NCBI GenBank assembly: GCA_903880095.1
Contig: CAIRNX010000028.1
Location: 1-64,000 of the forward strand
Source of the DNA: an uncultured Micrococcales bacterium
GTDB lineage: Bacteria; Actinomycetota; Actinomycetes; Actinomycetales; Microbacteriaceae
DNA: 64,000 bases
Direction of reading: 5' to 3'
Shown here: positions 1-64,000 of the stretch, one piece after another
Layout of the letters: every line of letters begins with the position of its first letter
How positions within the stretch are numbered: the first letter of the stretch is position 1
Notes under the pieces: generated by a model
Seen by the model: only the letters and a program-made list of their open reading frames with translations
What the model was told of the DNA's origin: nothing
Database searches by the model: none
Made by a program: the position numbers and the translations under genes

Positions 1-66
1 GCCACCTTCCAGCACGCTAACCGCGCTGTTGGTGGTGCCGAGGTCAATACCTACTGCACGTGCCAT
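1..66 (-). CDS. dnaK: Chaperone DnaK, N-terminal fragment (gene continues past window start)
   Basis: Only the first 22 codons are in the window. They encode the Hsp70 phosphate-1 motif (GIDLGTTNS) directly after a short MARAV start, which is the invariant beginning of DnaK, the ATP-driven folding chaperone of the cytoplasm. The ATG at 64-66 is preceded by a good AAGGAG ribosome binding site eight bases upstream. The gene is read leftward and in actinobacteria usually heads dnaK-grpE-dnaJ-hspR, but those genes lie outside the window. Two HspR-type operators sit upstream (134-154 and 197-217), so HspR repression is the expected control. Confidence 0.95.
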   Translation of the reverse strand, partial: MARAVGIDLGTTNSAVSVLEGG

Positions 67-133
67 GTTTGTTTCTCCTTATAAATCCGACCCCTTGGGC
101 CCGCAATTTGTCTGTTGTAACTCAAAACTCAAA

Positions 134-154
134 GTTGAGCGTTGATGACTCAAG
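134..154. promoter_or_regulatory. HAIR element 1 (HspR operator) upstream of dnaK
   Basis: GTTGAGC, seven bases, ACTCAAG. This matches the HspR-associated inverted repeat consensus CTTGAGT-N7-ACTCAAG at 12 of 14 arm positions. It lies 68 bp upstream of the dnaK start codon. Two further ACTCAAA half-sites follow between it and dnaK (about 119-132). HspR binding here is known biology for the motif family; occupancy in this organism is inferred. Confidence 0.85.
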
Positions 155-196
155 TTTGAGACATTGACGAAAAAAAGTCAAGCCTGTTTCCTGAGA

Positions 197-217
197 GTTG
201 AGTGTGAATGACTCAAC
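197..217. promoter_or_regulatory. HAIR element 2 (HspR operator) in the dnaK/MFS intergenic region
   Basis: GTTGAGT, seven bases (GTGAATG), ACTCAAC: a perfect inverted repeat with the HAIR spacing. It is 63 bp from HAIR element 1 (six helical turns) and lies between the divergent dnaK and MFS genes, so it could also influence the rightward gene. The 66-285 interval holds only these operators and promoter sequence. Confidence 0.8.
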
Positions 218-285
218 TTTTATCGTTGCGCTTTTGAAACCCTTATTTCGCGATTTATCGCCGACCAATGGCTAGGGTTTTAGCC

Positions 286-1593
286 ATGACCAATATCGAA
301 GTGACTCGACGCAAGCGCGCCATTTGGGCCTGGGCCCTCTGGGGTTGGGGCGAACACTCGTACCCAACAATCGTTCAGACCTTTATCTACGCCACCTACA
401 TCGTCTCACCCGCCTTCTTACTAAAAGGCCAGAGCCAAGACAACCTGACCCTTTGGTTCGGTGTTGCCGTAGGTATCGCGGGTCTCGTCGTGGCAGTTAT
501 CGCCCCAGTAATTGGTCAACGCTCGGAGCGCTCTGGTCGTCGCAAATTCTGGCTTCTTGTAAACAGTGGCATTTTGATTGCGATCATGGTCGCCTCCTAC
601 TGGGTGCTGCCAGACCCTAAGCTTTTCGTCTTCGGTCTAGTGCTTTACGCCCTCGGATTCATCGTGCAAGAGATCGCTTTGGTCAACTACTACGCGATGC
701 TTAAGCAGGTCAGCACACAAAAAACCATCGCGAAGCTTTCGGGTTTCGCCTGGGGCCTTGGCTATGTTGGTGGCATCGTGATGCTGCTGATCGCACTGGT
801 TGGCTTCTACCTACCGGCTCACCCTTGGTTCGGCTCGACCGACCAAGCTCAAAACATTCGCATGATGTTCTTGCTCTCGGCCGCCTGGATGGCAATCTTC
901 ACCATTCCGATGATGATCTGGATGCCCGAGGTTTCGGCAGGCGAAGCCCAAACCAAGTTGAGCATTGCCGATAGCTACCGCGAGCTGTTTCGCCAAATCA
1001 GCGTGCTTCGCAAAACTGCCCCCGAAACTCTTCGCTTCTTGATTGCCTCGGCCGTTTACCGCGACGGCCTTGCCGGCGTCTTCACTTACGGCGCGATTCT
1101 CGGCACTGCAGCCTTTGGGTACACCGGCAACCAGCCAATCTTCTTCGGGATCGCAGCTAGCGTCGTCGCCGGCATCGGCGCCGTCCTCGGCGGAATCCTC
1201 GACGACAAAATCGGCACCAAGCGCACAATCGTAGCCGCCCTGATCGGTCTGCTTGTCGCAGGCAGCGCAGTTTTTGTTTTCGCAGGCGCAGGCCAAATCA
1301 CGTACTGGATTGGCGGACTCACCCTTTGCCTCTTTGTTGGCCCAGCTCAAGCATCAAGCCGCACCTACATGGCGAGACTCGCACCAAAGGGTCGCGAAGG
1401 TGAAATGTTTGGCCTCTACCAAACCACAGGCGAAGCAGGCTCATACATCGCGCCAGGGCTCTGGGTTGCAGCACTCTCGATTGCCGGTGCATTCGGCGTG
1501 AAGCACACCACAATCTACGGAATCTTGGCGATCGTTCTCGTGCTTGCCGTCGGGCTCTTCTTGTTGCTGCGAGTCGACAAAAAGAAAAACTAG
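286..1593 (+). CDS. MFS transporter, UMF1/Atg22-like
   Basis: Integral membrane protein of 435 aa with about 12 hydrophobic segments. The opening [18 protein letters not shown] and the cytoplasmic loop [11 protein letters not shown] (an MFS motif-A variant) resemble the UMF1 branch of the major facilitator superfamily, related to yeast vacuolar effluxer Atg22. The substrate cannot be told. An ATG at 268 is in frame, but ATG 286 is preferred: TAGGGT lies seven bases before it, fitting a leaderless promoter, and no Shine-Dalgarno precedes either codon. The 3' end overlaps dcd by four bases on the opposite strand. Divergent from dnaK across the HAIR elements. Confidence 0.85.
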
Positions 1594-2192
1594 TCGCGCT
1601 GGTCTAGCGGTTCGTTGCCAACGTTCGTGATGTGAAAGTTCATGAACGAGCGTGAGGCTGTTGGGCCGCGCTGACCTTGGTAGCGGTTTAGGTACTTCTC
1701 GCTGCCGTAAGGGGTTTCGCTCGGGCTCGAAAGCTGGAAGAAGCAAAGCTGACCAACCTTCATGCCAGGCCAGAGCTTGATTGGTAGGTTGCTGACGTTC
1801 GCGAGCTCAAGGGTGACGTGACCGTTGAAGCCAGGGTCGACGAATCCTGCGGTCGAGTGGGTCAGTAGACCGAGGCGTCCGAGGCTCGACTTGCCTTCGA
1901 GGCGAGCAGCGATGTTGTCTGGCAGCTTCACGAACTCGTAGGTGCTGCCTAGGACGAATTCACCAGGGTGAAGAATGAAAGCTTCGTCGGCCCTTACCTC
2001 CACAAAGCGGGTTAGGTCGCTCTGGTCTTCGGCTGGGTCGATGTAGGCGTACTTGTGGTTGTCGAAAAGACGGAAGAAGCGGTCGAGGCGCACGTCGAAG
2101 CTTGAAGGCTGCAAAAGCCCCATGTCTAGTGGCTCGAGGCCGATTTGGCCGGCTTCGATTGATGCGCGGATATCGCGGTCTGACATAAGCAT
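1590..2192 (-). CDS. dcd: dCTP deaminase
   Basis: Deaminates dCTP; actinobacterial members often also hydrolyse the product to dUMP, feeding thymidylate synthesis in the cytoplasm. Visible family blocks are [10 protein letters not shown] at the N-terminus, [11 protein letters not shown] (about 27-37), [25 protein letters not shown] (about 98-122) and the catalytic-Glu strand GHVTLELAN. The length of 200 aa is slightly above the usual 190. The first ATG is kept because mycobacterial Dcd begins MLLSDRDLR. A TAACCT -10 box lies six bases before the ATG, so the mRNA is probably leaderless. Whether it is mono- or bifunctional is not decided here. Confidence 0.93.
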
Positions 2193-2198
2193 GAGTAA

Positions 2199-2215
2199 AG
2201 GTTACCGCTTAGATT
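2199..2215. promoter_or_regulatory. Compact divergent promoter pair, dcd / nucleotidyltransferase
   Basis: Only 29 bp separate the two start codons. AGGTTA at 2199-2204 reads TAACCT on the minus strand, six bases before the dcd ATG. TAGATT at 2210-2215 lies six bases before the rightward ATG at 2222. Both fit leaderless -10 boxes, and each -35 zone must fall in or near the opposing gene's start codon. Confidence 0.55.
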
Positions 2216-2221
2216 TAAGCC

Positions 2222-3004
2222 ATGACCTCATCACACACCCTTAGCCGTTTTCTCGAATACTCCGAGCGACTAACCGCTAATGCCGAAGCCCACCCAGACG
2301 TTGTTGGTTTGGTGTTGGTTGGTTCGGGTGCCGACACTGGGCGAGTTGACGAGTGGTCTGATCACGACTTCTTTTTGATTGTTAAAGATGGAACAGCAGA
2401 GAGTTTTAGGCAAGACCTGAGTTGGTTGCCAGACGCCGGCGATGTTGTGATTCGCCCGCGCGAAACCGACCACGGTTTGAAGGTCGTTTATCGTGATGGT
2501 CACGTTTTGGAGTTTGCGGTCTTCGATGATCGCGAGCTAGAGATGGCCTCGGTGAACTACTGGGCTGTGCCGGTCGATAAGACCAACATCACCGCACGAG
2601 TCGAGGCGCTAGAGAAGAAGACCGTCGGCGGAAAGTTTGAAGAAGAAAAAGAGTGGGAGCTGTTTTTGGCTCACATACTGATCGCGGTTGGTCGCGCCCG
2701 TCGCGGTGAAGTTTTGATCGCCGGGCAAGCGATTCGTTCATACATGATGAGGCACGTCCTAGGTTTTGTTCGCGACCGTCTGACTCCGGTTGCCGGCACC
2801 GAGGGCATCGAAGACAACCTTGATCGCTTTCGCCGCGTTGAGAAGCAATACCCTGCCGAGGGTGCCAGGCTCGACCACATTCTGCAGTTGCCCGTCGAAG
2901 ACTCGGCTCGCGCTCAGCTCGACTTTGTGCTCGGGCTTGGAGGGTTTAGCGACAAGCAAGAAGCTCAGGCAGAGGTTGTTCGAGCCCGCTTGGGTTGGCT
3001 TTAG
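2222..3004 (+). CDS. Nucleotidyltransferase-fold protein, aminoglycoside-adenylyltransferase-like
   Basis: A 260 aa soluble protein. Residues about 30-48 carry the polymerase-beta nucleotidyltransferase signature: GLVLVGSG followed by DEWSDHDFFLIV, giving the GS...D.D metal-binding pattern. A third acidic position is likely at LEFAVFDD (about 97-104). The C-terminal half is predicted helical, as in LinB/AadA-type antibiotic nucleotidyltransferases and minimal nucleotidyltransferases. The substrate is unknown: it could modify a small molecule, tRNA or protein. Probably leaderless (TAGATT six bases before ATG). Its stop overlaps the 3' end of the mmpL gene by four bases. Confidence 0.7.
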   Translation: MTSSHTLSRFLEYSERLTANAEAHPDVVGLVLVGSGADTGRVDEWSDHDFFLIVKDGTAESFRQDLSWLPDAGDVVIRPRETDHGLKVVYRDGHVLEFAVFDDRELEMASVNYWAVPVDKTNITARVEALEKKTVGGKFEEEKEWELFLAHILIAVGRARRGEVLIAGQAIRSYMMRHVLGFVRDRLTPVAGTEGIEDNLDRFRRVEKQYPAEGARLDHILQLPVEDSARAQLDFVLGLGGFSDKQEAQAEVVRARLGWL

Positions 3005-5160
3005 TCTTTTAGACCAAAGCGGTCGTAGACGACCTTTAGCCACTTAGGCGCCCACCAGTTCCATTCGCCAAACAGGCGCATGAGTGCTGGCACCATGAGT
3101 GCTCGCACTATGGTTGCGTCGATCAAAATGGCTAGCGAAATGCCTACGCCGAGCATCTTCATGATGCTCACGCCGCCGAACGCGAAAGCTGCGAACGATA
3201 CCGCGAGCACGAGGGCTGCCGCGGTGATGATTCGTCCGGAGCGCTGAAGTCCGAGAGCCACCGACTCGGTTGTCGAGAGGCCGTGTTCATGCTGCTCTTT
3301 GATTCGGCTGAGCAAGAAAAGCTCGTAGTCCATCGAGAGACCGAAGGCGATGACCGCTAGAAGAACCAGCGACGACGTGTCGATGGTGCCGGTGTTGACG
3401 AAGTTGCCTGTCAGCCAAGGCAGGCTGCCTTTGCCAAAGACCCAGTTGAGCACGCCAAGCACTGCGCCAAGTGAGATCACGTTGAGCAGAACCGCCTTAA
3501 TTGGCAGAAGAACCGAGCCGGTGAAGAGAAACAGCAATACGAGTGTCGCGAGCACGATCCAAATAACGGCCGGCAACAGGTTGTCTTCGATGCCCTTTTG
3601 GGCGTCGGTGTAGATTGCTGCGCTGCCGCCAATGAGCACGTTGCTAAGCCCAGGGTGGGCGAGCTGTCGCACCTTGACCGTGAAGTCGTAGCCCGCAGGA
3701 GAGCGCGGTTCGACGTTGTGAATCACAACGATGCGTTCGTATTCGCCCTTGATGTAGTCGGCAAACATTGGGGCGAAGGTTTCAGCGTTGTGGCCGCTGA
3801 CGGCGATGCCCGAAGCGGTCTGCACGCGCTCAACCGAGGCTTGGCGCGAAAGGTTTTCGGCGTACTTCACAACAGCTGCTTCGTTGCCACTCTTAACGAT
3901 GATTTCGACAGGTGAACCTTCGCGACCGGCGAAGCGCTCACGCACCTGGTTTGAGGCGATAACCGCCCTTGAATCTTTGGCGAGAATTCGGTCGTCAACT
4001 TGGCTGAAAACGACACCATTCGAGAGGGTCATCAAACCACCAAGTGCAAGAACCGTAACTACAAGGACTGCAACTGGGCGCTTCATTACGAAACGAGAAA
4101 TCGAATTCCACAGGCCCACGTCTTTCGGCGCAAGGTCACCCTTGAGTACCTTCCCCTTGTTGATTCGGTCACCGAGGAGCCTCAGTGCTGCCGGTAGTGG
4201 AATCAGCGCAGCGGCAACCGAAACAACAACTACGGCGACGCCACCGAGGGCGAGTGAGTGAAGAAAGGTCTGCGGAAAAAACCACATGGCCGCGGTGACG
4301 ATTGAGACGGTTAGGCCGCTGAAAAGAACCGTTCTGCCGGCTGTGGCAACGGTATTCTCAACCGACTGCTCAACCGAGTGGCCCAGCTTGCGCTCTTCTC
4401 TAAAGCGGTTAACCATTAGCAGCGAATAGTCGATGCCGAGGCCGAGACCCATTGCAGTAATCAGGTTTATCGAGAAAACCGAAGTGGTGGTCACCTGGGT
4501 CGAAAGCCATACGAAGAACAGGGAGCCGCCAATCGAGAGACCGGCGATTAGCAGAGGAAGCCCGGCGGCAACAAGTGAGCCAAAGACGAAGAGCAAGAGA
4601 ATAATGACGATTGGCACAGCCACCATTTCGGAGTTCGAAAGGTCTTTAGTTATCGTCCCGTTGATTTCGCTTGTAATGATTGCCGAACCGCTCAGATAGA
4701 TCTTCGTTCCATCGAAGCCCTTGGCGTAATCGGTTTCGAAGTTTGCGGCGACATCGGCTTTGACTGCCGTTGGTTTTAACTGAATGAAGAAGTAGGCGGC
4801 CTTGCCGTCTTTGGAGACCAGTGACGCGGGGTGTCCGAGGGTGAAGTAAGAGGTGACTTTGTCGACTCCGTCGGTCGACTCCATTTTGGTTAGAAGCTCG
4901 GCGGCCTTAACCTCGCTTGAAGGGCTAGCAGCCGGCTTGCCGAAGTCGACGACCGCGACAATCTCTGGGATCTGCTGATTGAACTCGCTCGCGAGAATCT
5001 TGGTGACCTTGGTCGACTCAGACTTAGGGTTTTCGTAACCCCCCGCTTCGAGTGAAGAGAAGGCCTGAAGGCCAAGTGCGGTGGCGATTGCGGCTAAGGC
5101 GATGAAGCCGAAAAGCGATGTTTTGGCGTATTTAATTACTAGTGGGGCGAAGCGCTTCAA
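3001..5160 (-). CDS. MMPL-family RND transporter
   Basis: A 719 aa inner-membrane exporter of the hydrophobe/amphiphile RND type. The protein shows the duplicated layout: one N-terminal helix, a periplasmic domain (about 35-180), five helices, a second single helix near 370, a second external domain, then five more helices. Proton-relay motifs are visible in both halves as GLGIDYSLLMVNRF (about 240) and GLSMDYELFLLSR (about 605). Relatives export lipids or drugs; no mycolate genes are nearby, so the cargo is unknown. The start is TTG (3 bp opposite the divergent gene), with GAGAG upstream. The C-terminus is short, without the long cytoplasmic tail of MmpL3. Confidence 0.88.
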   Translation of the reverse strand: MKRFAPLVIKYAKTSLFGFIALAAIATALGLQAFSSLEAGGYENPKSESTKVTKILASEFNQQIPEIVAVVDFGKPAASPSSEVKAAELLTKMESTDGVDKVTSYFTLGHPASLVSKDGKAAYFFIQLKPTAVKADVAANFETDYAKGFDGTKIYLSGSAIITSEINGTITKDLSNSEMVAVPIVIILLLFVFGSLVAAGLPLLIAGLSIGGSLFFVWLSTQVTTTSVFSINLITAMGLGLGIDYSLLMVNRFREERKLGHSVEQSVENTVATAGRTVLFSGLTVSIVTAAMWFFPQTFLHSLALGGVAVVVVSVAAALIPLPAALRLLGDRINKGKVLKGDLAPKDVGLWNSISRFVMKRPVAVLVVTVLALGGLMTLSNGVVFSQVDDRILAKDSRAVIASNQVRERFAGREGSPVEIIVKSGNEAAVVKYAENLSRQASVERVQTASGIAVSGHNAETFAPMFADYIKGEYERIVVIHNVEPRSPAGYDFTVKVRQLAHPGLSNVLIGGSAAIYTDAQKGIEDNLLPAVIWIVLATLVLLFLFTGSVLLPIKAVLLNVISLGAVLGVLNWVFGKGSLPWLTGNFVNTGTIDTSSLVLLAVIAFGLSMDYELFLLSRIKEQHEHGLSTTESVALGLQRSGRIITAAALVLAVSFAAFAFGGVSIMKMLGVGISLAILIDATIVRALMVPALMRLFGEWNWWAPKWLKVVYDRFGLKD

Positions 5161-5192
5161 GTGATGTCTCTCATTGTGTAAGGATTACCAAC

Positions 5193-6290
5193 ATGACAAC
5201 AACGGCACGCTCTGAAAAAGTCCTTTACTCCATCTTCGCAGTGTTTGGGCTCGGAACAGCCTTCTGGTTTAACTCACAGGCAGTTCTCAGCAACGGCAAC
5301 TACCTAGCCGACGGCTTCACCAGCCCGGTTGACTGGGTTTATTCGCTAGACCTGCTCATCGGGGGTTTTGCCGGCATGACATTTATGGTTGTCGAAAGCC
5401 GCAAGATTGGCTTCAAATGGTGGCCACTACTTGTCACCCTTGGTTTTGTAACCGCGTTCGCTTTCGTGTTTCCGTTGTTTCTGGCAATCCGCGCGCATCT
5501 ACTCGAAAAGAAAGCTCTCGCCGGCGGTCGCCTTGATCAGTACGAATTCGACGGCCACCGAGTGGACGTATGGGTGCCGCCAACACTGAACGCCGAAACG
5601 CCTGTGCTCGTAATGCACGATGGCCACAACCTATTTCGTGCCGAACATGCCAGCTATGGCGCAACCTGGCGCGTAATCGACGCGATGCCCACCCGCGTGC
5701 AGTCGGCAAACAAGCCTTTGATCATCGGCGTCTGGCAAGGGCGAAGCGATGACCGAACACTTGAGCTTGGCCCCGAAGACTTTTTTACCGAGACGCCTTC
5801 GGCTCTGGCAAAAATCCCCGACCACATGCTGCCTCGCGAAGGCTATTCGAAAATGGGCAACATCTACCAGGCACTGATTGCCGAAAAGATCCTGCCGGTT
5901 TTGAGTGACCTCTACGCGATCAAGCTAGACCCATCTCGCACAGCAATCGCCGGCTCGAGCATGGGTGGCCTCGCCTCGCTGTATGGAATGGTGAAATACC
6001 CGAAGGTTTATGGCAACGCCCTCGCCTTCTCGACCCATTGGACTATAGGTGGCGACGCGATGGTCGACTGGTTCGTCAAAAACCTACCAATGGACGGCAA
6101 GCACCGAGTTTGGAGCGACACCGGAACCGTTGAACTCGACGCCGAATACGCGCCGTTCCACGCCCGCTTCGTTTCGAAGATGCCAACCGAGAACTTTGTC
6201 GGCGCCATCTACCCGATGACTGGTCACAACGAAAACTGGTGGGCTGGGCGCGTTGAACACCCAATCAACTGGTGGTTGAACTCGCTCTAG
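5193..6290 (+). CDS. Membrane-anchored esterase (alpha/beta hydrolase, esterase D/Fes-like)
   Basis: A 365 aa protein. The first 110 residues contain about three membrane helices; the rest is an alpha/beta hydrolase of the putative-esterase family that includes esterase D and the enterochelin-esterase group. Seen directly: VLVMHDGHNLF (oxyanion strand), the nucleophile elbow GSSMGGLAS, and a late His in MTGHNENWW that can complete the triad. The active site probably lies outside the membrane. ATG 5193 is chosen because AAGGA precedes it by nine bases; a longer reading from 5142 would overlap the divergent mmpL start. The stop overlaps the helicase gene by four bases, convergent. Confidence 0.8.
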   Translation: MTTTARSEKVLYSIFAVFGLGTAFWFNSQAVLSNGNYLADGFTSPVDWVYSLDLLIGGFAGMTFMVVESRKIGFKWWPLLVTLGFVTAFAFVFPLFLAIRAHLLEKKALAGGRLDQYEFDGHRVDVWVPPTLNAETPVLVMHDGHNLFRAEHASYGATWRVIDAMPTRVQSANKPLIIGVWQGRSDDRTLELGPEDFFTETPSALAKIPDHMLPREGYSKMGNIYQALIAEKILPVLSDLYAIKLDPSRTAIAGSSMGGLASLYGMVKYPKVYGNALAFSTHWTIGGDAMVDWFVKNLPMDGKHRVWSDTGTVELDAEYAPFHARFVSKMPTENFVGAIYPMTGHNENWWAGRVEHPINWWLNSL

Positions 6291-7654
6291 ATGAGCTTGT
6301 CAAACGAAGGGCCACGGCCCTCTGTCATGAACCGCACTACGTCTTTGTCGACCATGACGTCTGTCATCTGAATTCTGCGAGTTAGGTGCAAGCCGGCCGG
6401 TGACTTGACGCGGCTCAGTGCCACATAGGTCTGGCCAGGGCTGAAGGCGTTGCTGCCCATGTCGACAACGATTTCGTCGTAGGTGAGGCCTTGCGACTTG
6501 TGGATCGTGACTGCCCAGGCTAGTCGCAGGGGCACCTGTCGAAACTCTGCAGTAGTGACCGGCAACAGCGTTTCTTTGAAGCGCTGAGTGATTTCGTCAA
6601 ACTCTTCAGAAAGCTCGTAACGAATCTTCTCCCAGGTTGAACGACCAACCTCAAACTCTTCGCCATCTACGTCGACCACGATGTGATCTTGGTTCTTGAT
6701 AGCGACAACCTTGCCGAGAGTGCCGTTGACCCAACGGCGAACCATCGGCCCTTCGTTCTTTTTGGTGTTTTGGTCGTCATTCTTGATGAACATCACCTGA
6801 GCGCCCACCTTGAGCACGAGCTCAGGTTCGCCGGGAGGTGTTTTGCCAAAATTCTTGAGTTCACCGATGGGCACATCGGCTGGCAACTTCGACGGCATAC
6901 CAGGGATCGCGGCTAGGCGTTGGGCATTGTGTTTTTGCACCGTGCTGTTGAGCGTGACCAGCCGAATGGTTTCTTCGTCCTTTGGGTACTTGTTGCCCAT
7001 CGCGTTCAGGGTATCGAGCATCTCTTGTGTGCAGGAGCCGTCGCGAATCGCATTCAAAATTTCGATGAACTCTGGGTCGCTCTGTCGAAAGTTCTCGTGC
7101 AGCTCGTAACGCTCAAGAGGCGCTTTGTCCCAACAGTGAGCATCGAAGAACCAGTGGCTGCGATATTTCTCATTCAGATACACGAGATCTGCTGGGTCAT
7201 TCGGTGGCACGGGAGCCAACTGGTACGGATCACCGAACAAGACAACTTGGACACCACCAAAGGGGCCTTTGGATTTTCCGCGGGCTAGCGTGAGCATCGT
7301 CTCCATGGCATCCATGAGGTCGGCATTCACCATAGAGACTTCATCGATTACGAGCATGTCGATGGCCCTTAGAACTTCACGCGCTCGGTGTCCGAGGTGG
7401 TGCTTCAACTCTTGGTTGCCGAGTAGGCCTGGCGGAATACCGAACAGCGAGTGAATCGTCGCCCCTCCGACGTTGAAGGCGGCGACACCGGTTGGTGCAG
7501 CCACGGCAACCTTCTTTTTGGTGTTCTCAACGAGGTGGGTGAGCAGCGTCGACTTGCCCGTGCCTGCGCGGCCGGTGACGAAGATGTTGGTGTCTTCGTT
7601 TTCGATGTATTCGTAAAGCGCCAACTGCTCTGCCGAAAGTGCTACCTGTTGCAA
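6287..7654 (-). CDS. PIF1-like ATP-dependent DNA helicase
   Basis: A 455 aa SF1B helicase of the PIF1/RecD2 group. Walker A is GRAGTGKST (about 27-35), the next motif is APTGVAAFNVGG, Walker B is LVIDEVSMVNADL (about 101-113), and motif VI is in AWAVTIHKSQGLTYDEIVVDMG with TYVALSRV near the C-terminus. An SH3-like insertion (about 300-345) precedes it. PIF1 relatives unwind 5'-3' and clear G-quadruplexes or D-loops. Bacterial copies are patchily distributed. The TTG start follows directly after the short gap to the CopD-CtaG gene (one base between genes), so it is probably co-transcribed downstream of it. Confidence 0.85.
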   Translation of the reverse strand: MQQVALSAEQLALYEYIENEDTNIFVTGRAGTGKSTLLTHLVENTKKKVAVAAPTGVAAFNVGGATIHSLFGIPPGLLGNQELKHHLGHRAREVLRAIDMLVIDEVSMVNADLMDAMETMLTLARGKSKGPFGGVQVVLFGDPYQLAPVPPNDPADLVYLNEKYRSHWFFDAHCWDKAPLERYELHENFRQSDPEFIEILNAIRDGSCTQEMLDTLNAMGNKYPKDEETIRLVTLNSTVQKHNAQRLAAIPGMPSKLPADVPIGELKNFGKTPPGEPELVLKVGAQVMFIKNDDQNTKKNEGPMVRRWVNGTLGKVVAIKNQDHIVVDVDGEEFEVGRSTWEKIRYELSEEFDEITQRFKETLLPVTTAEFRQVPLRLAWAVTIHKSQGLTYDEIVVDMGSNAFSPGQTYVALSRVKSPAGLHLTRRIQMTDVMVDKDVVRFMTEGRGPSFDKLI

Positions 7655-7655
7655 A

Positions 7656-9617
7656 CTAACGTTCCTCTTTACGACCCGCCAGCTTAGCCAGCATTGCGTT
7701 GTAATCTTCGATGTCTTGGTTCCCCGTGCGGTCTGATGCTCTGTCTGCGCGAACTTGTTCGCGGGTGTCAGCCTTAAACCATTGCCTTGAGACGATTATG
7801 GTAAGCACCGCCGACGGTATTTCGCCGATACCCCACGCTATTGCGCCACCAGTTTGTTGATCACCCAAAGGTGTATCGCCCCAGGTTCGGCCCATTGCGC
7901 CAAACCAGTCGGCTAGCAACAGGGTTTCACCCTGCATGAGAGCCAAACCGAAGAAGGCGTGAAAAGTCAGGGTAAGAATCAAAACCATCAGGCGAATCGG
8001 GTAACTCGCAAGTTTAGGCCCGGGGTCTGCGCCAATTAGCGACTGCACAAACAGGTAGCCGGTAATCAAGAAATGCACGATCATCCACTCGTGGCCGAGA
8101 TGGTCGCGAGTTGCCCAACCGAAAATCGGCGTGAAGTAAAACACGATCAGCGATGAGGCAAACATCGTGGCAGCCACCAGCGGGTTGCCAAAGAAGCGAG
8201 CCCAAGGCGTGTGCACGGCCCAGAGCACCCACTCGCGCAAACCGCGAGAATCATCGTGGCGCTTCGCCGCTGCTCGCGAAAGCAGGGTCACGGGCGCACC
8301 TGGCACCAAGAAGATTGGCACCGCCATGGTCAGCATCATGTGGGCGATCATGTGAACACTGAACAGGTAGTGCTCATAGACGTTCATTGCACCGTTTGTG
8401 ATGTAGAAAAGCAAAGCCAAACCGGCTAGCCAAGAAGCTGTGCGATAAACCGGCCATGCGTCACCGCGCTTGCGAAGGCGGTAAACCCCGAATAGATAGA
8501 ACGCGGCAAGTGCCAGGCAAATCGTCAACCAAAGAATGTCGATCGACCAAGAGCTAAACCACCCCGATGCAGTGAGTTCAGGTGGCAAGACCTCGCCAGT
8601 CAAAATCTGAGCGGGGGTCATCACACCGCCGGTTGTTGAACCGACAGGTGGTGCAGTTACCGAAAGCGCCGTGCCTAAACCAGCGGCTACGCCCATGAAG
8701 CCGAGTTCGACAAGAGCCAGCTTGGTGAAAAGCGCCGTTCCACCGGCCTTCACCTTGGCAATGACCTTGCGTCGATAGACAAACCCGAAGCCGGCGAGCA
8801 TCACAAGAATCGTAACTTTGCAAAGAATAAGGGCACCATAAGTTGTGAATAGGTTCTCAAACTTGATTAGTCGAACCCAAGCTGAAGCAACACCTGAGAT
8901 TGCGGTGATCACAAAAGCCCAAAATGCGAGTGTCGAGTAGCGCGAAACTAACTCGAAGTTTTTGTCATTCTCTTTGCTGCGCAAAATGAGAACGGCAATC
9001 AAGCCGCCAAGCCAAATGGTTATGGCAACCAAGTGCATGCCAATTGCGTTCACGGCAGTGCCATGGTTGGCCTGGCCTGAAGCGTGGCCGGTGAGTGCGA
9101 CTGGGACTATCGCAGCAACGGCAATCGCAGCCAAAAACAACGTGGACCTAAGCGACGACAACATAAGCGAACCGATTGCAGCGGCCGCAGCGATGCAAAG
9201 CGAAATGGCGAGTGCTTGCCCTAGCGGAACCTCGGTGATGAACTGCCAAAGCCCAGCCGAAAACCTTGCCGAGGGGTCGATTGTTGAATCGGTTATCGAA
9301 GAGAATTTGAAGACGATGTCGTAGAAACCAAAGAGCACCCAAGCGATTCCACTCAGCCCAGCAACCTCGAGAGCCTTCTTGAGTTGCTTAGAGCCCTCTG
9401 GCAAGGCCCAAGCAGCCAAGGCTAGGGTTCCGACAGTTATGGCCATCGCGAGATTTGTGACACCTTTAGCAAGCGGCGCAGCCCAACGCACAAAAGGGCC
9501 TGGGTCAGCTAGAGCGAGCGGTGCCGCTGCTCCAGAAAACGTCATGCCAAGCCAAATGGCCAGCAGAATGCCGGCAAGGGTAACGCCGATCGCTACAAGA
9601 GACTTGGGTTTGTTCAC
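7656..9617 (-). CDS. CopD-CtaG fusion: copper import / cytochrome oxidase assembly membrane protein
   Basis: A 653 aa polytopic membrane protein. Residues about 1-310 resemble CopD (copper resistance D, with GHASGQANHGTAVNAIGMHLVAITIWLGG helices, His-rich). Residues about 350-610 resemble CtaG of caa3-type cytochrome c oxidase assembly, with the His pair in YLFSVHMIAHMML. Such fusions are common in actinobacteria and are thought to supply copper to cytochrome oxidase. A charged cytoplasmic tail ends the protein. The GTG start overlaps the stop of the ICMT-like gene (GTGA), so the two form an operon. Confidence 0.88.
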   Translation of the reverse strand: MNKPKSLVAIGVTLAGILLAIWLGMTFSGAAAPLALADPGPFVRWAAPLAKGVTNLAMAITVGTLALAAWALPEGSKQLKKALEVAGLSGIAWVLFGFYDIVFKFSSITDSTIDPSARFSAGLWQFITEVPLGQALAISLCIAAAAAIGSLMLSSLRSTLFLAAIAVAAIVPVALTGHASGQANHGTAVNAIGMHLVAITIWLGGLIAVLILRSKENDKNFELVSRYSTLAFWAFVITAISGVASAWVRLIKFENLFTTYGALILCKVTILVMLAGFGFVYRRKVIAKVKAGGTALFTKLALVELGFMGVAAGLGTALSVTAPPVGSTTGGVMTPAQILTGEVLPPELTASGWFSSWSIDILWLTICLALAAFYLFGVYRLRKRGDAWPVYRTASWLAGLALLFYITNGAMNVYEHYLFSVHMIAHMMLTMAVPIFLVPGAPVTLLSRAAAKRHDDSRGLREWVLWAVHTPWARFFGNPLVAATMFASSLIVFYFTPIFGWATRDHLGHEWMIVHFLITGYLFVQSLIGADPGPKLASYPIRLMVLILTLTFHAFFGLALMQGETLLLADWFGAMGRTWGDTPLGDQQTGGAIAWGIGEIPSAVLTIIVSRQWFKADTREQVRADRASDRTGNQDIEDYNAMLAKLAGRKEER

Positions 9618-10084
9618 CCGTTAAGCCTAGGCAGAAACATTCCCGTCTTTGACATGTAGTCCTTGTAATCCGGATAAGTCGCCAGTAAAAGCTTTTCTTC
9701 CCATCGAGCCTTGAAATTGAGCAGAACAAACAGAGCAATAACAAACAACATATGAGGAGCCGGCCCAGCTGCTAGCCCAATACCAAGTGCGAACGAAAGT
9801 AGGCCCGTATAAATCGGATGCCTGAAGTACTTATAGAAACCTCGACGAACCAATTCGGCTTTGGCCTTAGGAATCGGTGATGCGGTAAGAGAGCGTCCGA
9901 GGCTAATCCCAGAGAGTAGCAAGACAATCAAACCGGCCAACACTAAGGCAACGCCCACGAGGGTCACCGGTAAGTCGATGATTCCCCAACCACCTTGCTG
10001 ATCTGGCCAAAACATTAGAAGCGCTAGCAGCGCGAACTGGGTGGCAACAAAGATGTTGCTTCGCTGTTTGTCGGTCATGTTCAA
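9614..10084 (-). CDS. Isoprenylcysteine carboxyl methyltransferase-family membrane protein
   Basis: A 156 aa protein with about four membrane helices. The C-terminal half shows the ICMT/PEMT-type SAM-binding pattern: RHPIYTG (about 89-95) and RWEEKLL...YPDYKDY (about 131-147). Bacterial relatives are usually annotated as isoprenylcysteine methyltransferase family, but prenylated protein substrates are not established in bacteria, so the substrate is unknown. The start is probably leaderless: TAGCCT lies seven bases before the ATG. The stop overlaps the CopD-CtaG start. Confidence 0.75.
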   Translation of the reverse strand: MNMTDKQRSNIFVATQFALLALLMFWPDQQGGWGIIDLPVTLVGVALVLAGLIVLLLSGISLGRSLTASPIPKAKAELVRRGFYKYFRHPIYTGLLSFALGIGLAAGPAPHMLFVIALFVLLNFKARWEEKLLLATYPDYKDYMSKTGMFLPRLNG

Positions 10085-10103
10085 AAGGCTAGCGGTTAAA
10101 GCG

Positions 10104-10131
10104 AAAGGCGCCGACCGAAGTCGACGCCTTT
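10104..10131 (-). terminator. Terminator of hup
   Basis: A hairpin read on the minus strand: AAAGGCGTCGAC, loop TTCG, GTCGGCGCCTTT, with one G-T pair. It begins 18 bases past the HU stop and is followed by CGCTTT. A strong intrinsic terminator without a long U-tract. Confidence 0.8.
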
Positions 10132-10148
10132 CAGGCTTGGGTCAAAGA

Positions 10149-10433
10149 CTACTTGACGGCTGCCTTTAGCTTTGCGCCAGCCGAGACCTTTACGGTGTTG
10201 GCAGCAGCGATCTGGATGGTTGCACCAGTCTGTGGGTTGCGGCCCTGACGAGCGGCACGGTGGCCCTTCGATACAGAGATCCAACCTGGGATGGTGACCT
10301 TGTCGCCCTTGGCAACGGTCTTTGCGATGGTCTCGAACAGTGCGTCAACAACACGGTTGACGGCTGCCTGTGACTCACCGGTGTGTGCAGCAATAGCAGC
10401 TACTAGGTCGCCCTTGTTTAGAGTGTTAGCCAT
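10149..10433 (-). CDS. hup: HU-family nucleoid protein
   Basis: A 94 aa basic DNA-binding protein. The N-terminal helices MANTLNKGDLVAAIAAHTGE are followed by the HU signature (IPGWISVSKGHRAARQGRNPQTG, about 46-68), where GRNPQTG makes the DNA-bending arm. It packs the nucleoid and assists replication and recombination. The GRNP arm and the length match ordinary short HU; the long Lys/Ala-rich tail of mycobacterial HupB is absent. An AGGAGG site lies seven bases before the ATG. The gene is monocistronic, with hairpins on both sides. Confidence 0.96.
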   Translation of the reverse strand: MANTLNKGDLVAAIAAHTGESQAAVNRVVDALFETIAKTVAKGDKVTIPGWISVSKGHRAARQGRNPQTGATIQIAAANTVKVSAGAKLKAAVK

Positions 10434-10487
10434 TTTTTGTCCTCCTGGACTTGTAAATGTATTGACGTTGTGTCGCCTATAACGATA

Positions 10488-10510
10488 AACCCCTGTATTT
10501 ATAAGGGGTT
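10488..10510 (-). terminator. Stem-loop between the 10551-11003 gene and hup
   Basis: AACCCCT / AGGGGTT stem with a nine-base loop (10488-10494 and 10504-10510). On the minus strand it follows the stop of the upstream small membrane protein by 40 bases and is trailed by TTATCG. It is probably that gene's terminator; it could also sit in the hup leader. The 10434-10550 gap otherwise looks like the hup promoter. Confidence 0.55.
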
Positions 10511-10550
10511 CATTTGTTTCGGCGTGTTGCGACCCTTATTTATAACGGTT

Positions 10551-11003
10551 TTAGGGCTCTTCGCGAATGAAATCGCGCACCCAGACCAACGTCATGATGG
10601 TTGGGCCCAGAATAATGAACCACCAACCCCAAGCCAAGCCGGCGTGCTGGGTGTAGTGAAGTGTCGGGTCTTTGGCAAAGTAAACATTGATTGAATCGGT
10701 GACTTCGAAAGCCGCATACAAGTCTGTAAGCAGCGTTATCAGAGATATGCCTAGCCACGCGCCTGCCCAACGGCGCAGGTTTATCAGATTCAACCCGATG
10801 CTCAAAACCTCAACCATCAATAGAAACCCGCGACTATTCGATAAGTCAGAAGGGTAATCGGTGAGCGAGATGTGCGGTGTGTTGATGACTGGGGTAAATG
10901 TTGAACCAACTGTGAGAATTGCGCAAAAGATGGCGATGCCAAGACGCTCGGTCGTAATTTTGAAGTCGGCGTGCTCGAAACCGAAGAAGCGAAAAAACCA
11001 CAT
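10551..11003 (-). CDS. Small four-helix membrane protein, unknown function
   Basis: A 150 aa protein I do not recognise. Hydrophobic segments lie at about 16-34, 60-78, 85-105 and 124-143. A conserved-looking TFTPVINT follows helix 1, and an LAWGWWFIILGP stretch forms helix 4. The 11081-11464 gene just upstream has the same plan (FAPVANT after helix 1, SYGWLLMFAGA in helix 4), so the two look like diverged tandem copies. Probably leaderless (TATGGT six bases before the ATG). The area is AT-richer than its neighbours. Confidence 0.65.
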   Translation of the reverse strand: MWFFRFFGFEHADFKITTERLGIAIFCAILTVGSTFTPVINTPHISLTDYPSDLSNSRGFLLMVEVLSIGLNLINLRRWAGAWLGISLITLLTDLYAAFEVTDSINVYFAKDPTLHYTQHAGLAWGWWFIILGPTIMTLVWVRDFIREEP

Positions 11004-11080
11004 TCGTAAACCATACGAGACCCCTCAGACATGCAAAGAAGAGTTTTTAGAAGTCCAATAGTCGAAGGTGAAACGTGAGC

Positions 11081-11464
11081 TCAATCAGAACTTGACGGCA
11101 AAAACGGAGAAATACCTAGAGCGATAGCTCCAGCAAACATTAGTAGCCAACCGTAACTAGGTTCCCACCCAAGCGTTTTGTCATAAACCGCTTGGAGTAT
11201 CCCACCATTTGCGTGGCTCAGGAAATTGTCATAGTAATCGGACGAAAGTCGAATGAGAGCCAAACCAGCAGGAACGGCCGGCCACAAGCCAGAATTAAAA
11301 AGACTTAAGATAATGCCTAAAACCGCGTAAAAAAATAGGTATTTGAAATTTACTTCCGCAAGCAGGGAGTATCGAACTGGCCCCAGCGTGGTATTCGCCA
11401 CCGGGGCAAACAAGCCGATCAGCAGAATCAAGGCTGATAAAGCACCTACGAGTCTTCTAACCAT
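11081..11464 (-). CDS. Small four-helix membrane protein, paralogue of its neighbour
   Basis: A 127 aa protein of unknown function with four hydrophobic segments. FAPVANTTLGPVRYS follows the first helix and GWEPSYGWLLMFAGAIALG forms the last. These correspond in position to FTPVINT and GLAWGWWFIILG of the downstream gene, and both have a central loop ending in a D/Y-rich stretch. ATG 11464 is preferred to the in-frame TTG at 11467 because AGGGGGA is eight bases upstream. Monocistronic or followed by the 10551-11003 gene after 77 bases. Confidence 0.65.
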   Translation of the reverse strand: MVRRLVGALSALILLIGLFAPVANTTLGPVRYSLLAEVNFKYLFFYAVLGIILSLFNSGLWPAVPAGLALIRLSSDYYDNFLSHANGGILQAVYDKTLGWEPSYGWLLMFAGAIALGISPFLPSSSD

Positions 11465-11507
11465 CAATTAATCCCCCTGCAATAAATATTATGCCCATAA
11501 AAGAAAA

Positions 11508-11531
11508 AACCGCCACCCGAAGGTGACGGTT
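11508..11531 (-). terminator. Terminator of the rpmB-rpmG-rpsN unit
   Basis: Minus-strand hairpin AACCGTCACC, TTCG, GGTGGCGGTT followed by TTTTTCTTTT. It starts 14 bases past the rpsN stop. The stem, UUCG-type loop and U-tract make it a textbook intrinsic terminator. Confidence 0.9.
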
Positions 11532-11545
11532 CTTTCAGAAAGCTG

Positions 11546-11851
11546 TTACCAAGAAGACTTGGTGATGCCTGGTAGCTCACCCTTGTGAGCCATGTCACGG
11601 AAGCGAACACGCGATACGCCGAACTTGGCGAGGTAACCGCGTGGGCGACCGTCGATTGCGTCGCGTCCGCGAACGCGAACTGGCGATGCGTCACGAGGAA
11701 GCTTCTGTAGACCTAGGCGAGCGGCTTCGCGCTGCTCTTCGGTGCTGGTTGGGTCAACGAGGGCCTTCTTTAGTTCGAGGCGCTTTGCTGCGTAGCGCTC
11801 GACAATAACCTTGCGCTGCTCGTTCTTAGCGATCTTGCTCTTCTTAGCCAT
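11546..11851 (-). CDS. rpsN: 30S ribosomal protein S14, zinc-independent (C-) form
   Basis: A 101 aa S14 of the long, cysteine-free class. [13 protein letters not shown] opens the protein, a lengthened middle ([12 protein letters not shown]) follows, and the rRNA-binding C-terminus is [20 protein letters not shown]. The CxxC pairs of zinc-binding S14 are absent: the corresponding segment reads [15 protein letters not shown]. It is the last gene of rpmB-rpmG-rpsN, with a terminator after it, and lies downstream of zur. In other actinobacteria such C- copies are repressed by Zur; here it may be the only copy. Confidence 0.95.
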
Positions 11852-11854
11852 GGA

Positions 11855-12025
11855 TTAACGCTCCTCGCGGAATTCGACGTGCTGGCGCACTACTGGGTCG
11901 TACTTCTTCAGAACCAAACGGTCCGGGTCGTTGCGACGGTTCTTCTTGGTCACGTAGGTGAAGCCAGTACCTGCGGTCGACTTCATCTTGATGATCGGAC
12001 GGATGTCCTTGTCTTTCTTAGCCAT
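11855..12025 (-). CDS. rpmG: 50S ribosomal protein L33, zinc-independent form
   Basis: A 56 aa protein beginning [16 protein letters not shown], with [22 protein letters not shown] in the middle, diagnostic of L33. No cysteines are present, so this is the C- form. It is followed after three bases by rpsN and preceded after 13 bases by rpmB. A GGAGG site precedes its ATG. Its size and the tight spacing show one operon with L28 and S14. Confidence 0.95.
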
Positions 12026-12038
12026 TTAGCTGGCCTCC

Positions 12039-12275
12039 TTAAATCTTCTCGCCGCGAGCAAGGATCTCGGCAACAACTGCCTCGATGCCACGCACGTCGA
12101 TGACCTTGATACCGCGAGCCGAAAGGCTGAGGGTTACGTTGCGCTTCAGTGAAGGAACGAAGTAGGTCTTCTTCTGGATGTTCGGGTTAAAGCGACGCTT
12201 CGTCTTGTTCTGAGCGTGCGAAACAGCGTGGCCGAACTGAGGGCCAGTCTGAGTCACCTGACAGTAGGCTGCCAT
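12039..12275 (-). CDS. rpmB: 50S ribosomal protein L28, zinc-independent form
   Basis: A 78 aa L28 starting [16 protein letters not shown] and containing [18 protein letters not shown], the family core. The usual Cys pair near the N-terminus of zinc-binding L28 is reduced to a single Cys5, so it cannot form the zinc ribbon. The start at 12275 is fixed by AAAGGAG six bases upstream; a longer in-frame reading from 12386 lacks any support. First gene of rpmB-rpmG-rpsN, 135 bp downstream of zur on the same strand. Confidence 0.95.
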
Positions 12276-12367
12276 TTTTTCTCCTTTAGGCAAGCCACGT
12301 TGCGCCTCGAATGAGGAATTCGCTTTTGGCTTGGATGAAATCATTGGTTGCACTAGGCAACTGCTCA

Positions 12368-12397
12368 AGTTTAGGCGAGAAAACAACCCTTAAGCAA
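12368..12397 (-). promoter_or_regulatory. Candidate promoter of rpmB-rpmG-rpsN
   Basis: TTGCTT (12392-12397, minus strand), 18 bases, TAAACT (12368-12373). It lies between the zur stop and rpmB. An inverted repeat GTTGC-N5-GCAAC follows downstream. No clear Zur palindrome is present here. Confidence 0.35.
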
Positions 12398-12410
12398 GTC
12401 CTAGTTTTCT

Positions 12411-12791
12411 TTAACAGTCTTCGCAGATGCCAAAAATCTCTACCGTGTGGCTTGGTTCACGAAAACCGTGCTGTTTTGCCACCTTTTCGGCCCACGCTTC
12501 GACCTCATGCGCTTCGATTTCGACAGTTTTGCCGCAGGTCTTGCAGATCAGGTGGTGGTGGTGTTCGGTGGTGCAGGCGCGGTAAAGCAGCTCGCCTTCT
12601 TGCGACTGAAGCGAGTCTGCTTCGCCGCTGGCGGCCAGGTCGGCGAGCGCGCGATAAACCGTTGCCAACCCAATGGTTGAACCGTGGTTCTTGAGCACTA
12701 GGTGCAACTGCCCGGCACTGACAAACCCGATTGCCTCGCTAAGCGCGTGACGAACGGCGTCCTTTTGCCAGGTATTTCTCTTGACCGTCAC
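12411..12791 (-). CDS. zur: Fur-family repressor, probably the zinc sensor Zur
   Basis: A 126 aa Fur-family regulator. The winged helix-turn-helix is N-terminal, with the recognition region STIGLATVYRALADLAASG (about 38-56). The metal-binding part has the His cluster TEHHHHLICKTCGK (about 76-89) and a C-terminal CEDC, giving the two structural-zinc CxxC pairs. Zn-loaded Zur represses zinc uptake genes. Its identity as Zur rather than Fur follows from the neighbourhood: its GTG overlaps the znuB stop by four bases, and zinc-free ribosomal proteins follow. Confidence 0.88.
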   Translation of the reverse strand: MTVKRNTWQKDAVRHALSEAIGFVSAGQLHLVLKNHGSTIGLATVYRALADLAASGEADSLQSQEGELLYRACTTEHHHHLICKTCGKTVEIEAHEVEAWAEKVAKQHGFREPSHTVEIFGICEDC

Positions 12792-13612
12792 TTTCTCACC
12801 CTTCTTAAGTAGGCGATTAGCCGGCAGCTCAGGTAGATCAAGAACGAGATAGAGGTGATGTATGGGCTGATCGGCAAGCCGCCACCGAGAGCCAACAGGA
12901 TTCCCCCGACCGATGCCGTCAGGGCGAAGGCCACGCTGAGAACTGGCGCAAGCTTTGGCGATGAGGTTACGCGCAGTGCTGAAGCCGCCGGGGTCACCAG
13001 TAGCGAAAGAACCAGCAAAGCACCAACCACTTGGACGCTCGCTGCGACTGCTAGACCCAAAAGAACCAAGAAGACGATAGACAGTGTGCCGGTTTTCACG
13101 CCTCTAGCTTCGGCAACCTCAGGGTCGAGTGAGGCGAATGACAGCGGGCGCCAGATCACGGCGAGCGCGATAACTACAAGAATCGCGATGCCCGCTAACC
13201 ACTCGAGCGATGTTCCGTTAACCGAAACAATCTGCCCGGTGAGCAAACCGAACTTGTTTGAGGCGCGGCCAGGGTAGAGCGAAAGAGCGAGAATTCCGAG
13301 GCCCAAGCCAAAAGGCATTAGCACCGCGATGATCGAGTTTCGGTCTTTTGCTCTAGAACCAAGCACGCCGATGATTAGTGCGGCAACCAGTGAGCCCACG
13401 ATCGATCCGGCGACGACGTCCATGCCGACCAAAAGAGCAACCGATGCGCCAGCGAACGACAGCTCGCTGATGCCGTGAACCGCAAACGACATGTCGCGCG
13501 TCATCACGAAGATACCGATCAGACCACCGACCAAACCGAGCAGTGCGGCGGCGATCAAAGAGTTTGTAACCAATGGAATCAGTTGATCATAGTTTGAGAA
13601 GTCGAAAATCAT
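12788..13612 (-). CDS. znuB: Zinc ABC transporter permease
   Basis: A 274 aa permease of the ABC-3 family, with about eight membrane helices, that forms the channel for zinc (or manganese) import. The signature HGISELSFAGASVALL near residue 45-60 and the central EVAEARGV coupling loop (about 168-175) are typical. The start is set at ATG 13612, because GAGGAG lies five bases upstream and it gives the standard ATGA overlap with znuC; a GTG at 13618 is also in frame. The next gene, zur, overlaps its stop. Confidence 0.9.
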   Translation of the reverse strand: MIFDFSNYDQLIPLVTNSLIAAALLGLVGGLIGIFVMTRDMSFAVHGISELSFAGASVALLVGMDVVAGSIVGSLVAALIIGVLGSRAKDRNSIIAVLMPFGLGLGILALSLYPGRASNKFGLLTGQIVSVNGTSLEWLAGIAILVVIALAVIWRPLSFASLDPEVAEARGVKTGTLSIVFLVLLGLAVAASVQVVGALLVLSLLVTPAASALRVTSSPKLAPVLSVAFALTASVGGILLALGGGLPISPYITSISFLIYLSCRLIAYLRRVRK

Positions 13613-14406
13613 GTCCACTCCTCTTCATGGTGGTGGTCATGGTTTGTTGTGCCGACCACAACGATGCGTCCCTGGTTTCGAACCACATCAATCTCGGTGT
13701 CATATAGCTCACTCAAAACCTCTGAACGCATCACCTCGTCTGGAGTACCAATTCGGTAGCTGCCGTTGGCGAGGTAGAGCACGCGATCGACCATCGAAAG
13801 TATCGGGTTGACGTCGTGAGTCACAAACAAAACCGCAGCGCTGTGCTCTTTGCGCTCCTGGTCGAGCAGGTCGGCAACGATCTTTTGCTGAGCAGGGTCT
13901 AGGGCGCTCAAAGGTTCGTCGGCAAGTATCAGGTCTGGCTCGTTGATCACAGCCTGCCCAACGCGGAATCTTTGTAATTCGCCGCCAGAGAGTTCACCAA
14001 TAGGTTTGCGGGCCAGGTCGAACCCGTTGATGCAACCCAAGATGTGCTCGACTCGCGCGCGGTCGCGTTTGGCATGCAGCGGGATTCCGTAACGGTGGCC
14101 GCTTAGCCCAAGGGTTAACAGGTCACGAGCAAGCAAAGGGGTTGACGCATCGACTGCGCGGTGCTGAGGAATGTAACCAACATCGCGCGAACCGTGCTTC
14201 ACCGGTTTGCCAGCAATCTCGATCGAACCCGAGTTCAGTTTTTGCTGCCCAAGAATCGCCTTCATCAGAGTTGTCTTGCCCGAACCGTTGGTTCCAAGAA
14301 CAGCGATGAACTCGCCAGGCGCGACATCGAGGTTGAGGCCGTGCCAAAGTGCCTTCTCGCCAAAGGCCAACGACGCATTCTTCACGCTTAGTACAGGTTT
14401 GCTCAT
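13609..14406 (-). CDS. znuC: Zinc ABC transporter ATP-binding protein
   Basis: A 265 aa ABC ATPase. Walker A is LGTNGSGKTT (about 35-44), the ABC signature is GELSGGELQRFR, Walker B is LILADEPLSALDP, and the switch His is in FVTHDVN. The C-terminal tail is His-rich (TTNHDHHHEEE), as in several zinc-specific ZnuC proteins, and may bind zinc. It energises the ZnuB permease. ATG 14406 overlaps the znuA stop as ATGA; a second ATG at 14415 is possible. Confidence 0.92.
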   Translation of the reverse strand: MSKPVLSVKNASLAFGEKALWHGLNLDVAPGEFIAVLGTNGSGKTTLMKAILGQQKLNSGSIEIAGKPVKHGSRDVGYIPQHRAVDASTPLLARDLLTLGLSGHRYGIPLHAKRDRARVEHILGCINGFDLARKPIGELSGGELQRFRVGQAVINEPDLILADEPLSALDPAQQKIVADLLDQERKEHSAAVLFVTHDVNPILSMVDRVLYLANGSYRIGTPDEVMRSEVLSELYDTEIDVVRNQGRIVVVGTTNHDHHHEEEWT

Positions 14407-15290
14407 CGCTTCCATCCCAACATCGTGATTGAAGCACCGATCATGTCGAGGTAATTCCCCCCATATGAACCGGTGTCTGAGTCTTGTGGCAGCAGCTCAC
14501 CAAAACCGAACTCACCGATATGACCCGACTCAAGTTCGCTGATCTGACTCGAAGTGACCGAAATGTTCGAAACAAGAATGGTTCCCGGCACGGCAAGCTC
14601 CTGCTTTGCCTTTTTCATGACGGCGGGCGGAACATCGCGCTCTTCTTCGATTGCCCTGGAGAAGGCAACCGGCGTCACGTTTTGGCAGCCAGCATCGGCC
14701 AATAAGTAGTCGATGACCGGCTCGGTTGCGAAAACTCGACCACAGGTTTTGTGAGCCTTCAATGAATCGAGTCGAGTTTTCAACGCAGACAGCTTTGCCT
14801 TGAATGAATCAACTGATGCCCAAACCTGCTCGGACTTAGTTTTGTCTATGGCCTCAATTGCTCCGCCGATCACAGTGGCAACATCGCCAACCTGGTCAAC
14901 GTCATTCCAAATGTGTTCGTTTCGAGTTTGGTCGTCACCCGAAGCCATGTAGGCATTCACGAGGATCGCTGGGGTTGGGTCGGCGTTGACCATCTTTTCG
15001 ATGAAGTCGTCGTAGCCGCCACCGTTCATGATCACGATGTCTGCGTTGTTGATTGCAAGCTGGTCGCGAGCCGATGGCTCAAACGAGTGCGGGTCTTGAC
15101 TGGCGTTGTAGATCAGCGCGGTAACCGTTGCAGTGTTTCCGGCTACCAGGTTGGCCACCGAGCCCCAAACGTCTGTGCTGGCAACGATCTTGATTGGGCC
15201 GGTGCCGGCCGTCCAAGGTTTCGGTTCAACGCTCGTGCAACCACCAAGCAGCAGGGCTGCGGCTAAGACAATCGCGACTTTTCTGAACAC
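14403..15290 (-). CDS. znuA: Zinc-binding lipoprotein of the ZnuABC importer
   Basis: A 295 aa cluster A-I solute-binding protein. The N-terminus is a lipoprotein signal (VLAAALLLGGC, lipid-modified Cys at about 18). Candidate metal ligands are His in DPHSFEPS, His in NEHIWND, Glu in FATEPVIDYL and an Asp near SDTG. The Glu at the third position is seen in manganese as well as in actinobacterial zinc proteins, so metal identity rests on the zur-linked operon. The start is GTG, six bases after a TAGTCT -10 box, so the transcript is probably leaderless. Confidence 0.88.
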   Translation of the reverse strand: MFRKVAIVLAAALLLGGCTSVEPKPWTAGTGPIKIVASTDVWGSVANLVAGNTATVTALIYNASQDPHSFEPSARDQLAINNADIVIMNGGGYDDFIEKMVNADPTPAILVNAYMASGDDQTRNEHIWNDVDQVGDVATVIGGAIEAIDKTKSEQVWASVDSFKAKLSALKTRLDSLKAHKTCGRVFATEPVIDYLLADAGCQNVTPVAFSRAIEEERDVPPAVMKKAKQELAVPGTILVSNISVTSSQISELESGHIGEFGFGELLPQDSDTGSYGGNYLDMIGASITMLGWKR

Positions 15291-15296
15291 GCGTCC

Positions 15297-15329
15297 AGAC
15301 TACGCCTTATTGATAATGAGTGTCAATAA
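15297..15329 (-). promoter_or_regulatory. znuA promoter with overlapping Zur-type palindrome
   Basis: On the minus strand, -35 TTGACA (15321-15326), 18 bases, -10 TAGTCT (15297-15302), then six bases to the GTG start. A perfect 7-bp inverted repeat TTATTGA-N9-TCAATAA (15307-15329) covers the -35 and spacer. Its core TGATAATGAGTGTCA resembles the Fur/Zur-box pattern TGATAAT-N-ATTATCA. Repression by steric block is the natural reading. Confidence 0.75.
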
Positions 15330-15332
15330 GTT

Positions 15333-16109
15333 TTAGCGATAGATGTTGCTGAGCAAGATGCCGTAAACCACGGCAAAAATGATCCCGAAAATGAAACCCA
15401 GGCCAACGAATACGTAGCCCAGAATCGTTGCAGCCTTAGCCGTGCTCTGGTTCACCGAAGAAATAAGGCCCTGCTTCATCTGGTTCAGCGAGATGTGCCC
15501 AACAATTACTGCAGCAAGAGGCACAAAGAAAGCCAGCACCAGAGCGATCGTTGGCAGGTTGCTCAAAGCGCCGACGTTCACCGGGGTAGCTGACGGCGCT
15601 GAAGAAACGGCGATTGGCTGCCCGGTCATCGGGTCAAAGCGCGGCTGGCGCGTTTCTGGCTGAGGTGCGGCCGATGTCTTGTGAACAAGAAGTCCGATCG
15701 AAAAAAGAATGACGGCGAGGAGTTCAAACCACACAGCGATGTCACCGACCATCGCCCAAACACTTTCAGCTGGGAAAAACGCATTCACGAAGTTAGATCC
15801 CTGCGTCATCCAGTAAACCCCGATACCCAAAGACACAAGAGGGCCAAAGAGCCCTACAAAAAACACGATCCACTTGGCGCTGCGGGCATTGGAACTGGCG
15901 AGACCCCAAACTACGGCAGCAAGGGCGACGAACACGACAACGAATCTGGAAACAATATCCAGCGTTAACAACACATACAGATCGGCAGAAATCTGGCCAA
16001 AATACTTGAGAAGGTAGATGGCTCGCACCGCGTTATCCCAAGAGAGCAAAGCGCTAACCCCGAGCAGAAGAAGCGACACGAAAAGTAGTGGTTGTTTTAT
16101 TGCTCTCAT
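15333..16109 (-). CDS. Membrane protein with C-terminal DUF4190-like domain
   Basis: A 258 aa protein with two membrane blocks. Residues 1-142 hold about four helices. A proline-rich linker (PQPETRQPRFDPMTGQPIAV, about 151-170) follows, then two helices with the DUF4190 pattern AFFVPLAAVIVGHISLNQM and a final ILGYVFVGLGFIFGIIF. The function is unknown; such proteins are frequent in actinobacteria. CAGGGGGA precedes the ATG. It ends 17 bases from the left edge of the znuA promoter region read from the other side, so the two genes are tandem but probably separate units. Confidence 0.7.
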   Translation of the reverse strand: MRAIKQPLLFVSLLLLGVSALLSWDNAVRAIYLLKYFGQISADLYVLLTLDIVSRFVVVFVALAAVVWGLASSNARSAKWIVFFVGLFGPLVSLGIGVYWMTQGSNFVNAFFPAESVWAMVGDIAVWFELLAVILFSIGLLVHKTSAAPQPETRQPRFDPMTGQPIAVSSAPSATPVNVGALSNLPTIALVLAFFVPLAAVIVGHISLNQMKQGLISSVNQSTAKAATILGYVFVGLGFIFGIIFAVVYGILLSNIYR

Positions 16110-16130
16110 GGTTCCCCCTGGATTAACTAA

Positions 16131-17468
16131 TTAGTCGAGCAGCAGCGCTGGCTCTTCGATTACAGATGCGACGTCTTGAACAAATCTCGAGGCAACGTCG
16201 CCGTCAACTACACGGTGATCGAAGGTTGCACCGATTGTGGTTACCTGGCGAACCTGAATCTCGTTGTTGACCACCCAAGGCTTAGGGCGAATCGAGCCGA
16301 GGGCAACGATGGCAACTTCACCTGGGTTCAAGATCGGGGTTCCGGTGTCGACACCGAAAACACCAATGTTGGTGATGGTGATTGTGCCATCCTTCATGTC
16401 GGCAGGAGTGGTCTTGCCTTCACGGGCGGTTGCGGCCAGCTGCTCAATCGCCTTCGCGAGTTCGAGCATCGACATCTTGTCGGCGTCTTTGATGTTCGGA
16501 ACAATCAGGCCGCGAGGGGTTGCAGCGGCGATACCGAAGTTGACGAAGTTGTGAACGATGATCTCTTCGGCTGTGAAGGTCGAGTTCACCATCGGGTTGC
16601 GGCGAATCGCCCAAATCATTGCCTTGGCCATGATTAGTAGCGGAGTGACCTTGACGCCGGCGAAGTCGGTCGAGGCCTTGAGGCGCTTGACGTATTCCAT
16701 GGTTCGAGTGGCGTCGACGTCGACGAAGATGCTCACGTGAGGGGCGGTGAAAGCTGATGAAACCATCGCGTTGGCGATTGCCTTGCGAACACCCTTAACC
16801 GGGATTCGCTCTTCGCGCTCGCTCGGAGGCGCCGGCGTTGTGAGGTTTCTGAACACCTTGGCCTGCGAGGCTCCGCCAACGACGTCTTCGCGAGTGACTT
16901 CGCCGGCAGGGCCGGTGCCGGTCACCTGAGTGAGGTCGACGTTGAGGTCTTTTGCAAGCTTTCGAACAGGAGGCTTAGCGATGACCTTGTCGTAATAGAC
17001 GGGCTCGGCGTCTTGGGTTGTTGAAACCACAGGAATCGCGGTGGTGGCGGGCGCAGCTGCATCGCCGCGGCGACGACGGGTGCCACCAAGCGAGTGAGCG
17101 ACTCCGTAACCAACCAGGTTTGGCTGCTTCTCTTCGGCACTAACGCTTGCCGCTGTGTCGGCAACGGCTTGGTGAGCGGTGGCTGCCTGCTCGGCAACTG
17201 CAACCGCGCTGGTTACAGCGCCATCGGCAACGGTGACGCTGATGATCGGCTTGCCAACCTCGACGGTGTCGCCCTCTTTATAAAGGAGTTCTGAGACGGT
17301 GCCGGCGAAAGGGCAAGGGAGCTCAACGAGAGACTTAGCGGTTTCGATTTCGACGATGATCTGGTTCACTTTGACGGTGTCGCCAGGCTTCACCTTCCAT
17401 GAAACGATCTCGGCTTCGGTTAGGCCTTCGCCGACGTCTGGTAGCGGAAAGTTAGCAATAGTTGACAT
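16131..17468 (-). CDS. 2-oxoacid dehydrogenase E2 (dihydrolipoyl acyltransferase)
   Basis: A 445 aa E2 core of a pyruvate or branched-chain 2-oxoacid dehydrogenase complex. The lipoyl domain is residues 1-78, with the lipoylated Lys in [13 protein letters not shown] flexible linker follows, then the peripheral subunit-binding domain (about 165-200, [14 protein letters not shown]...GTGPAGEV) and the catalytic acyltransferase domain (about 215-445), with the active-site His in FDHRVVDGD. It transfers the acyl group to CoA. Last gene of the E1alpha-E1beta-E2 operon, eight bases after E1beta. No E3 gene follows. Confidence 0.93.
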
Positions 17469-17476
17469 CGAGACTC

Positions 17477-18460
17477 CTAATAAGCCAATGCTCGGTCGAC
17501 GGCTTCGAGAATGCGGTCGGCGTCGGGGAGGAACATCTCTTCGAGCTTGGCAGAAGGGTAAGGAACATCGAAGCCACCCACGCGAAGCACAGGGGCTTCG
17601 AGATGGTAGAAAGCCTCTTCGGTGATTCGTGCCGAGATTTCGCTCGAGATGCTGAGGTTGGTGCTGTCTTCGTGGGCGACGACGAGGCGTCCGGTCTTCT
17701 TAACCGAGTTGATGATCGTGCCAAAGTCGATTGGGCTGAGCGAGCGAAGGTCGATGACTTCGATGCTGGTGCCTTCTTCGGCCGCAAGCTCTGCTGCTTG
17801 AAGGGCGGTAGCAACCATCGGGCCATAAGTGGCGAGGGTCACGTTGGTGCCTTCGCGAAGAACGCGGGCCTGGTAGGTCGGCTGAGGCGGGGCGTCGAGG
17901 TTTACCGGGCCCTTCTGCCAGTAGCGACGCTTCGGCTCGAAGAACATAACCGGGTCGGTCGAGGCTATTGCCTCCTGAATCATCCAGTAGGCGTCGTTTG
18001 GGTTGCTCGGGGTGAGCACTCGAAGACCGGCGGTTCTGGCGAAGTAACCTTCGGGGCTTTCAGAGTGGTGTTCGACCGCGCCGATGCCGCCGCCGTAAGG
18101 CACGCGAATGACCACCGGCATAGTCATGTAACCCTCTGAGCGGTTCTGAAGTTTTGCAAGCTGGCTGGTGATCTGGTTGAAGGCCGGAAAAATGAAGCCG
18201 TCAAACTGAATCTCGGCAACCGGGCGGTAGCCACGCATTGCCAGGCCGATCGCCGTGCCAACGATGCCGGCCTCGGCGATTGGCGAGTTGAAAACTCGCT
18301 TCTGGCCGAACTCTGCGTGAAGGCCCTCGGTAACGCGAAAAACGCCACCAAGCTGGGCAATGTCTTGGCCAAACACGAGAACCTTCTCGTTGTCGGTTAG
18401 CGCCTTGCGAAGGCCCGCGGTGATTGCCTTAGCGATCGAGAGTTCAACGATGTTGCTCAT
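17477..18460 (-). CDS. 2-oxoacid dehydrogenase E1 beta subunit
   Basis: A 327 aa beta subunit of the thiamine-diphosphate-dependent E1. Family blocks seen: [40 protein letters not shown] at the N-terminus, [19 protein letters not shown], and [22 protein letters not shown]. The Glu in [10 protein letters not shown] activates the cofactor. ATG 18460 is chosen because it overlaps the E1 alpha stop by four bases (ATGA), indicating translational coupling; the longer reading from 18502 would run inside E1 alpha. Confidence 0.94.
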
Positions 18461-19584
18461 TCGTTGCCCTCCCCGAAAGATGCTTCGTAGCGCTTGAGCC
18501 ATTCGAACTGCTCATCAATGCGCGGGTGCGGCTCAGAGTAAACGTGATTGAACATGTTCTCAAGCGGAGGTTCTGTTAGTGCGAAAGTTGCGTCGCGAAT
18601 CTCTGTCGCCAGGGCCTCACCGGCTGCCTCAACTTCGGCGAAGAAGTCTTCGCCAACGCCTTGGCGGCGAAGGAACTTTTCGAAACGCTTCAGCGGGTCG
18701 CGGGCAACCCAATGGTCAACCTCGGCCTGGTCGCGGTATTTGGTCGGGTCATCGCTCGAGGTGTGAGCACCGATTCGATAGGTGAGTGCCTCGATAAAGA
18801 ACGGGCCGCTGCCTTCGCGGGCGTCGTCCATGTGCTTCGCGGTTACCGCGTAACTTGCGAGGACGTCGTTGCCGTCGATGCGAACGCCAGGAACACCGAA
18901 GCCGGCCCCGCGTTTAAAAAGAGGCACGGTGGTTTGCGAAGCGCTTGGGCTTGAGATTGCCCACTGGTTGTTTTGGCAGAAGTAGACGAGTGGGCTCTTG
19001 TTGTTTGCGGCAAACAGGAACGATTCAGAAACTTCACCCTCGGCTGTTGCGCCGTCGCCAACGTAGGTGATCACGGCGAGGTCTTCCTCTTTATTGCCGG
19101 TGCCAACTTTGCCGTCGAAGGCGACGCCCATGGCATAGCCGGTGGCGTGCAAGGTCTGGGTGCCAAGCACGATTGCGTAAAGGTGAAAGCGAGTCTCTTC
19201 TGGGTTCCAGCCACCATGGTTCACACCGCGAAGCATTTTCAGAATCGACATCAGCTCGATGCCATGGGTGATCGCTACACCATGTTCGCGGTAGCTAGGG
19301 AAGATGTGGTCGTTGCCGCGCACTCCGTAGCCCGAGCCGATCTGAGCTGCCTCCTGGCCAATGGCCGGAATCCATAGGCCGAGCTGACCCTGACGCTGAA
19401 GTGCGTGGGCTTCTACGTCGAAACGACGCATGCGAGCCATGTCGCGATAAAACTTTAGATAGTCGGCCTCGGTTAGGGCATCGAGGTACTTGCCATAGGC
19501 TTCTAGGCCCTTGGGCACACCGAACTCTCCCTCAGGGTTCAGAAACTGAACCATGGGAACGCTGTTTGAGTCTTGCGCGGTCAC
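18457..19584 (-). CDS. pdhA: 2-oxoacid dehydrogenase E1 alpha subunit
   Basis: A 375 aa E1 alpha subunit that binds thiamine diphosphate through GDGATAEGEVSESFLFAANN (Mg-binding GDG...N motif, about residues 155-180). It decarboxylates a 2-oxoacid and passes the acyl group to E2 lipoate. The phosphate-contacting SQTT loop and HTSSDDP loop are intact. Sequence alone does not tell pyruvate from branched-chain substrates. GTG 19584 is preferred: TAAATT stands seven bases before it (leaderless pattern); TTG 19593 and ATG 19554 are also in frame. The divergent holin-like gene starts 38 bases away. Confidence 0.9.
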   Translation of the reverse strand: MTAQDSNSVPMVQFLNPEGEFGVPKGLEAYGKYLDALTEADYLKFYRDMARMRRFDVEAHALQRQGQLGLWIPAIGQEAAQIGSGYGVRGNDHIFPSYREHGVAITHGIELMSILKMLRGVNHGGWNPEETRFHLYAIVLGTQTLHATGYAMGVAFDGKVGTGNKEEDLAVITYVGDGATAEGEVSESFLFAANNKSPLVYFCQNNQWAISSPSASQTTVPLFKRGAGFGVPGVRIDGNDVLASYAVTAKHMDDAREGSGPFFIEALTYRIGAHTSSDDPTKYRDQAEVDHWVARDPLKRFEKFLRRQGVGEDFFAEVEAAGEALATEIRDATFALTEPPLENMFNHVYSEPHPRIDEQFEWLKRYEASFGEGNE

Positions 19585-19622
19585 GAAGACCAATTTACTT
19601 GGTCTAGTGGCACAATGCTCAT

Positions 19623-20054
19623 ATGAAGCGTTTTCTTATTACGACTGTGGTCAATGCAATCGGCCTTTACGTGGTCACTTTGCTGATTCCAGCAATTCAC
19701 CTTGTGCCTTACGGCGGCGCCAACCTTTGGGCCAAGATCGGCTCGTTCCTTGTGGTCGCTGCAATCTTTGGCCTTGTGAACTCAATCATTCGACCAATCG
19801 TCAAGGTGGTGGCGTTCCCGATCTATCTACTGACCTTCGGTTTGATTTCGGTTGTGATCAACGGCGCTCTGCTACTTTTCGTGGCTTGGCTTTCGAGCCT
19901 CTTCGCCGAACAGGTTTTCACGATCGATGGCTTCACCCGCGAAGGGCTAACCATTCAGTCGCTCGGTTGGGCGATTCTTGGTTCGCTGATCATGAGCGTG
20001 TTCTCGATGATTGCAAAGTCGATCACCAAGAAGAAGCCCACAAGCGCAAGCTAG
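19623..20054 (+). CDS. Phage-holin-4-2-like (YvlD/DUF360) membrane protein
   Basis: A 143 aa protein with four hydrophobic helices, beginning MKRFLITTVVNAIGLYVVTLLIPAI and carrying the family motif GLVNSIIRPIVKVVAFPIYLLTFGLISVVING. Pfam names the family after a mycobacteriophage holin, but most members are chromosomal housekeeping membrane proteins of unknown role; no phage genes are nearby. A CACAAT box lies six bases before the ATG. The stop overlaps the convergent hydrolase gene by four bases. Confidence 0.82.
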   Translation: MKRFLITTVVNAIGLYVVTLLIPAIHLVPYGGANLWAKIGSFLVVAAIFGLVNSIIRPIVKVVAFPIYLLTFGLISVVINGALLLFVAWLSSLFAEQVFTIDGFTREGLTIQSLGWAILGSLIMSVFSMIAKSITKKKPTSAS

Positions 20055-21241
20055 CGAGTGAACTCGAAGGTTTCTGCCTTCACAAGACTTCCGTTCGAGA
20101 ATTGACCGAGTATAAGTTCGCGCAGGCGGCTGACTCCTTTGAGTTGTGTGCCGTCAACCATTGCCAAGGTTTCGCAGTAGCGGCTTAGCTCATGCGCCTC
20201 GAGTGCCGGTGCCCCGACTGGCAGGCTCGCCTCGCGCGAAACCGTCGCCCAGTTTTGAGTCAACGGGTTGCTCTCGCCGGTCGCCGCAGGCACCGGGTCG
20301 TTGCTGTGTTGAATCGATAAAACGGGGACGCCCGCAGGAACATGAACCTGACCAACCGGTGAGCCGATCGTGATCACACCCGAAACATCGAAGCCACCTT
20401 GGGCCGCGAGCTGAGCCGCGGCGATGCCGCCGAGCGAATAGCCGGCGAAGATCACGTTGGAATCTTTTGCGCCGGCTTGGTCGAGCGCCGAGGTGATTGC
20501 CTTGAGTAGTTGCGAATGTTTGGGGTCGGTAACCAGAGCGATGTCGGTGGTGGCATCGAAAGGGTTTTCGCCCGCGATTGGCGAGAGGCTTTGAGTGCCT
20601 GGCAGATAAACCAAGAGGGTTCGCTGCCCATTGCCAGCTAAATAGGTTTCAACCCGAATCTGCTTTTTGGCTTCGTTGACCTCGTAAAGCCTCGATCCGA
20701 TTTCGGAAAGCGTTTTGACCGGTTGTCTCTGCAGTGTTGGTAGCAGGCGATAACCAACCTTTTTGTCTTTCAAGGCACCAAGGTTTTGGGCTGAGTCGGC
20801 AACCTTGCCAAGGTCGGTGCTCGACGCGAGCAAGAGGGTCGACTGCGAACCAAAGTCGCCTGGTGCAAACTGCGCCAAACCGAAGGCGACAAAACCGCCG
20901 GTTCTAATTTGGTCCAGAGTCACCTGGGGTAAAAGCCTGAGAAGCCAAGGGTGGTCTCGCAAGGCATGGCCAACAGCTTCAAGCGAGTGCGCCACCTTGG
21001 CATCGGCGCTGAAATAGTTTTCGGCAGCGAAGGCGAGCGCGAGGCGCGTTTTGTGGATGCGGTATTCGATGCTTGGCAGCGCTGCGTCAACCTGCGCTCG
21101 CTCGATTGGGTTAGGCAGCAGGTGCAAAATTCGCCCAAAGAGTTCGTCGCCCACCGCACCCAGCTGGCCGGCAACCCGATCAATCTCGGCCCTACTGGCA
21201 ACCACCGCTGGGTCTCCCCCGTAACCGACTAACCCAGCCAC
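20051..21241 (-). CDS. Alpha/beta hydrolase, coupled to an upstream WXG-like mini-protein
   Basis: A 396 aa protein. The first about 150 residues are helical, and a C-terminal alpha/beta hydrolase domain follows. The nucleophile is Ser269 in GYSLGG; Asp in HSNDPVP (about 315) and His in EAHELSRY (about 350) can complete the triad. The layout recalls actinobacterial DUF1023-type hydrolases that follow WXG100-like helices. GTG 21241 is chosen because it lies inside the stop region of the small ORF 21229-21405 (13-base overlap), implying coupled translation. Frames extending to 21310 or 21628 run through the small gene and purB promoter and are not supported. No signal peptide is seen. Confidence 0.7.
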   Translation of the reverse strand: MAGLVGYGGDPAVVASRAEIDRVAGQLGAVGDELFGRILHLLPNPIERAQVDAALPSIEYRIHKTRLALAFAAENYFSADAKVAHSLEAVGHALRDHPWLLRLLPQVTLDQIRTGGFVAFGLAQFAPGDFGSQSTLLLASSTDLGKVADSAQNLGALKDKKVGYRLLPTLQRQPVKTLSEIGSRLYEVNEAKKQIRVETYLAGNGQRTLLVYLPGTQSLSPIAGENPFDATTDIALVTDPKHSQLLKAITSALDQAGAKDSNVIFAGYSLGGIAAAQLAAQGGFDVSGVITIGSPVGQVHVPAGVPVLSIQHSNDPVPAATGESNPLTQNWATVSREASLPVGAPALEAHELSRYCETLAMVDGTQLKGVSRLRELILGQFSNGSLVKAETFEFTR

Positions 21242-21405
21242 GGCAACGCGATCAGGCTGGCACGAAGTCTGTGCAGTTCGTCCACGAGTTTTTGTATTTC
21301 TGCTTGGCATGCTCTCGCCGCCGAACCCCTCCACAGGTGTGCCTCTGGCAGAGCCCCGTGAAGTTTTGCGATGAGAGAAACGAGTTCTTGATCCACTAGT
21401 GTCAT
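21229..21405 (-). CDS. Small WXG100-like helical protein
   Basis: A 58 aa protein beginning MTLVDQELVSLIAKLH. The WRG turn in HLWRGSAARACQAEIQKLV, with regularly spaced hydrophobics on either side, resembles the WxG hairpin of ESAT-6/WXG100 proteins, but the protein is shorter than the usual 95-100 aa. It overlaps the hydrolase gene by 13 bases in another frame. No ESX secretion gene is in the window. The function is unknown; it may be the N-terminal helical module of the hydrolase made as a separate chain. Confidence 0.5.
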   Translation of the reverse strand: MTLVDQELVSLIAKLHGALPEAHLWRGSAARACQAEIQKLVDELHRLRASLIALPWLG

Positions 21406-21483
21406 GCGCAAAAGACTGCCGAGTTTTAGGCCCAACTGCACCCAAACCCGTTGGCTGGTGGATAACTAGGGCAAAATAGTTAT

Positions 21484-22875
21484 GTGACCAATCTCTCGCC
21501 GCAACCACTCTCACCGCTCGATGGCCGTTACCGCTCTGCGGTCGGAACCTTGGGCGAATACCTGAGCGAGGCCGGCCTAAACCGCGCCCGCATTCACGTT
21601 GAAGTTGAGTGGCTGATCCAGTTAGCAAACCGCGCCCTGCTCGGCACTGCCAACCCGGTTCTTGTGCCTGAGGCAGAGCAGTTGCGCAAGCTGGCCACCG
21701 ACTTCTCTGACGAAGACGTTGCCGAACTAGCCGCCACCGAGGCTGTCACCAAGCACGACGTCAAAGCCGTCGAGTACTTCATTCGCAACGCCCTAACCAA
21801 GCTGGGCCGCGAAGACCTTCACGAACTGACCCACTTTGGTTGCACAAGCGAAGATATCAACAACCTCTCTTATGCCCTAACCGTCAAAGACGCCGTTAAT
21901 AACGTCTGGCTGCCAAAAGCTAAGGTCATGGTCGCCAAGCTCGATGAGCTCGCTAAGAAGTACGTTGACGCAGCGATGCTTTCACGCACCCACGGTCAGC
22001 CGGCTACCCCAACAACGATGGGCAAAGAGCTTGCCGTTTTCGTTCACCGCCTAAACCGCCAAATTGCTCGCATCGAAAACAGCGAATACCTTGGCAAGTT
22101 TTCTGGAGCCACCGGCACCTTCTCGGCCCACGTTGTTGCGGCACCAGATGTCGACTGGGTCAAACAGTCACAAGACTTCGTGAAGGCTCTTGGCCTGACC
22201 TGGAACCCGCTAACCACCCAGATTGAATCACACGACTGGCAGGCCGAGCTTTACTCTCGCATTGCCCTGTTCAACCGAATTCTGCACAACCTCTGCACCG
22301 ACATCTGGAGCTACATCTCGGTCGGCTACTTCAAGCAGATCCCTCAGCCTGGCGCAACCGGTTCTTCGACCATGCCTCACAAGATCAACCCGATTCGATT
22401 CGAAAACGCAGAGTCAAACCTCGAACTTTCGAACGCAATCTTGGACTCGCTCGCAGCAACCTTGGTGACCAGCCGCCTGCAACGTGACCTCACCGACTCC
22501 TCTTCGCAGCGCAACATCGGCCTCGGCTTTGGCCACAGCATGTTGGCGCTCGACAATGTGACCCGCGGTTTGGGTGAAGTCGAGCTTTCGGCGGGCGCCC
22601 TCGAATCAGACCTGCTCGACAACTGGGAGGTTCTCGGCGAAGCGATTCAGACCGTGATTCGTGCCGAAGTTGCCGCTGGTCGCTCGCAGATTGCCGACCC
22701 GTACGCTCTTCTAAAAGACCTAACCCGCGGCAAGCGTATTGGTCACCAAGAGTTGATTGAGTTCGTTACCGGGCTAGACATCTCGCAGGAGGCGAAGGAT
22801 CGTCTGATTGCTTTGCGACCAAACACGTACACCGGTCTTGCTGCCGAACTAGCTACGCGCTTCGGCGCTAAGTAA
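21484..22875 (+). CDS. purB: Adenylosuccinate lyase
   Basis: A 463 aa fumarase/aspartase-superfamily enzyme of purine synthesis; it removes fumarate from SAICAR and adenylosuccinate. Signatures: KHDVKAVEYFI (about 91-101), the catalytic-His strand SRTHGQPATPTTMGKE, and the flexible Ser loop GSSTMPHKINPIRFEN (about 290-305). GTG start, with a CAAAAT -10-like box six bases before it, so it is probably leaderless. The last 27 bases overlap the 3' end of the convergent epimerase gene. Confidence 0.95.
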   Translation: MTNLSPQPLSPLDGRYRSAVGTLGEYLSEAGLNRARIHVEVEWLIQLANRALLGTANPVLVPEAEQLRKLATDFSDEDVAELAATEAVTKHDVKAVEYFIRNALTKLGREDLHELTHFGCTSEDINNLSYALTVKDAVNNVWLPKAKVMVAKLDELAKKYVDAAMLSRTHGQPATPTTMGKELAVFVHRLNRQIARIENSEYLGKFSGATGTFSAHVVAAPDVDWVKQSQDFVKALGLTWNPLTTQIESHDWQAELYSRIALFNRILHNLCTDIWSYISVGYFKQIPQPGATGSSTMPHKINPIRFENAESNLELSNAILDSLAATLVTSRLQRDLTDSSSQRNIGLGFGHSMLALDNVTRGLGEVELSAGALESDLLDNWEVLGEAIQTVIRAEVAAGRSQIADPYALLKDLTRGKRIGHQELIEFVTGLDISQEAKDRLIALRPNTYTGLAAELATRFGAK

Positions 22876-23772
22876 GTCTTTTAGCGCCGCCTCAAGTTCT
22901 GGGTATTGAAAAGCAAACCCATTTTTCTGTAATTTCGTGGGCACTGCTCTGCGACCGGTTAAGGCAAGTGCGGGGTCGGTTCGAAATAGCAACCAAGCGC
23001 CGATTCGAATTGCCATTGCAGGTGTTGGCGGCGTCCAAGGTCTATGGAGCAGCGACCTTAATGTTTTCATCAGGGTGTCGTTGGTGACCGGGTTTGGGCT
23101 GGTCAGGTGAATCTCCCCGAAAATCGTCTCGTCTCCAATGATGTGCTCTAGGGCACCAATGAAGTCGTCGAAGTGGATCCACGAAACCCATTGCTTGCCA
23201 GAGGCAACCCTGCCGCCGAGAAAGAGTTTGGTGATCCTAACAAGACGATCTAGGGCGGGCGTGTGACGCTGCAGAACAACTGCGGTGCGGAGAATTGCGA
23301 CACGTTGGCTGCCTGACCCACTAGCCGCAGCTTCCCACGCGCGAGCCACCCCCGCCATCTGGCGCGGGCCGCTAGCTGGTTGAGCCGTTTCGTCTAGTTC
23401 TAGGTTTCCGGCATCGCCATAGATTGCCAAAGTGCTCATCTGTAGCCAAAGCTTTGGGGCGCCAAACTTTCGAGCAGCATGCACGAGGGCTTTGGTTGGT
23501 TCAACGCGTGAGCTTGCCAGCAAGTCAACGTTTTTGATAGTTGGCACTTTGTCTACAAGCTCGCCAGCTAAGTTCAGCAAAATCGCGCCTTTTAGCGATC
23601 GACCCCATGACGCTTCAACGCTTCGCCCGTTCCAAACGAGCTGTTTGAATCGTGAGATTGGTTTTATCTTGCGGGTCAGAATGGTTACGTCGTAACCTCG
23701 CGTAGCGAAGTGGTTTGCCACACCTTGGCCGAGGGCTCCAGAGCCACCGGCGATTACCAGCCGCTGCTGCAT
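22849..23772 (-). CDS. TIGR01777-family NAD(P)-dependent epimerase
   Basis: A 307 aa extended short-chain dehydrogenase. The Rossmann motif GGSGALGQGVANHF (about 9-22) binds NAD(P). LLNLAGE is the second block, QMSTLAIYGDAGNLELDE the third, and the C-terminal DUF1731-like segment reads RRAVPTKLQKNGFAFQYPELEAALKDLL. Relatives include the cell-division-linked YfcH group; the substrate is unknown. The Tyr of the usual YxxxK site is in the IYGD segment. It overlaps purB convergently by 27 bases. Confidence 0.85.
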   Translation of the reverse strand: MQQRLVIAGGSGALGQGVANHFATRGYDVTILTRKIKPISRFKQLVWNGRSVEASWGRSLKGAILLNLAGELVDKVPTIKNVDLLASSRVEPTKALVHAARKFGAPKLWLQMSTLAIYGDAGNLELDETAQPASGPRQMAGVARAWEAAASGSGSQRVAILRTAVVLQRHTPALDRLVRITKLFLGGRVASGKQWVSWIHFDDFIGALEHIIGDETIFGEIHLTSPNPVTNDTLMKTLRSLLHRPWTPPTPAMAIRIGAWLLFRTDPALALTGRRAVPTKLQKNGFAFQYPELEAALKDLLSAEARS

Positions 23773-23777
23773 AATGG

Positions 23778-24002
23778 CTACTTAAGTCGAGGCTCGTTTG
23801 GGTCTTGAGGCTCAGCCCCACGCATGCTCAGGTCGAGGGTTGCGATTGCAACCAAGACGACGATGAAGGCGAGGCCGCCAGCGATCAGCGACTTACCAAG
23901 ATCGCGCAAGCCGCCCCAAGCGATGAAGCCGGTTATTACCCCAGCGATTGCCGAAAGGGTTAGGTAGACGCGCACGCCGAGAAGCTTTTTGATGGGGGCC
24001 AT
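23778..24002 (-). CDS. Small two-helix membrane protein
   Basis: A 74 aa protein with two hydrophobic segments (about 12-30 and 38-56) and a Pro/Glu-rich charged tail (PQDPNEPRLK). I do not recognise it. TAGGCT lies six bases before the ATG, a clear leaderless pattern, so it starts its own transcript. The epimerase begins five bases after its stop and is probably co-transcribed. Confidence 0.65.
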   Translation of the reverse strand: MAPIKKLLGVRVYLTLSAIAGVITGFIAWGGLRDLGKSLIAGGLAFIVVLVAIATLDLSMRGAEPQDPNEPRLK

Positions 24003-24011
24003 GTTGCTAGC

Positions 24012-24512
24012 CTAATCCTGTTTTAGTGGCTTGGGCCCGGTGGCATCGATGCCCCAGTGAACTGCCAGGATTCCGCAGTAGGCACCGAAGATGCCGATCG
24101 AGCCGATTGTGTCTGGGCCGACGAATGCGAATAGCGACCAAACCACTGCGTGAAGTGACCAGTTGATGATGTGGCTGGTGTTTTGTTTCTTAAACCAGCC
24201 GTTGCGAAAGTTGACTGCGGTTTCTGAGAGCAACTGAAAGAGCGTCGCAATCAGCACGAGCATGTAGAAGGCGTCGTCGAGGTTAGGCAGTTTGCCCATT
24301 AGCGAGGCGAAGGTGATGGCGAGCACCAAACCAATAAGGTTTAGCGAGGCCACGAAACCGCGGTGGCGGTTGGCGACTGTCTCTATGCCAAAAACCAGGA
24401 CGGCGAACACCAAAACGGCGATGACTGCAACGCCCGAGTTGCCTCGGTTGAAGATTGCGCCAGATGCGCCTACCGCGGCCGCAAGGGCTTTGCCTGCTTG
24501 AAGCTTGTTCAT
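24012..24512 (-). CDS. Polytopic membrane protein, unknown function
   Basis: A 166 aa protein with about five hydrophobic helices (IFNRGNSGVAVIAVLVFAVLVFG, LIGLVLAITFASL, AFYMLVLIATLFQLL, HAVVWSLFAFVG, IFGAYCGILAVHWG). I do not recognise the family. Its ATG overlaps the dnaB stop as TAATG, so it is translated together with dnaB. Nothing in the sequence suggests a role in replication. Confidence 0.65.
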   Translation of the reverse strand: MNKLQAGKALAAAVGASGAIFNRGNSGVAVIAVLVFAVLVFGIETVANRHRGFVASLNLIGLVLAITFASLMGKLPNLDDAFYMLVLIATLFQLLSETAVNFRNGWFKKQNTSHIINWSLHAVVWSLFAFVGPDTIGSIGIFGAYCGILAVHWGIDATGPKPLKQD

Positions 24513-25879
24513 TACTCTGGAGTCTTTTTGCTCATGTTCATAAAACGAGAGTACGCGCCCTGGAACAAGACTGCGACTGTGTCGGTAGGTCCAGAGCGCT
24601 GTTTCGCCAAAATGATGTCGGCTTCGCCGGCGCGAGGGCTGTCTTTTACGCCCATGTCTTCGCGGTGAAGCAAGATCACGACGTCGGCGTCTTGCTCAAG
24701 CGAGCCAGACTCACGAAGGTGAGAGATTTCAGGCTTCTTGTCGGTCTTTTGCTCAGAGTTTCGGTTTAGCTGAGAGATCGCGATGACAGGAACATTTAGT
24801 TCTTTGGCAAGAAGCTTCAGCGAGCGTGAGAACTCTGAGACTTCTTGCTGGCGCGATTCAACCTTTTTGCCGGAGGTTAGGAGCTGGATGTAGTCGATGA
24901 CGATCAACTTGAGGCCAAGGCTTGAGGCCAGGCGGCGGCATTTGGCTCGAATCTCAACGAGTGTGAGGTTTGCCGAGTCGTCGATGAACAGCGGGCTGTC
25001 GTTTAGGCCGCCACGGGCGTGGGCCAGCTTCTTCCATTCGTCTTGACCAACGGTTCCACCACGCATGTTTTGCAGGCGAACATCTGCCTCGGCACTTAGT
25101 AGGCGAAGTGCGATTTCGGCGCGGCTCATTTCGAGCGAGAAGAAGAGCACCGGTGCCTTCTGCTTGATTGCCGCGTGACGGGCGAAGTCGAGGGCAAGGG
25201 TTGACTTGCCAACACCCGGGCGGGCGGCGAGGATGATCAACTGGCCACCGTGTAGGCCGTGGGTGAGCTTGTCTAGTTCGTAGAAACCGGTTGAGATGCC
25301 AGACATCTCGCCGCCGCGCTTCTGGGCTAGCTCGATTTCTTCAACGGCAGCCTCGAGCGAGACGTTTAGAGGCACGTAGTCTTCGCTGAATGCAGATGAA
25401 CCGACCGCGTAGATTTCGGCCTGAGCCTGGTTGACGAGGTCTTCGACTTCACCTTCGTTTGTGTAACCCATGGCTGCAATCGAGGTGCCGGCCTCAACCA
25501 AGCGGCGAAGCACGGCCTTTTCTTGCACGATTTTGGCGTAGAAGCCCGCGTTTGCAGCAGTTGGCACAACGCTGGTTAGGCTGTGCAGGTAGTCGGCACC
25601 GCCGGCGCGAACCAGGTTGCCGGTGCGAGTTAGCTCGGCGGTGACGGTGATTACGTCGGTTGGTTCGCCGCGGCCGTATAGAGAGTAGATAGCGCTGAAG
25701 ATCAGCTCGTGCTTTGGTGCATAGAAGTCGTGCGAGCCAACGTATTCGAAGACGTCGGCAACGGCGTCTTGAGAGAGCAACATACCGCCGAGCACAGATT
25801 GTTCTGCCTGCTGGTCGTTAGGCAAAACGCGGTCAACCGCACCGATTTGATCACCCTTTGGGGCTGGTGTGAAAGCCAT
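24512..25879 (-). CDS. dnaB: Replicative DNA helicase DnaB
   Basis: A 455 aa hexameric 5'-3' helicase that opens the replication fork. The N-terminal domain (DQQAEQSVLGGMLLSQDAV, about 22-40) interacts with primase. The RecA-like C-terminal domain has Walker A ARPGVGKSTLAL (about 220-231), Walker B LIVIDYIQLL and the GSLEQDADVVILLHRE motif. No intein interrupts it, unlike mycobacterial DnaB. AGGAGG lies six bases before the ATG. The 345-bp region upstream holds a phased array of DnaA boxes. The candidate loader dciA is at 45892-46374. Confidence 0.96.
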   Translation of the reverse strand: MAFTPAPKGDQIGAVDRVLPNDQQAEQSVLGGMLLSQDAVADVFEYVGSHDFYAPKHELIFSAIYSLYGRGEPTDVITVTAELTRTGNLVRAGGADYLHSLTSVVPTAANAGFYAKIVQEKAVLRRLVEAGTSIAAMGYTNEGEVEDLVNQAQAEIYAVGSSAFSEDYVPLNVSLEAAVEEIELAQKRGGEMSGISTGFYELDKLTHGLHGGQLIILAARPGVGKSTLALDFARHAAIKQKAPVLFFSLEMSRAEIALRLLSAEADVRLQNMRGGTVGQDEWKKLAHARGGLNDSPLFIDDSANLTLVEIRAKCRRLASSLGLKLIVIDYIQLLTSGKKVESRQQEVSEFSRSLKLLAKELNVPVIAISQLNRNSEQKTDKKPEISHLRESGSLEQDADVVILLHREDMGVKDSPRAGEADIILAKQRSGPTDTVAVLFQGAYSRFMNMSKKTPE

Positions 25880-25948
25880 GGCTACCTCCTGTTGCGCACT
25901 ACGACTTGTCTAGCATTCACCATGGACACCTTTAAAGCGAACCGGAGT

Positions 25949-26171
25949 TGTGGACAAATTGTGGAGAACTGTGGAGACACGCCGTATTAACTGTGCATAA
26001 CCTGTGGAAAACTTGTGGACAAATTGTGCATAACTATCTGGGAAGCCAGTAAACAAAAGGGATTTAGCCTGTGGAAAAACAATTTCTGCAAAGTCTAAAC
26101 TTCAGGCTGAGGCTTGTGGACTCGCCCGGTTCCGACACGCCAGAGACCGGGTTATACACAAGTTATCCACA
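25949..26171. promoter_or_regulatory. Phased DnaA-box array upstream of dnaB
   Basis: At least nine DnaA-box-like 9-mers lie in the 345-bp rplI-dnaB gap. Same orientation: TGTGGACAA 25949, TGTGGAGAA 25960, TGTGGAGAC 25970, TGTGCATAA 25992, TGTGGAAAA 26003, TGTGGACAA 26014, TGTGCATAA 26025, TGTGGAAAA 26070. Opposite: TTATACACA 26152, TTATCCACA 26163. Starts step by 11 bp (10 once, one slot skipped at 25981). TGTGCATAA, TTATACACA and TTATCCACA all fit TTATNCACA. The rest of the gap holds the rplI terminator and presumably the dnaB promoter. Confidence 0.85.
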
Positions 26172-26184
26172 GGGTAAAAGGAAA

Positions 26185-26208
26185 GGCGCCGGGTCGAAAC
26201 CCGGCGCC
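26185..26208 (-). terminator. Terminator of the rpsF-ssb-rpsR-rplI operon
   Basis: Perfect 10-bp stem GGCGCCGGGT / ACCCGGCGCC with a four-base loop, starting 17 bases past the rplI stop. On the minus strand it is followed by TTTCCTTTT. Confidence 0.92.
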
Positions 26209-26224
26209 GCCCTATTGGATCTGG

Positions 26225-26677
26225 TTACTTTGCAGCCACAACCTGAAGGGTTACGGTAGCAACTACGTCGCCGTGAAGGCGAACGGTGGCCTCGTGGTTG
26301 CCAGTTACGCGAACTGGAGCAACAAACTCAACCTTGCGCTTGTCGACCTCTGGAAGACCAGCGGCAACGATAGCGGCAACAACATCGGCGGTCTTGACGG
26401 CGCCGAAAAGACGACCCTCTTTACCGGCCTTAACGCTGATGCGGATTGGCTTCTCTTCAAGGCGAGCCTTGAGGGTCTGTGCCTCTTCAACGGTTGCAAG
26501 TGCACGAGCTTCGCGGCCTGCGCGAATCGACTCAACCTGCTTCTCGCCACCCTTGCTCCAAACGACTGCAAAGCCCTTTGGAATCAAGAAGTTGCGAGCG
26601 TAACCGTTCTTTACTTCAACGACGTCGCCTGCAGAACCAAGGCCGGAGACCTCGTTGGTCAGAATAACCTTCGACAT
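26225..26677 (-). CDS. rplI: 50S ribosomal protein L9
   Basis: A 150 aa two-domain protein. The N-terminal rRNA-binding domain has the L9 signature ([24 protein letters not shown], about 14-37); a long connecting helix (about 42-75) leads to the C-terminal domain with [18 protein letters not shown]. Fourth gene of rpsF-ssb-rpsR-rplI, 13 bases after rpsR, with a GGAG site, and followed by a strong terminator. Confidence 0.97.
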
Positions 26678-26690
26678 ATCTTCCTACTCC

Positions 26691-26954
26691 TTAGTTGCGG
26701 CCTGCGCCCGAGTATGGCAAAAGAGCCATTTCGCGAGCGTTTTTGATGGCACGGGCGATTAGACGCTGTTCCTGAACAGAAACACCGGTGATGCGACGGG
26801 CGCGGATCTTTCCGCGGTCCGAGATGAACTTACGAAGAGTAGCGATATCTTTGTAGTCGATAACGCCAACCTTGATTGACTTCACTGGCGCAAGCTTCGC
26901 ATTCTTTGCGTTGCGGTTTGGCTTGCGACGAGTGTCGGTGGACTTTGCAGCCAT
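26691..26954 (-). CDS. rpsR: 30S ribosomal protein S18, cysteine-free form
   Basis: An 87 aa S18. The core [23 protein letters not shown] and the basic [29 protein letters not shown] are diagnostic. It contains no cysteine at all, so it is the zinc-independent form, like the L28, L33 and S14 at 11.5-12.3 kb. In the 30S platform it pairs with S6, encoded upstream in the same operon; the S6:S18 pair probably binds the rpsF leader. AGGAG precedes the ATG. Confidence 0.97.
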
Positions 26955-26977
26955 TTGATACTCCTAAAGTTTTCGAA

Positions 26978-27466
26978 TTAGAACGGGGTGTCGTCTGCGC
27001 CGGCAGCTGCGCCTGGGTTTGCCCAGTCGTCTGCTGCCTTAGGTGCCTTGGCAGCACCCGAGTCGCCCCAAGGGGTCTCGGCCACTGCGCCGCCCTCACG
27101 GGCACGACGGGTGATTGAAGCAGTTGCGTAGCGAAGCGAGCCACCGATTTCGTCGATGTCTAGCTCAAGCGAGGCGCGAGCCTCACCAGCAGCCGACTGA
27201 TAGGCCGAAGGGGCCTTTAGTCGACCGGTCACGATAACGCGGGTGCCTTTGGTAAGCGACTGAGCAACGTTTTCAGCTAGCTCGCGCCATGCGGTGCAAC
27301 GCACCCACACGGTCTCGCCGTCTTCCCATGCGTTGGTCTGACGGTTGAAGGTGCGAGGGGTTGAACCCACACGAACGCTTACAACCGCTACTCCACCCTG
27401 GGTGTAGCGCAGCTCTGGATCGTCGGCAAGGTTGCCAACAATCGTTACGTTTAGTTCGCCGGCCAT
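26978..27466 (-). CDS. ssb: Single-stranded DNA-binding protein
   Basis: A 162 aa SSB. The OB fold (residues 1-112) opens with MAGELNVTIVGNLADDPELRYTQGGVAVVSVRV and holds the ssDNA-binding aromatics. A disordered Gly/Ala/Asp-rich linker follows, ending in the acidic protein-interaction tip DDTPF, which recruits replication and repair enzymes. ATG 27466 is used because it lies four bases after the rpsF stop; upstream in-frame codons fall inside rpsF. Confidence 0.96.
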   Translation of the reverse strand: MAGELNVTIVGNLADDPELRYTQGGVAVVSVRVGSTPRTFNRQTNAWEDGETVWVRCTAWRELAENVAQSLTKGTRVIVTGRLKAPSAYQSAAGEARASLELDIDEIGGSLRYATASITRRAREGGAVAETPWGDSGAAKAPKAADDWANPGAAAGADDTPF

Positions 27467-27470
27467 TTGG

Positions 27471-27869
27471 CTACTCAGCGTCCTTCTTGGCAGCTGGCTT
27501 GCGCGGAGCACGAGCAGGCTTGGTGTCAGCGATCTCTGCAGCAGTGATCTCTGGAACATCAATCGGCTTGATGCTGACGACAGCTTCGTCTGCACGAAGA
27601 ACCTTGGTACGCATAACGGCTTCTGAAAGTCGTAGCTGGCGGTCTACTTCGAGAATGTCGGCAGAAGTTGCCTTCAGGTTCACGACGGCGTAGATGCCTT
27701 CGGTCTTCTTGTTGATTTCGTAGGCCAGACGACGTTTTCCCCAGATTTCAACGTTGTCGATGGTGCCTCCACCATTGCGAACTACGTTAAGGAATTTGTC
27801 GAGGCTTGGAGCAACGGTACGTTCTTCGACTGACGGGTCGAGGATAACCATGAGCTCGTATGGATGCAT
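27471..27869 (-). CDS. rpsF: 30S ribosomal protein S6
   Basis: A 132 aa protein. The S6 fold starts [16 protein letters not shown] and contains [23 protein letters not shown] (about 44-66). A Lys/Ala/Pro-rich tail ([15 protein letters not shown]) ends it. First gene of the rpsF operon. AGGAGG lies ten bases before the ATG and can pair with CCTCCT further upstream, so its translation is probably controlled by the leader at 27880-27922. Confidence 0.97.
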
Positions 27870-27879
27870 AACTAACCCA

Positions 27880-27922
27880 CCTCCTTCGGACTAAACGGTT
27901 ATGGGATTTCCATAACAGGAGG
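27880..27922 (-). promoter_or_regulatory. Candidate S6:S18 autoregulatory leader RNA of rpsF
   Basis: Read on the minus strand: CCTCCT (27917-27922) can pair with the rpsF Shine-Dalgarno AGGAGG (27880-27885). Between them is a perfect hairpin GTTATGG, loop AAATC, CCATAAC (27898-27916), then a CCG-containing single-stranded stretch. This matches the known S6:S18-binding leader plan: an outer stem hiding the ribosome site, an inner hairpin and a CCG bulge. Confidence 0.6.
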
Positions 27923-27966
27923 GTAAATAAGCATCGCTACCCAAAGATATGGGCAACCTCTCTACT

Positions 27967-29385
27967 CTACCTGCTAGACCACCAGGCGAGCAAGCGTTCT
28001 TTTGCGGCCTCTGAGCCGATCGAACCCTCTTCGAGGCGAAGTTCCATGAGAAACGCTCGCGCCTCGCCAACCTCGCGGCTCGGTTTGAGGTCGAGGATCG
28101 CCATAATCTCTTCGCCGCTAAGGTCTGGTCGCAGTGAATCAAGCTCCTCTTGCTCGCGCAAGGTCGCGATTCGGTTCTCTAGATCGTCGTAAGCAAAAGA
28201 TAGGCGGTCTGCCTTGCGCTTGTTACGCGTGGTCACATCGGCTCGGGTTAGCGCGTGAAGGCGTTCGAGTAGGTCTTCGGCGTCGCGAACGTAGCGTCGC
28301 ACGGCCGAATCGCTCCAACCCTGATCGCCGTAGCCAAAGAATCGCAGGTGAAGCTCAATCAGGCGGCCCACAGCGCGAATGGTTTCGTTGTCGAACTTGA
28401 GTGCCTGCATGCGCTTTTTGGCAATGCGAGAGCCAACAAGATCATGCTGGTGAAAGCTCACGCCGCCGCCGGGTTCGAGCCTGCGGGTCTTCGGCTTGCC
28501 GCAGTCGTGCAGCAAAGCAGCAAAGCGAAGCACGAAGTCGCCTTCTAGCCCGTAATTCTTTTCGTAGTCAATCGCCTGCTCAACAACGGTCAGTGTGTGT
28601 TCGTAGACGTCTTTGTGGTGGTGGTGTTCGTCGACCTCGAGCCGAAGCGCAGGCAGTTCGGGCAAAACAAGTTCGGCAAGGCCTGACTCAACCAGAGCGG
28701 TGAGCCCCTTGCGCGGGTTTGCGCCCAGCATTAGCTTCACGATTTCATCGCGGACGCGCTCAGCAGAAATTATTTCGATGCGCGCGGCCATAGCAACCAT
28801 GGCATCGAAGGTTGCCGGTTCGATTTCGAACCCGAGCTGCGAGGCGAAGCGGGCGCCACGCATCATGCGCAGTGGGTCGTCGCTGAATGAGTCCTCGGGT
28901 TTGCCAGGCGTGCGAATCACACCTGCCAAAAGGTCTTGCAAACCGTTGAAAGGGTCGACAAATGCCTTCGAAGGTAGGCGCAGCGCCATCGAGTTGATGG
29001 TGAAGTCTCGTCTAAAAAGGTCTTCGTTTAGGTCGTTGCCAAAGGCAACCTCTGGTTTGCGACTCTCGGGCTCGTATTTGTCGGCACGGTAGGTGGTGAT
29101 TTCGATCTGGTCGTTGCCGACTCTCGCACCGATGGTTCCGAACTCGCGCCCGATGTCCCAGTGCGAATCAACGAAACCCTTGAGCACCTTGATTATGTCG
29201 TCTGGTCGGGCATCGGTGGTGAAGTCGAGGTCGGGAGCCTTGCGCCCCAAGAATGCATCGCGAACAGGGCCGCCAACGAGCGACAGCTCGAAGCCGGCTT
29301 CGCCGAACCGTTTGCCGAGTTCGACAAACAACGGCTCGTTCGTAATGCGCTCAAGATTGGCGAGCGCCTGGGCAACCGTTTGCAT
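27967..29385 (-). CDS. pcnA: CCA tRNA nucleotidyltransferase
   Basis: A 472 aa class II nucleotidyltransferase that adds or repairs the 3' CCA of tRNAs. Motif A is LVGGPVRDAFLGRKAPDLDFTT (DLD metal ligands, about 37-58); motif RRDFTINSMAL and the PFNGLQDL block follow. A C-terminal HD domain is present (EHHHHKDVYEHTL, AALLHDCGKP), as usual in actinobacteria. The start is ATG 29385, with CACACT seven bases before it (leaderless-like); the frame extends upstream to 29676 only by antisense reading through the NUDIX gene. No terminator is evident in the 97 bases to rpsF. Confidence 0.92.
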   Translation of the reverse strand: MQTVAQALANLERITNEPLFVELGKRFGEAGFELSLVGGPVRDAFLGRKAPDLDFTTDARPDDIIKVLKGFVDSHWDIGREFGTIGARVGNDQIEITTYRADKYEPESRKPEVAFGNDLNEDLFRRDFTINSMALRLPSKAFVDPFNGLQDLLAGVIRTPGKPEDSFSDDPLRMMRGARFASQLGFEIEPATFDAMVAMAARIEIISAERVRDEIVKLMLGANPRKGLTALVESGLAELVLPELPALRLEVDEHHHHKDVYEHTLTVVEQAIDYEKNYGLEGDFVLRFAALLHDCGKPKTRRLEPGGGVSFHQHDLVGSRIAKKRMQALKFDNETIRAVGRLIELHLRFFGYGDQGWSDSAVRRYVRDAEDLLERLHALTRADVTTRNKRKADRLSFAYDDLENRIATLREQEELDSLRPDLSGEEIMAILDLKPSREVGEARAFLMELRLEEGSIGSEAAKERLLAWWSSR

Positions 29386-29428
29386 GGCTTTTAGTGTGCC
29401 ACAGGGTTGCGGGTTTAGGCTTTGTCTA

Positions 29429-29896
29429 ATGAAACCGAACCCAATGCAGCCACGAGGTCGGCAGGTCGAAGAGACCTCTGCCGGTGGGTTTGTGTTGGCC
29501 GCCCATGGCGGAAACCGGGTTGCATTGATTGGCCGAAAGACCCGAAGCAACCGGCTGGAGTGGTGTGTTCCCAAAGGCCACCCCGAGGGCTCTGAGTCGA
29601 TCGAAGAGGCTGCGGTTCGCGAAGTTGCCGAAGAGACCGGTTTGATCTGCGAGATCATCGAACCGCTTGGCGTCATCGACTATAAGTTTCAGGCGAGTGG
29701 CAAGTTGATTCACAAGACCGTGCACCACTTCTTGATGCGCCAACTCGGCGGCGAACTAACTGTCGACAACGACCCAGATCACGAAGCTGTCGACATCAAG
29801 TGGGTTGCCCTCGATGACCTCTCGGGTATTCTTGCCCACGAAAACGAACGCAGGATGGCTCGCGGAGTCATCGAATGGGTGGAGCGAAATCGATGA
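29429..29896 (+). CDS. NUDIX hydrolase
   Basis: A 155 aa pyrophosphohydrolase. The NUDIX box GHPEGSESIEEAAVREVAEE (Gx5Ex7REUxEExGU) lies at about 51-70. Residues 1-15 form a short basic lead (MKPNPMQPRGRQVEE), and the ETSAGGFVL strand starts the fold. The substrate is unknown. The gene sits at its usual actinobacterial place beside pcnA and murJ. TAGGCT lies seven bases before the ATG, so it is probably leaderless. It overlaps the next gene as ATGA. Confidence 0.88.
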   Translation: MKPNPMQPRGRQVEETSAGGFVLAAHGGNRVALIGRKTRSNRLEWCVPKGHPEGSESIEEAAVREVAEETGLICEIIEPLGVIDYKFQASGKLIHKTVHHFLMRQLGGELTVDNDPDHEAVDIKWVALDDLSGILAHENERRMARGVIEWVERNR

Positions 29897-30372
29897 AGAG
29901 AATTCTCGCCGCACTCCTCGTAACTTTGGGTTTGCTAGCCGCAAACCCGGCAACTGCAGCCGACAGTTACGACATCAAAATCGTGAACGCCAGCGATATC
30001 AACATGGTTGCCAAGGACTCGCGCCTACCGATCATTATTCGAAACGATTACGACAGTCAGGCCCGCGTGCTGATTCACGTGAGCGCAAACAATTCGAAGG
30101 TGACGTTGCCAGAGGCGACCGCTGCGGTAGTCCCCGGTTTCAGCACCTACACGGCAAAGGTGCCTGTGAAGGCGGTTTCGAGTGGCGACGTCGAACTTGA
30201 GGTTTGGTTGACCAGCACGACCGGTGTTCGCCTAACGAAAAACGTGAAACTAAACATGCACATCAACTCAGACCTAGAAGTCGTTTTGATCGGCGGCTTT
30301 GTGGTCTTGGTTGTTCTACTCGGTGTCGCCGGTGTGGTTCGCACCCTACGCAAAAAGAAGGCCGCCGCTTGA
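29893..30372 (+). CDS. Secreted, membrane-anchored protein resembling the C-terminus of DUF6049
   Basis: A 159 aa protein. It has a signal peptide (MKRILAALLVTLGLLAANPATAA), an extracellular beta-rich domain (about 24-125), a C-terminal membrane helix (VVLIGGFVVLVVLLGVAGVV) and a basic RTLRKKKAAA tail. In other actinobacteria the position between the NUDIX gene and murJ holds a DUF6049 protein several times longer, with the same C-terminal anchor. This looks like a minimal version. Its start overlaps the NUDIX stop by four bases and its stop overlaps the murJ TTG, so all three are coupled. Confidence 0.7.
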   Translation: MKRILAALLVTLGLLAANPATAADSYDIKIVNASDINMVAKDSRLPIIIRNDYDSQARVLIHVSANNSKVTLPEATAAVVPGFSTYTAKVPVKAVSSGDVELEVWLTSTTGVRLTKNVKLNMHINSDLEVVLIGGFVVLVVLLGVAGVVRTLRKKKAAA

Positions 30373-32006
30373 GCCTCGCAAGGTCTTCGATGATCATGGC
30401 TTCGGGCACCATCGTGTCGAGAATCCTCGGCTTTGTTCGCGCCGTCATGCTCGCGCTAACCATCGGTGTAACCACCAACGCTGCCGACGCCTTCGGGGTT
30501 GCCAACCAGCTGCCAAACAACGTATACGCAATTATTGTCGGCGGCGTTCTGAATGCCGTGCTCGTGCCGCAGATTGTTCGAGCGCGCAGCCACAAAGATG
30601 GCGGTAAGGGTTACATCGACCGCCTGCTAACCCTGATCATCACCATGTTCTTTGGCGTGACGGTCATCACAACCGCCTGCGCCCCGCTGCTGGTTAGTCT
30701 CTACACGGCCGGTTGGTCGAGCAATCAGTTGGCGCTTGCCACCGCTTTTGCCTACTGGTGCCTGCCGCAACTCTTCTTCTATGGGCTCTATTCGCTTCTT
30801 GGCGAAGTGCTGAACGCGAGAAGCGCCTTCGGCCCGTTCATGTGGGCTCCGGTGCTAAACAACCTGGTTGCCATCGCCGGCCTCGGTGCCTTCATCGTCA
30901 TTTTTGGAGCGGACCCAACCGGATTCAGGGTCGTAACCATGTGGGGGCCTGGCGAGATCGCGCTGCTAGCTGGCACGGCGACCCTCGGTGTTGCCGCACA
31001 AGCCGTGATTCTGTTCGCGTTCTGGAAGCGCATCGGCCTCAAGTTCAAACTCAACTTCGGTTGGCGCGGGGTTGGTTTGCGCCCAGCAATGAAGGCTGCG
31101 ACTTGGACTCTCGGCATGGTGCTGATCACCCAAATCGGCGGACTCGTGCAAACCATCATCGCCTCACAGGCTGTCAGTCACCGTGAAACAAATGCCGACC
31201 CAAGCATAGCTATAGCGTCGGTGGCGGCGTCTTCGATTGCTTGGTTGATTTTCATGCTCCCCCACTCGATTGCAACGGTTTCGATTGCGACCGCCTCGTT
31301 CACAAAGATTTCGACGCATGCGGCTGCCAAGAAATTCAAAGAACTAAAAGCAGACCTAGGCAAGAGCATTCGAGCGATTCTCGCCATCAGTGCTCTTTCG
31401 ACAGCCGTGCTCATGGTGCTCGCCTACCCCATTTCTCGCGTTTTCGTGGGTGAGTATCCTTCCACCGTCGCTCTAGGCAACGTCCTGATCGCAATGATGT
31501 TTGGCCTGATTCCGTTCAGCTTTGTATTCATGCTGCAGCGCGCGTTCTATGCGCTCGAAGACACCAAAAGCCCATTCTTTTTCACCATGGCGCAAGTCAC
31601 GCTCTTCATCGCGGGGGCAATAACGGTTGCGTTCACGGTTCAGGCGCAGTGGCTGGTTGCCGCAATGGCACTGGTCAACAGCGTGAGCATCACCGTGCAG
31701 GCGATCATCGCCTACCGAGTTCTTCGAAAGCGCATCGGAGCATTCGAAGGTCTCAAGCTTTCAGGGGCGCTGGTGTCGATGGTGCTAGCCGCAGCCCTTG
31801 CAGGTGGCGTCGGCCTATTGGCCATGAACCTGTTCGGTGGGCTCGTTGTCACATCGTTTGCCCTCAAAACAGTGGTTGGCGCAATCGTTTCTTCTGGCGT
31901 CGTGGCTCTGATCATGGTTGGCGTGTATGCGGCCGTTCTAAAGTTTCTAAATGTTCCTGAGGCCGACACCGCGCTGAAGGCCATTAGGGGAATAATCCGC
32001 CGATAA
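30369..32006 (+). CDS. murJ: Lipid II flippase MurJ
   Basis: A 545 aa protein of the MVF/MOP superfamily with about 14 membrane helices. It moves lipid-linked peptidoglycan precursor to the outer face. The N-terminus MIMASGTIVSRILGFVRAVMLA and the PNNVYAIIVGGVLNAVLVPQ loop are characteristic. It lacks the long C-terminal pseudokinase region of mycobacterial MviN. The TTG start overlaps the preceding stop (TTGA). The upstream in-frame stretch to 30204 lies wholly inside the previous gene. Confidence 0.93.
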   Translation: MSLARSSMIMASGTIVSRILGFVRAVMLALTIGVTTNAADAFGVANQLPNNVYAIIVGGVLNAVLVPQIVRARSHKDGGKGYIDRLLTLIITMFFGVTVITTACAPLLVSLYTAGWSSNQLALATAFAYWCLPQLFFYGLYSLLGEVLNARSAFGPFMWAPVLNNLVAIAGLGAFIVIFGADPTGFRVVTMWGPGEIALLAGTATLGVAAQAVILFAFWKRIGLKFKLNFGWRGVGLRPAMKAATWTLGMVLITQIGGLVQTIIASQAVSHRETNADPSIAIASVAASSIAWLIFMLPHSIATVSIATASFTKISTHAAAKKFKELKADLGKSIRAILAISALSTAVLMVLAYPISRVFVGEYPSTVALGNVLIAMMFGLIPFSFVFMLQRAFYALEDTKSPFFFTMAQVTLFIAGAITVAFTVQAQWLVAAMALVNSVSITVQAIIAYRVLRKRIGAFEGLKLSGALVSMVLAAALAGGVGLLAMNLFGGLVVTSFALKTVVGAIVSSGVVALIMVGVYAAVLKFLNVPEADTALKAIRGIIRR

Positions 32007-32044
32007 AATCGACTATTAGTTGTGTAACTAACAGGAGACCCCCT

Positions 32045-32965
32045 TTGCGCGAAGTAATCATCATCGGTTCCGGCCCAGCCGGCTATACCGCAGCCATCTA
32101 CACGGCTCGCGCAGGCCTAAACCCGCTACTGATCGCCTCTTCTGTAGAAGCCGGTGGTGAGCTAATGAAGACCACCGAGGTCGAAAACTTCCCAGGCTTC
32201 CCAGACGGACTCATGGGTCCAGATCTGATGGCAAACTTTCAGGCTCAGGCCGAGCGCTTCGGAACCGAGATTCTGCTCGACGACGTAATCGAAGTTGACC
32301 TTCGCGGCGACGTCAAAGTAATCAAGACCGGCGAAGGCAAAACCTTCGAAGCCAAGGCTGTCATTTTGGCAACCGGCGCTGCCTACCGCGAACTGGGTTT
32401 GCCACGCGAAAAAGAGCTCTCGGGCCACGGCGTCTCGTGGTGTGCAACCTGCGACGGCTTCTTCTTCAGGCAAAAGACTATCGCCGTTGTTGGTGGCGGA
32501 GACTCTGCCATGGAAGAGGCGAACTTCCTGACCCGCTTCGCAGACAAGGTTTACCTGATTCACCGCCGCGACAGCTTCAAGGCATCGAAGATCATGCAGG
32601 AGCGCGCACTCAACAACCCGAAGATCGAAGTGATCTTGAACTCGGCCGTTGCTGAGCTTAATGGTGAAATGAAGCTCGAGGGAGTCACCCTCGAAGACAC
32701 CGTTACCGGCGAAAGGCGCGAACTAGCCCTAGACGGCTTGTTCATCGCGATCGGTAACGACCCACGAGTTTGGTTGGTCGAAAACCAGCTCGAACTCACC
32801 CCAGAAAAGTTCATCCACGTCGAAGGTCGTTCTTCAAAGACCAGCCTCTCAGGCGTGTTTGCTGCCGGCGATGTAATCGACCCGACCTACCGCCAGGCAA
32901 TCACCGCTGCCGGGTCTGGCTGTGTCGCAGCGCTAGACGCAGAGCACTACCTAACCGCCCACTAA
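32045..32965 (+). CDS. trxB: Thioredoxin reductase
   Basis: A 306 aa flavoenzyme. The FAD motif GSGPAGYTAAIYTARAGL is at the N-terminus, the redox CATC pair is Cys133/Cys136, the NADPH motif is VGGGDSAMEEANFL, and the C-terminal GVFAAGDVIDP completes FAD binding. It reduces thioredoxin with NADPH. TTG start with AGGAG eight bases upstream. trxA follows after 29 bases in the same direction. Confidence 0.96.
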   Translation: MREVIIIGSGPAGYTAAIYTARAGLNPLLIASSVEAGGELMKTTEVENFPGFPDGLMGPDLMANFQAQAERFGTEILLDDVIEVDLRGDVKVIKTGEGKTFEAKAVILATGAAYRELGLPREKELSGHGVSWCATCDGFFFRQKTIAVVGGGDSAMEEANFLTRFADKVYLIHRRDSFKASKIMQERALNNPKIEVILNSAVAELNGEMKLEGVTLEDTVTGERRELALDGLFIAIGNDPRVWLVENQLELTPEKFIHVEGRSSKTSLSGVFAAGDVIDPTYRQAITAAGSGCVAALDAEHYLTAH

Positions 32966-32994
32966 ATTTCTAATTAGATAAAGAAGGAATCCAA

Positions 32995-33315
32995 ATGACC
33001 AAGCACGTAACCACCGCCGAATGGCAGAGCGTTGTACTAGAGAGCTCAAAGCCTGTACTCGTTGACTTCTGGGCCGAGTGGTGTGGCCCTTGCCGCCAGG
33101 TTTCGCCAATCGTTGACGAGATCGGCACCGAGTACGCCGACAAGCTTGAGGTCGTCAAGGTAAACGTAGACAACGAACCAGGGCTTGCACAGCAGTACGG
33201 CATCACCGGAATCCCTGCACTCCAGGTATTCCAAGGTGGCCAGTTGGTCAAGCAGATGGTTGGCGCACGCCCTAAGGCAGTATTGCTTCAGGACCTCGCC
33301 GACTTCATCGGCTAG
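32995..33315 (+). CDS. trxA: Thioredoxin
   Basis: A 106 aa thioredoxin with the active site WCGPC (Cys30, Cys33), preceded by VLVDFWAEWCGPC and followed by the cis-Pro loop GITGIPALQVF. It serves as electron donor for ribonucleotide reductase and peroxide defence. AAGGAA precedes the ATG. It is paired with trxB. A 7-bp stem GGCGTGT/ACACGCC at 33336-33358 follows without a U-tract. Confidence 0.97.
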   Translation: MTKHVTTAEWQSVVLESSKPVLVDFWAEWCGPCRQVSPIVDEIGTEYADKLEVVKVNVDNEPGLAQQYGITGIPALQVFQGGQLVKQMVGARPKAVLLQDLADFIG

Positions 33316-33372
33316 TCTTTATAGACAAACCCAATGGCGTGTTGAACTGACACACGCCTGAACGGGGGCCGC

Positions 33373-34617
33373 ATGCGCAAAAACCTAGACTCTTGGTTAG
33401 ACGCCTACTCTGCCCGCGCCCACAACCTTTCTGTTTCTGAGGTTCGCGCGCTTTTTGCCGTTGTTTCACGCCCCGAAGTTGTGTCGCTCGCTGGCGGAAT
33501 GCCATTTGTTTCGGCTCTGCCAAAAGATCTTCTTCGCGACGCATACGACTCCATGATGAAGTCGCACGGCGACCTTGCGATTCAATACGGCGGCGGCCAG
33601 GGTGACCTCAAGCTGCGCGATCAGACCCGCGAACTAATGGCCCTCGAAGGCATTCGCTCATCGGTCGAAGACATTGTGATCACCACGGGTTCACAACACG
33701 GTCTCGAGCTACTCAGCGGCCTGTTTCTCGACAAAGACGACGTAGTTTTGGCCGAAGGCCCTTCATACGTGGGCGCTCTAGGCATTTTCAGGCACTACGA
33801 AGCTCACGTGGAACACGTGTTGACCGACAACGACGGCATGATCCCCGAGGCGCTTGAGGCCAAAATCAAGGCACTTAAGGCCCAGTCGCGCAAAATCAAG
33901 TTTCTTTACCTGGTGCCGAACTTCGCCAACCCTTCTGGCGTGACTCTTGCCAAGGCTCGTCGTGCCAAGATTCTCGAACTTTGCAAGAAAAACCACATCC
34001 TGGTTGTCGAAGACAACCCATACGGACTGCTCTACTTCGATAAGCCGGTGCCAGACGCGCTTCGATCGATGGATGAAGACGGAATCGTCTATTTGGGTTC
34101 GTTTTCAAAGATTTTGGCTCCAGGATTCCGTGTTGGCTACGTCCTAGCCCCGCCAGCGATACGCGACAAGCTCGTCTTGGCCAACGAATCGGCCATTTTG
34201 TGCCCTTCTTCGTTCAGCCAGATGATGATTTCGTCTTATCTGGCACACGCCGACTGGCAAGGTCAAGTCGAAACGTTCCGCGGGGTTTACCGCGAACGCC
34301 GCGACGCGGCCTTGGATGCAATGGCCGAATACCTGCCAAACCTCGAAACCACGCGCCCAGATGGCGGTTTTTACCTGTGGGTGACCCTACCCGAAGGCAT
34401 AGACTCAAAGGCCATGCTGCCACTTGCCGTGAAGGAGTTGGTCGCTTACACCCCTGGCACCGCGTTCTACGGAGATGGCACAGGCCAGAACAAACTGCGC
34501 ATCTGCTACTCGTACCCGACGCCAGAACGCATTAACCTCGGAATCAAGAGGCTTTCAACTGTAATCAACCTACAGGCTGAGCTTCTCGAAACTTTCGGTA
34601 AGAAGGGCAAAAAGTGA
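33373..34617 (+). CDS. PLP-dependent aminotransferase, class I (LysN/MocR-domain type)
   Basis: A 414 aa fold-type I aminotransferase. Visible: SLAGGMPFVSALP near the N-terminus, TTGSQHGLELLSGLFLD, the PNFANPSGVTL block, VVEDNPYGLL (Asp contacts PLP nitrogen), the PLP-binding Lys in SFSKILAPGFRVGY (about 243), and the carboxylate-binding Arg near the C-terminus in RICYSYP. It lacks the GntR DNA-binding domain of MocR regulators. The substrate may be 2-aminoadipate, aromatic or branched amino acids. The ddl GTG overlaps its stop by four bases. Confidence 0.87.
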   Translation: MRKNLDSWLDAYSARAHNLSVSEVRALFAVVSRPEVVSLAGGMPFVSALPKDLLRDAYDSMMKSHGDLAIQYGGGQGDLKLRDQTRELMALEGIRSSVEDIVITTGSQHGLELLSGLFLDKDDVVLAEGPSYVGALGIFRHYEAHVEHVLTDNDGMIPEALEAKIKALKAQSRKIKFLYLVPNFANPSGVTLAKARRAKILELCKKNHILVVEDNPYGLLYFDKPVPDALRSMDEDGIVYLGSFSKILAPGFRVGYVLAPPAIRDKLVLANESAILCPSSFSQMMISSYLAHADWQGQVETFRGVYRERRDAALDAMAEYLPNLETTRPDGGFYLWVTLPEGIDSKAMLPLAVKELVAYTPGTAFYGDGTGQNKLRICYSYPTPERINLGIKRLSTVINLQAELLETFGKKGKK

Positions 34618-35585
34618 TTCCAAAGCCAAAACAGACCGGCAAGCTTCGCATTATGGTTCTTGCGGGCGGTATTTCGCATGAACGCGATATCTCGCTAAAG
34701 TCTGGCCGACGTGTGGCCGACGCTCTCATTGAGCATGGCGCAAGCGTTGAGATTCGTGAGCCAGACGAAAACCTGCTCGCCAACATCAAAAAAGACAAGC
34801 CAGACGTCATTTGGCCTGTTTTGCATGGCGCCAGCGGCGAAGATGGCGCACTTCGCGACATTTTGGCTCTAACTGGTGTGCCATTCGTTGGCGCAAGCCC
34901 TCAGGCGGCACGTTTGGCTTGGGATAAGTCAATTGCCAAGATTTTGGTTGCCGGTCAGGGCATTCAAACCCCTCCTTCGGTGACTTTGCCTAAAGAAACG
35001 TTCAAAGAGCTCGACGCCGAAGGTGTTTTGAAGGCAATTACCAACGCACTTTCGCTCCCTCTGGTCGTGAAACCTGCTCGTTCAGGCTCTGCCCAGGGAG
35101 TGACCTTGGTTACCAAGGTAGATCAACTCTCGAAAGCCATGATCGATGCCTACGTTTACTGCGATGTGGCGATTATCGAGAAGATGGTTGAGGGCACCGA
35201 ACTCGCAATAAGCGTTATCGACCTCGGAGCTGGGCCCATTGCGCTACCCGCGGTAGAAATCGAGCCGTTGGACGGCCATTTCGGCTACCAGGAGCGCTAC
35301 ACGGCTGGTGAAACGAACTACTACGTTCCGGCACGACTAACCAAGGCAGTGGCCGAGAGAGCCGCCGCAATGGCGATTAAGGCCCATAACGCACTCGGTC
35401 TGCGCCATCTTTCGCGAGTAGACATGATCGTAGACAAAAAGGGCACCCCGTGGTTCTTGGAGGCCAACGTGCTGCCAGGGCTGACCGAGACTTCGCTTCT
35501 GCCGCAAGCGGTTATCGCTGCAGGGCACTCGCTCGGTGAGGTTTATTACTCGCTCGCCGAGGCTGCACTGCGCTCACGCGGCTAA
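34614..35585 (+). CDS. ddl: D-alanine-D-alanine ligase
   Basis: A 323 aa ATP-grasp enzyme that makes the D-Ala-D-Ala dipeptide for peptidoglycan. Seen: GGISHERDISLKSGRRVADAL (N-terminal), VLHGASGEDGALRD, VGASPQAARLAWDKS, the ATP-grasp Lys in LVVKPARSGSAQGV, and the metal-binding end WFLEANVLPGLTETSLLPQ. GTG start inside the stop of the aminotransferase gene (GTGA). It is unusually placed beside the par region rather than in a cell-wall cluster. Confidence 0.92.
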   Translation: MIPKPKQTGKLRIMVLAGGISHERDISLKSGRRVADALIEHGASVEIREPDENLLANIKKDKPDVIWPVLHGASGEDGALRDILALTGVPFVGASPQAARLAWDKSIAKILVAGQGIQTPPSVTLPKETFKELDAEGVLKAITNALSLPLVVKPARSGSAQGVTLVTKVDQLSKAMIDAYVYCDVAIIEKMVEGTELAISVIDLGAGPIALPAVEIEPLDGHFGYQERYTAGETNYYVPARLTKAVAERAAAMAIKAHNALGLRHLSRVDMIVDKKGTPWFLEANVLPGLTETSLLPQAVIAAGHSLGEVYYSLAEAALRSRG

Positions 35586-35614
35586 GTAGCCCTAATCATT
35601 AGGACCCAAACGAT

Positions 35615-36541
35615 TTAGTGAGGGTCGAGCTCGATATTCATTTCGGCAATGATGCGGTTCAAATCGGCAACCGAAGCAAAATCGATCACAATCTGGCCCT
35701 TGGCCTTGCCGATGCTGATTCGCACGCTCGTGCCAAGCTTGTCGCCAAGCTGTTCGGCGATGCCTTTGAGGGAATCCTGGCGCTTGCCAGGCTGAATCGT
35801 GCCGCGCTTGGTAACCGGGCGGTCAATCGCAACCAACTCTTCAAGCGAGCGAACCGAAAGTCCCTCGTTGATTACCTTGTTGGCTAGCTCAACCATTCGC
35901 TCTTCGCTGGCAGCCCCGAGCAGTGCACGGGCGTGACCCGCACTCAAAACGCCGGCAGCAACCTTGCGCTGCACCTGGGTAGGTAGTTTTAGCAGGCGAA
36001 TGGTGTTGGTGATTCGTGGCCGCGAACGTCCGATGCGCTCAGCGAGCACTTCTTGGGTGATACCGAAGTCTTCGAGCAACTGCTGGTATGCACTGGCTTC
36101 TTCTAGAGGGTTCAGATCGCTGCGGTGCAAGTTCTCGAGAAGAGCATCGCGAAGCATGTTTTCGTCGGCGGTCTCACGAATAACCGCCGGGATCTTGCTC
36201 AGGCCGGCTTCTTTAGACGCGCGCAGGCGGCGCTCACCCATGATTAGCTCGTATGAACCCTCGGCAAGCTCACGAACGACGATCGGCTGCAAAACACCGA
36301 GTTCTTTGATCGAGTGCACCAGTTCGGCGAAAGCCTCAGGCTCATAGACGCTTCTCGGTTGCTTGGCGTTAGGAACGATCGCGGTTAGGTCGAGGTAGCC
36401 AAAGCGGGCGCCTGGCACAGGCACAAGGTTGTCGGCCTGACTGCCGCCGTCGGTGAAAAACACGTCAATCGGGCGCTCTGCAGGCTCGGTCGGAATAAGT
36501 GCGCCGATGCCGCGGCCTAGACCGCTTTTTCTATCTGCCAA
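35615..36541 (-). CDS. parB: Chromosome partitioning protein ParB
   Basis: A 308 aa CTP-dependent clamp that loads at parS and spreads. The N-terminus LGRGIGALIP contacts ParA. The CTP-binding region includes the box GERRLRASKEAGL, a helix-turn-helix TQEVLAERIGRSRPRITNTIRLL (about 177-199) recognises parS, and a C-terminal dimer domain ends the protein. The TTG at 36541 overlaps the parA stop by 11 bases and gives the expected ADRKSGLGRG start; a longer frame lies inside parA. Confidence 0.94.
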   Translation of the reverse strand: MADRKSGLGRGIGALIPTEPAERPIDVFFTDGGSQADNLVPVPGARFGYLDLTAIVPNAKQPRSVYEPEAFAELVHSIKELGVLQPIVVRELAEGSYELIMGERRLRASKEAGLSKIPAVIRETADENMLRDALLENLHRSDLNPLEEASAYQQLLEDFGITQEVLAERIGRSRPRITNTIRLLKLPTQVQRKVAAGVLSAGHARALLGAASEERMVELANKVINEGLSVRSLEELVAIDRPVTKRGTIQPGKRQDSLKGIAEQLGDKLGTSVRISIGKAKGQIVIDFASVADLNRIIAEMNIELDPH

Positions 36542-37424
36542 GTTGTGCTCCTCTGTTGGCGATTTCGATGGCCGCCTCGAGGTACGAAATCGCACCAGGA
36601 GAACGCCTGTCGTAAGAAATTACGGTCTTGCCGTAGCTTGGGGCCTCAGAAACTCGAACAGAGCGAGGAATAACGCTGTTTAGCACCTCGGTCTTGAAGT
36701 GATTACGAACCTCGTTTGCGACGTCCATCGCCAAGTTTGTGCGGCTGTCGAACATGGTCAGCAGCACGGTAGAGATCACAAGTTCGCGATTCAGCTGCTT
36801 TTTGATCATGTTGATGTAGTTTTCGAGCTGCTCAACGCCCTCAAGCGCGTAATACTCGCACTGAATAGGCACGAGAACCTCTTTGGCGGCGACCCAGGCG
36901 TTGATTGTTAGCAGGCCAAGGCTCGGTGGGCAGTCAATGAAGATGTAGTCCGGCGGAGACATCGTGGTTTCGAGATAGGTTTCGATAGCTGTGCGCAGGC
37001 GCTGTTCGCGAGCAACCATCGAAACAAGCTCAAGTTCGGCACCGGTGAGGTTGATTGTGGCCGGCACGCAGGTGAGTCCTGGCATCTCTGGGCTGACTTT
37101 GATCACGTTTTCGAGCGGCACATCGGCGACAAGCACTTCATAAATGCTCTCTACGGCGGCGTGATGCTCGATTCCAAGGGCGGTGGACGCGTTGCCTTGA
37201 GGGTCGAGGTCAATAACCAGCACCTGCAGGCCCTTGGATGCCAGCGCGGCAGCAATGTTCACAGCAGTGGTGGTCTTGCCGACGCCACCTTTTTGGTTCG
37301 AAATGGTGAAGATTCGTGTTTTAGCTGGTCGCGGGAGCCGCTGAGTGTCTGCGCTAGCAAGTCGCTCGGCATTCTCATAGAGTTCGCGAGCAAGTGGGGT
37401 GCCTAGGTCATCGGGATGTTTCAC
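36531..37424 (-). CDS. parA: Chromosome partitioning ATPase ParA
   Basis: A 297 aa deviant-Walker ATPase. Walker A is QKGGVGKTTTAVNIAAAL (about 45-62), A' is VIDLDPQGNASTALG, and Walker B is YIFIDCPPSLG. It pulls ParB-parS complexes apart. GTG 37424 is preferred: GGAGG lies nine bases upstream, whereas for the TTG at 37433 (giving MFHVKH) the GGAGG touches the codon. A parS site spans both codons. Typical actinobacterial ParA proteins read VSRET through parS, a frame that here belongs to the short ORF 37408-37557. Confidence 0.93.
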   Translation of the reverse strand: MKHPDDLGTPLARELYENAERLASADTQRLPRPAKTRIFTISNQKGGVGKTTTAVNIAAALASKGLQVLVIDLDPQGNASTALGIEHHAAVESIYEVLVADVPLENVIKVSPEMPGLTCVPATINLTGAELELVSMVAREQRLRTAIETYLETTMSPPDYIFIDCPPSLGLLTINAWVAAKEVLVPIQCEYYALEGVEQLENYINMIKKQLNRELVISTVLLTMFDSRTNLAMDVANEVRNHFKTEVLNSVIPRSVRVSEAPSYGKTVISYDRRSPGAISYLEAAIEIANRGAQLGR

Positions 37425-37557
37425 GTGAAACAACCTCCTGCCAGCCGGTTGCCTCTGGGCTTGCCTCTTCGCGGCCCGCAGGATAGCCCAAACCGGCTAC
37501 CACTGATGGCTTAGTGACCGATGAGGCTTCTGCCGCGGTCAGTTCGTAGGTGCTCAA
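37408..37557 (-). CDS. 49-codon ORF overlapping parA: leader peptide or split ParA N-terminus
   Basis: TTG start with CGGAG seven bases upstream; stop TGA inside parA. The product starts MSTYELTAAEASS and ends VVSRETSR, the VSRET being read from parS. Many actinobacterial ParA proteins have an N-terminal extension containing exactly VSRET followed by D-D-TPLA. Here DDLGTPLAREL lies in the +1 frame directly after. So this is either the true ParA N-terminus separated by one extra base, or a leader peptide coupled to parA. It lies 28 bases past rsmG and is the only content of the rsmG-parA gap. Confidence 0.5.
   Translation of the reverse strand: MSTYELTAAEASSVTKPSVVAGLGYPAGREEASPEATGWQEVVSRETSR
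37417..37432. promoter_or_regulatory. parS site 1, over the parA start
   Basis: TGTTTCACGTGAAACA, identical to the bacterial parS consensus. It covers the possible TTG and GTG starts of parA. ParB bound here could also repress its own operon. Confidence 0.97.
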
Positions 37558-37585
37558 ATTTGCTCTCCGGTGAGTTTCCAAAGGT

Positions 37586-38206
37586 TCAGATTAGCCTAGT
37601 TCTGACCACAGTTGTAGGGTCAGCAAGATGTTCTGCACCAACTGTGAGCAAATCAAAGCCAGCGATCTTCATTTTCTTTGCCAATTTCTGGGCTTCGGCA
37701 ATCTCGTCGGCCGCCTTTGACCCCTTGAGGGCAAGTAGTTCGCCACCTTCACGAATAAGGTCAATGGTCAAACGCAGCAGTTTAGAGAGGTTAGAGACCG
37801 CTCTTGCGGTGACAATGTCATAGACATGACCGACCTCTTCGGCTCTAGCTCGCAATACTTCTACGTTGGTGAGCCCTAGCTCCTCGACCTGCAGTTTCAA
37901 CCAGTCAGAACGGCGTTCCATCGGTTCAATGAGGGTGAAATGCGCGTTTGGCTGCGCAATGGCCATTGGGATTCCCGGTAGCCCAGCGCCTGAACCTACG
38001 TCGGCCACCGTCTTTCCCTCGGCTACGAGCTGCGCCACAACGGCGCTGTTGAGAATGTGCCGAGACCAAAGGATCTCTAATTCGCGAGGACCAAGTAGGC
38101 CGAGAGTGTCTGAGTCGCGGGCGAGCGCGGCAGCGTATGCCCGGGCAAGGTCGATTCGGTCGCTGAAAATCTCTTTCGCGACTGCCGGTTCTTTTTCTAG
38201 TGCCAT
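37586..38206 (-). CDS. rsmG: 16S rRNA (guanine-N7) methyltransferase G
   Basis: A 206 aa SAM-dependent enzyme that methylates G527 of 16S rRNA. The SAM motif is VADVGSGAGLPGIPMAIA (about 67-84), followed by FTLIEPMERRSDWL and the VTARAVSNLSKLL motif. ATG 38206 (MALEKEP) aligns with homologous starts; the frame continues up through parS as MFHVKH to 38239, without a ribosome site. It lies between jag (after a terminator) and parA, and probably heads the rsmG-parA-parB operon. Confidence 0.92.
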   Translation of the reverse strand: MALEKEPAVAKEIFSDRIDLARAYAAALARDSDTLGLLGPRELEILWSRHILNSAVVAQLVAEGKTVADVGSGAGLPGIPMAIAQPNAHFTLIEPMERRSDWLKLQVEELGLTNVEVLRARAEEVGHVYDIVTARAVSNLSKLLRLTIDLIREGGELLALKGSKAADEIAEAQKLAKKMKIAGFDLLTVGAEHLADPTTVVRTRLI

Positions 38207-38222
38207 GACTACCAATCTTCCA

Positions 38223-38238
38223 TGTTTCACGTGAAACA
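38223..38238. promoter_or_regulatory. parS site 2, upstream of rsmG
   Basis: TGTTTCACGTGAAACA, a perfect match; with the flanking bases it is an 18-bp palindrome ATGTTTCACGTGAAACAT. It lies 806 bp from parS site 1, between the jag terminator and rsmG. Confidence 0.97.
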
Positions 38239-38252
38239 TCGACAATGAAAAA

Positions 38253-38274
38253 GGCCGGGGTTTTAGCCCCGGCC
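38253..38274 (-). terminator. Terminator of the rpmH-rnpA-yidD-yidC-jag unit
   Basis: Perfect 8-bp stem GGCCGGGG / CCCCGGCC with a six-base loop, 15 bases past the jag stop and followed on the minus strand by TTTTTCATTG. It separates jag from rsmG. Confidence 0.92.
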
Positions 38275-38289
38275 AGTTTCAGTTGCTTA

Positions 38290-38817
38290 TTAGGCGGGCT
38301 TGACCACGATGTGGCGGTCCTTGCCTTCGCCCTCAGACTCAGAGACGAGGCCGGCCTCGGCTACTAGGTCGTGAACGATCTTGCGCTCGTATGAAGACAT
38401 CGGCTTCATCGGAACAGCCTCACCTAGGTCTTTGACCTTGTCGATGATGCGGGTCACGATGCGGGTGATGTCGTCTACGCGCTTCTGGCGTGAACCGCCC
38501 ACGTCAAGAATCAGGCGGCTGAAGCTGTTTGTCTTTACCTGGACGGCAAGACGGGTGAGCTCCTGCAGCGCTTCAACGGTCTCAGGCTCCGAGATAAGAC
38601 GCAGGTTGCTGTCTTCTTCGGCGCTGATCTCGAGGTAGGCGCGGCCCTGGCGAACGTCGATGTCGATGTCGCCCTCTAGGTCATAGATGTCAAGGAACTC
38701 TTCTAGGTAGTCGGCGGCAATGTCGCCCTCTGCCTCTAGAGCCTTTACATCGGTTGCTTCCGAAGCTTCTTCGGAAACAACTTCTTCAATTACGTCTGGC
38801 GTCTCGTTTTCAGACAT
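38290..38817 (-). CDS. jag: KH/R3H RNA-binding protein Jag (KhpB)
   Basis: A 175 aa protein. It has an acidic N-terminus (about 1-30), a KH domain (about 45-110, IDVRQGRAYLEISAEEDSNL...) and a C-terminal R3H domain (about 115-175, SYERKIVHDLVAEAGL). The N-terminal Jag domain of firmicute versions is missing, as usual in actinobacteria. KhpB binds RNA and in other bacteria affects cell division and elongation. It lies directly after yidC (seven bases). Confidence 0.92.
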   Translation of the reverse strand: MSENETPDVIEEVVSEEASEATDVKALEAEGDIAADYLEEFLDIYDLEGDIDIDVRQGRAYLEISAEEDSNLRLISEPETVEALQELTRLAVQVKTNSFSRLILDVGGSRQKRVDDITRIVTRIIDKVKDLGEAVPMKPMSSYERKIVHDLVAEAGLVSESEGEGKDRHIVVKPA

Positions 38818-38824
38818 TTCTCTC

Positions 38825-39763
38825 CTACTTGCGCTTCTTAGTGCGCTTTTTACTTACAGGCTGGGCCCGCTGGCTGTTTTCGCGAACGATGTCGATGGTC
38901 TCGGCTTCGCTCTCGAGTTCTTCAATAACCTCGGTTAGCTTGCCCTTCTTGGCAAGGCGCTGCTGGCGTTCTTCGAATGCCTTAGAACCGGGGGTTGGCA
39001 TGCGGCGAATAACAAAGTACTGCTGGCCCATGGTCCAGAAGTTCGAGGTGAGCCAGTAGAACATGAGTCCTAGAGGGAACGCGATACCCGAAACCGCAAA
39101 GATAAGCGGGAACGCGTACAACATGATCTTCTGGGTCTGCATGTACTGGCTGGTTTGGGTGGCAGCGTTCTGGTTCTTAGCCATGATCTGCTTCTGGGTG
39201 ATGAACTGCGATGCAGTCATTAGGACAATCATGGTGATACCGAGAATGAACACCGCTGGGTTTCCCTCGGCGGTACTTAACGAGTGCTTTAGAGGTGCAC
39301 CTAAGAAGCTTGACTCCTGAAAAGACTTCGACAACTCTTCGCTCATGACTCCAACACCCTTTTGGCCTCGCGAGGCGGTTTGGAGGGTGCTAAAGAGGCT
39401 GAAGAAGATTGGCATCTGCATCAACATTGGCAGGCATGAGCTCAGCGGGTTAGAACCGGTGCGCTTGTATAGGGCCATTTGCTCCTGAGCAAACTTTTCG
39501 CGAGATTCGCGATCGGTCTTGCCTTTGTATTTCTTCTGCAGCTTGGCGAGCTCCGGCTGAACGAGCATCATGTTTCGCTGACTTTTGATCTGACGAACAA
39601 AAATCGGGATAAGTGCGGTTCGCACAACGAGTACAAGGAACACGATCGAGAGAACCCAAGTCACGCCCCAATTGGACTGAAGACCAATGGCAGTGAAAGC
39701 GGTGTGGAAAGCCGTAAGAATCAGCTCAATGAGCCACTTAATGGGCCAGAGAATATCAGGCAT
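38825..39763 (-). CDS. yidC: Membrane protein insertase YidC
   Basis: A 312 aa Oxa1/YidC insertase with five membrane helices. The short N-terminal helix WLIELILTAFHTAFTAIG is followed by the helix pair NWGVTWVLSIVFLVLVVRTALIPIF, whose Arg in the groove is essential in the family. SSCLPMLMQMPIFFSLF and FPLGLMFYWLTSNFWTMGQQ are further family blocks. The basic C-terminal tail KKRTKKRK is likely to contact ribosomes. There is no large periplasmic domain, as in other Gram-positives. Confidence 0.95.
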   Translation of the reverse strand: MPDILWPIKWLIELILTAFHTAFTAIGLQSNWGVTWVLSIVFLVLVVRTALIPIFVRQIKSQRNMMLVQPELAKLQKKYKGKTDRESREKFAQEQMALYKRTGSNPLSSCLPMLMQMPIFFSLFSTLQTASRGQKGVGVMSEELSKSFQESSFLGAPLKHSLSTAEGNPAVFILGITMIVLMTASQFITQKQIMAKNQNAATQTSQYMQTQKIMLYAFPLIFAVSGIAFPLGLMFYWLTSNFWTMGQQYFVIRRMPTPGSKAFEERQQRLAKKGKLTEVIEELESEAETIDIVRENSQRAQPVSKKRTKKRK

Positions 39764-39768
39764 CTGGT

Positions 39769-40071
39769 TTAGCCCTTCCTTGGTTGGGGTGTAACAAATC
39801 CGTTGTCCTTTACTAAGAAGACTCCCGAACCCGGTTTGACTGGGTCGACGCCACCCTTAGAGAAGGGGTTGCAGCGAAGGATGCGCCATGTGGTTAGAAC
39901 CACACCGGCAACAACGCCACGTTGCTGAACCTGGCCGAGCCCATAGGCCGAACAGGTCGGGTGATACCTACAAACATCGCCGTAAATCGGTGAGATGAAC
40001 TTTCGGTAGCCCTTTAAGAACAAGATCACTGCGTTTCGAGGTGCCAACCAGATCCACGCCAAGGTTTTCAC
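39769..40071 (-). CDS. yidD: Membrane protein insertion efficiency factor YidD
   Basis: A 100 aa protein with the family core YRKFISPIYGDVCRYHPTCSAYGLGQVQQRG (about 21-51), including the three conserved Cys, then RILRCNPFSKGGVDPV. It is an amphipathic peripheral membrane protein that helps YidC. It sits between rnpA (four-base overlap) and yidC (five-base gap), the standard order. Confidence 0.95.
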   Translation of the reverse strand: MKTLAWIWLAPRNAVILFLKGYRKFISPIYGDVCRYHPTCSAYGLGQVQQRGVVAGVVLTTWRILRCNPFSKGGVDPVKPGSGVFLVKDNGFVTPQPRKG

Positions 40072-40418
40072 GCCTTGGCCTTTCTCTTCATTGCTCTTTC
40101 GAACGCGGTCAAAGCCTCTTCACGAAGTCTATTCCAGTCGAGCTCCGCGGCACCGGGCAACGCCCGCATAACTGCAGAGTATTCGCTTGGGTTTTGTTTG
40201 AGAATTTCGGCAGCGACGCTTCGAAGACGTCGCTTCACAAGGTTTCTGCCTACGGCGCCCGCAACAGGCTTGCCCACTACAAAACCAAAGCGGGCATGAG
40301 GCCTTGCCTCATCCCGCTTTAGGTAGATGATTAAGTGGTCGCTTACCTGCTTGTTGCCTGCCTTCATCGTCGACTTGAAGTCGTCTGCCGAAGTGAGGCG
40401 GTTCTCGCGTGCGAGCAC
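40068..40418 (-). CDS. rnpA: Ribonuclease P protein component
   Basis: A 116 aa basic protein subunit of RNase P, which with the M1 RNA matures tRNA 5' ends. The family signature RNLVKRRLRSVAAEIL lies at about 59-74, preceded by ARFGFVVGKPVAGAVG. The N-terminus MLARENRLTSADDF is typical. It is 12 bases downstream of rpmH in the same transcript. Confidence 0.95.
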   Translation of the reverse strand: MLARENRLTSADDFKSTMKAGNKQVSDHLIIYLKRDEARPHARFGFVVGKPVAGAVGRNLVKRRLRSVAAEILKQNPSEYSAVMRALPGAAELDWNRLREEALTAFERAMKRKAKA

Positions 40419-40430
40419 CAGGTTAGTTGT

Positions 40431-40568
40431 TTAGGCCGAAAGCTCTACGCGGCCCTTGCGGCGACGCGCAGCCAAAATGGCGCGGCCGGCACGGGTCTTC
40501 ATGCGAAGGCGGAAACCGTGGGTCTTTGCACGACGACGGTTGTTCGGCTGGAAGGTACGCTTGCTCAT
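40431..40568 (-). CDS. rpmH: 50S ribosomal protein L34
   Basis: A 45 aa very basic protein, [19 protein letters not shown] at the N-terminus with [17 protein letters not shown] after it, which is diagnostic. It starts the leftward rpmH-rnpA-yidD-yidC-jag unit. GGAG lies nine bases before the ATG. The next gene on the right is the divergent dnaA. Confidence 0.98.
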
Positions 40569-40666
40569 TGGTGATCACTCCAAAGCTTGATTGTTGGATC
40601 TTGGTTGGTAGCGGATGATTCCGCCGATTTAGCCGCTTCACCGATCCAAGGCAAAGCAACCTGTTA

Positions 40667-40696
40667 AACCTATGGCATCGGGGGCCTCTGGGTCAA
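40667..40696 (-). promoter_or_regulatory. rpmH operon promoter
   Basis: On the minus strand: TTGACC (40691-40696), 18 bases, TAGGTT (40667-40672). It lies about 100 bases before the rpmH ATG in the 358-bp rpmH-dnaA gap. Confidence 0.55.
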
Positions 40697-40854
40697 GTTC
40701 TTTGCCAAATTATTTTTTCAACCCAACAGCCTCGCACAGACATTTGTAACAGTTTGGTTTAGACACGCCGATACGATTTGCAATTGCATTCGGATATTCG
40801 GTTGAATACCTCAGTGGCATCTACCCACGAGGTTCTCCACAACCCAAAATCGAG

Positions 40855-40894
40855 TTATCCACAGTTGTGCACAAATCACTTAGCCTGTGGAAAA
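40855..40894. promoter_or_regulatory. DnaA boxes upstream of dnaA
   Basis: TTATCCACA at 40855 (perfect), TTGTGCACA at 40865 (one mismatch, itself palindromic) and TGTGGAAAA at 40886, all within 72 bases of the dnaA ATG. The last lies in a 15-mer, TTAGCCTGTGGAAAA (40880-40894), that recurs exactly upstream of dnaB. Likely used for dnaA autoregulation and/or as part of the origin. The remaining 40697-40854 stretch is AT-rich and holds no gene that I can see. Confidence 0.8.
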
Positions 40895-40926
40895 CTATTC
40901 ATTCAAAATCTGCAAGGGGAACCAAC

Positions 40927-42333
40927 ATGGCTGAAGACGGCGTAACTGCTGCCCTCTGGGCCAGCACGCGTGCCGCCTTGGCTGTGGATGAAAGAGTGAG
41001 CCCTGCGATGCAGGGATTCTTGGAGCTTGCCGAGGTCCAGGGTGCGATCGGTGACTCCATCTACCTAGAGGTACCAAATGACCTGGCTAGGTCGATGCTC
41101 GATCAGCGCATTCGCCCGATCATAGAAGAGCTTTTGAGGGCCAACCCAGACAACGGCGGGATTTCAAATTTTCGCGTCACAACCAATCCAGACATTGAGC
41201 CGGTTTTTGGTTCCACGACAAACAATCCTTCGGAGTTCGATGAGGTCGTCGCCCCGACCCCAACTTTCGAACCGGCCAGAACCCCAAACAGTTCTGGTTT
41301 CGAAACTCGCCTGAACCCGAAATACACCTTCGATAACTTCGTGATGGGTTCGACCAACATTTTGGCTAGATCGGCCGCTTTCGCGGTTGCCGACAAGCCG
41401 GCTGGCGCATACAACCCGCTCTTCATCTACGGCAAGTCAGGTCTGGGTAAAACTCACCTTTTGCACGCAATCGGCCACGAGGCTATGAGCCTCTACCCAC
41501 GCTTCAAGGTTCGCTATGTTTCTAGCGAAGAATTCACCAACGACTTCATCAACGGCATTCGAAACAACAACTCGAACGCATTCATCAACGAATACCGAAA
41601 TGTCGACATTCTGTTGATTGACGACATCCAGTTTCTTTCTGGAAAATCAGAGACCCAGGAAGCCTTCTTCCACACCTTCAACGCACTCCATAACCACAAC
41701 AAGCAGGTAGTGATCACCAGCGACGTGCAGCCTAGCCAGCTGGTTGGCTTTGAAGATCGCATGCTTTCAAGATTCGAATGGGGTCTAAAGACCGACATTC
41801 AGGCACCGGCGCTAGAGACACGCATCGCAATTTTGCGAAAGAAAGCCGAAACCGAGAAAGTTCGAGTCACCGACGATATTCTCGAATACATCGCAGAGCG
41901 AGTTTCGAGCAACGTTCGCGAGCTTGAGGGAACCCTGATTCGCGTTACTGCCTTCGCAAACCTTTCGAGACACCAAATCGACATGCAACTGGTTCAGACC
42001 GTTCTAAAGAATGTTCCATCTGTTTCTGAAGACACCAGTGTTCAAGCGGCCGACATAATTCGAGCGGTGAGTGATTACTTCAAAATCAGCCCGGACGACC
42101 TTTACGGCAACTCACGCGTAGCAGCAATTGCAATGGCCCGGCAGATTGCCATGCACCTTTGCCGCGAAATGACTCCACTGTCGCTGCCGAAGATTGGTCA
42201 GATTTTTGGCGGTCGCGACCACACAACAGTCATGTATGCGACCCGCAAGATCACCGCAATGATGAATGACCGTAGGTACATCTACAACCAGGTGACCGAC
42301 ATTATTGGTCGAATTCGCGCCGATCAGCGATAA
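40927..42333 (+). CDS. dnaA: Chromosomal replication initiator DnaA
   Basis: A 468 aa AAA+ initiator. Domain I is about 1-85. Domain II is a short linker. Domain III has Walker A YGKSGLGKTHLLHAIG, Walker B ILLIDDIQFLSGK and the sensor region MLSRFEWGL. Domain IV ends with the DnaA-box-recognition helix GGRDHTTVMYATRKI. ATG 40927 is chosen because AAGGGGA lies eight bases upstream; the frame back to 40867 runs through DnaA boxes. oriC follows directly. Confidence 0.97.
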   Translation: MAEDGVTAALWASTRAALAVDERVSPAMQGFLELAEVQGAIGDSIYLEVPNDLARSMLDQRIRPIIEELLRANPDNGGISNFRVTTNPDIEPVFGSTTNNPSEFDEVVAPTPTFEPARTPNSSGFETRLNPKYTFDNFVMGSTNILARSAAFAVADKPAGAYNPLFIYGKSGLGKTHLLHAIGHEAMSLYPRFKVRYVSSEEFTNDFINGIRNNNSNAFINEYRNVDILLIDDIQFLSGKSETQEAFFHTFNALHNHNKQVVITSDVQPSQLVGFEDRMLSRFEWGLKTDIQAPALETRIAILRKKAETEKVRVTDDILEYIAERVSSNVRELEGTLIRVTAFANLSRHQIDMQLVQTVLKNVPSVSEDTSVQAADIIRAVSDYFKISPDDLYGNSRVAAIAMARQIAMHLCREMTPLSLPKIGQIFGGRDHTTVMYATRKITAMMNDRRYIYNQVTDIIGRIRADQR

Positions 42334-42657
42334 TCCACCTGTATACAACCCTGTGGATAACTGGGGATAAGTGCCTGATATCAGTGAATAAGCGGTAAAC
42401 GGGCTGTGTACTCCAAATTTCTAATCCACAGGTACCAGGGTTATCCACAGACTTACACACAGTTGTGTAAACAACTTTCACCGATGTAGTTTCCATAAAA
42501 CCAAAGGTGAAGAGCGATTTGTCCACAGTTTCCACAAGGGTTAATGATGTTGTTAAAAAGAAAAGATTAAATAGCTCACCCATAACGAATTACTGAACCT
42601 CTGCCCGTTTATGGCAAGATTGACATTCAGGCCAAGCCACTAAAGACAGGGGACATT
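42334..42657. other. Chromosomal replication origin oriC (dnaA-dnaN interval)
   Basis: A 324-bp gene-free interval. Perfect DnaA boxes: TGTGGATAA 42352 and TTATCCACA 42441. One-mismatch boxes: TGGGGATAA 42362, TAATCCACA 42422, TTACACACA 42453, TTGTCCACA 42519. An AT-rich run (about 42550-42574, TTAAAAAGAAAAGATTAAAT) follows the boxes and is the best unwinding-element candidate. The position between dnaA and dnaN and the strand switch at rpmH/dnaA support origin function. The dnaN promoter and ribosome site occupy the last 60 bases. Confidence 0.88.
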
Positions 42658-43803
42658 ATGAAGTTCCAGGTAAACAGAGACGCACTAAGCGAAGCAGTCT
42701 CGTTCGCTGTTCGCATGCTTCCTCAGAAAAAGACTCTCCCGATCCTTAACGCCATTCTCATCGAGGCCGACGCAAACGCCATTCGCCTAAGCGTCTACGA
42801 CCACGAAGTATCGGCTCGTGTGGAGATCGTCGCCAAGGTTGAGACCTCAGGCCGAGCACTAGTTTCAGGTCGCCTACTTAGCGACATCACCAGCAAGTTG
42901 CCAAACGCTCCGATCGACATGTCGCTAGACGCAAACAAAGTGACGGTCAAGTGCGGTCAGGCTAAATTCACACTTCTGACCATGCCAGTCGAGGAGTACC
43001 CAAACCTTCCGGAACTGCCAGCCGCATCTGGTGTTGTCTCGGCAGACGACTTTGAGAGTGCCGTCAACCAGGTTGTTGCCGCAGCGTCGAAAGAAGACTC
43101 GACTCCTCAGCTCAACGGAATCCTGCTTGAGACAGAAGACAAGACAATCACCATGATGGCGACCGACCGCTACCGCATCGCCAAGCGAGATCTAACCTGG
43201 CGTTCAGATGCTTCAACCGGTTCATCGTCTTCACTTGTTATGGCAAAGACCCTTCGCGAGGTTTCGAAGAGCTTCGCAAACCAGGGCGATATCACCATCG
43301 CAATCAACAAAACTGAGGGTCGCGAGATGATCGGCTTCAGGGCCGGCAACCGTTCGGTCACCTCGCTCCTACTCAAGGGAACCTTCCCAGCCGTTCGCGG
43401 TTTGTTCCCAGACGAGATTCCAAACTTCTCAATCGTCTCGACCCAAGAACTCATTGATTCGGCTCGCCGAGTATCGCTTGTTCTTGAGCGCGACGACTTT
43501 ATTCGTTTCATCTTCGAAGACGGCTCGCTAACTCTTGAGGCGACCGGAAACGAAACAGCACAAGCTTCAGAAAGCATCAACGCCGAACTTTCTGGTGACC
43601 AAATCGCTCTTGAGCTAAAGCCACAGCTGTTGATTGACGGTCTAACCGGCATTCACAGCGAGTTCGTCAAGGTGGCCTTTGTTCGCAGCGAAAACCCAAA
43701 CAAGCCAGGACCGGTCTTGTTGTCTAGCCACGGATCTAAAGAAAAGACCGAAGAAGACAACTTCCGTTACCTGCTACAGCCACGCAGCCCTCTGGCTCGC
43801 TAG
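42658..43803 (+). CDS. dnaN: DNA polymerase III sliding clamp (beta)
   Basis: A 381 aa clamp of three repeated domains that encircles DNA. The N-terminus MKFQVNRDALSEAVSFAVRMLP and the block ATDRYRIAKRDLTW (about 164-177) are typical, as is the C-terminal LLQPRSPLAR in place of the shorter enterobacterial MPMRL end. AGGGGA precedes the ATG. It is followed after 23 bases by gnd. Confidence 0.97.
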   Translation: MKFQVNRDALSEAVSFAVRMLPQKKTLPILNAILIEADANAIRLSVYDHEVSARVEIVAKVETSGRALVSGRLLSDITSKLPNAPIDMSLDANKVTVKCGQAKFTLLTMPVEEYPNLPELPAASGVVSADDFESAVNQVVAAASKEDSTPQLNGILLETEDKTITMMATDRYRIAKRDLTWRSDASTGSSSSLVMAKTLREVSKSFANQGDITIAINKTEGREMIGFRAGNRSVTSLLLKGTFPAVRGLFPDEIPNFSIVSTQELIDSARRVSLVLERDDFIRFIFEDGSLTLEATGNETAQASESINAELSGDQIALELKPQLLIDGLTGIHSEFVKVAFVRSENPNKPGPVLLSSHGSKEKTEEDNFRYLLQPRSPLAR

Positions 43804-43826
43804 GCGAAAACCCGAAAGGCAAAAAG

Positions 43827-44711
43827 ATGCACATTGGACTAATCGGTCTAGGAAAAATGGGTGGCAACATGCGCACCCGTCTACGCAATAACGGAATCGA
43901 AGTAACCGGTTATGCCCGCAGTCGCGACGTCAGCGACGTCGAAAGTGTTGCAGACATGGTCGCCGCCCTACCTAGCCCAAAGATTGTCTGGGTTATGGTT
44001 CCTCACGGTGCACCAACCGACTCGGTAATTGATGAGCTTTCTGGCCTACTAAGCGAAGGCGACCTGATCATCGAGGGTGGTAACTCACGCTTCTCAGACG
44101 ACATTCGTCACGCAGCAGAACTTGCCGAAAAGGGTATTGGCTACCTTGACTGTGGCGTCTCGGGCGGTGTCTGGGGTCTGCAGAACGGTTACGGCCTGAT
44201 GGTCGGCGGCCCAGAAGACCTAGTTAAGCGCGCAATGCCGATCTTCGATGCTCTTCGCCCAGAGGGTGAAGTCAGCGAAGGATTCGTGCACGTTGGCGAC
44301 CACGGTGCTGGCCACTACGCAAAGATGGTTCACAACGGCATCGAATACGCGATGATGCAGGCTTTCGCAGAGGGCTACGAGCTTCTTGAAAAGAAAGAAA
44401 TCATCAAGGATGTTCCAGGAACCTTCAAGGCTTGGCAGCGCGGAACCGTTGTTCGCTCGTGGCTCCTCGACCTTATGGTTCGCGCCCTAGAAGAAGACAC
44501 CCACCTAGACAAGATCCGCGGATACGTGGACGACTCTGGTGAGGGCCGATGGACAGTAGAAGAGGCAATTGCCAACGCTGTTCCAATGCCAGCAATCACC
44601 GCATCGCTTTTCGCTCGATTCTCGAGCCGTCAAGACGACTCACCGGCTATGAAGGCAGTAGCTGCTCTTCGTAACCAGTTCGGTGGTCACGCGGTTAAGA
44701 AAGCCGAATAA
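43827..44711 (+). CDS. gnd: 6-phosphogluconate dehydrogenase, decarboxylating (short GndA type)
   Basis: A 294 aa enzyme of the oxidative pentose phosphate pathway that yields ribulose-5-phosphate. It is the short form, lacking the second half of the 470-aa enzymes, and usually NAD-linked. The coenzyme motif is GLIGLGKMGGNM, the substrate block is IIEGGNSRFSDD, and catalytic residues lie in DCGVSGGVWGLQNGYGLMVGG and HYAKMVHNGIEYAMMQAFAEG. Its place between dnaN and recF is normal for actinobacteria. Confidence 0.94.
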   Translation: MHIGLIGLGKMGGNMRTRLRNNGIEVTGYARSRDVSDVESVADMVAALPSPKIVWVMVPHGAPTDSVIDELSGLLSEGDLIIEGGNSRFSDDIRHAAELAEKGIGYLDCGVSGGVWGLQNGYGLMVGGPEDLVKRAMPIFDALRPEGEVSEGFVHVGDHGAGHYAKMVHNGIEYAMMQAFAEGYELLEKKEIIKDVPGTFKAWQRGTVVRSWLLDLMVRALEEDTHLDKIRGYVDDSGEGRWTVEEAIANAVPMPAITASLFARFSSRQDDSPAMKAVAALRNQFGGHAVKKAE

Positions 44712-44741
44712 GCACAAAGAAATTCAAGTCGAGAGGGTGAG

Positions 44742-45902
44742 ATGTTAGTTAGACACCTCACCCTTTCGCATTTTCGAAACCACACGGCAACCGACCTGGC
44801 TCTTCACCCTGGGGTAAACCTTCTCGTCGGCTTCAATGGTCAAGGCAAAACCAACTTCGTCGAGGCAATCGCCTACCTTGCGAGTCTCAGTTCACACCGC
44901 GTCGCAGGCTACCAACCGCTGATTCAGCATGATCAGCCGCAGGCCATCATTCGCGCGCTTGTTTCACATGATGACCGTGACGTTTTGGTTGAAGTTGAGC
45001 TCAACAGAGACACCGCTAATCGCGCACGCATCAACAAATCCGATTCGAAGCGCGTCAGAGATGTTTTGGGCGTGGTTCACACCGTGGTTTTTGCGCCAGA
45101 AGATTTAGACATTGTCAAAAAAGACCCGAGCAATCGACGGGCCTTCATCGATGAGCTGGTGGTTCAGGTCTGGCCGCGCTTCGCCGGCGTTTATAGCGAT
45201 TACGACCGCGTGCTCAAACAGCGCAACACCTTGCTCCGAACGGCTAGACAAACCGGCACTCGCGGCAACGCACTCAGCACACTCGATGCATGGGATGACC
45301 AGATGGTGCGACTCGGTTCAGAAATAGTCAACGCCCGCCTCGATCTGATTGAGCGCCTTCGCCCTTTTCTGACCAAGGCCTACCAAGACATCGCAATCAG
45401 CAACAACGAACCGACCATCATGGTTCGCTCAAGCCTGGTTGGTGCGCAGGTTCTAGACGAAGACGAAGAACTCCCCTACCTTTCGTTCACCGAGCGCGCC
45501 GGCGTTGAAACCATGTATCGCGAAAAGCTCGCTTCGGTGAGAACAAAAGAGCTCGAACGAGGCATCACGTTGATTGGCCCGCACCGAGACGACCTTGTGC
45601 TTCTTCTAGGTGGCAAGGCCGCCAAACTTTATGCCAGCCACGGTGAGTCTTGGTCTTACGCTCTCGCGCTTAGGTTGGCGTCAATGCAGTTGCTTCGCGA
45701 AGAAACCCGCACCGGCGACCCGATTCTTATTCTCGACGACGTTTTCGCCGAACTAGATGCCGGGCGACGAGCCAGACTCGCCGAATTGGTCGCCGATAAT
45801 GAACAGGTACTAATTACGGCAGCCGTCGCCGAAGACGTGCCGGATTCGCTCAATGCGAAGATGTTTAGTGTCGAAAACGGGGTGATCGAAAATGGCGAGT
45901 GA
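44742..45902 (+). CDS. recF: DNA replication and repair protein RecF
   Basis: A 386 aa SMC-like ATPase that helps load RecA at gaps. Walker A is GFNGQGKTNFVEAIAYL (about 29-45), the signature region is GPHRDDLVLLLGG, and the Walker B/D-loop is ILILDDVFAELDAGRR. GAGGGTGAG precedes the ATG. The last 11 bases overlap the dciA start. Confidence 0.95.
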   Translation: MLVRHLTLSHFRNHTATDLALHPGVNLLVGFNGQGKTNFVEAIAYLASLSSHRVAGYQPLIQHDQPQAIIRALVSHDDRDVLVEVELNRDTANRARINKSDSKRVRDVLGVVHTVVFAPEDLDIVKKDPSNRRAFIDELVVQVWPRFAGVYSDYDRVLKQRNTLLRTARQTGTRGNALSTLDAWDDQMVRLGSEIVNARLDLIERLRPFLTKAYQDIAISNNEPTIMVRSSLVGAQVLDEDEELPYLSFTERAGVETMYREKLASVRTKELERGITLIGPHRDDLVLLLGGKAAKLYASHGESWSYALALRLASMQLLREETRTGDPILILDDVFAELDAGRRARLAELVADNEQVLITAAVAEDVPDSLNAKMFSVENGVIENGE

Positions 45903-46374
45903 TTTTGCCCAAGAGTTTTATTGGCGCATGCGCGAAGCCGTGACCGGTCGCCTCAGCCGCGATGCCAAGCGCATCAAAGAGCGCAAAGAGCGCGGTGGTT
46001 CAAAGCCGTTCGAAAATGGCCGCGACCCGGTCAGCGCTCTTGCCACCGTGGACGCCCTCTTTAGCGAATTCAGTTGGAACGGCGAGCTAGCCGAGGCAGA
46101 CCTTTTCAACCGCTGGCCAGAACTGGTTGGCGAGCAAACCGCCGAAAGCTCGACCCCCGAAACTTTGATTGATGGCACGCTCACCATTCGCTGCAAGTCG
46201 ACAGCCTGGGCCACCCAGTTGCGACTCATGCAGGGCACTATTTTGGAGCGCATAAACGATGCCTACCCAGACCTCGGGGTAACTACTTTGAAGATGCTCG
46301 GTCCAGCAGCCCCGAGCTGGAAAAAGGGACCTAGATCTGTGCCCGGAAGAGGTCCTCGCGACACCTATGGATAA
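45892..46374 (+). CDS. dciA: DUF721 / DciA-like protein, putative helicase loader
   Basis: A 160 aa protein. The N-terminal third is basic and disordered (RDAKRIKERKERGGSKPF). The DUF721 core lies at about 55-140, with LFNRWPELVGEQTAESSTPETLIDGTLTIRCKSTAWATQLRLM. DciA loads the replicative helicase in bacteria that lack DnaC/DnaI, and no dnaC-like gene is seen here while dnaB is. The C-terminus is Gly/Pro/Arg-rich. It overlaps recF by 11 bases and precedes gyrB. Confidence 0.85.
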   Translation: MASDFAQEFYWRMREAVTGRLSRDAKRIKERKERGGSKPFENGRDPVSALATVDALFSEFSWNGELAEADLFNRWPELVGEQTAESSTPETLIDGTLTIRCKSTAWATQLRLMQGTILERINDAYPDLGVTTLKMLGPAAPSWKKGPRSVPGRGPRDTYG

Positions 46375-46463
46375 CCGAGGAATGTCGGAGCGAAAAGGTA
46401 GAATTTAGCCGTTAGCTACCCCGAATATCAGTCGCTCAACGGAGCGCCTTTCTAAGGGCCTAA

Positions 46464-48428
<1,965 letters not shown>

Positions 48429-48446
48429 GCCAGAGAGAAGAAAACA

Positions 48447-50984
48447 ATGGCTGACGAAACAACCACACCAAGCACCTTCGACCACGTAGAGCAGGTCGAC
48501 CTTCAGGTCGAAATGCAGCGTTCATACCTCGACTACGCGATGAGCGTTATCGTCGGACGAGCACTGCCAGACGTCCGCGATGGCCTAAAGCCAGTTCACC
48601 GCCGCGTGCTTTACGCGATGTACGACGGTGGTTACCGCCCAGACAAGCAGTTCAGCAAGTGCTCGCGTGTTGTCGGCGACGTCATGGGTCAGTTTCACCC
48701 GCACGGTGACGGCGCGATCTACGACACCCTCGTTCGTTTGGTTCAAGACTGGGTTCTTCGTTATCCGCTAGTTTCTGGCCAGGGCAACTTCGGTTCACCG
48801 GGTAACGACCCGGCTGCCGCCCCTCGTTACACCGAGTGCCGCATGGCCAACCTTGCGCTTGAGATGGTTCGCGACATCGACGAAGAAACCGTCGACTTTC
48901 AAGACAACTACGACGGCCGCACACAAGAGCCAACCATTCTGCCTAGCCGAATCCCGAACCTGCTCATCAACGGCTCGATTGGTATCGCGGTTGGTATGGC
49001 CACCAATATTCCGCCACACAACCTGCGCGAAGTGGCCTCTGGCGCCCAGTGGTTCCTTGAGAACCCGAACGCATCGCAAGAAGAGCTTCTTGCCGCGCTG
49101 ATGCAGCGAATCAAGGGCCCGGACTTCCCTACCGGTGCCCAGATCCTTGGCACCCGCGGAATCATCGACGCCTATACAACCGGTCGTGGCTCAATCACCA
49201 TGCGCGCAGTTGTAAACGTTGAAGAACTACACAACCGCACCTGCCTAGTGGTCACCGAACTGCCTTACCAGGTGAACCCAGACAACCTTGCCCAGCGCAT
49301 CGCCGAGCTAGTGAAAGAAGGCAAGCTCACCGGCATCGCCGACATTCGCGACGAAACCTCTGGTCGCACCGGTCAGCGCCTGGTTATTGTCTTGAAGAAA
49401 GACGCAGTGGCCAAGGTTGTTCTAAACAACCTCTACAAGATGACCCCGCTGCAAGAAAACTTTGGAGCCAACATGTTGGCTCTGGTTGATGGCGTGCCAC
49501 GCACACTCAGCGTCGACGGCTTCATTCGCCACTGGGTCGAGCACCAGATCGAAGTGATTGTTCGCCGCACCCAGTTCAGACTTCGCAAGGCCGAGGAACG
49601 AGCCCACATTCTTCGCGGCTACCTAAAAGCTCTCGATGCCCTCGACGCTGTGATCGCGTTGATTCGCAAGAGCCCAACAGTCGACGACGCCCGAGACGGC
49701 CTAATCGACCTGCTCAAGATCGACGAGCTTCAAGCCCGAGCCATCTTGAACATGCAGCTTCGCCAGCTGGCAGCTCTTGAGCGCCAGAAAATCATCGACG
49801 AAGCCGCCGAACTCGAAGCACAAATCATTGACTACAAGGCGATCATCGCCGACCCGGTTCGCCAGCGCTCGATCATCAGCGAAGAGCTTGCCGAAGTCGT
49901 TGAGCGTCATGGCGACGACCGCCGCACCGAGATCGTGTTCACCGGCGACGGAACCATGAATATGGAAGACCTGATTCCTGAAGAAGAGATGGTCATCTCG
50001 CTAACTCGCGGTGGTTACATCAAGCGCACCAAGAGCGACAACTACCGTTCGCAGCACCGCGGCGGCAAGGGTGTAAAGGGCGCGAGCCTTCGAGCCGACG
50101 ACGTTGTCGAACACTTCTTCGTCACCACAACTCACCACTGGCTCTTGTTCTTCACCAACAAGGGTCGCGTCTACCGCGCCAAGGCTTATGAGGTTCAAGA
50201 AGCCGGCCGTGACGCAAAGGGTCAACACGTAGCGAACCTGCTTTCGCTTCAGCCAGACGAGTCGGTAGCTCAGGTTCTCGACATGAAGGACTACAACGCG
50301 GCTCCTTACCTGATTCTCGCCACCCGCGAAGGTCTCGTTAAGAAGACCGCCCTCGATGCCTACGACACCGCCCGCACCGGTGGAATCATCGCAATCAAGC
50401 TTCGCGAGGGTGACGAACTGGTGAGCGCAATGCTGGTTTCTGAGCAAGACAACCTGCTACTTGTCAGCCACAAGGGCATGAGCATCCGCTTCTCGGCAAA
50501 CGACGAAAGCATGCGCCCGATGGGTCGCGACACCTCTGGTGTTATCGGCATGAACTTTAGAGAAGGCGACTACCTGCTAAGCGCAGACGTAATCAACGAT
50601 GCCGACGACACCTTCGTCTTTGTGGTGACCGAAGGTGGCTTCGCCAAGCGCACGGCAGTAGGCGAATACCGACCACAGAACCGCGGCGGCCTTGGCATCA
50701 AGGTTGCCAAACTCGAAGAGAAGCGTGGCGACCTTGTTGGTGCCTTGATCGTGAACGATGAAGACGAAGTCTTAGTTGTTCTAAACAGCGGTAAAGTTGT
50801 CAGGTCTCAGGTGAGCGAGGTCCCAGCCAGGGGTCGCGACACCATGGGAGTTGTCTTTGCTCGTTTCGACGACGAAGACTCGGTTCTTGGTCTAGCCAAG
50901 AACTCAGAGCGAAACCTAGAATCAACTGCAGAAGAAACTACTGAAGTTGCCGAAGTTGCCCCAGAAGGAGAGTCAGCAGAATGA
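48447..50984 (+). CDS. gyrA: DNA gyrase subunit A
   Basis: An 845 aa subunit. The catalytic Tyr128 lies in APRYTE. The quinolone-determining region reads [17 protein letters not shown], with Gly89 where E. coli has Ser83 and M. tuberculosis Ala90. The C-terminal DNA-wrapping domain has the GyrA box [10 protein letters not shown] (about 533-542). An acidic tail ([19 protein letters not shown]) ends it. It overlaps the next gene by four bases. Confidence 0.98.
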
Positions 50985-51355
50985 GCCGATTCAGCCGCAA
51001 AAGCTCAAGTTCAACACCAACCAAGCAGGTCAAGTTAAAGCTCGTTCAAATCGAGTTTTGGTCGGCCGTTCGCATGGGATTCTGGATCAACCTTGGTCTA
51101 GGCATCGCCGTAATCATCGGCTTCGCCGCCCTATGGTTTGTTCTTTCGAGCAGCGCAGTAAACAGCCTGCTCAGCCAGGTCGGTGTCGGTGAGGGTGGTT
51201 CGCTAATCAGCCTTCCCCAGATGATCACCTACGGTTTCATAATCGCCATGATCAACATCTTCGCCGGAACCATTCTCAGTGGTGTTTTTGCACTGATCTA
51301 CAACGCAATCGCCCGCATCACTGGCGGTTTGGCTGTAGGTTTCACCAACAACTAA
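50981..51355 (+). CDS. DUF3566 membrane protein
   Basis: A 124 aa protein with two membrane helices (about 31-55 and 84-107) enclosing a short external loop. The basic Ser-rich N-terminus is followed by [24 protein letters not shown], a family block. Found after gyrA in most actinobacteria, it is linked by position to the gyrase transcript. Its function is unknown. ATGA overlap with gyrA. Confidence 0.9.
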
Positions 51356-51417
51356 ACGAATATCATTTTTCGGTTTGAACCGAAGCCAATATTCGCGTAA
51401 AGTTGAAAAGGCTCTAA

Positions 51418-51491
51418 GGGCCTATAGCTCAGGTGGTTAGAGCGCTTCACTGATAATGAAGAGGTCGGAGGTTCAAGTCCTCCTAGGCCCA
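51418..51491 (+). tRNA. tRNA-Ile (GAT)
   Basis: A 74-base cloverleaf. The acceptor GGGCCTA pairs with TAGGCCC, the D-loop contains AGCTCAGGTGGTTAGAGC, the anticodon GAT is at 51452-51454, and the T-arm is GGAGGTTCAAGTCCTCC. The 3' CCA is not encoded. It follows DUF3566, a standard actinobacterial position. Confidence 0.97.
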
Positions 51492-51518
51492 CGAAAGATT
51501 GCGAAAGCAATCAATCAA

Positions 51519-51591
51519 GGGGACTTAGCTCAGTTGGTAGAGCACCTGCTTTGCAAGCAGGGGGTCAGGGGTTCGACCCCCCTAGTCTCCA
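51519..51591 (+). tRNA. tRNA-Ala (TGC)
   Basis: A 73-base cloverleaf. The acceptor GGGGACT pairs with AGTCTCC (one G-T), the anticodon TGC is at 51552-51554, and the T-arm is GGGGGTTCGACCCCC. CCA is not encoded, so pcnA is needed. It lies 27 bases after tRNA-Ile, probably on one transcript. Confidence 0.97.
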
Positions 51592-51599
51592 CAAAGGAG

Positions 51600-51630
51600 A
51601 AAGACCAGTCAGAAATGGCTGGTCTTTTTC
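51600..51630 (+). terminator. Terminator of the tRNA-Ile/tRNA-Ala unit
   Basis: Stem AAAGACCAG...CTGGTCTTT (51600-51627) around a GAAA-type loop, followed by TTTTCTTTG. It begins nine bases after tRNA-Ala. Confidence 0.92.
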
Positions 51631-51656
51631 TTTGCCCTGGGTCTTAGACTTTCATC

Positions 51657-51827
51657 ATGATTTGGGGAAAGTTCGCGACCATCGCCGCCACATCTTTGTT
51701 GCTGGCTGGGTGCTCCGGAGCACCGGTAACAAAACCGACTGCAACGCCGACACCAACCTTGGTCGTGAAGCAACAAACAGGTAACCCAGTGGCCGATTCG
51801 CTGGCTACATGTTCTTTCAATTTCTAA
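51657..51827 (+). CDS. Very small lipoprotein
   Basis: A 56 aa protein. The signal is a clean lipobox, IAATSLLLAGC, with the lipid-modified Cys at 19, followed by a Thr/Pro-rich stretch (PVTKPTATPTPTLVV). The mature part is only about 38 residues and ends CSFNF. It may be a remnant of a longer lipoprotein. TAGACT lies six bases before the ATG, so it is probably leaderless. The gene occupies the gap between the tRNA terminator and the MFS gene. Confidence 0.6.
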   Translation: MIWGKFATIAATSLLLAGCSGAPVTKPTATPTPTLVVKQQTGNPVADSLATCSFNF

Positions 51828-51868
51828 ACCCGCAGTACGGAATGTAACTGCCGATAGGCTAACCAAAG

Positions 51869-53074
51869 ATGAAAACACCTTGGCGCAAACTTTATGTACT
51901 TTCGACTGCCGGCGCGCTTTCGTGGCTGGGTAGCGCGCTAACAACCTTTGCGGTGATTTTGCGCGATAAAGACAGCGTTGGAGCTGGCGGAGTCTCGGTT
52001 TATCTTCTCGCGTTCGGTTTGCCGAGCATCTTCATGGCACCGATCTCTGGCTTGGTTGCCGACAAGTTTTCTTCGCGCCAAGTTGTTATTCCAGCACTTG
52101 CCGTCATGGGACTCAGCTCGGCTTCTTTGGCCATGCACCTACCCGTTTGGTGGACTCCGATTGCCCTCTTGATCACCGCATCGGCCGGCACCCTGGTTGG
52201 CCCAGCAATGCAGGCGGTAGAAGTAACTTTCACTGCTCCTGAAGACCTGCCACGGGTCACCGGTTTGATGCAGTCGATGGCTTCATTTGGCACATTGTTT
52301 GCCCCTGCGCTTGGCGGAATCCTGGTTTCGACGTCTGGTTACTTTTGGCCATTCATCATCGACGCGTTCAGCTTTTGGTTGCTCGCGATGGTGTTTGTGG
52401 GAATCAACCTCAATCGCCCAGCGGTGAAGCACGAGGCCGGTGAAAAACTAAGTGCCATGGCCGGTTTGCGCTTTGTCTTTAGCGACCGACTAATTCGTGC
52501 GCTTGTTGTCCTAGTTGGTGTTTTGATCATCGCGCTCGGTTCGTTCAATGTTGGCGAAGTGTTCTTGGTTAAAGATGAACTGAAGGCCAGCGACCTGATT
52601 TATGGAATCGTTGGAGCGATGTTTGCAGCCGGCAGCATCATTGGTGCTCTACTGACCGCCGCGATCAAACTGAACAAAAAGTTTCATGCCATGGCGGTAA
52701 TTGTGGGTATTTCGATTCTCGTGCTCGCCATTCTCGGCTTTTCACTGGCCCCGCACTGGTGGGTGGCCATCGCCCTGGCTTTTGTCACCGGTGTTGGCAA
52801 CTCAATCTTGAATGCCTACGCGATCAGCATCATCATGACCCGCGCACCTCAAGAAATGCTCGGACGTGTGAACGCCGCCATCGGAGCAATCATTCAGACC
52901 GGCAGCACGCTTGGCATTGTTTTTTCGGGTATTGCCATAACCGCGTTCACCGTTCGCCCAGTTTTGTTTGTGAGCGCGATTCTCTCGGCCGTCATCGTTT
53001 TGATTTTTGCGCCTGATGTCATTCGCTTCGGCAAAGCTTTTGCAGACGAAAAGGCGGCCGAGTCGGCTGCTTAG
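51869..53074 (+). CDS. MFS transporter, enterobactin exporter/EntS-like
   Basis: A 401 aa protein with 11-12 membrane helices. SWLGSALTTFAVILRDKDS starts the fold, ISGLVADKFSSRQVV is MFS motif A, and the C-half loop MLGRVNAAIGAII is typical of the MFS_3 exporters. The substrate is unknown. TAGGCT lies eight bases before the ATG; no Shine-Dalgarno is seen. It is one of three MFS_3-like exporters in the last 12 kb (others at 57722-58996 and 59949-61208). Confidence 0.82.
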   Translation: MKTPWRKLYVLSTAGALSWLGSALTTFAVILRDKDSVGAGGVSVYLLAFGLPSIFMAPISGLVADKFSSRQVVIPALAVMGLSSASLAMHLPVWWTPIALLITASAGTLVGPAMQAVEVTFTAPEDLPRVTGLMQSMASFGTLFAPALGGILVSTSGYFWPFIIDAFSFWLLAMVFVGINLNRPAVKHEAGEKLSAMAGLRFVFSDRLIRALVVLVGVLIIALGSFNVGEVFLVKDELKASDLIYGIVGAMFAAGSIIGALLTAAIKLNKKFHAMAVIVGISILVLAILGFSLAPHWWVAIALAFVTGVGNSILNAYAISIIMTRAPQEMLGRVNAAIGAIIQTGSTLGIVFSGIAITAFTVRPVLFVSAILSAVIVLIFAPDVIRFGKAFADEKAAESAA

Positions 53075-53101
53075 TCTCGCCGCGTTGGTTACGCTCTAAG
53101 A

Positions 53102-55552
53102 ATGAACTTCGACGGTTACCAACTCCCTGGCGCTCTAGGCCAAGTCGAAAAGACCAAGAACGGCATCATTGCCAAGTTGGGCGACGAACAACTTCGTATC
53201 GACTTCGTTTTCAACGATGTGGCTCGAATCAAGATCAGCCGGGGCGGTCGCTTTGACGAGAAGCCAACCTTTGCTCTAGTTGAGGAGCTGAACCTCCTAG
53301 GTCGCATTGCGTTCAAGGTGACCGAGTCGAACGGCGTGACCAAGGTCGCAAGTAGCGCTCTGACCATTCAGCTAACCCACCAGCCTTTCTCGATCGACGC
53401 ATATCGCGAAGACGGCTCGACGGTTTTCGAAACCTTGCGTGACGAAACGGGTGCTTGGTCGTATGCCACCGAAGGTGAATCGTTCGTAATTCGCCGAAAG
53501 CTTGGAAAGAACGACCCGATTTACGGGCTTGGCGAAAAGACTGGCACATTCAACCGCCGAGGTCGAGACTTCACTCTTTGGAACACGGATGTTTTGAACC
53601 CGACGGCCTCGGGCGAGTTCACCGAGCAATACGCCAAGGGTGACCCACGAGCAGACAACACGAGCACCGAGTTTGACCCCTATTACGTGAGCATCCCCTT
53701 TTTCTATCACCAAGATGCCGACGAAGGCGACATCAGTGCCTCGTTCATTGATAACGGTTATCGCGGCTATTACAACTTCAGTGCTGACGACGAGTACACG
53801 ATTCATTTCGGCGGCGGTCAGTACACCGAATACGTTTTCGCAGGCCCTTACATGGCAACGATTTTGAACGAATACACAGCCTTGACTGGCCGAACAGCTT
53901 TGCCACCGTTGTGGTCTATCGGTTTTCATCAGTGCCGTTGGTTCGGCTATAACCAAGACGATGTTGAGCGCCTAGTCGCCAAGTATCGCGAGGTTGATGT
54001 GCCTCTTGACGCTTTCTGGCTAGACATCGATTACATGGATGGCTATCGCGTTTTCACGTGGAACAAAGACAGGTATCCAGACGCCCCTGCGATGCTAAAG
54101 CGCCTCGAAGACCAGGGCGTGAAGGTGATCACCATCATCGACCCAGGCGTTAAAGAAGACCCGGGTTATGAGGTTTACGACGATGGACTCGAGAAGCAGA
54201 TTTTTGCGATCACCGAAGCAGGCGACACGTACATCGGCCAGGTCTGGCCAGGCGACACCGCGTTCCCCGACTTCGCCAACGAGCAGGCTCGTGAATGGTG
54301 GGGCGAGCGAAACGCCGAGCACGTCAAGAGCGGCCTGGCCGGCATCTGGAACGACATGAACGAACCCGCCACGGGTGATAAAGACCCGTTGCCGATGCGC
54401 TTTGACCGCGGGCAATTCGAGCACGAGCGATTCCACAACCAATACGCGATGCTCATGGCTATGGGAACCACCGAAGGTCTGCTGAAGGCCATGCCTAATA
54501 AGCGCACCTTCGTGCTCAGTCGAGCTGGTAGCGCCGGCATTCAGCGCTACGCAGCGAACTGGATGGGCGACAACATGTCACGCTGGGATCACCTGTGGCT
54601 CAGCATCCCGATGGGCGCAGGTCTCTCAATCTCTGGCCAGTCTTTCGTCGGTGCAGACATCGGTGGCTTTGCCGAAGACACCAACGCCGAGCTCTACACC
54701 CGATGGATTCAGTACGGAGCGCTTACTCCTTTTGCGCGCGTCCACTCGGTAATCAACACAATCGACCAATACGTTTGGTCGTTCGGTGAAGAGGTTCTCG
54801 GCTATGCCCGCGAAGCCCTCAAGCTGCGTTACCGACTGCTGCCTTACATCTACTCATCGTTTGTCATTTCTTCTGAAACCGGAGCCCCGGTTCAAGAGCC
54901 TCTGATCTACAACGACCAGTGGGACCCAAATGTTCGAGACATCGACGACCAATACCTGTTTGGCCCAAACCTGTTGGTTGCCCCAATCATTGAAGCCGGC
55001 CAAACCTCACGTTCGGTTTATCTTCCGCGCGGTGAGTGGTTCGACTTCTACACCAACCAGCACTACGTTAGCGAAGGTCAATTCATCGTTGCCGACGCCC
55101 CAATTGATCGAATCCCGCTATTCGTTCGTGCCGGTGCAGTGATTCCGATGCTCAAAGAAGCGCCGCTAAACACCAAAGACTTCGCACCTAAGAAACTGCA
55201 GTTTCACGTGTTCGTGCCACAAGGTGACACCGAGTACTACTCGCTTTTGCAAGAGGACGACGGCCTAACCTTCGAAGCGAATGAAGGCAAACGCCTGCGC
55301 ACTGAATTCAAGCTTCTTCGTGGCAACGGCAAGACCTTTTTTAGTGCTGAAAAGTCAGGTGACGGTTTCGACGGCTTTGCTCGCGAAGAAGTTGAGCTTA
55401 TTTGGCACACACCTCGCGGAGTTCAGTCGGTCACCAAGCCAAACCACGGCGAGAGCTTTAGCGTCTTTGCAACTGACGGCGACCCCGAAGACACACTTGT
55501 CTTTGTCGATGTTGAACCTGAGAAACCTAAGAAGAACTGGTTTCGCCGCTAG
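53102..55552 (+). CDS. Glycoside hydrolase family 31 alpha-glucosidase
   Basis: An 816 aa enzyme. An N-terminal beta-sandwich (about 1-235) is followed by the catalytic barrel. The nucleophile is Asp418 in GIWNDMNEP; the acid/base is Asp490 in WMGDN. The substrate strand FWLDIDYMDGYRVFTW is seen. Two C-terminal beta domains follow. It cleaves alpha-glucosides, or xylosides in some relatives. There is no signal peptide, so it acts in the cytoplasm. TACGCT lies six bases before the ATG (leaderless). The 3' end overlaps the convergent membrane gene by 26 bases. Confidence 0.92.
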   Translation: MNFDGYQLPGALGQVEKTKNGIIAKLGDEQLRIDFVFNDVARIKISRGGRFDEKPTFALVEELNLLGRIAFKVTESNGVTKVASSALTIQLTHQPFSIDAYREDGSTVFETLRDETGAWSYATEGESFVIRRKLGKNDPIYGLGEKTGTFNRRGRDFTLWNTDVLNPTASGEFTEQYAKGDPRADNTSTEFDPYYVSIPFFYHQDADEGDISASFIDNGYRGYYNFSADDEYTIHFGGGQYTEYVFAGPYMATILNEYTALTGRTALPPLWSIGFHQCRWFGYNQDDVERLVAKYREVDVPLDAFWLDIDYMDGYRVFTWNKDRYPDAPAMLKRLEDQGVKVITIIDPGVKEDPGYEVYDDGLEKQIFAITEAGDTYIGQVWPGDTAFPDFANEQAREWWGERNAEHVKSGLAGIWNDMNEPATGDKDPLPMRFDRGQFEHERFHNQYAMLMAMGTTEGLLKAMPNKRTFVLSRAGSAGIQRYAANWMGDNMSRWDHLWLSIPMGAGLSISGQSFVGADIGGFAEDTNAELYTRWIQYGALTPFARVHSVINTIDQYVWSFGEEVLGYAREALKLRYRLLPYIYSSFVISSETGAPVQEPLIYNDQWDPNVRDIDDQYLFGPNLLVAPIIEAGQTSRSVYLPRGEWFDFYTNQHYVSEGQFIVADAPIDRIPLFVRAGAVIPMLKEAPLNTKDFAPKKLQFHVFVPQGDTEYYSLLQEDDGLTFEANEGKRLRTEFKLLRGNGKTFFSAEKSGDGFDGFAREEVELIWHTPRGVQSVTKPNHGESFSVFATDGDPEDTLVFVDVEPEKPKKNWFRR

Positions 55553-56645
55553 CGAGCTCAACGCTGGTTAGTCGCAAAGTAATAAATGATGCGACGTGAC
55601 AGCCGACTGCTGCAAAGCCGCCGGCAATTGCGACCCAAAAGCTTGGCCCAGCATTTTGATTATTGAAGATTGCAACAACGAACGACGCTGGCACAACTGC
55701 ACCCGAGATTGAAGCAAACGAAGCTAGGCGGGTTAGTTGCTTGCGGCGAGGAAGGTTCAGGTTTTGAAACTTCAGGCTAAAGATTGCCATAATCAACTTG
55801 ATCTCGGCCCAAAGGTAAACGAAGGGCCCGAAAGCGAAGGCGGCGACGGTCACTAGGCCGAAAATCGGCAACACAAACATCAGCATGACTGACAAGATCG
55901 CAACCGGAATCGAAATTGCTACTCCGATAAGCAGCCTGAAATAGACCTTTGATGTCTTTTCAAACTGTTCCGAGAGCGAAGTGATCTTCACCTCTGGCGA
56001 CGGCAGTTCAACAACTTCTCGCTTGATTCGCGCGTCTCGCCAAGCCAAGATGATCAGCGGGAACGAGTAGGCAACATAGGTGAGCAGAATGACCATTGAA
56101 CCTAGGGTAAGCACAGGGGCTTCTCCTAGAACATCGGTTACATAGGCATTGATTGCCTTGAAAGCAGCCTCATACCAAGTCACCTCCTGAACTGGGTTGT
56201 AGGTGTAAGACGTAGGTGTCAGGTAGTAAATAACCCAGGTGGCTCCTACGACCAAGATGATTAGGCCGCTAAGTGCCAACCCGATTCTTCTGACAACCAG
56301 GTAGCCGAGTTTGAATGAAGAATCTCGCAACTCTATTTCACGTTCGTCCAAGTATTCATCTGGTAGTGATGTAATTCGGCGCATCGAGCTTCGTAGCAAT
56401 ACGAAGGAAGCAATCATCCACCAAGGCAGACCACCGCCGACGAACATGAGCTTGAGGAGAATTAGGCCTTTGTTCGAATAAGGAACCAGCAATGATGCGA
56501 AGTAAATGTATGAGCCAGCAATCGTGATGATGCTCAGGATTCTCTTGACCGCCGGTTCATCCAGAACCCTGTTGGTTGGGGCCGAAAGGACTCTTTGGAT
56601 TCTCTTTGAGCGATAGAGCGCCATGGCGCTCGGCTTTGAACTCAT
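55527..56645 (-). CDS. Polytopic membrane protein, partner of an XRE regulator
   Basis: A 372 aa protein with about eight hydrophobic helices, e.g. SYIYFASLLVPYS, WWMIASFVLL, LIILVVGATWVIYYL, MVILLTYVAYSFPLIILAW, SIPVAILSVMLMFVLPIFG and AGGFAAVGCHVASFITL. A charged cytoplasmic region (DEYLDEREIELRDSSF, about 97-112) lies between helices 2 and 3. I do not recognise the family. Its ATG overlaps the XRE stop as TAATG, so the regulator and membrane protein are made together. Confidence 0.65.
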   Translation of the reverse strand: MSSKPSAMALYRSKRIQRVLSAPTNRVLDEPAVKRILSIITIAGSYIYFASLLVPYSNKGLILLKLMFVGGGLPWWMIASFVLLRSSMRRITSLPDEYLDEREIELRDSSFKLGYLVVRRIGLALSGLIILVVGATWVIYYLTPTSYTYNPVQEVTWYEAAFKAINAYVTDVLGEAPVLTLGSMVILLTYVAYSFPLIILAWRDARIKREVVELPSPEVKITSLSEQFEKTSKVYFRLLIGVAISIPVAILSVMLMFVLPIFGLVTVAAFAFGPFVYLWAEIKLIMAIFSLKFQNLNLPRRKQLTRLASFASISGAVVPASFVVAIFNNQNAGPSFWVAIAGGFAAVGCHVASFITLRLTSVELASGETSSS

Positions 56646-56878
56646 TAGTTGCTCTCTTTCGGTTGGTAGAGATCTTCGACAGTGCAGTTAAGCGCCTTGG
56701 CTAGGCGAAGGGCCAGAGCCAGGGTGGGGGCGTACTCCCCGCGCTCGATGTAGCCGATGGTTTGTAGGTGAACCCCAACGGTGTCGGCTAGTTGTTGCCG
56801 GCTCAGGCCAAGGTTGGTTCTGAAAGACTCAACATGGTTGATCAGTTGGTCTTTGTCTTGCTTCGGTTGCCTACCCAT
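56645..56878 (-). CDS. XRE-family DNA-binding regulator
   Basis: A 77 aa Cro/C1-type helix-turn-helix protein with almost no other domain. The HTH lies at about 23-46 (SRQQLADTVGVHLQTIGYIERGEYAPTLALALRLAKAL). ATG 56878 is chosen: TATGCT stands six bases before it and TTGTAT 17 bases further up, making a leaderless promoter. Two direct repeats overlap this promoter, so autoregulation is likely. The downstream gene encodes its membrane partner. Confidence 0.82.
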   Translation of the reverse strand: MGRQPKQDKDQLINHVESFRTNLGLSRQQLADTVGVHLQTIGYIERGEYAPTLALALRLAKALNCTVEDLYQPKESN

Positions 56879-56882
56879 GTTT

Positions 56883-56913
56883 GTAGCATAAATGCTGTGT
56901 AGCACAAATACAA
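56883..56913 (-). promoter_or_regulatory. Promoter and operator of the XRE-membrane protein pair
   Basis: -35 TTGTAT (56908-56913), 17 bases, -10 TATGCT (56885-56890), six bases to the ATG. Direct repeats GTAGCATAAAT (56883-56893) and GTAGCACAAAT (56899-56909) cover both boxes. A larger ATGTTTGTA...TACAACAT inverted repeat frames the site. Confidence 0.6.
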
Positions 56914-56959
56914 CATATTTTCGATATTTATTTGGGGAGCGTGTTGGCAGAATGGGTTT

Positions 56960-57208
56960 ATGGAATCTTTAGCGTTTTTGGTCATGGGCATCTTCATCGG
57001 CATCTTGCTACTTTCGGGGGTTGCCGTGACACTGAGCGTGCTCTCATGGTCGGGCAAGCTGCACAAAGCCTGGGGTTACTCGGTTACCGGTGTGCTCTTG
57101 TTGGTTACGGTGTGGGCCTACAGCGTCTCTGTGCCGCTTGGCATGTGGCCAACGATTCCCCTCTTGGTTTGTGCTTCATTATTGATTTTTAAGAAAAAGG
57201 CTAAGTAG
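56960..57208 (+). CDS. Small membrane protein upstream of a LysE exporter
   Basis: An 82 aa protein with three hydrophobic segments (about 4-28, 37-56, 63-77) and a basic end (KKKAK). I do not recognise it. CAGAAT lies six bases before the ATG. The lysE-like TTG begins immediately after its stop, so the two form one unit, but a transport role is only suggested by position. Confidence 0.6.
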   Translation: MESLAFLVMGIFIGILLLSGVAVTLSVLSWSGKLHKAWGYSVTGVLLLVTVWAYSVSVPLGMWPTIPLLVCASLLIFKKKAK

Positions 57209-57814
57209 TTGTTGGCTTTTCTGCCCGGTTTGCTAACCGGTTTGTCACTAATCGTGGCAATCGGGGCTCAGAATGCCTTTGTTATTCGCCAGGGCCTCAC
57301 TCGTTCTCATGTTTTCTTGGTGGTAGCCATTTGCGCGATTGCTGATATCGCCCTCATCTGCTTGGGCATCGGCGGTTTGGGTGCGTTGATCACTGGTTTG
57401 CCATGGCTGCTGGAGGTCATTCGTTGGTTTGGTGTTGCCTACCTCAGCTGGTTTGGCTTTAGGTCGGCTCGAGCTGCCTTCAAGAACGAATCATTGGACG
57501 CTGCCGGCGCTGCCGAGCAATCACGCTCGAAGGTTGTCGCCACGGTGTTGGCACTAACCCTGTTGAACCCACATGTTTATTTGGACACCGTCATTTTGGT
57601 TGGGAGCATCGGCAACCAGTTTGGTGAAAACAAATGGTTCTTTGCCGCTGGGGCCTCGTTGGCAAGTGTGCTCTGGTTTAGTTCGGTTGGCTACGGCGCC
57701 AAGGCGGCTTCGCGCCTGATGTCAAAACCGGTGTTCTGGCGAGTTCTCGACAGCACCATCGCCGCTGTTATGTTCGGCGTCGCTCTGACGCTTGCTTTCT
57801 ATCGCTTTTCTTAG
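57209..57814 (+). CDS. LysE/ArgO-family basic amino acid exporter
   Basis: A 201 aa protein with six helices. It opens FLPGLLTGLSLIVAIGAQNAFVIRQGL, the LysE family signature, and has LNPHVYLDTVILVGSIG (about 112-128). It exports lysine and/or arginine. TTG start adjoining the preceding stop. The last 93 bases overlap, on the other strand, the C-terminal tail of the MFS gene at 57722-58996. No LysG-type regulator is adjacent. Confidence 0.9.
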   Translation: MLAFLPGLLTGLSLIVAIGAQNAFVIRQGLTRSHVFLVVAICAIADIALICLGIGGLGALITGLPWLLEVIRWFGVAYLSWFGFRSARAAFKNESLDAAGAAEQSRSKVVATVLALTLLNPHVYLDTVILVGSIGNQFGENKWFFAAGASLASVLWFSSVGYGAKAASRLMSKPVFWRVLDSTIAAVMFGVALTLAFYRFS

Positions 57815-58996
57815 GCGTAGAAAAACGAATACCGCGGCACCCGTGGTGATCAAACCGCAGGTAAGAACGGTTGCCCTGATGCCGATAGTTCCGGCAGCCC
57901 AGCCGATTATTGGCGAGCCAAGTGGCGTGCCACCCATGAAGATCATCAGATAGATGCCCATCACTCGCCCACGCAAATGAGCAGGTGTAGTGGTTTGGAC
58001 GTATGAGTTCGCGAAGATGAAGGTAGTCAAGGCAACTGCTCCTGCGAAAGGGAGAATTACAAGATATTGAACGTAACTTTGGGCAAATGAGAGCGCTGCC
58101 ACCAGCAAACCAAAAAGCATCGCTCCAATCATGATTCGTTTTGGCACGCGCGCGTTTTCAAGCCTTGTGCCCACTAATGCAGCTGTCAGGGTTCCCAGAG
58201 CCAAGACGCTTCCTGCTCCACCAAACTCGGCTGGCCCAAGACCGAACTCTTTTCGGGCCATGAGTGCATTGAAGATTTGAAAGTTGAGACCAAAGGTTGC
58301 GCCGAAAAACACAGTGATCATGACGAGGCGAACCTGAAGGTTGTCACGAACGAACTGCACGCCATCTTTGATCGATGCGGCCCTATCGGGTTTTTGAGTG
58401 ATGTGAAGTTCGTCGGGACGAATACGGTTTAGAGCAATGATGATGAACAGGTAAGAGAGGGCGTTTATGAGAAACGACCAGCCGGTGCCGAACAACAAAA
58501 TCAGGTAGCCAGAAAGAGCAGGGCCAACCATTCGGCCGATGTTGAAGTTGGTGGCGTTTAGGCTAACCGCGTTGGCGATGTCGGCTTTGCCGACCAACTC
58601 AGAGTTGAACGAGGTGCGAATCGGGGCATCGATGGCGCTGAAGATGCCGAAAATCAGGGCGAGTGCATAAACGTGCCAGGTTTGAACGTTTCTTGTAATT
58701 ACAAGAAGTCCGAGAAGAGCGGAGGTTATGCCGCCACCGAACGCAGTGAGCATGAGCAGCTTGCGTTTGTTGAAACGGTCGGCAAGCGCCCCTCCCCACA
58801 TGCTCAAGAAGATGGTTGGCAAAAATTGGAGCCCGGTGACAATGCCGAGTTCGGCTGCGCTACCGGTGAGCTCGAGAACGAGCCAGTCTTGGGCGACGCG
58901 TTGAGCCCAGGTGCCAATATTGCTGACAACGCTGGCTGGGTATAGAACCCTGAAGTTGCGATGTTTGAACGATCGCAGCGCTCCAGATTTACTCAC
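57722..58996 (-). CDS. MFS transporter (MFS_3 exporter)
   Basis: A 424 aa protein with about 12 helices. FRVLYPASVVSNIGTWAQRVAQDWLVLELTGSAAELG and MWGGALADRFNKRKLL (motif A) identify the MFS_3/EntS-like group. RGRVMGIYLMIFMGGTPLGSPIIGW is the second-half loop. The last about 30 residues are hydrophilic (KRQSDAEHNSGDGAVENSP) and are encoded antisense to the lysE end. GTG start with TAGATT six bases before it. Divergent from the RhtB gene across 29 bp. Confidence 0.87.
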   Translation of the reverse strand: MSKSGALRSFKHRNFRVLYPASVVSNIGTWAQRVAQDWLVLELTGSAAELGIVTGLQFLPTIFLSMWGGALADRFNKRKLLMLTAFGGGITSALLGLLVITRNVQTWHVYALALIFGIFSAIDAPIRTSFNSELVGKADIANAVSLNATNFNIGRMVGPALSGYLILLFGTGWSFLINALSYLFIIIALNRIRPDELHITQKPDRAASIKDGVQFVRDNLQVRLVMITVFFGATFGLNFQIFNALMARKEFGLGPAEFGGAGSVLALGTLTAALVGTRLENARVPKRIMIGAMLFGLLVAALSFAQSYVQYLVILPFAGAVALTTFIFANSYVQTTTPAHLRGRVMGIYLMIFMGGTPLGSPIIGWAAGTIGIRATVLTCGLITTGAAVFVFLRLRKAIESKRQSDAEHNSGDGAVENSPEHRF

Positions 58997-59002
58997 TAAC
59001 CC

Positions 59003-59018
59003 AATCTATCTTTAGGCT
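59003..59018. promoter_or_regulatory. Compact divergent promoter pair, MFS / RhtB exporters
   Basis: AATCTA at 59003-59008 reads TAGATT on the minus strand, six bases before GTG 58996. TAGGCT at 59013-59018 is seven bases before ATG 59026. The start codons are 29 bp apart, so both -35 zones must overlap the opposite gene's first codons. Confidence 0.6.
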
Positions 59019-59025
59019 TGAGTGA

Positions 59026-59607
59026 ATGAACGCCTATCTGCTCTTCGCCACGATTTATATCGGTGCAGCGGCAACACCCGGCGTCGACACAATGACGCTT
59101 TTGACCCGCGCCTTGGGTGCTGGTTGGAAGGCAGCTGTGCCTTACTCGATCGGTATTGCCCTAGCCAAGATGATCATGGTCGCGGTTTCGTATTTCGGGC
59201 TCACAGCGCTCATGGCCGCTAGCCCGCAGGTCTTCTTCGTTCTCAAAGTGCTTGGCGCTTTGGTTCTCGTTTGGCGGGCTTACAAGTCTTGGAACGCTGG
59301 GCCGGCTGTCGCTGGCAAAACACGTGACGGTTTTTGGCCTGGGCTGGGGGCAGCGTTTGTAATTGGGGCGAGCAACCCGACCGCTCTCATGTTTTACATG
59401 GCCGTTGTGCCTCAGGTTAGCCGCGAAACCTCGGTCTTTGGTTTGGCAGCAATCGTGATCATCGGCTTTGGTTTGGTGAGCTGTTTCTATATTGGCCTCG
59501 CTCAGCAGATTCGAGGCTGGATCACTCGCGGAGAAAATCAGCGCCTCGTGAATCGAATCGTGGCGGGCATCTTCGTGACACTCGCAGTAGTAGTCCTAGC
59601 GCGCTAA
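59026..59607 (+). CDS. LysE/RhtB-family amino acid exporter
   Basis: A 193 aa protein with about six helices. YIGAAATPGVDTMTLLTRALGAGWKAAVPYSIGIALAK is the family N-terminus, and GASNPTALMFYMAVVPQ is the second conserved block. RhtB-type proteins export homoserine, threonine or related compounds. It is distinct from the LysE/ArgO paralogue at 57209-57814. Probably leaderless. The stop overlaps the convergent MmcQ/YjbR gene by 12 bases. Confidence 0.87.
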   Translation: MNAYLLFATIYIGAAATPGVDTMTLLTRALGAGWKAAVPYSIGIALAKMIMVAVSYFGLTALMAASPQVFFVLKVLGALVLVWRAYKSWNAGPAVAGKTRDGFWPGLGAAFVIGASNPTALMFYMAVVPQVSRETSVFGLAAIVIIGFGLVSCFYIGLAQQIRGWITRGENQRLVNRIVAGIFVTLAVVVLAR

Positions 59608-59949
59608 AAGGAATTCGTAAGACTCGTTGAGGATTTCGGTGACGAGTTGGAGGTCGGCCTTTTCGAGATCAATCAACACAGCCGGGTAATTCGCGAAGTG
59701 TGGGCTCACGAAGCAAGGGCCTGGCACGGTTTGAACCCAGGCGTCTCTGGTCATGAGGTTTTCGAGGTGGACAGCCATTACGTCGCCTTCGGGCGCGTTC
59801 ACCCCAAGGGCAGCCATGTCGCGCTTGCTCAAAGGGCGCTCCCAGGCAATCGCCTTCTTGTTCACACACCATTCGCGTTGATCGCCGGCAACTGGCACGC
59901 AGGTGCGAAAGGTGGCGATGATCGCTTCGATCTCTGCCCAAGTAACCAC
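59596..59949 (-). CDS. MmcQ/YjbR-family protein
   Basis: A 117 aa protein of the double-wing MmcQ/YjbR fold. Characteristic are AIAWERPLSKRDMAALG (about 33-49), GDVMAVHLENLMTRDAWV and a C-terminal ILNESYEFLLAR. The biochemical role is unknown; the fold is suspected to bind DNA. GTG 59949 is used: it abuts the stop of the MFS gene upstream (TAGTG), so it is the second gene of that unit. Confidence 0.85.
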   Translation of the reverse strand: MVTWAEIEAIIATFRTCVPVAGDQREWCVNKKAIAWERPLSKRDMAALGVNAPEGDVMAVHLENLMTRDAWVQTVPGPCFVSPHFANYPAVLIDLEKADLQLVTEILNESYEFLLAR

Positions 59950-61208
59950 TAGTGGGCCTCTGCGGTGTCGGGCAGTTTGCGCATGGTCGTTAGTGGGCTG
60001 AACAGCACGAAGACGCACGAGAATGCTCCACCAATGGCTCCGATCCAGAGCGCAGTGTTGACGCCGTAAGCAGAAGCGACTGCGCCACCGATTAACCCAC
60101 CGATTGGCATGACGCCCCAAACAAAGAAGCGAATAGATGCGTTCATGCGACCAAGGAGTTCAGGCGGGCAGAGTCGCTGGCGAGCTGATACCTGAGTGAT
60201 GTTGTAGGCCAGGACGGCGAATCCGTTGACGAAGTCCATCACCAAAAGCAGCGGCAGAGTTGCTTCGTTATGAAGCGTCACTGCGACCGGCACGAGCAAA
60301 ACATTCAACCCGCTAACCACGGCCGAGAGGCTAATCAAGGTGCCTTCGCCTACCCACTTAATGAGTTTTGTCGTGGCCAATGAGCCAAGCAGCGCACCTA
60401 TTGCGGCAAAGGTACCCAGGAGGCCGAGCGCTGAAGCGCCGAAATTCAGGTATTGGGAGCCCAAGAAGACGAGGGCAAAAATCGAGTACATCAGGCTGGT
60501 AAATAGATTGTTCGCCGAGGTCGTTAGCGAGATGCGACGAATCAGAGGTTGGCGAACCACAAAACGAAGCCCCTCGCGAATCTCAACGTGGAGGGGCTTG
60601 CGGTCTTCTTTGGCTTTAGGGGTCTCGGTGTCTTTGATCATGCCGAGGGTCAGAGCCGAAACCAGATAACTGAACGCGTCAACAATCAAAAGCGCCGGAG
60701 CTTTAAAGAGATCGATTAGGAATCCGACGATTCCTGGCCCAGCAATTCCCGAAATCTGATTCGTGGTTTCGAGTGCGGCGTTACCCGCGGCAATTTTGTC
60801 GCTCGGCAAAATCACCGGAACAAATGATTGGTAAGCCACGTCGAAGAACACGGTGGCAAGACCGATTACGAAAGCGATCACGATGACCACCCAGACAGAG
60901 AGGTGGTTGGTGAAGTAGAGAAGAGGAATCAGCCCGACGCAAACCATGCGAATGACGTCGGCGATGATCATTACGCGGCGTTTGATCCAGCGATCAACCC
61001 ACGCTCCAGCAACCAATCCGACCAGTAGAAAAGAAGCGGTTCCGGCAGCCGAAAGCACACCCATTTCTTGTGGACCGGCGTCAAGGAGCTTGACGGCTAT
61101 AAAGGCCAGAGCAAGAGAGCCAATCTGGCTACCAAAGGCGCTAAAAGTTTGACCGCCCCAAAGCCACGCGAAACCAGGGGTTCTGACCAGCCCAAACTTG
61201 TTTTTCAT
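59949..61208 (-). CDS. MFS transporter (MFS_3 exporter)
   Basis: A 419 aa protein with about 12 helices. FAWLWGGQTFSAFGSQIGSLALAFIAV and GAWVDRWIKRRVMIIAD (motif A) place it with EntS/MefA-like exporters; ELLGRMNASIRFFVWGVMPIGGLIGG is the matching second-half loop. The substrate is unknown, with macrolide or siderophore export possible for the family. ATG 61208 is chosen since TAGACT lies seven bases before it; a longer frame to 61265 runs into the divergent gene. Confidence 0.85.
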   Translation of the reverse strand: MKNKFGLVRTPGFAWLWGGQTFSAFGSQIGSLALAFIAVKLLDAGPQEMGVLSAAGTASFLLVGLVAGAWVDRWIKRRVMIIADVIRMVCVGLIPLLYFTNHLSVWVVIVIAFVIGLATVFFDVAYQSFVPVILPSDKIAAGNAALETTNQISGIAGPGIVGFLIDLFKAPALLIVDAFSYLVSALTLGMIKDTETPKAKEDRKPLHVEIREGLRFVVRQPLIRRISLTTSANNLFTSLMYSIFALVFLGSQYLNFGASALGLLGTFAAIGALLGSLATTKLIKWVGEGTLISLSAVVSGLNVLLVPVAVTLHNEATLPLLLVMDFVNGFAVLAYNITQVSARQRLCPPELLGRMNASIRFFVWGVMPIGGLIGGAVASAYGVNTALWIGAIGGAFSCVFVLFSPLTTMRKLPDTAEAH

Positions 61209-61253
61209 AACCACGAGTCTAAGTAATCGAGCCGAGATGGCAGACTTACTTTG

Positions 61254-63002
61254 ATGGCTAGACACAAGACGAGCACACCGAGCAACCTTGCGTTGACTTG
61301 GGCTCGCCTCTCATCACCCGACCTTTGGTCTTGGGGCCTTTTTTGGTTCGTTGCGGTGGTTACGGCGGTCGCCACCTATTTGATGGACTATCTGCGAACC
61401 GAAAATGGATCGTGGCTTTGGGCAATCACATACGGTGCATCGCTTGCTATCGCAGTCGCTATTGCTTGGGCCGGAAAAAAGTGGTTTTTGCCAAGAGTTT
61501 CTGTGGCCAGACGCGGTCTTGCAAATACGGTGCTGGCGGCCTTTGCCGGTGGCATAAAGAACACCTCGGTCGGGCTCATGGCTCTCGCTCTGCATCTCGA
61601 GGTCAGCATTGAGCTTCTTTTCAGGTTTGTTGGCGGCATAACCATGGGCCTCGCAATCATCACCCTTTTTGCGGCCATAACGGGTTCAAAGGCGGCACAC
61701 GCCGAGGCACTTCAAAGATTGTCGACCATTCGAAACGATCTTCTCGGTTCAAAGGAAAACCTCGATGTTCTTTTGGCTGATGAGCTCGAACAACTGGTCG
61801 AACGGTCTCGCCAAACAGTGCTTCCAAAAATCGAGCAAATTTCGGCATTGCTCAAATCGGCAACCGAGACGTCGATGGTGGCTGCCGCTATTAGCGAAAC
61901 GGTGTCGACTCGGGTGCGGCCGTTGATGGACGAGATTGCACTAAGCGCAAACTCCGGCCTCCCAAAAACGACGCAGACGGCGGCGATCACCGGTCTCGTG
62001 CAAACGCCGCGGCACTTTGTGGCTCGAGACCTGATCAAACCGCTGACGTATTTGGCTTATTCGCTGCCGGCAGTGAGCATTGTCACCTTCTACTTTCAAG
62101 GTTTTGATGGCGCCTTGTTTGGCGCCGTTTCAACTGTGATGTATCTAGGCTTCATGTGGTTGTTCAAGGCGGTAGTTCTGCCACGCAGGGCGACGCACAG
62201 GGTGGTGAGTTACGCGATGTTGACCGGGGCTGCCATACTCGCCCCAGTGGTTGGCCTCTATGTAATTGGTGGGGCATTGCCGATGAACTCCCACCAAAGT
62301 GTTCTGGTGCCTTTTATTTGCTGGTTGATCTACATCTTTACGGTGGTGGTTCTTTCACCCATCATTCTTTTGGACACCGAGAGTCGCCGGCTAGAGAAAT
62401 TGTTTGAGTCAGAAAACGACGCACTGGCCAAAGAAATTGCGGTATTCGAACAAAAGCTTTGGGTTTTCAAGCGACGCTGGTTGTTCATGCTGCACGGCAC
62501 GGTTCAAAGCGCTCTCACGGCTGCCCTGACGCGCCTACAAACCTTTGCCGAGAGCGACCCTTATCAGGTGAACCTCGTGCAAGCCGACCTCGAACGAGCA
62601 GAAAAGGCTCTTCAGTCGTTGCCATCAAACGAAATCGACTTCGAGAAGGCGGCTCAAGAACTTGTTGAGTCGTGGGCGGGTGTTTGCGCAATCACTCTCA
62701 AGGTCGATATGCGTGCCTCACGCGCACTCGTAACCAACCAGGGCAGCGCGTTCTGTGTGAACGAGATTTTGAAAGAAGCCATCGGTAACGCGGTTCGGCA
62801 CGGCTCGGCTACGGCTGTGCTTGTGAATATCACTCGCGAAGAGGACGACTTCATTGACGTTGAAATACAAAACGACGGCAGCGCTCCTTCGAAGCGACGT
62901 AAAAAAGGAATCGGGTCGAGAATGCTCGACGACATCACTCTGAATTGGTCACTGGAGCGCTCTGGTCGGCTTACAACGCTCAAGGCACGCCTGCCCCTTT
63001 AG
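61254..63002 (+). CDS. Membrane sensor-kinase-like ATPase with degenerate phosphoacceptor site
   Basis: A 582 aa protein. There are two membrane blocks (about 28-150 and 265-380), each with about four helices, separated by a helical cytoplasmic region. A coiled coil leads to MLHGTVQSALTAAL, where His414 sits as in HisKA_3 kinases but is followed by Gly instead of Asp. A GHKL ATPase domain ends the protein: N box EAIGNAVRHGS (about 506) and G box KGIGSRMLDDI (about 551). No response regulator is adjacent. It may be an orphan kinase or pseudokinase. TTG 61251 is an alternative start. Confidence 0.72.
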   Translation: MARHKTSTPSNLALTWARLSSPDLWSWGLFWFVAVVTAVATYLMDYLRTENGSWLWAITYGASLAIAVAIAWAGKKWFLPRVSVARRGLANTVLAAFAGGIKNTSVGLMALALHLEVSIELLFRFVGGITMGLAIITLFAAITGSKAAHAEALQRLSTIRNDLLGSKENLDVLLADELEQLVERSRQTVLPKIEQISALLKSATETSMVAAAISETVSTRVRPLMDEIALSANSGLPKTTQTAAITGLVQTPRHFVARDLIKPLTYLAYSLPAVSIVTFYFQGFDGALFGAVSTVMYLGFMWLFKAVVLPRRATHRVVSYAMLTGAAILAPVVGLYVIGGALPMNSHQSVLVPFICWLIYIFTVVVLSPIILLDTESRRLEKLFESENDALAKEIAVFEQKLWVFKRRWLFMLHGTVQSALTAALTRLQTFAESDPYQVNLVQADLERAEKALQSLPSNEIDFEKAAQELVESWAGVCAITLKVDMRASRALVTNQGSAFCVNEILKEAIGNAVRHGSATAVLVNITREEDDFIDVEIQNDGSAPSKRRKKGIGSRMLDDITLNWSLERSGRLTTLKARLPL

Positions 63003-63028
63003 CGCTGGCTCGTGCGAGAATTGAAAGC

Positions 63029-63541
63029 ATGAGTACTACTACTGCGATTGCAACCCTTCACACCAACCACGGCGATGTCCGAATCAACCTCTTCGGCAAG
63101 CACGCCCCTGTTACGGTCAAGAACTTTATTGAGCTTGCCGATGGCACAAAGACTGGCAAGCCGTTTTACGACGGCGTCATCTTTCACCGCATCATCGACG
63201 GCTTCATGATTCAGGGCGGCGACCCAACCGGCACCGGCCGCGGCGGACCCGGCTACGACTTCAACGACGAGCCGCACGACGAGCTGCACTACGACGCTCC
63301 TTACAAACTAGCCATGGCTAACGCTGGTAAGAAGTTTGATGGCTCGGGCACCAACGGCTCGCAGTTCTTTATCACCGTTGTTCCGACAGAGTTTCTCTGG
63401 GGCAAGCACACGATCTTTGGTGAGGTTGCCGACGATGAGTCGAAGAAGATTATCGACACAATCGCAAAGGTTAAGACCGATCACAACGACAAGCCACACG
63501 AAGACGTCGTTATGAACTCGGTAACCATCGAAACTGTCTAA
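63029..63541 (+). CDS. Cyclophilin-type peptidyl-prolyl isomerase
   Basis: A 170 aa cytoplasmic cyclophilin. VIFHRIIDGFMIQGGDPTGTGRGGPGY contains the catalytic Arg, and GSGTNGSQFFITVVPTEFLWGKHTIFGEV the ligand pocket. It accelerates proline isomerisation during folding. GAGAAT lies seven bases before the ATG, so the transcript may be leaderless. Its TAA overlaps the rhomboid ATG (TAATG), a pairing common in actinobacteria. Confidence 0.95.
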   Translation: MSTTTAIATLHTNHGDVRINLFGKHAPVTVKNFIELADGTKTGKPFYDGVIFHRIIDGFMIQGGDPTGTGRGGPGYDFNDEPHDELHYDAPYKLAMANAGKKFDGSGTNGSQFFITVVPTEFLWGKHTIFGEVADDESKKIIDTIAKVKTDHNDKPHEDVVMNSVTIETV

Positions 63542-64000
63542 TGGTTTGCTATCGGCACCCCGACCGTGAAACCGGCGTTAGCTGTCAGCGCTGTGGGCGA
63601 TACATTTGCCCGCAGTGCCAGATTCCTAACGCCGTAGGTTACCTCTGCCCGGAGGACGGCCGGGTGCCGGTGGTCACCCGCATCAAAAACGATTCTCGAG
63701 CAACGATCACAATCTCGCTGATTTTGATTAACGTTCTCATCTACATTGGCCAACTGACCAGCGCCGGAAGTGTGACAAACGCACTGGTTTACAGCCCACT
63801 TCTAACCAAGGCTGAGCCTTGGCGAATGCTCACTTCGGGATTTTTGCACAGCGAGAGTTCGTTCATGCATATCGCGTTGAACATGTATTCGCTCTATATT
63901 TTGGGCTCTGTTCTTGAACCTTTGCTTGGCAAGTTGCGATTCTTAGCTTTGTACCTGCTGGCCATATTCGGGGGGTCGGTCGCGGTTTTACTTCTCGATA
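63541..64000 (+). CDS. Rhomboid-family intramembrane serine protease, 5' part
   Basis: The first 153 codons are visible; the gene runs off the window. The N-terminus is a Cys/His zinc-finger-like module (CYRHPDRETGVSCQRCGRYICPQC, then CPED), typical of actinobacterial rhomboids. Membrane helices follow from about 50. EPWRMLTSGFLHSESSFMHIALNMYSLYILG carries the family WR and HxxxN motifs. The catalytic GxSG Ser and second His lie beyond the end. Translationally coupled to the cyclophilin. Confidence 0.92.
   Translation, partial: MVCYRHPDRETGVSCQRCGRYICPQCQIPNAVGYLCPEDGRVPVVTRIKNDSRATITISLILINVLIYIGQLTSAGSVTNALVYSPLLTKAEPWRMLTSGFLHSESSFMHIALNMYSLYILGSVLEPLLGKLRFLALYLLAIFGGSVAVLLLD

Follow-up and report, generated by a model that had tools for sequence, protein, structure and literature searches.

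The gap between rplI and dnaB in an uncultured Micrococcales bacterium holds 11 9-mers that resemble DnaA boxes. Nine are on the dnaB coding strand, and the two at the rplI end are on the other. Boxes upstream of dnaB keep an 11-bp helical phase throughout the genus, the family Microbacteriaceae and the class Actinomycetes. The array is likely to be a cooperative operator at the dnaB promoter, on which DnaA bound along one face of the DNA would tune transcription, with FtsR as a possible second input both in the genus and in roughly half of the family.

DnaA boxes between rplI and dnaB

The window analysed here is a stretch of 64 kb from a 1.435-Mb draft assembly (42 contigs, 92% complete). 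The identities of dnaB, rplI, ssb, rpsF, dnaA and dnaN were borne out by Pfam. Among the 80 loci searched, the best match of DnaB was an uncultured Micrococcales MAG with 89% identity, and further close matches carried the labels Microbacteriaceae or Aquiluna. The gap occupies positions 25880-26224, with both flanking genes on the minus strand and ssb and rpsF farther up (Table 1). The hairpin 3' of rplI would set the transcription of rplI apart from that of dnaB. An Rfam search of 25700-26400 gave no RNA element at the gathering threshold.

Table 1. Features of the dnaB-rplI region, in window coordinates
Feature	Position	Strand	Basis
dnaB, replicative helicase	24512..25879	-	Pfam PF00772, PF03796
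Probable dnaB promoter -10, TAGACA, 36 bp below the proximal box	25907..25912	-	conservation in the alignment only
Conserved TGTC upstream of the probable -10	25925-25928		alignment
Main phased array of seven DnaA boxes (25949, 25960, 25970, 25992, 26003, 26014, 26025)	25949..26033	-	box scan and relatives
CGGCGTGT element within the array	25977..25984	-	alignment
In-phase DnaA box TTTTCCACA, 121 bp from 25949	26070..26078	-	box scan
FtsR-type 25-bp inverted repeat AAGCCTCAGCCTGAAGTTTAGACTT, score 29.9	26091..26115	-	matrix from ftsZ promoters
Weak DnaA box GAGTCCACA, sharing one base with the FtsR-type site	26115..26123	-	box scan
Distal inverted pair of DnaA boxes TTATACACA, TTATCCACA, 11 bp apart	26152..26171	+	box scan
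Terminator-like hairpin 3' of rplI	26185..26208	-	sequence
rplI, ribosomal protein L9	26225..26677	-	Pfam

A 9-mer was taken as a DnaA box when it had CACA at positions 6-9, T at position 4 and at most two mismatches to TTRTCCACA. Three of the 11 gap boxes are exact, six have one mismatch and two have two. The steps between successive boxes on the dnaB coding strand are 11, 10, 22, 11, 11, 11, 45 and 45 bp, and the inverted pair at 26152/26163 has a step of 11 as well. The number found compares with a mean of 0.32 and a maximum of 4 boxes in 2000 first-order Markov sequences of the gap's composition. When the 64 kb were scanned in 923 windows of 345 bp at steps of 69 bp, the gap was the densest, against a mean of 0.24; overlapping windows aside, the next densest were the dnaA upstream region with 6 boxes and the dnaA-dnaN interval with 5. 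TTRTSCACA occurs 25 times in the whole assembly, with 5 of the matches inside 25949-26171, a span of 223 bp in which 0.004 would be expected at the assembly-wide rate, and another 6 around dnaA, two of them being both strands of one palindrome.

All ten starts of 9-mers named in the original prediction were right, and one extra, weak box was added at 26115. The boxes are mostly in one orientation, as had been noticed, since eight of the ten named starts are on the minus strand, which is the dnaB coding strand, and only 26152/26163 are on the plus strand. They are indeed denser than those of the dnaA-dnaN interval, where 5 boxes lie in 324 bp and the same-strand steps of 19, 78 and 9 bp show no 11-bp phase. 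The distance of 14.7 kb that had been given to oriC stands as the distance to the dnaA start; the dnaA-dnaN interval itself is ~16 kb away.

Helical phasing among relatives

Phasing was measured on same-strand pairs of boxes (at most two mismatches) no more than 80 bp apart upstream of dnaB. The genus set, for which 34 same-genus genomes were matched, consisted of 26 of 30 loci including the present one, four being dropped since their contig piece held no dnaB. The family set took one genome from each of 57 of the 58 genera other than its own (G069, with no dnaB match, was left out). The class set consisted of 75 of 114 genomes outside the family; two of the 75 had less than 300 bp upstream, and the dnaB start was placed from search coordinates alone for 27 class loci.

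Pairs whose distance departs from a multiple of 11 by no more than 2 bp made up 99% of 250 in the genus (26 loci), 98% of 307 in the family (57 other genera) and 97% of 211 in the 75 class loci from outside the family, and still 97% of 80 when each of 34 families of the class was represented by one locus. With boxes of at most one mismatch the values were 99% in genus, family and class and 19 of 19 in the one-per-family set. The random expectation is 5/11 (45%) by simple arithmetic, and none of 1000 random placements attained the observed phase score in any set. The common same-strand distances were 11, 12, 21, 23, 33, 44, 45, 55-57, 65 and 76 bp. Homology contributes to this signal, yet the distances vary between lineages, and because of this variation indels seem to be tolerated mainly in helical units. 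The original prediction had called for an alignment of relatives, with loss of the phasing as its refutation; by the distances measured here the phasing is kept in genus, family and class.

In all 26 genus loci, 56 of 57 family loci, 69 of 75 class loci and 31 of 34 loci taken one per family, the 450 bp upstream of dnaB contain at least one box with 0-1 mismatch; at least two such boxes are found in 26, 50, 55 and 22 of them, respectively. The Markov null for 600 bp gives about 0.1 box per promoter. Under a stricter rule, which asks for at least four boxes and p<0.05 in each single promoter, only 24 of the 58 promoters in the family were enriched, and 16 of 49 in the class. The smallest genome of the family set (G072, 0.9 Mb, locus L114) has neither a 0-1 mismatch box upstream of dnaB nor an FtsR-type site before it, though dnaB, dnaA and ftsZ are kept.

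Individual boxes turn over among relatives. The near relative L082 has nine boxes at identical places and lacks those at 26070 and 26115, and 12 of the 23 other aligned loci have a better box (0-1 mismatch) at position 26115. By eye, a conserved stretch at 26037-26060, between the boxes at 26025 and 26070, is CNGGTCA-like in the family and CCAGT-N5-ACTGG-like in part of the genus.

An FtsR-type site upstream of dnaB

FtsR is a MerR-type activator of the division gene ftsZ. The FtsR-type repeat was found with a matrix whose training set consisted solely of ftsZ promoters, 60 of 62 from the genus and family, and which was run over the 450 bp upstream of dnaB. By this matrix the repeat ranks first in the 64-kb window, where the runner-up scores 17.6, and the site at the genome's own ftsZ scores 20.9. 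Scores of at least 18 were found in 25 of 26 dnaB promoters of the genus, against none of 260 in the null (maximum 12.6); the lone exception, L087, scores below 8. In the family 30 of 57 dnaB promoters score at least 8 (null 0.2%) and 27 of 57 fall below 8. In the class 2 of 76 score at least 8, and one of these is Microbacteriaceae, which leaves 1 of 73 outside the family. Across 80 loci, positions with a score of at least 8 are 107 times commoner in the 500 bp before dnaB (59 of 39,624) than elsewhere (7 of 504,968). Regions upstream of dnaA served as negative controls: that of the window scored -2.0 and held no FtsR-type site; in eight other Microbacteriaceae genera the values were all -2.7 or less, two weakly placed regions outside the family gave -11.3 and -14.0, and three of the 13 were unplaceable.

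In the ftsZ promoter of Corynebacterium glutamicum the FtsR site is a 25-bp inverted repeat (PMC6683498). The repeat upstream of dnaB has the same form, and ftsZ promoters across the genus and family carry motifs of this class; the published operator is at ftsZ, whereas the site here is at dnaB near DnaA boxes (PMC6683498). The main text of that paper does not name dnaB (PMC6683498). A fixed core of 14 symmetric positions from the C. glutamicum site was replaced by the ftsZ-trained matrix: with the core, the present genome's dnaB site (10/14, p=0.17) and ftsZ site (9/14, p=0.55) were not significant, and many same-genus sites were. The FtsR case rests on the ftsZ-trained matrix.

The FtsR gene itself is present in the genome, its product passing the NCBIfam equivalog NF050798 with 208 bits against a cut-off of 150, and the gene order is FHA protein, ftsR, second MerR gene. 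A search of solved structures with the FtsR protein gave no match at E 1e-5. Since the genome has both this gene and an FtsR-type site at dnaB, dnaB and ftsZ may share FtsR as a regulator. It is rather improbable that the repeat is instead bound by another MerR-type protein, such as the neighbour of ftsR, with its likeness to the ftsZ site reflecting a half-site preference shared by MerR proteins. The genome does encode two further MerR_1 proteins, one of them adjoining ftsR, but the matrix was built from ftsZ promoters only and has its best match of the 64 kb at 26091-26115, and the dnaA control promoters score -2.0 or less. Both the rank and the control could also fit a paralogue with the same site preference.

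Of 139 same-strand boxes in 25 same-genus loci, 9% (about 12) overlap the FtsR-type site by one base. Elsewhere, at a core score of at least 8, such an overlap was seen in just two family promoters out of 57 and two class promoters out of 78, and as a family-wide rule it was rejected for being rare outside the genus.

Proposed control of dnaB and alternative roles

The array stays with dnaB in all 18 loci in which rplI is not adjacent. Three of these have rplI and dnaB more than 800 bp apart, with no box (0-1 mismatch) in the 450 bp after rplI and 4, 4 and 10 boxes before dnaB; the other 15, without rplI in the 2.1-3.0 kb in view, have 2 to 6 boxes before dnaB. Several of the 18 loci are congeners, so they do not count as 18 independent events. 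Because the boxes go with dnaB when rplI is not adjacent, the array is an element of dnaB and not of rplI. In the 26 same-genus loci the proximal box is 62-124 bp from dnaB.

No consensus sigma-70 promoter was found in 25860-26260. Conserved elements were read from two alignments, of 24 and of 25 selected loci among the matches listed. Their order is an AACCYTnAA...TTnAGGGTT inverted repeat, a box, the main boxes, CGGCGTKT, more boxes and the probable -10. Among the matches listed, CGGCGTKT is nearly invariant at a fixed place between the boxes of the family dnaB array. GCGTKT and a box lie no more than 40 bp apart in 24 of 26 promoters of the genus and 49 of 57 of the family, where single-base shuffles give 2.7 and 6.7. 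The GGCGTGT element was considered as a site for WhiA, whose motif is GACAC/GTGTC (PMC3781837), and was dropped; the family form is mostly CGGCGTTT, and the 5-mer is too short to test. GCGTKT was also tried as an element common to the dnaA and dnaB promoters and was rejected, as it has no consistent place in the placeable dnaA upstream regions.

DnaA binds upstream of dnaB in Mycobacterium tuberculosis (in vitro, IDAP-seq) and in M. smegmatis (ChIP-seq) (PMC7738170). The view that no actinobacterial site of this kind had been described was therefore wrong. In M. tuberculosis the DnaA I282T variant binds more weakly upstream of dnaB, and the mutant under-expresses dnaB (PMC7738170). The mycobacterial promoter and the present array are alike in having a DnaA-linked site upstream of dnaB and outside oriC in an actinobacterium, and a cluster of DnaA boxes lies directly upstream of dnaB here, as expected of a promoter of the mycobacterial type. 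In contrast to the present locus, the available text on the mycobacterial site describes no box map, phasing, conservation or FtsR site (PMC7738170). Boxes upstream of dnaB have also been predicted in Caulobacter crescentus, where dnaB is a member of the DnaA regulon (PMC8203912, citing Hottes 2005); this species differs in being an alphaproteobacterium, and the available text describes neither a phased array nor FtsR (PMC8203912). The low-affinity arrays of Escherichia coli oriC consist of 9-mers in the same direction exactly 2 bp apart, on which DnaA loads cooperatively along one face (PMC4451416). They share the 11-bp step with the present array, but belong to an origin with an unwinding element, and the array here is in a promoter region with no AT-rich stretch.

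The original prediction had offered three functions for the array: a DnaA-controlled dnaB promoter, a titration site or a second part of the origin. The array is best read as the first, which agrees best with the linkage to dnaB and with the mycobacterial binding data, and a second origin part is disfavoured. In the proposed mechanism, several DnaA molecules would occupy the 11-bp array cooperatively on one DNA face, in the manner of the low-affinity sites in E. coli oriC, and this loading would adjust dnaB transcription. The direction of control is taken from the one mycobacterial mutant; most likely DnaA activates rather than represses dnaB when active DnaA is plentiful, and helicase supply would then track initiation capacity. 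FtsR could occupy the 25-bp site just upstream, near a DnaA box, in the genus and about half of the family, adding a second, division-linked input at dnaB and possibly some interplay with DnaA.

A main role in titration is possible but less likely than promoter control, and the chance given to it is small. The array would then be mainly an origin-proximal sink for DnaA, through titration or datA-like inactivation, that limits re-initiation and lies before dnaB only incidentally. The cluster is origin-proximal, as expected of the datA/titration type, at 14.7 kb from dnaA, its boxes are dense and partly exact, and dnaB is no more than about 80 kb from dnaA in the genomes measured. According to reviews, box clusters near oriC curb untimely initiation in Streptomyces coelicolor and Bacillus subtilis (PMC5742627, PMC4585315), and the S. 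coelicolor cluster (Smulczyk-Krawczyszyn 2006, via PMC5742627, PMC4585315), which is cited as repressing such initiation, is like the present one in being actinobacterial and outside but near oriC. Against this reading, the boxes accompany dnaB when rplI is not adjacent, are mostly oriented along dnaB and, within the genus, stay in a narrow range of distances from its start, and the same gap holds the FtsR-type site and conserved promoter elements; titration alone requires none of these.

It is very unlikely that the array forms part of a split origin as its second module, where replication would start or DnaA would load: same-face phased arrays are the low-affinity architecture of E. coli oriC (PMC4451416), but no AT-rich unwinding element lies beside the array, the gap having no 40-bp window of at least 75% AT and the dnaA-dnaN interval having nine such overlapping windows and boxes of its own; dnaA and dnaB lie about 15 kb apart here but some 52 kb apart in G074 and some 78 kb in G127, so that a fixed geometry with oriC is not kept; and the bipartite origins described span up to about 2000 bp, usually with dnaA as the spacer gene (PMC4285127).

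Control of dnaB by DnaA, the favoured reading, is of a known kind, and the class-wide helical phasing and the FtsR-type operator look new. Among the open-licence full-text matches listed, there was no report of a phased array at an actinobacterial dnaB or of FtsR at dnaB. The class-wide, strictly phased and dnaB-linked array offers a testable rule with its 11-bp step, and the phasing is itself a natural source of data on the packing of DnaA along double-stranded DNA outside origins.

The coupling of replication and division in actinobacteria is, to our knowledge, poorly known, and one promoter may couple the two, the FtsR site common to ftsZ and dnaB being a simple candidate for a direct link. 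Put tentatively, with nearly as much for it as against it, the dnaB promoter of many Microbacteriaceae might be a hub of DnaA and FtsR at which helicase supply is jointly set by initiation and division control, with a phased DnaA part that goes back to the ancestor of the class Actinomycetes and an FtsR part added in the family.

Some minor observations were made elsewhere in the genome. In a 2-kb profile of window positions 23000-55000 the GC skew near dnaA has an unusual sign: it is mostly positive from 23 to 31 kb and from 35 to 41 kb, and negative from about 41 to 55 kb. Upstream of dnaA, window positions 40833-40894 hold five DnaA boxes, among them an overlapping palindromic pair (TTGTGCACAA), and this looks like dnaA autoregulation. 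An isolated pair of boxes, TTATCCACA/TTATGCACA, 12 bp apart, was found near a contig end at G000:C6:48623/48635, extending to 48643 (L313:1024-1044). A deaminase/reductase-like gene, similar to ribD by eye only, begins about 200 bp downstream of this pair.
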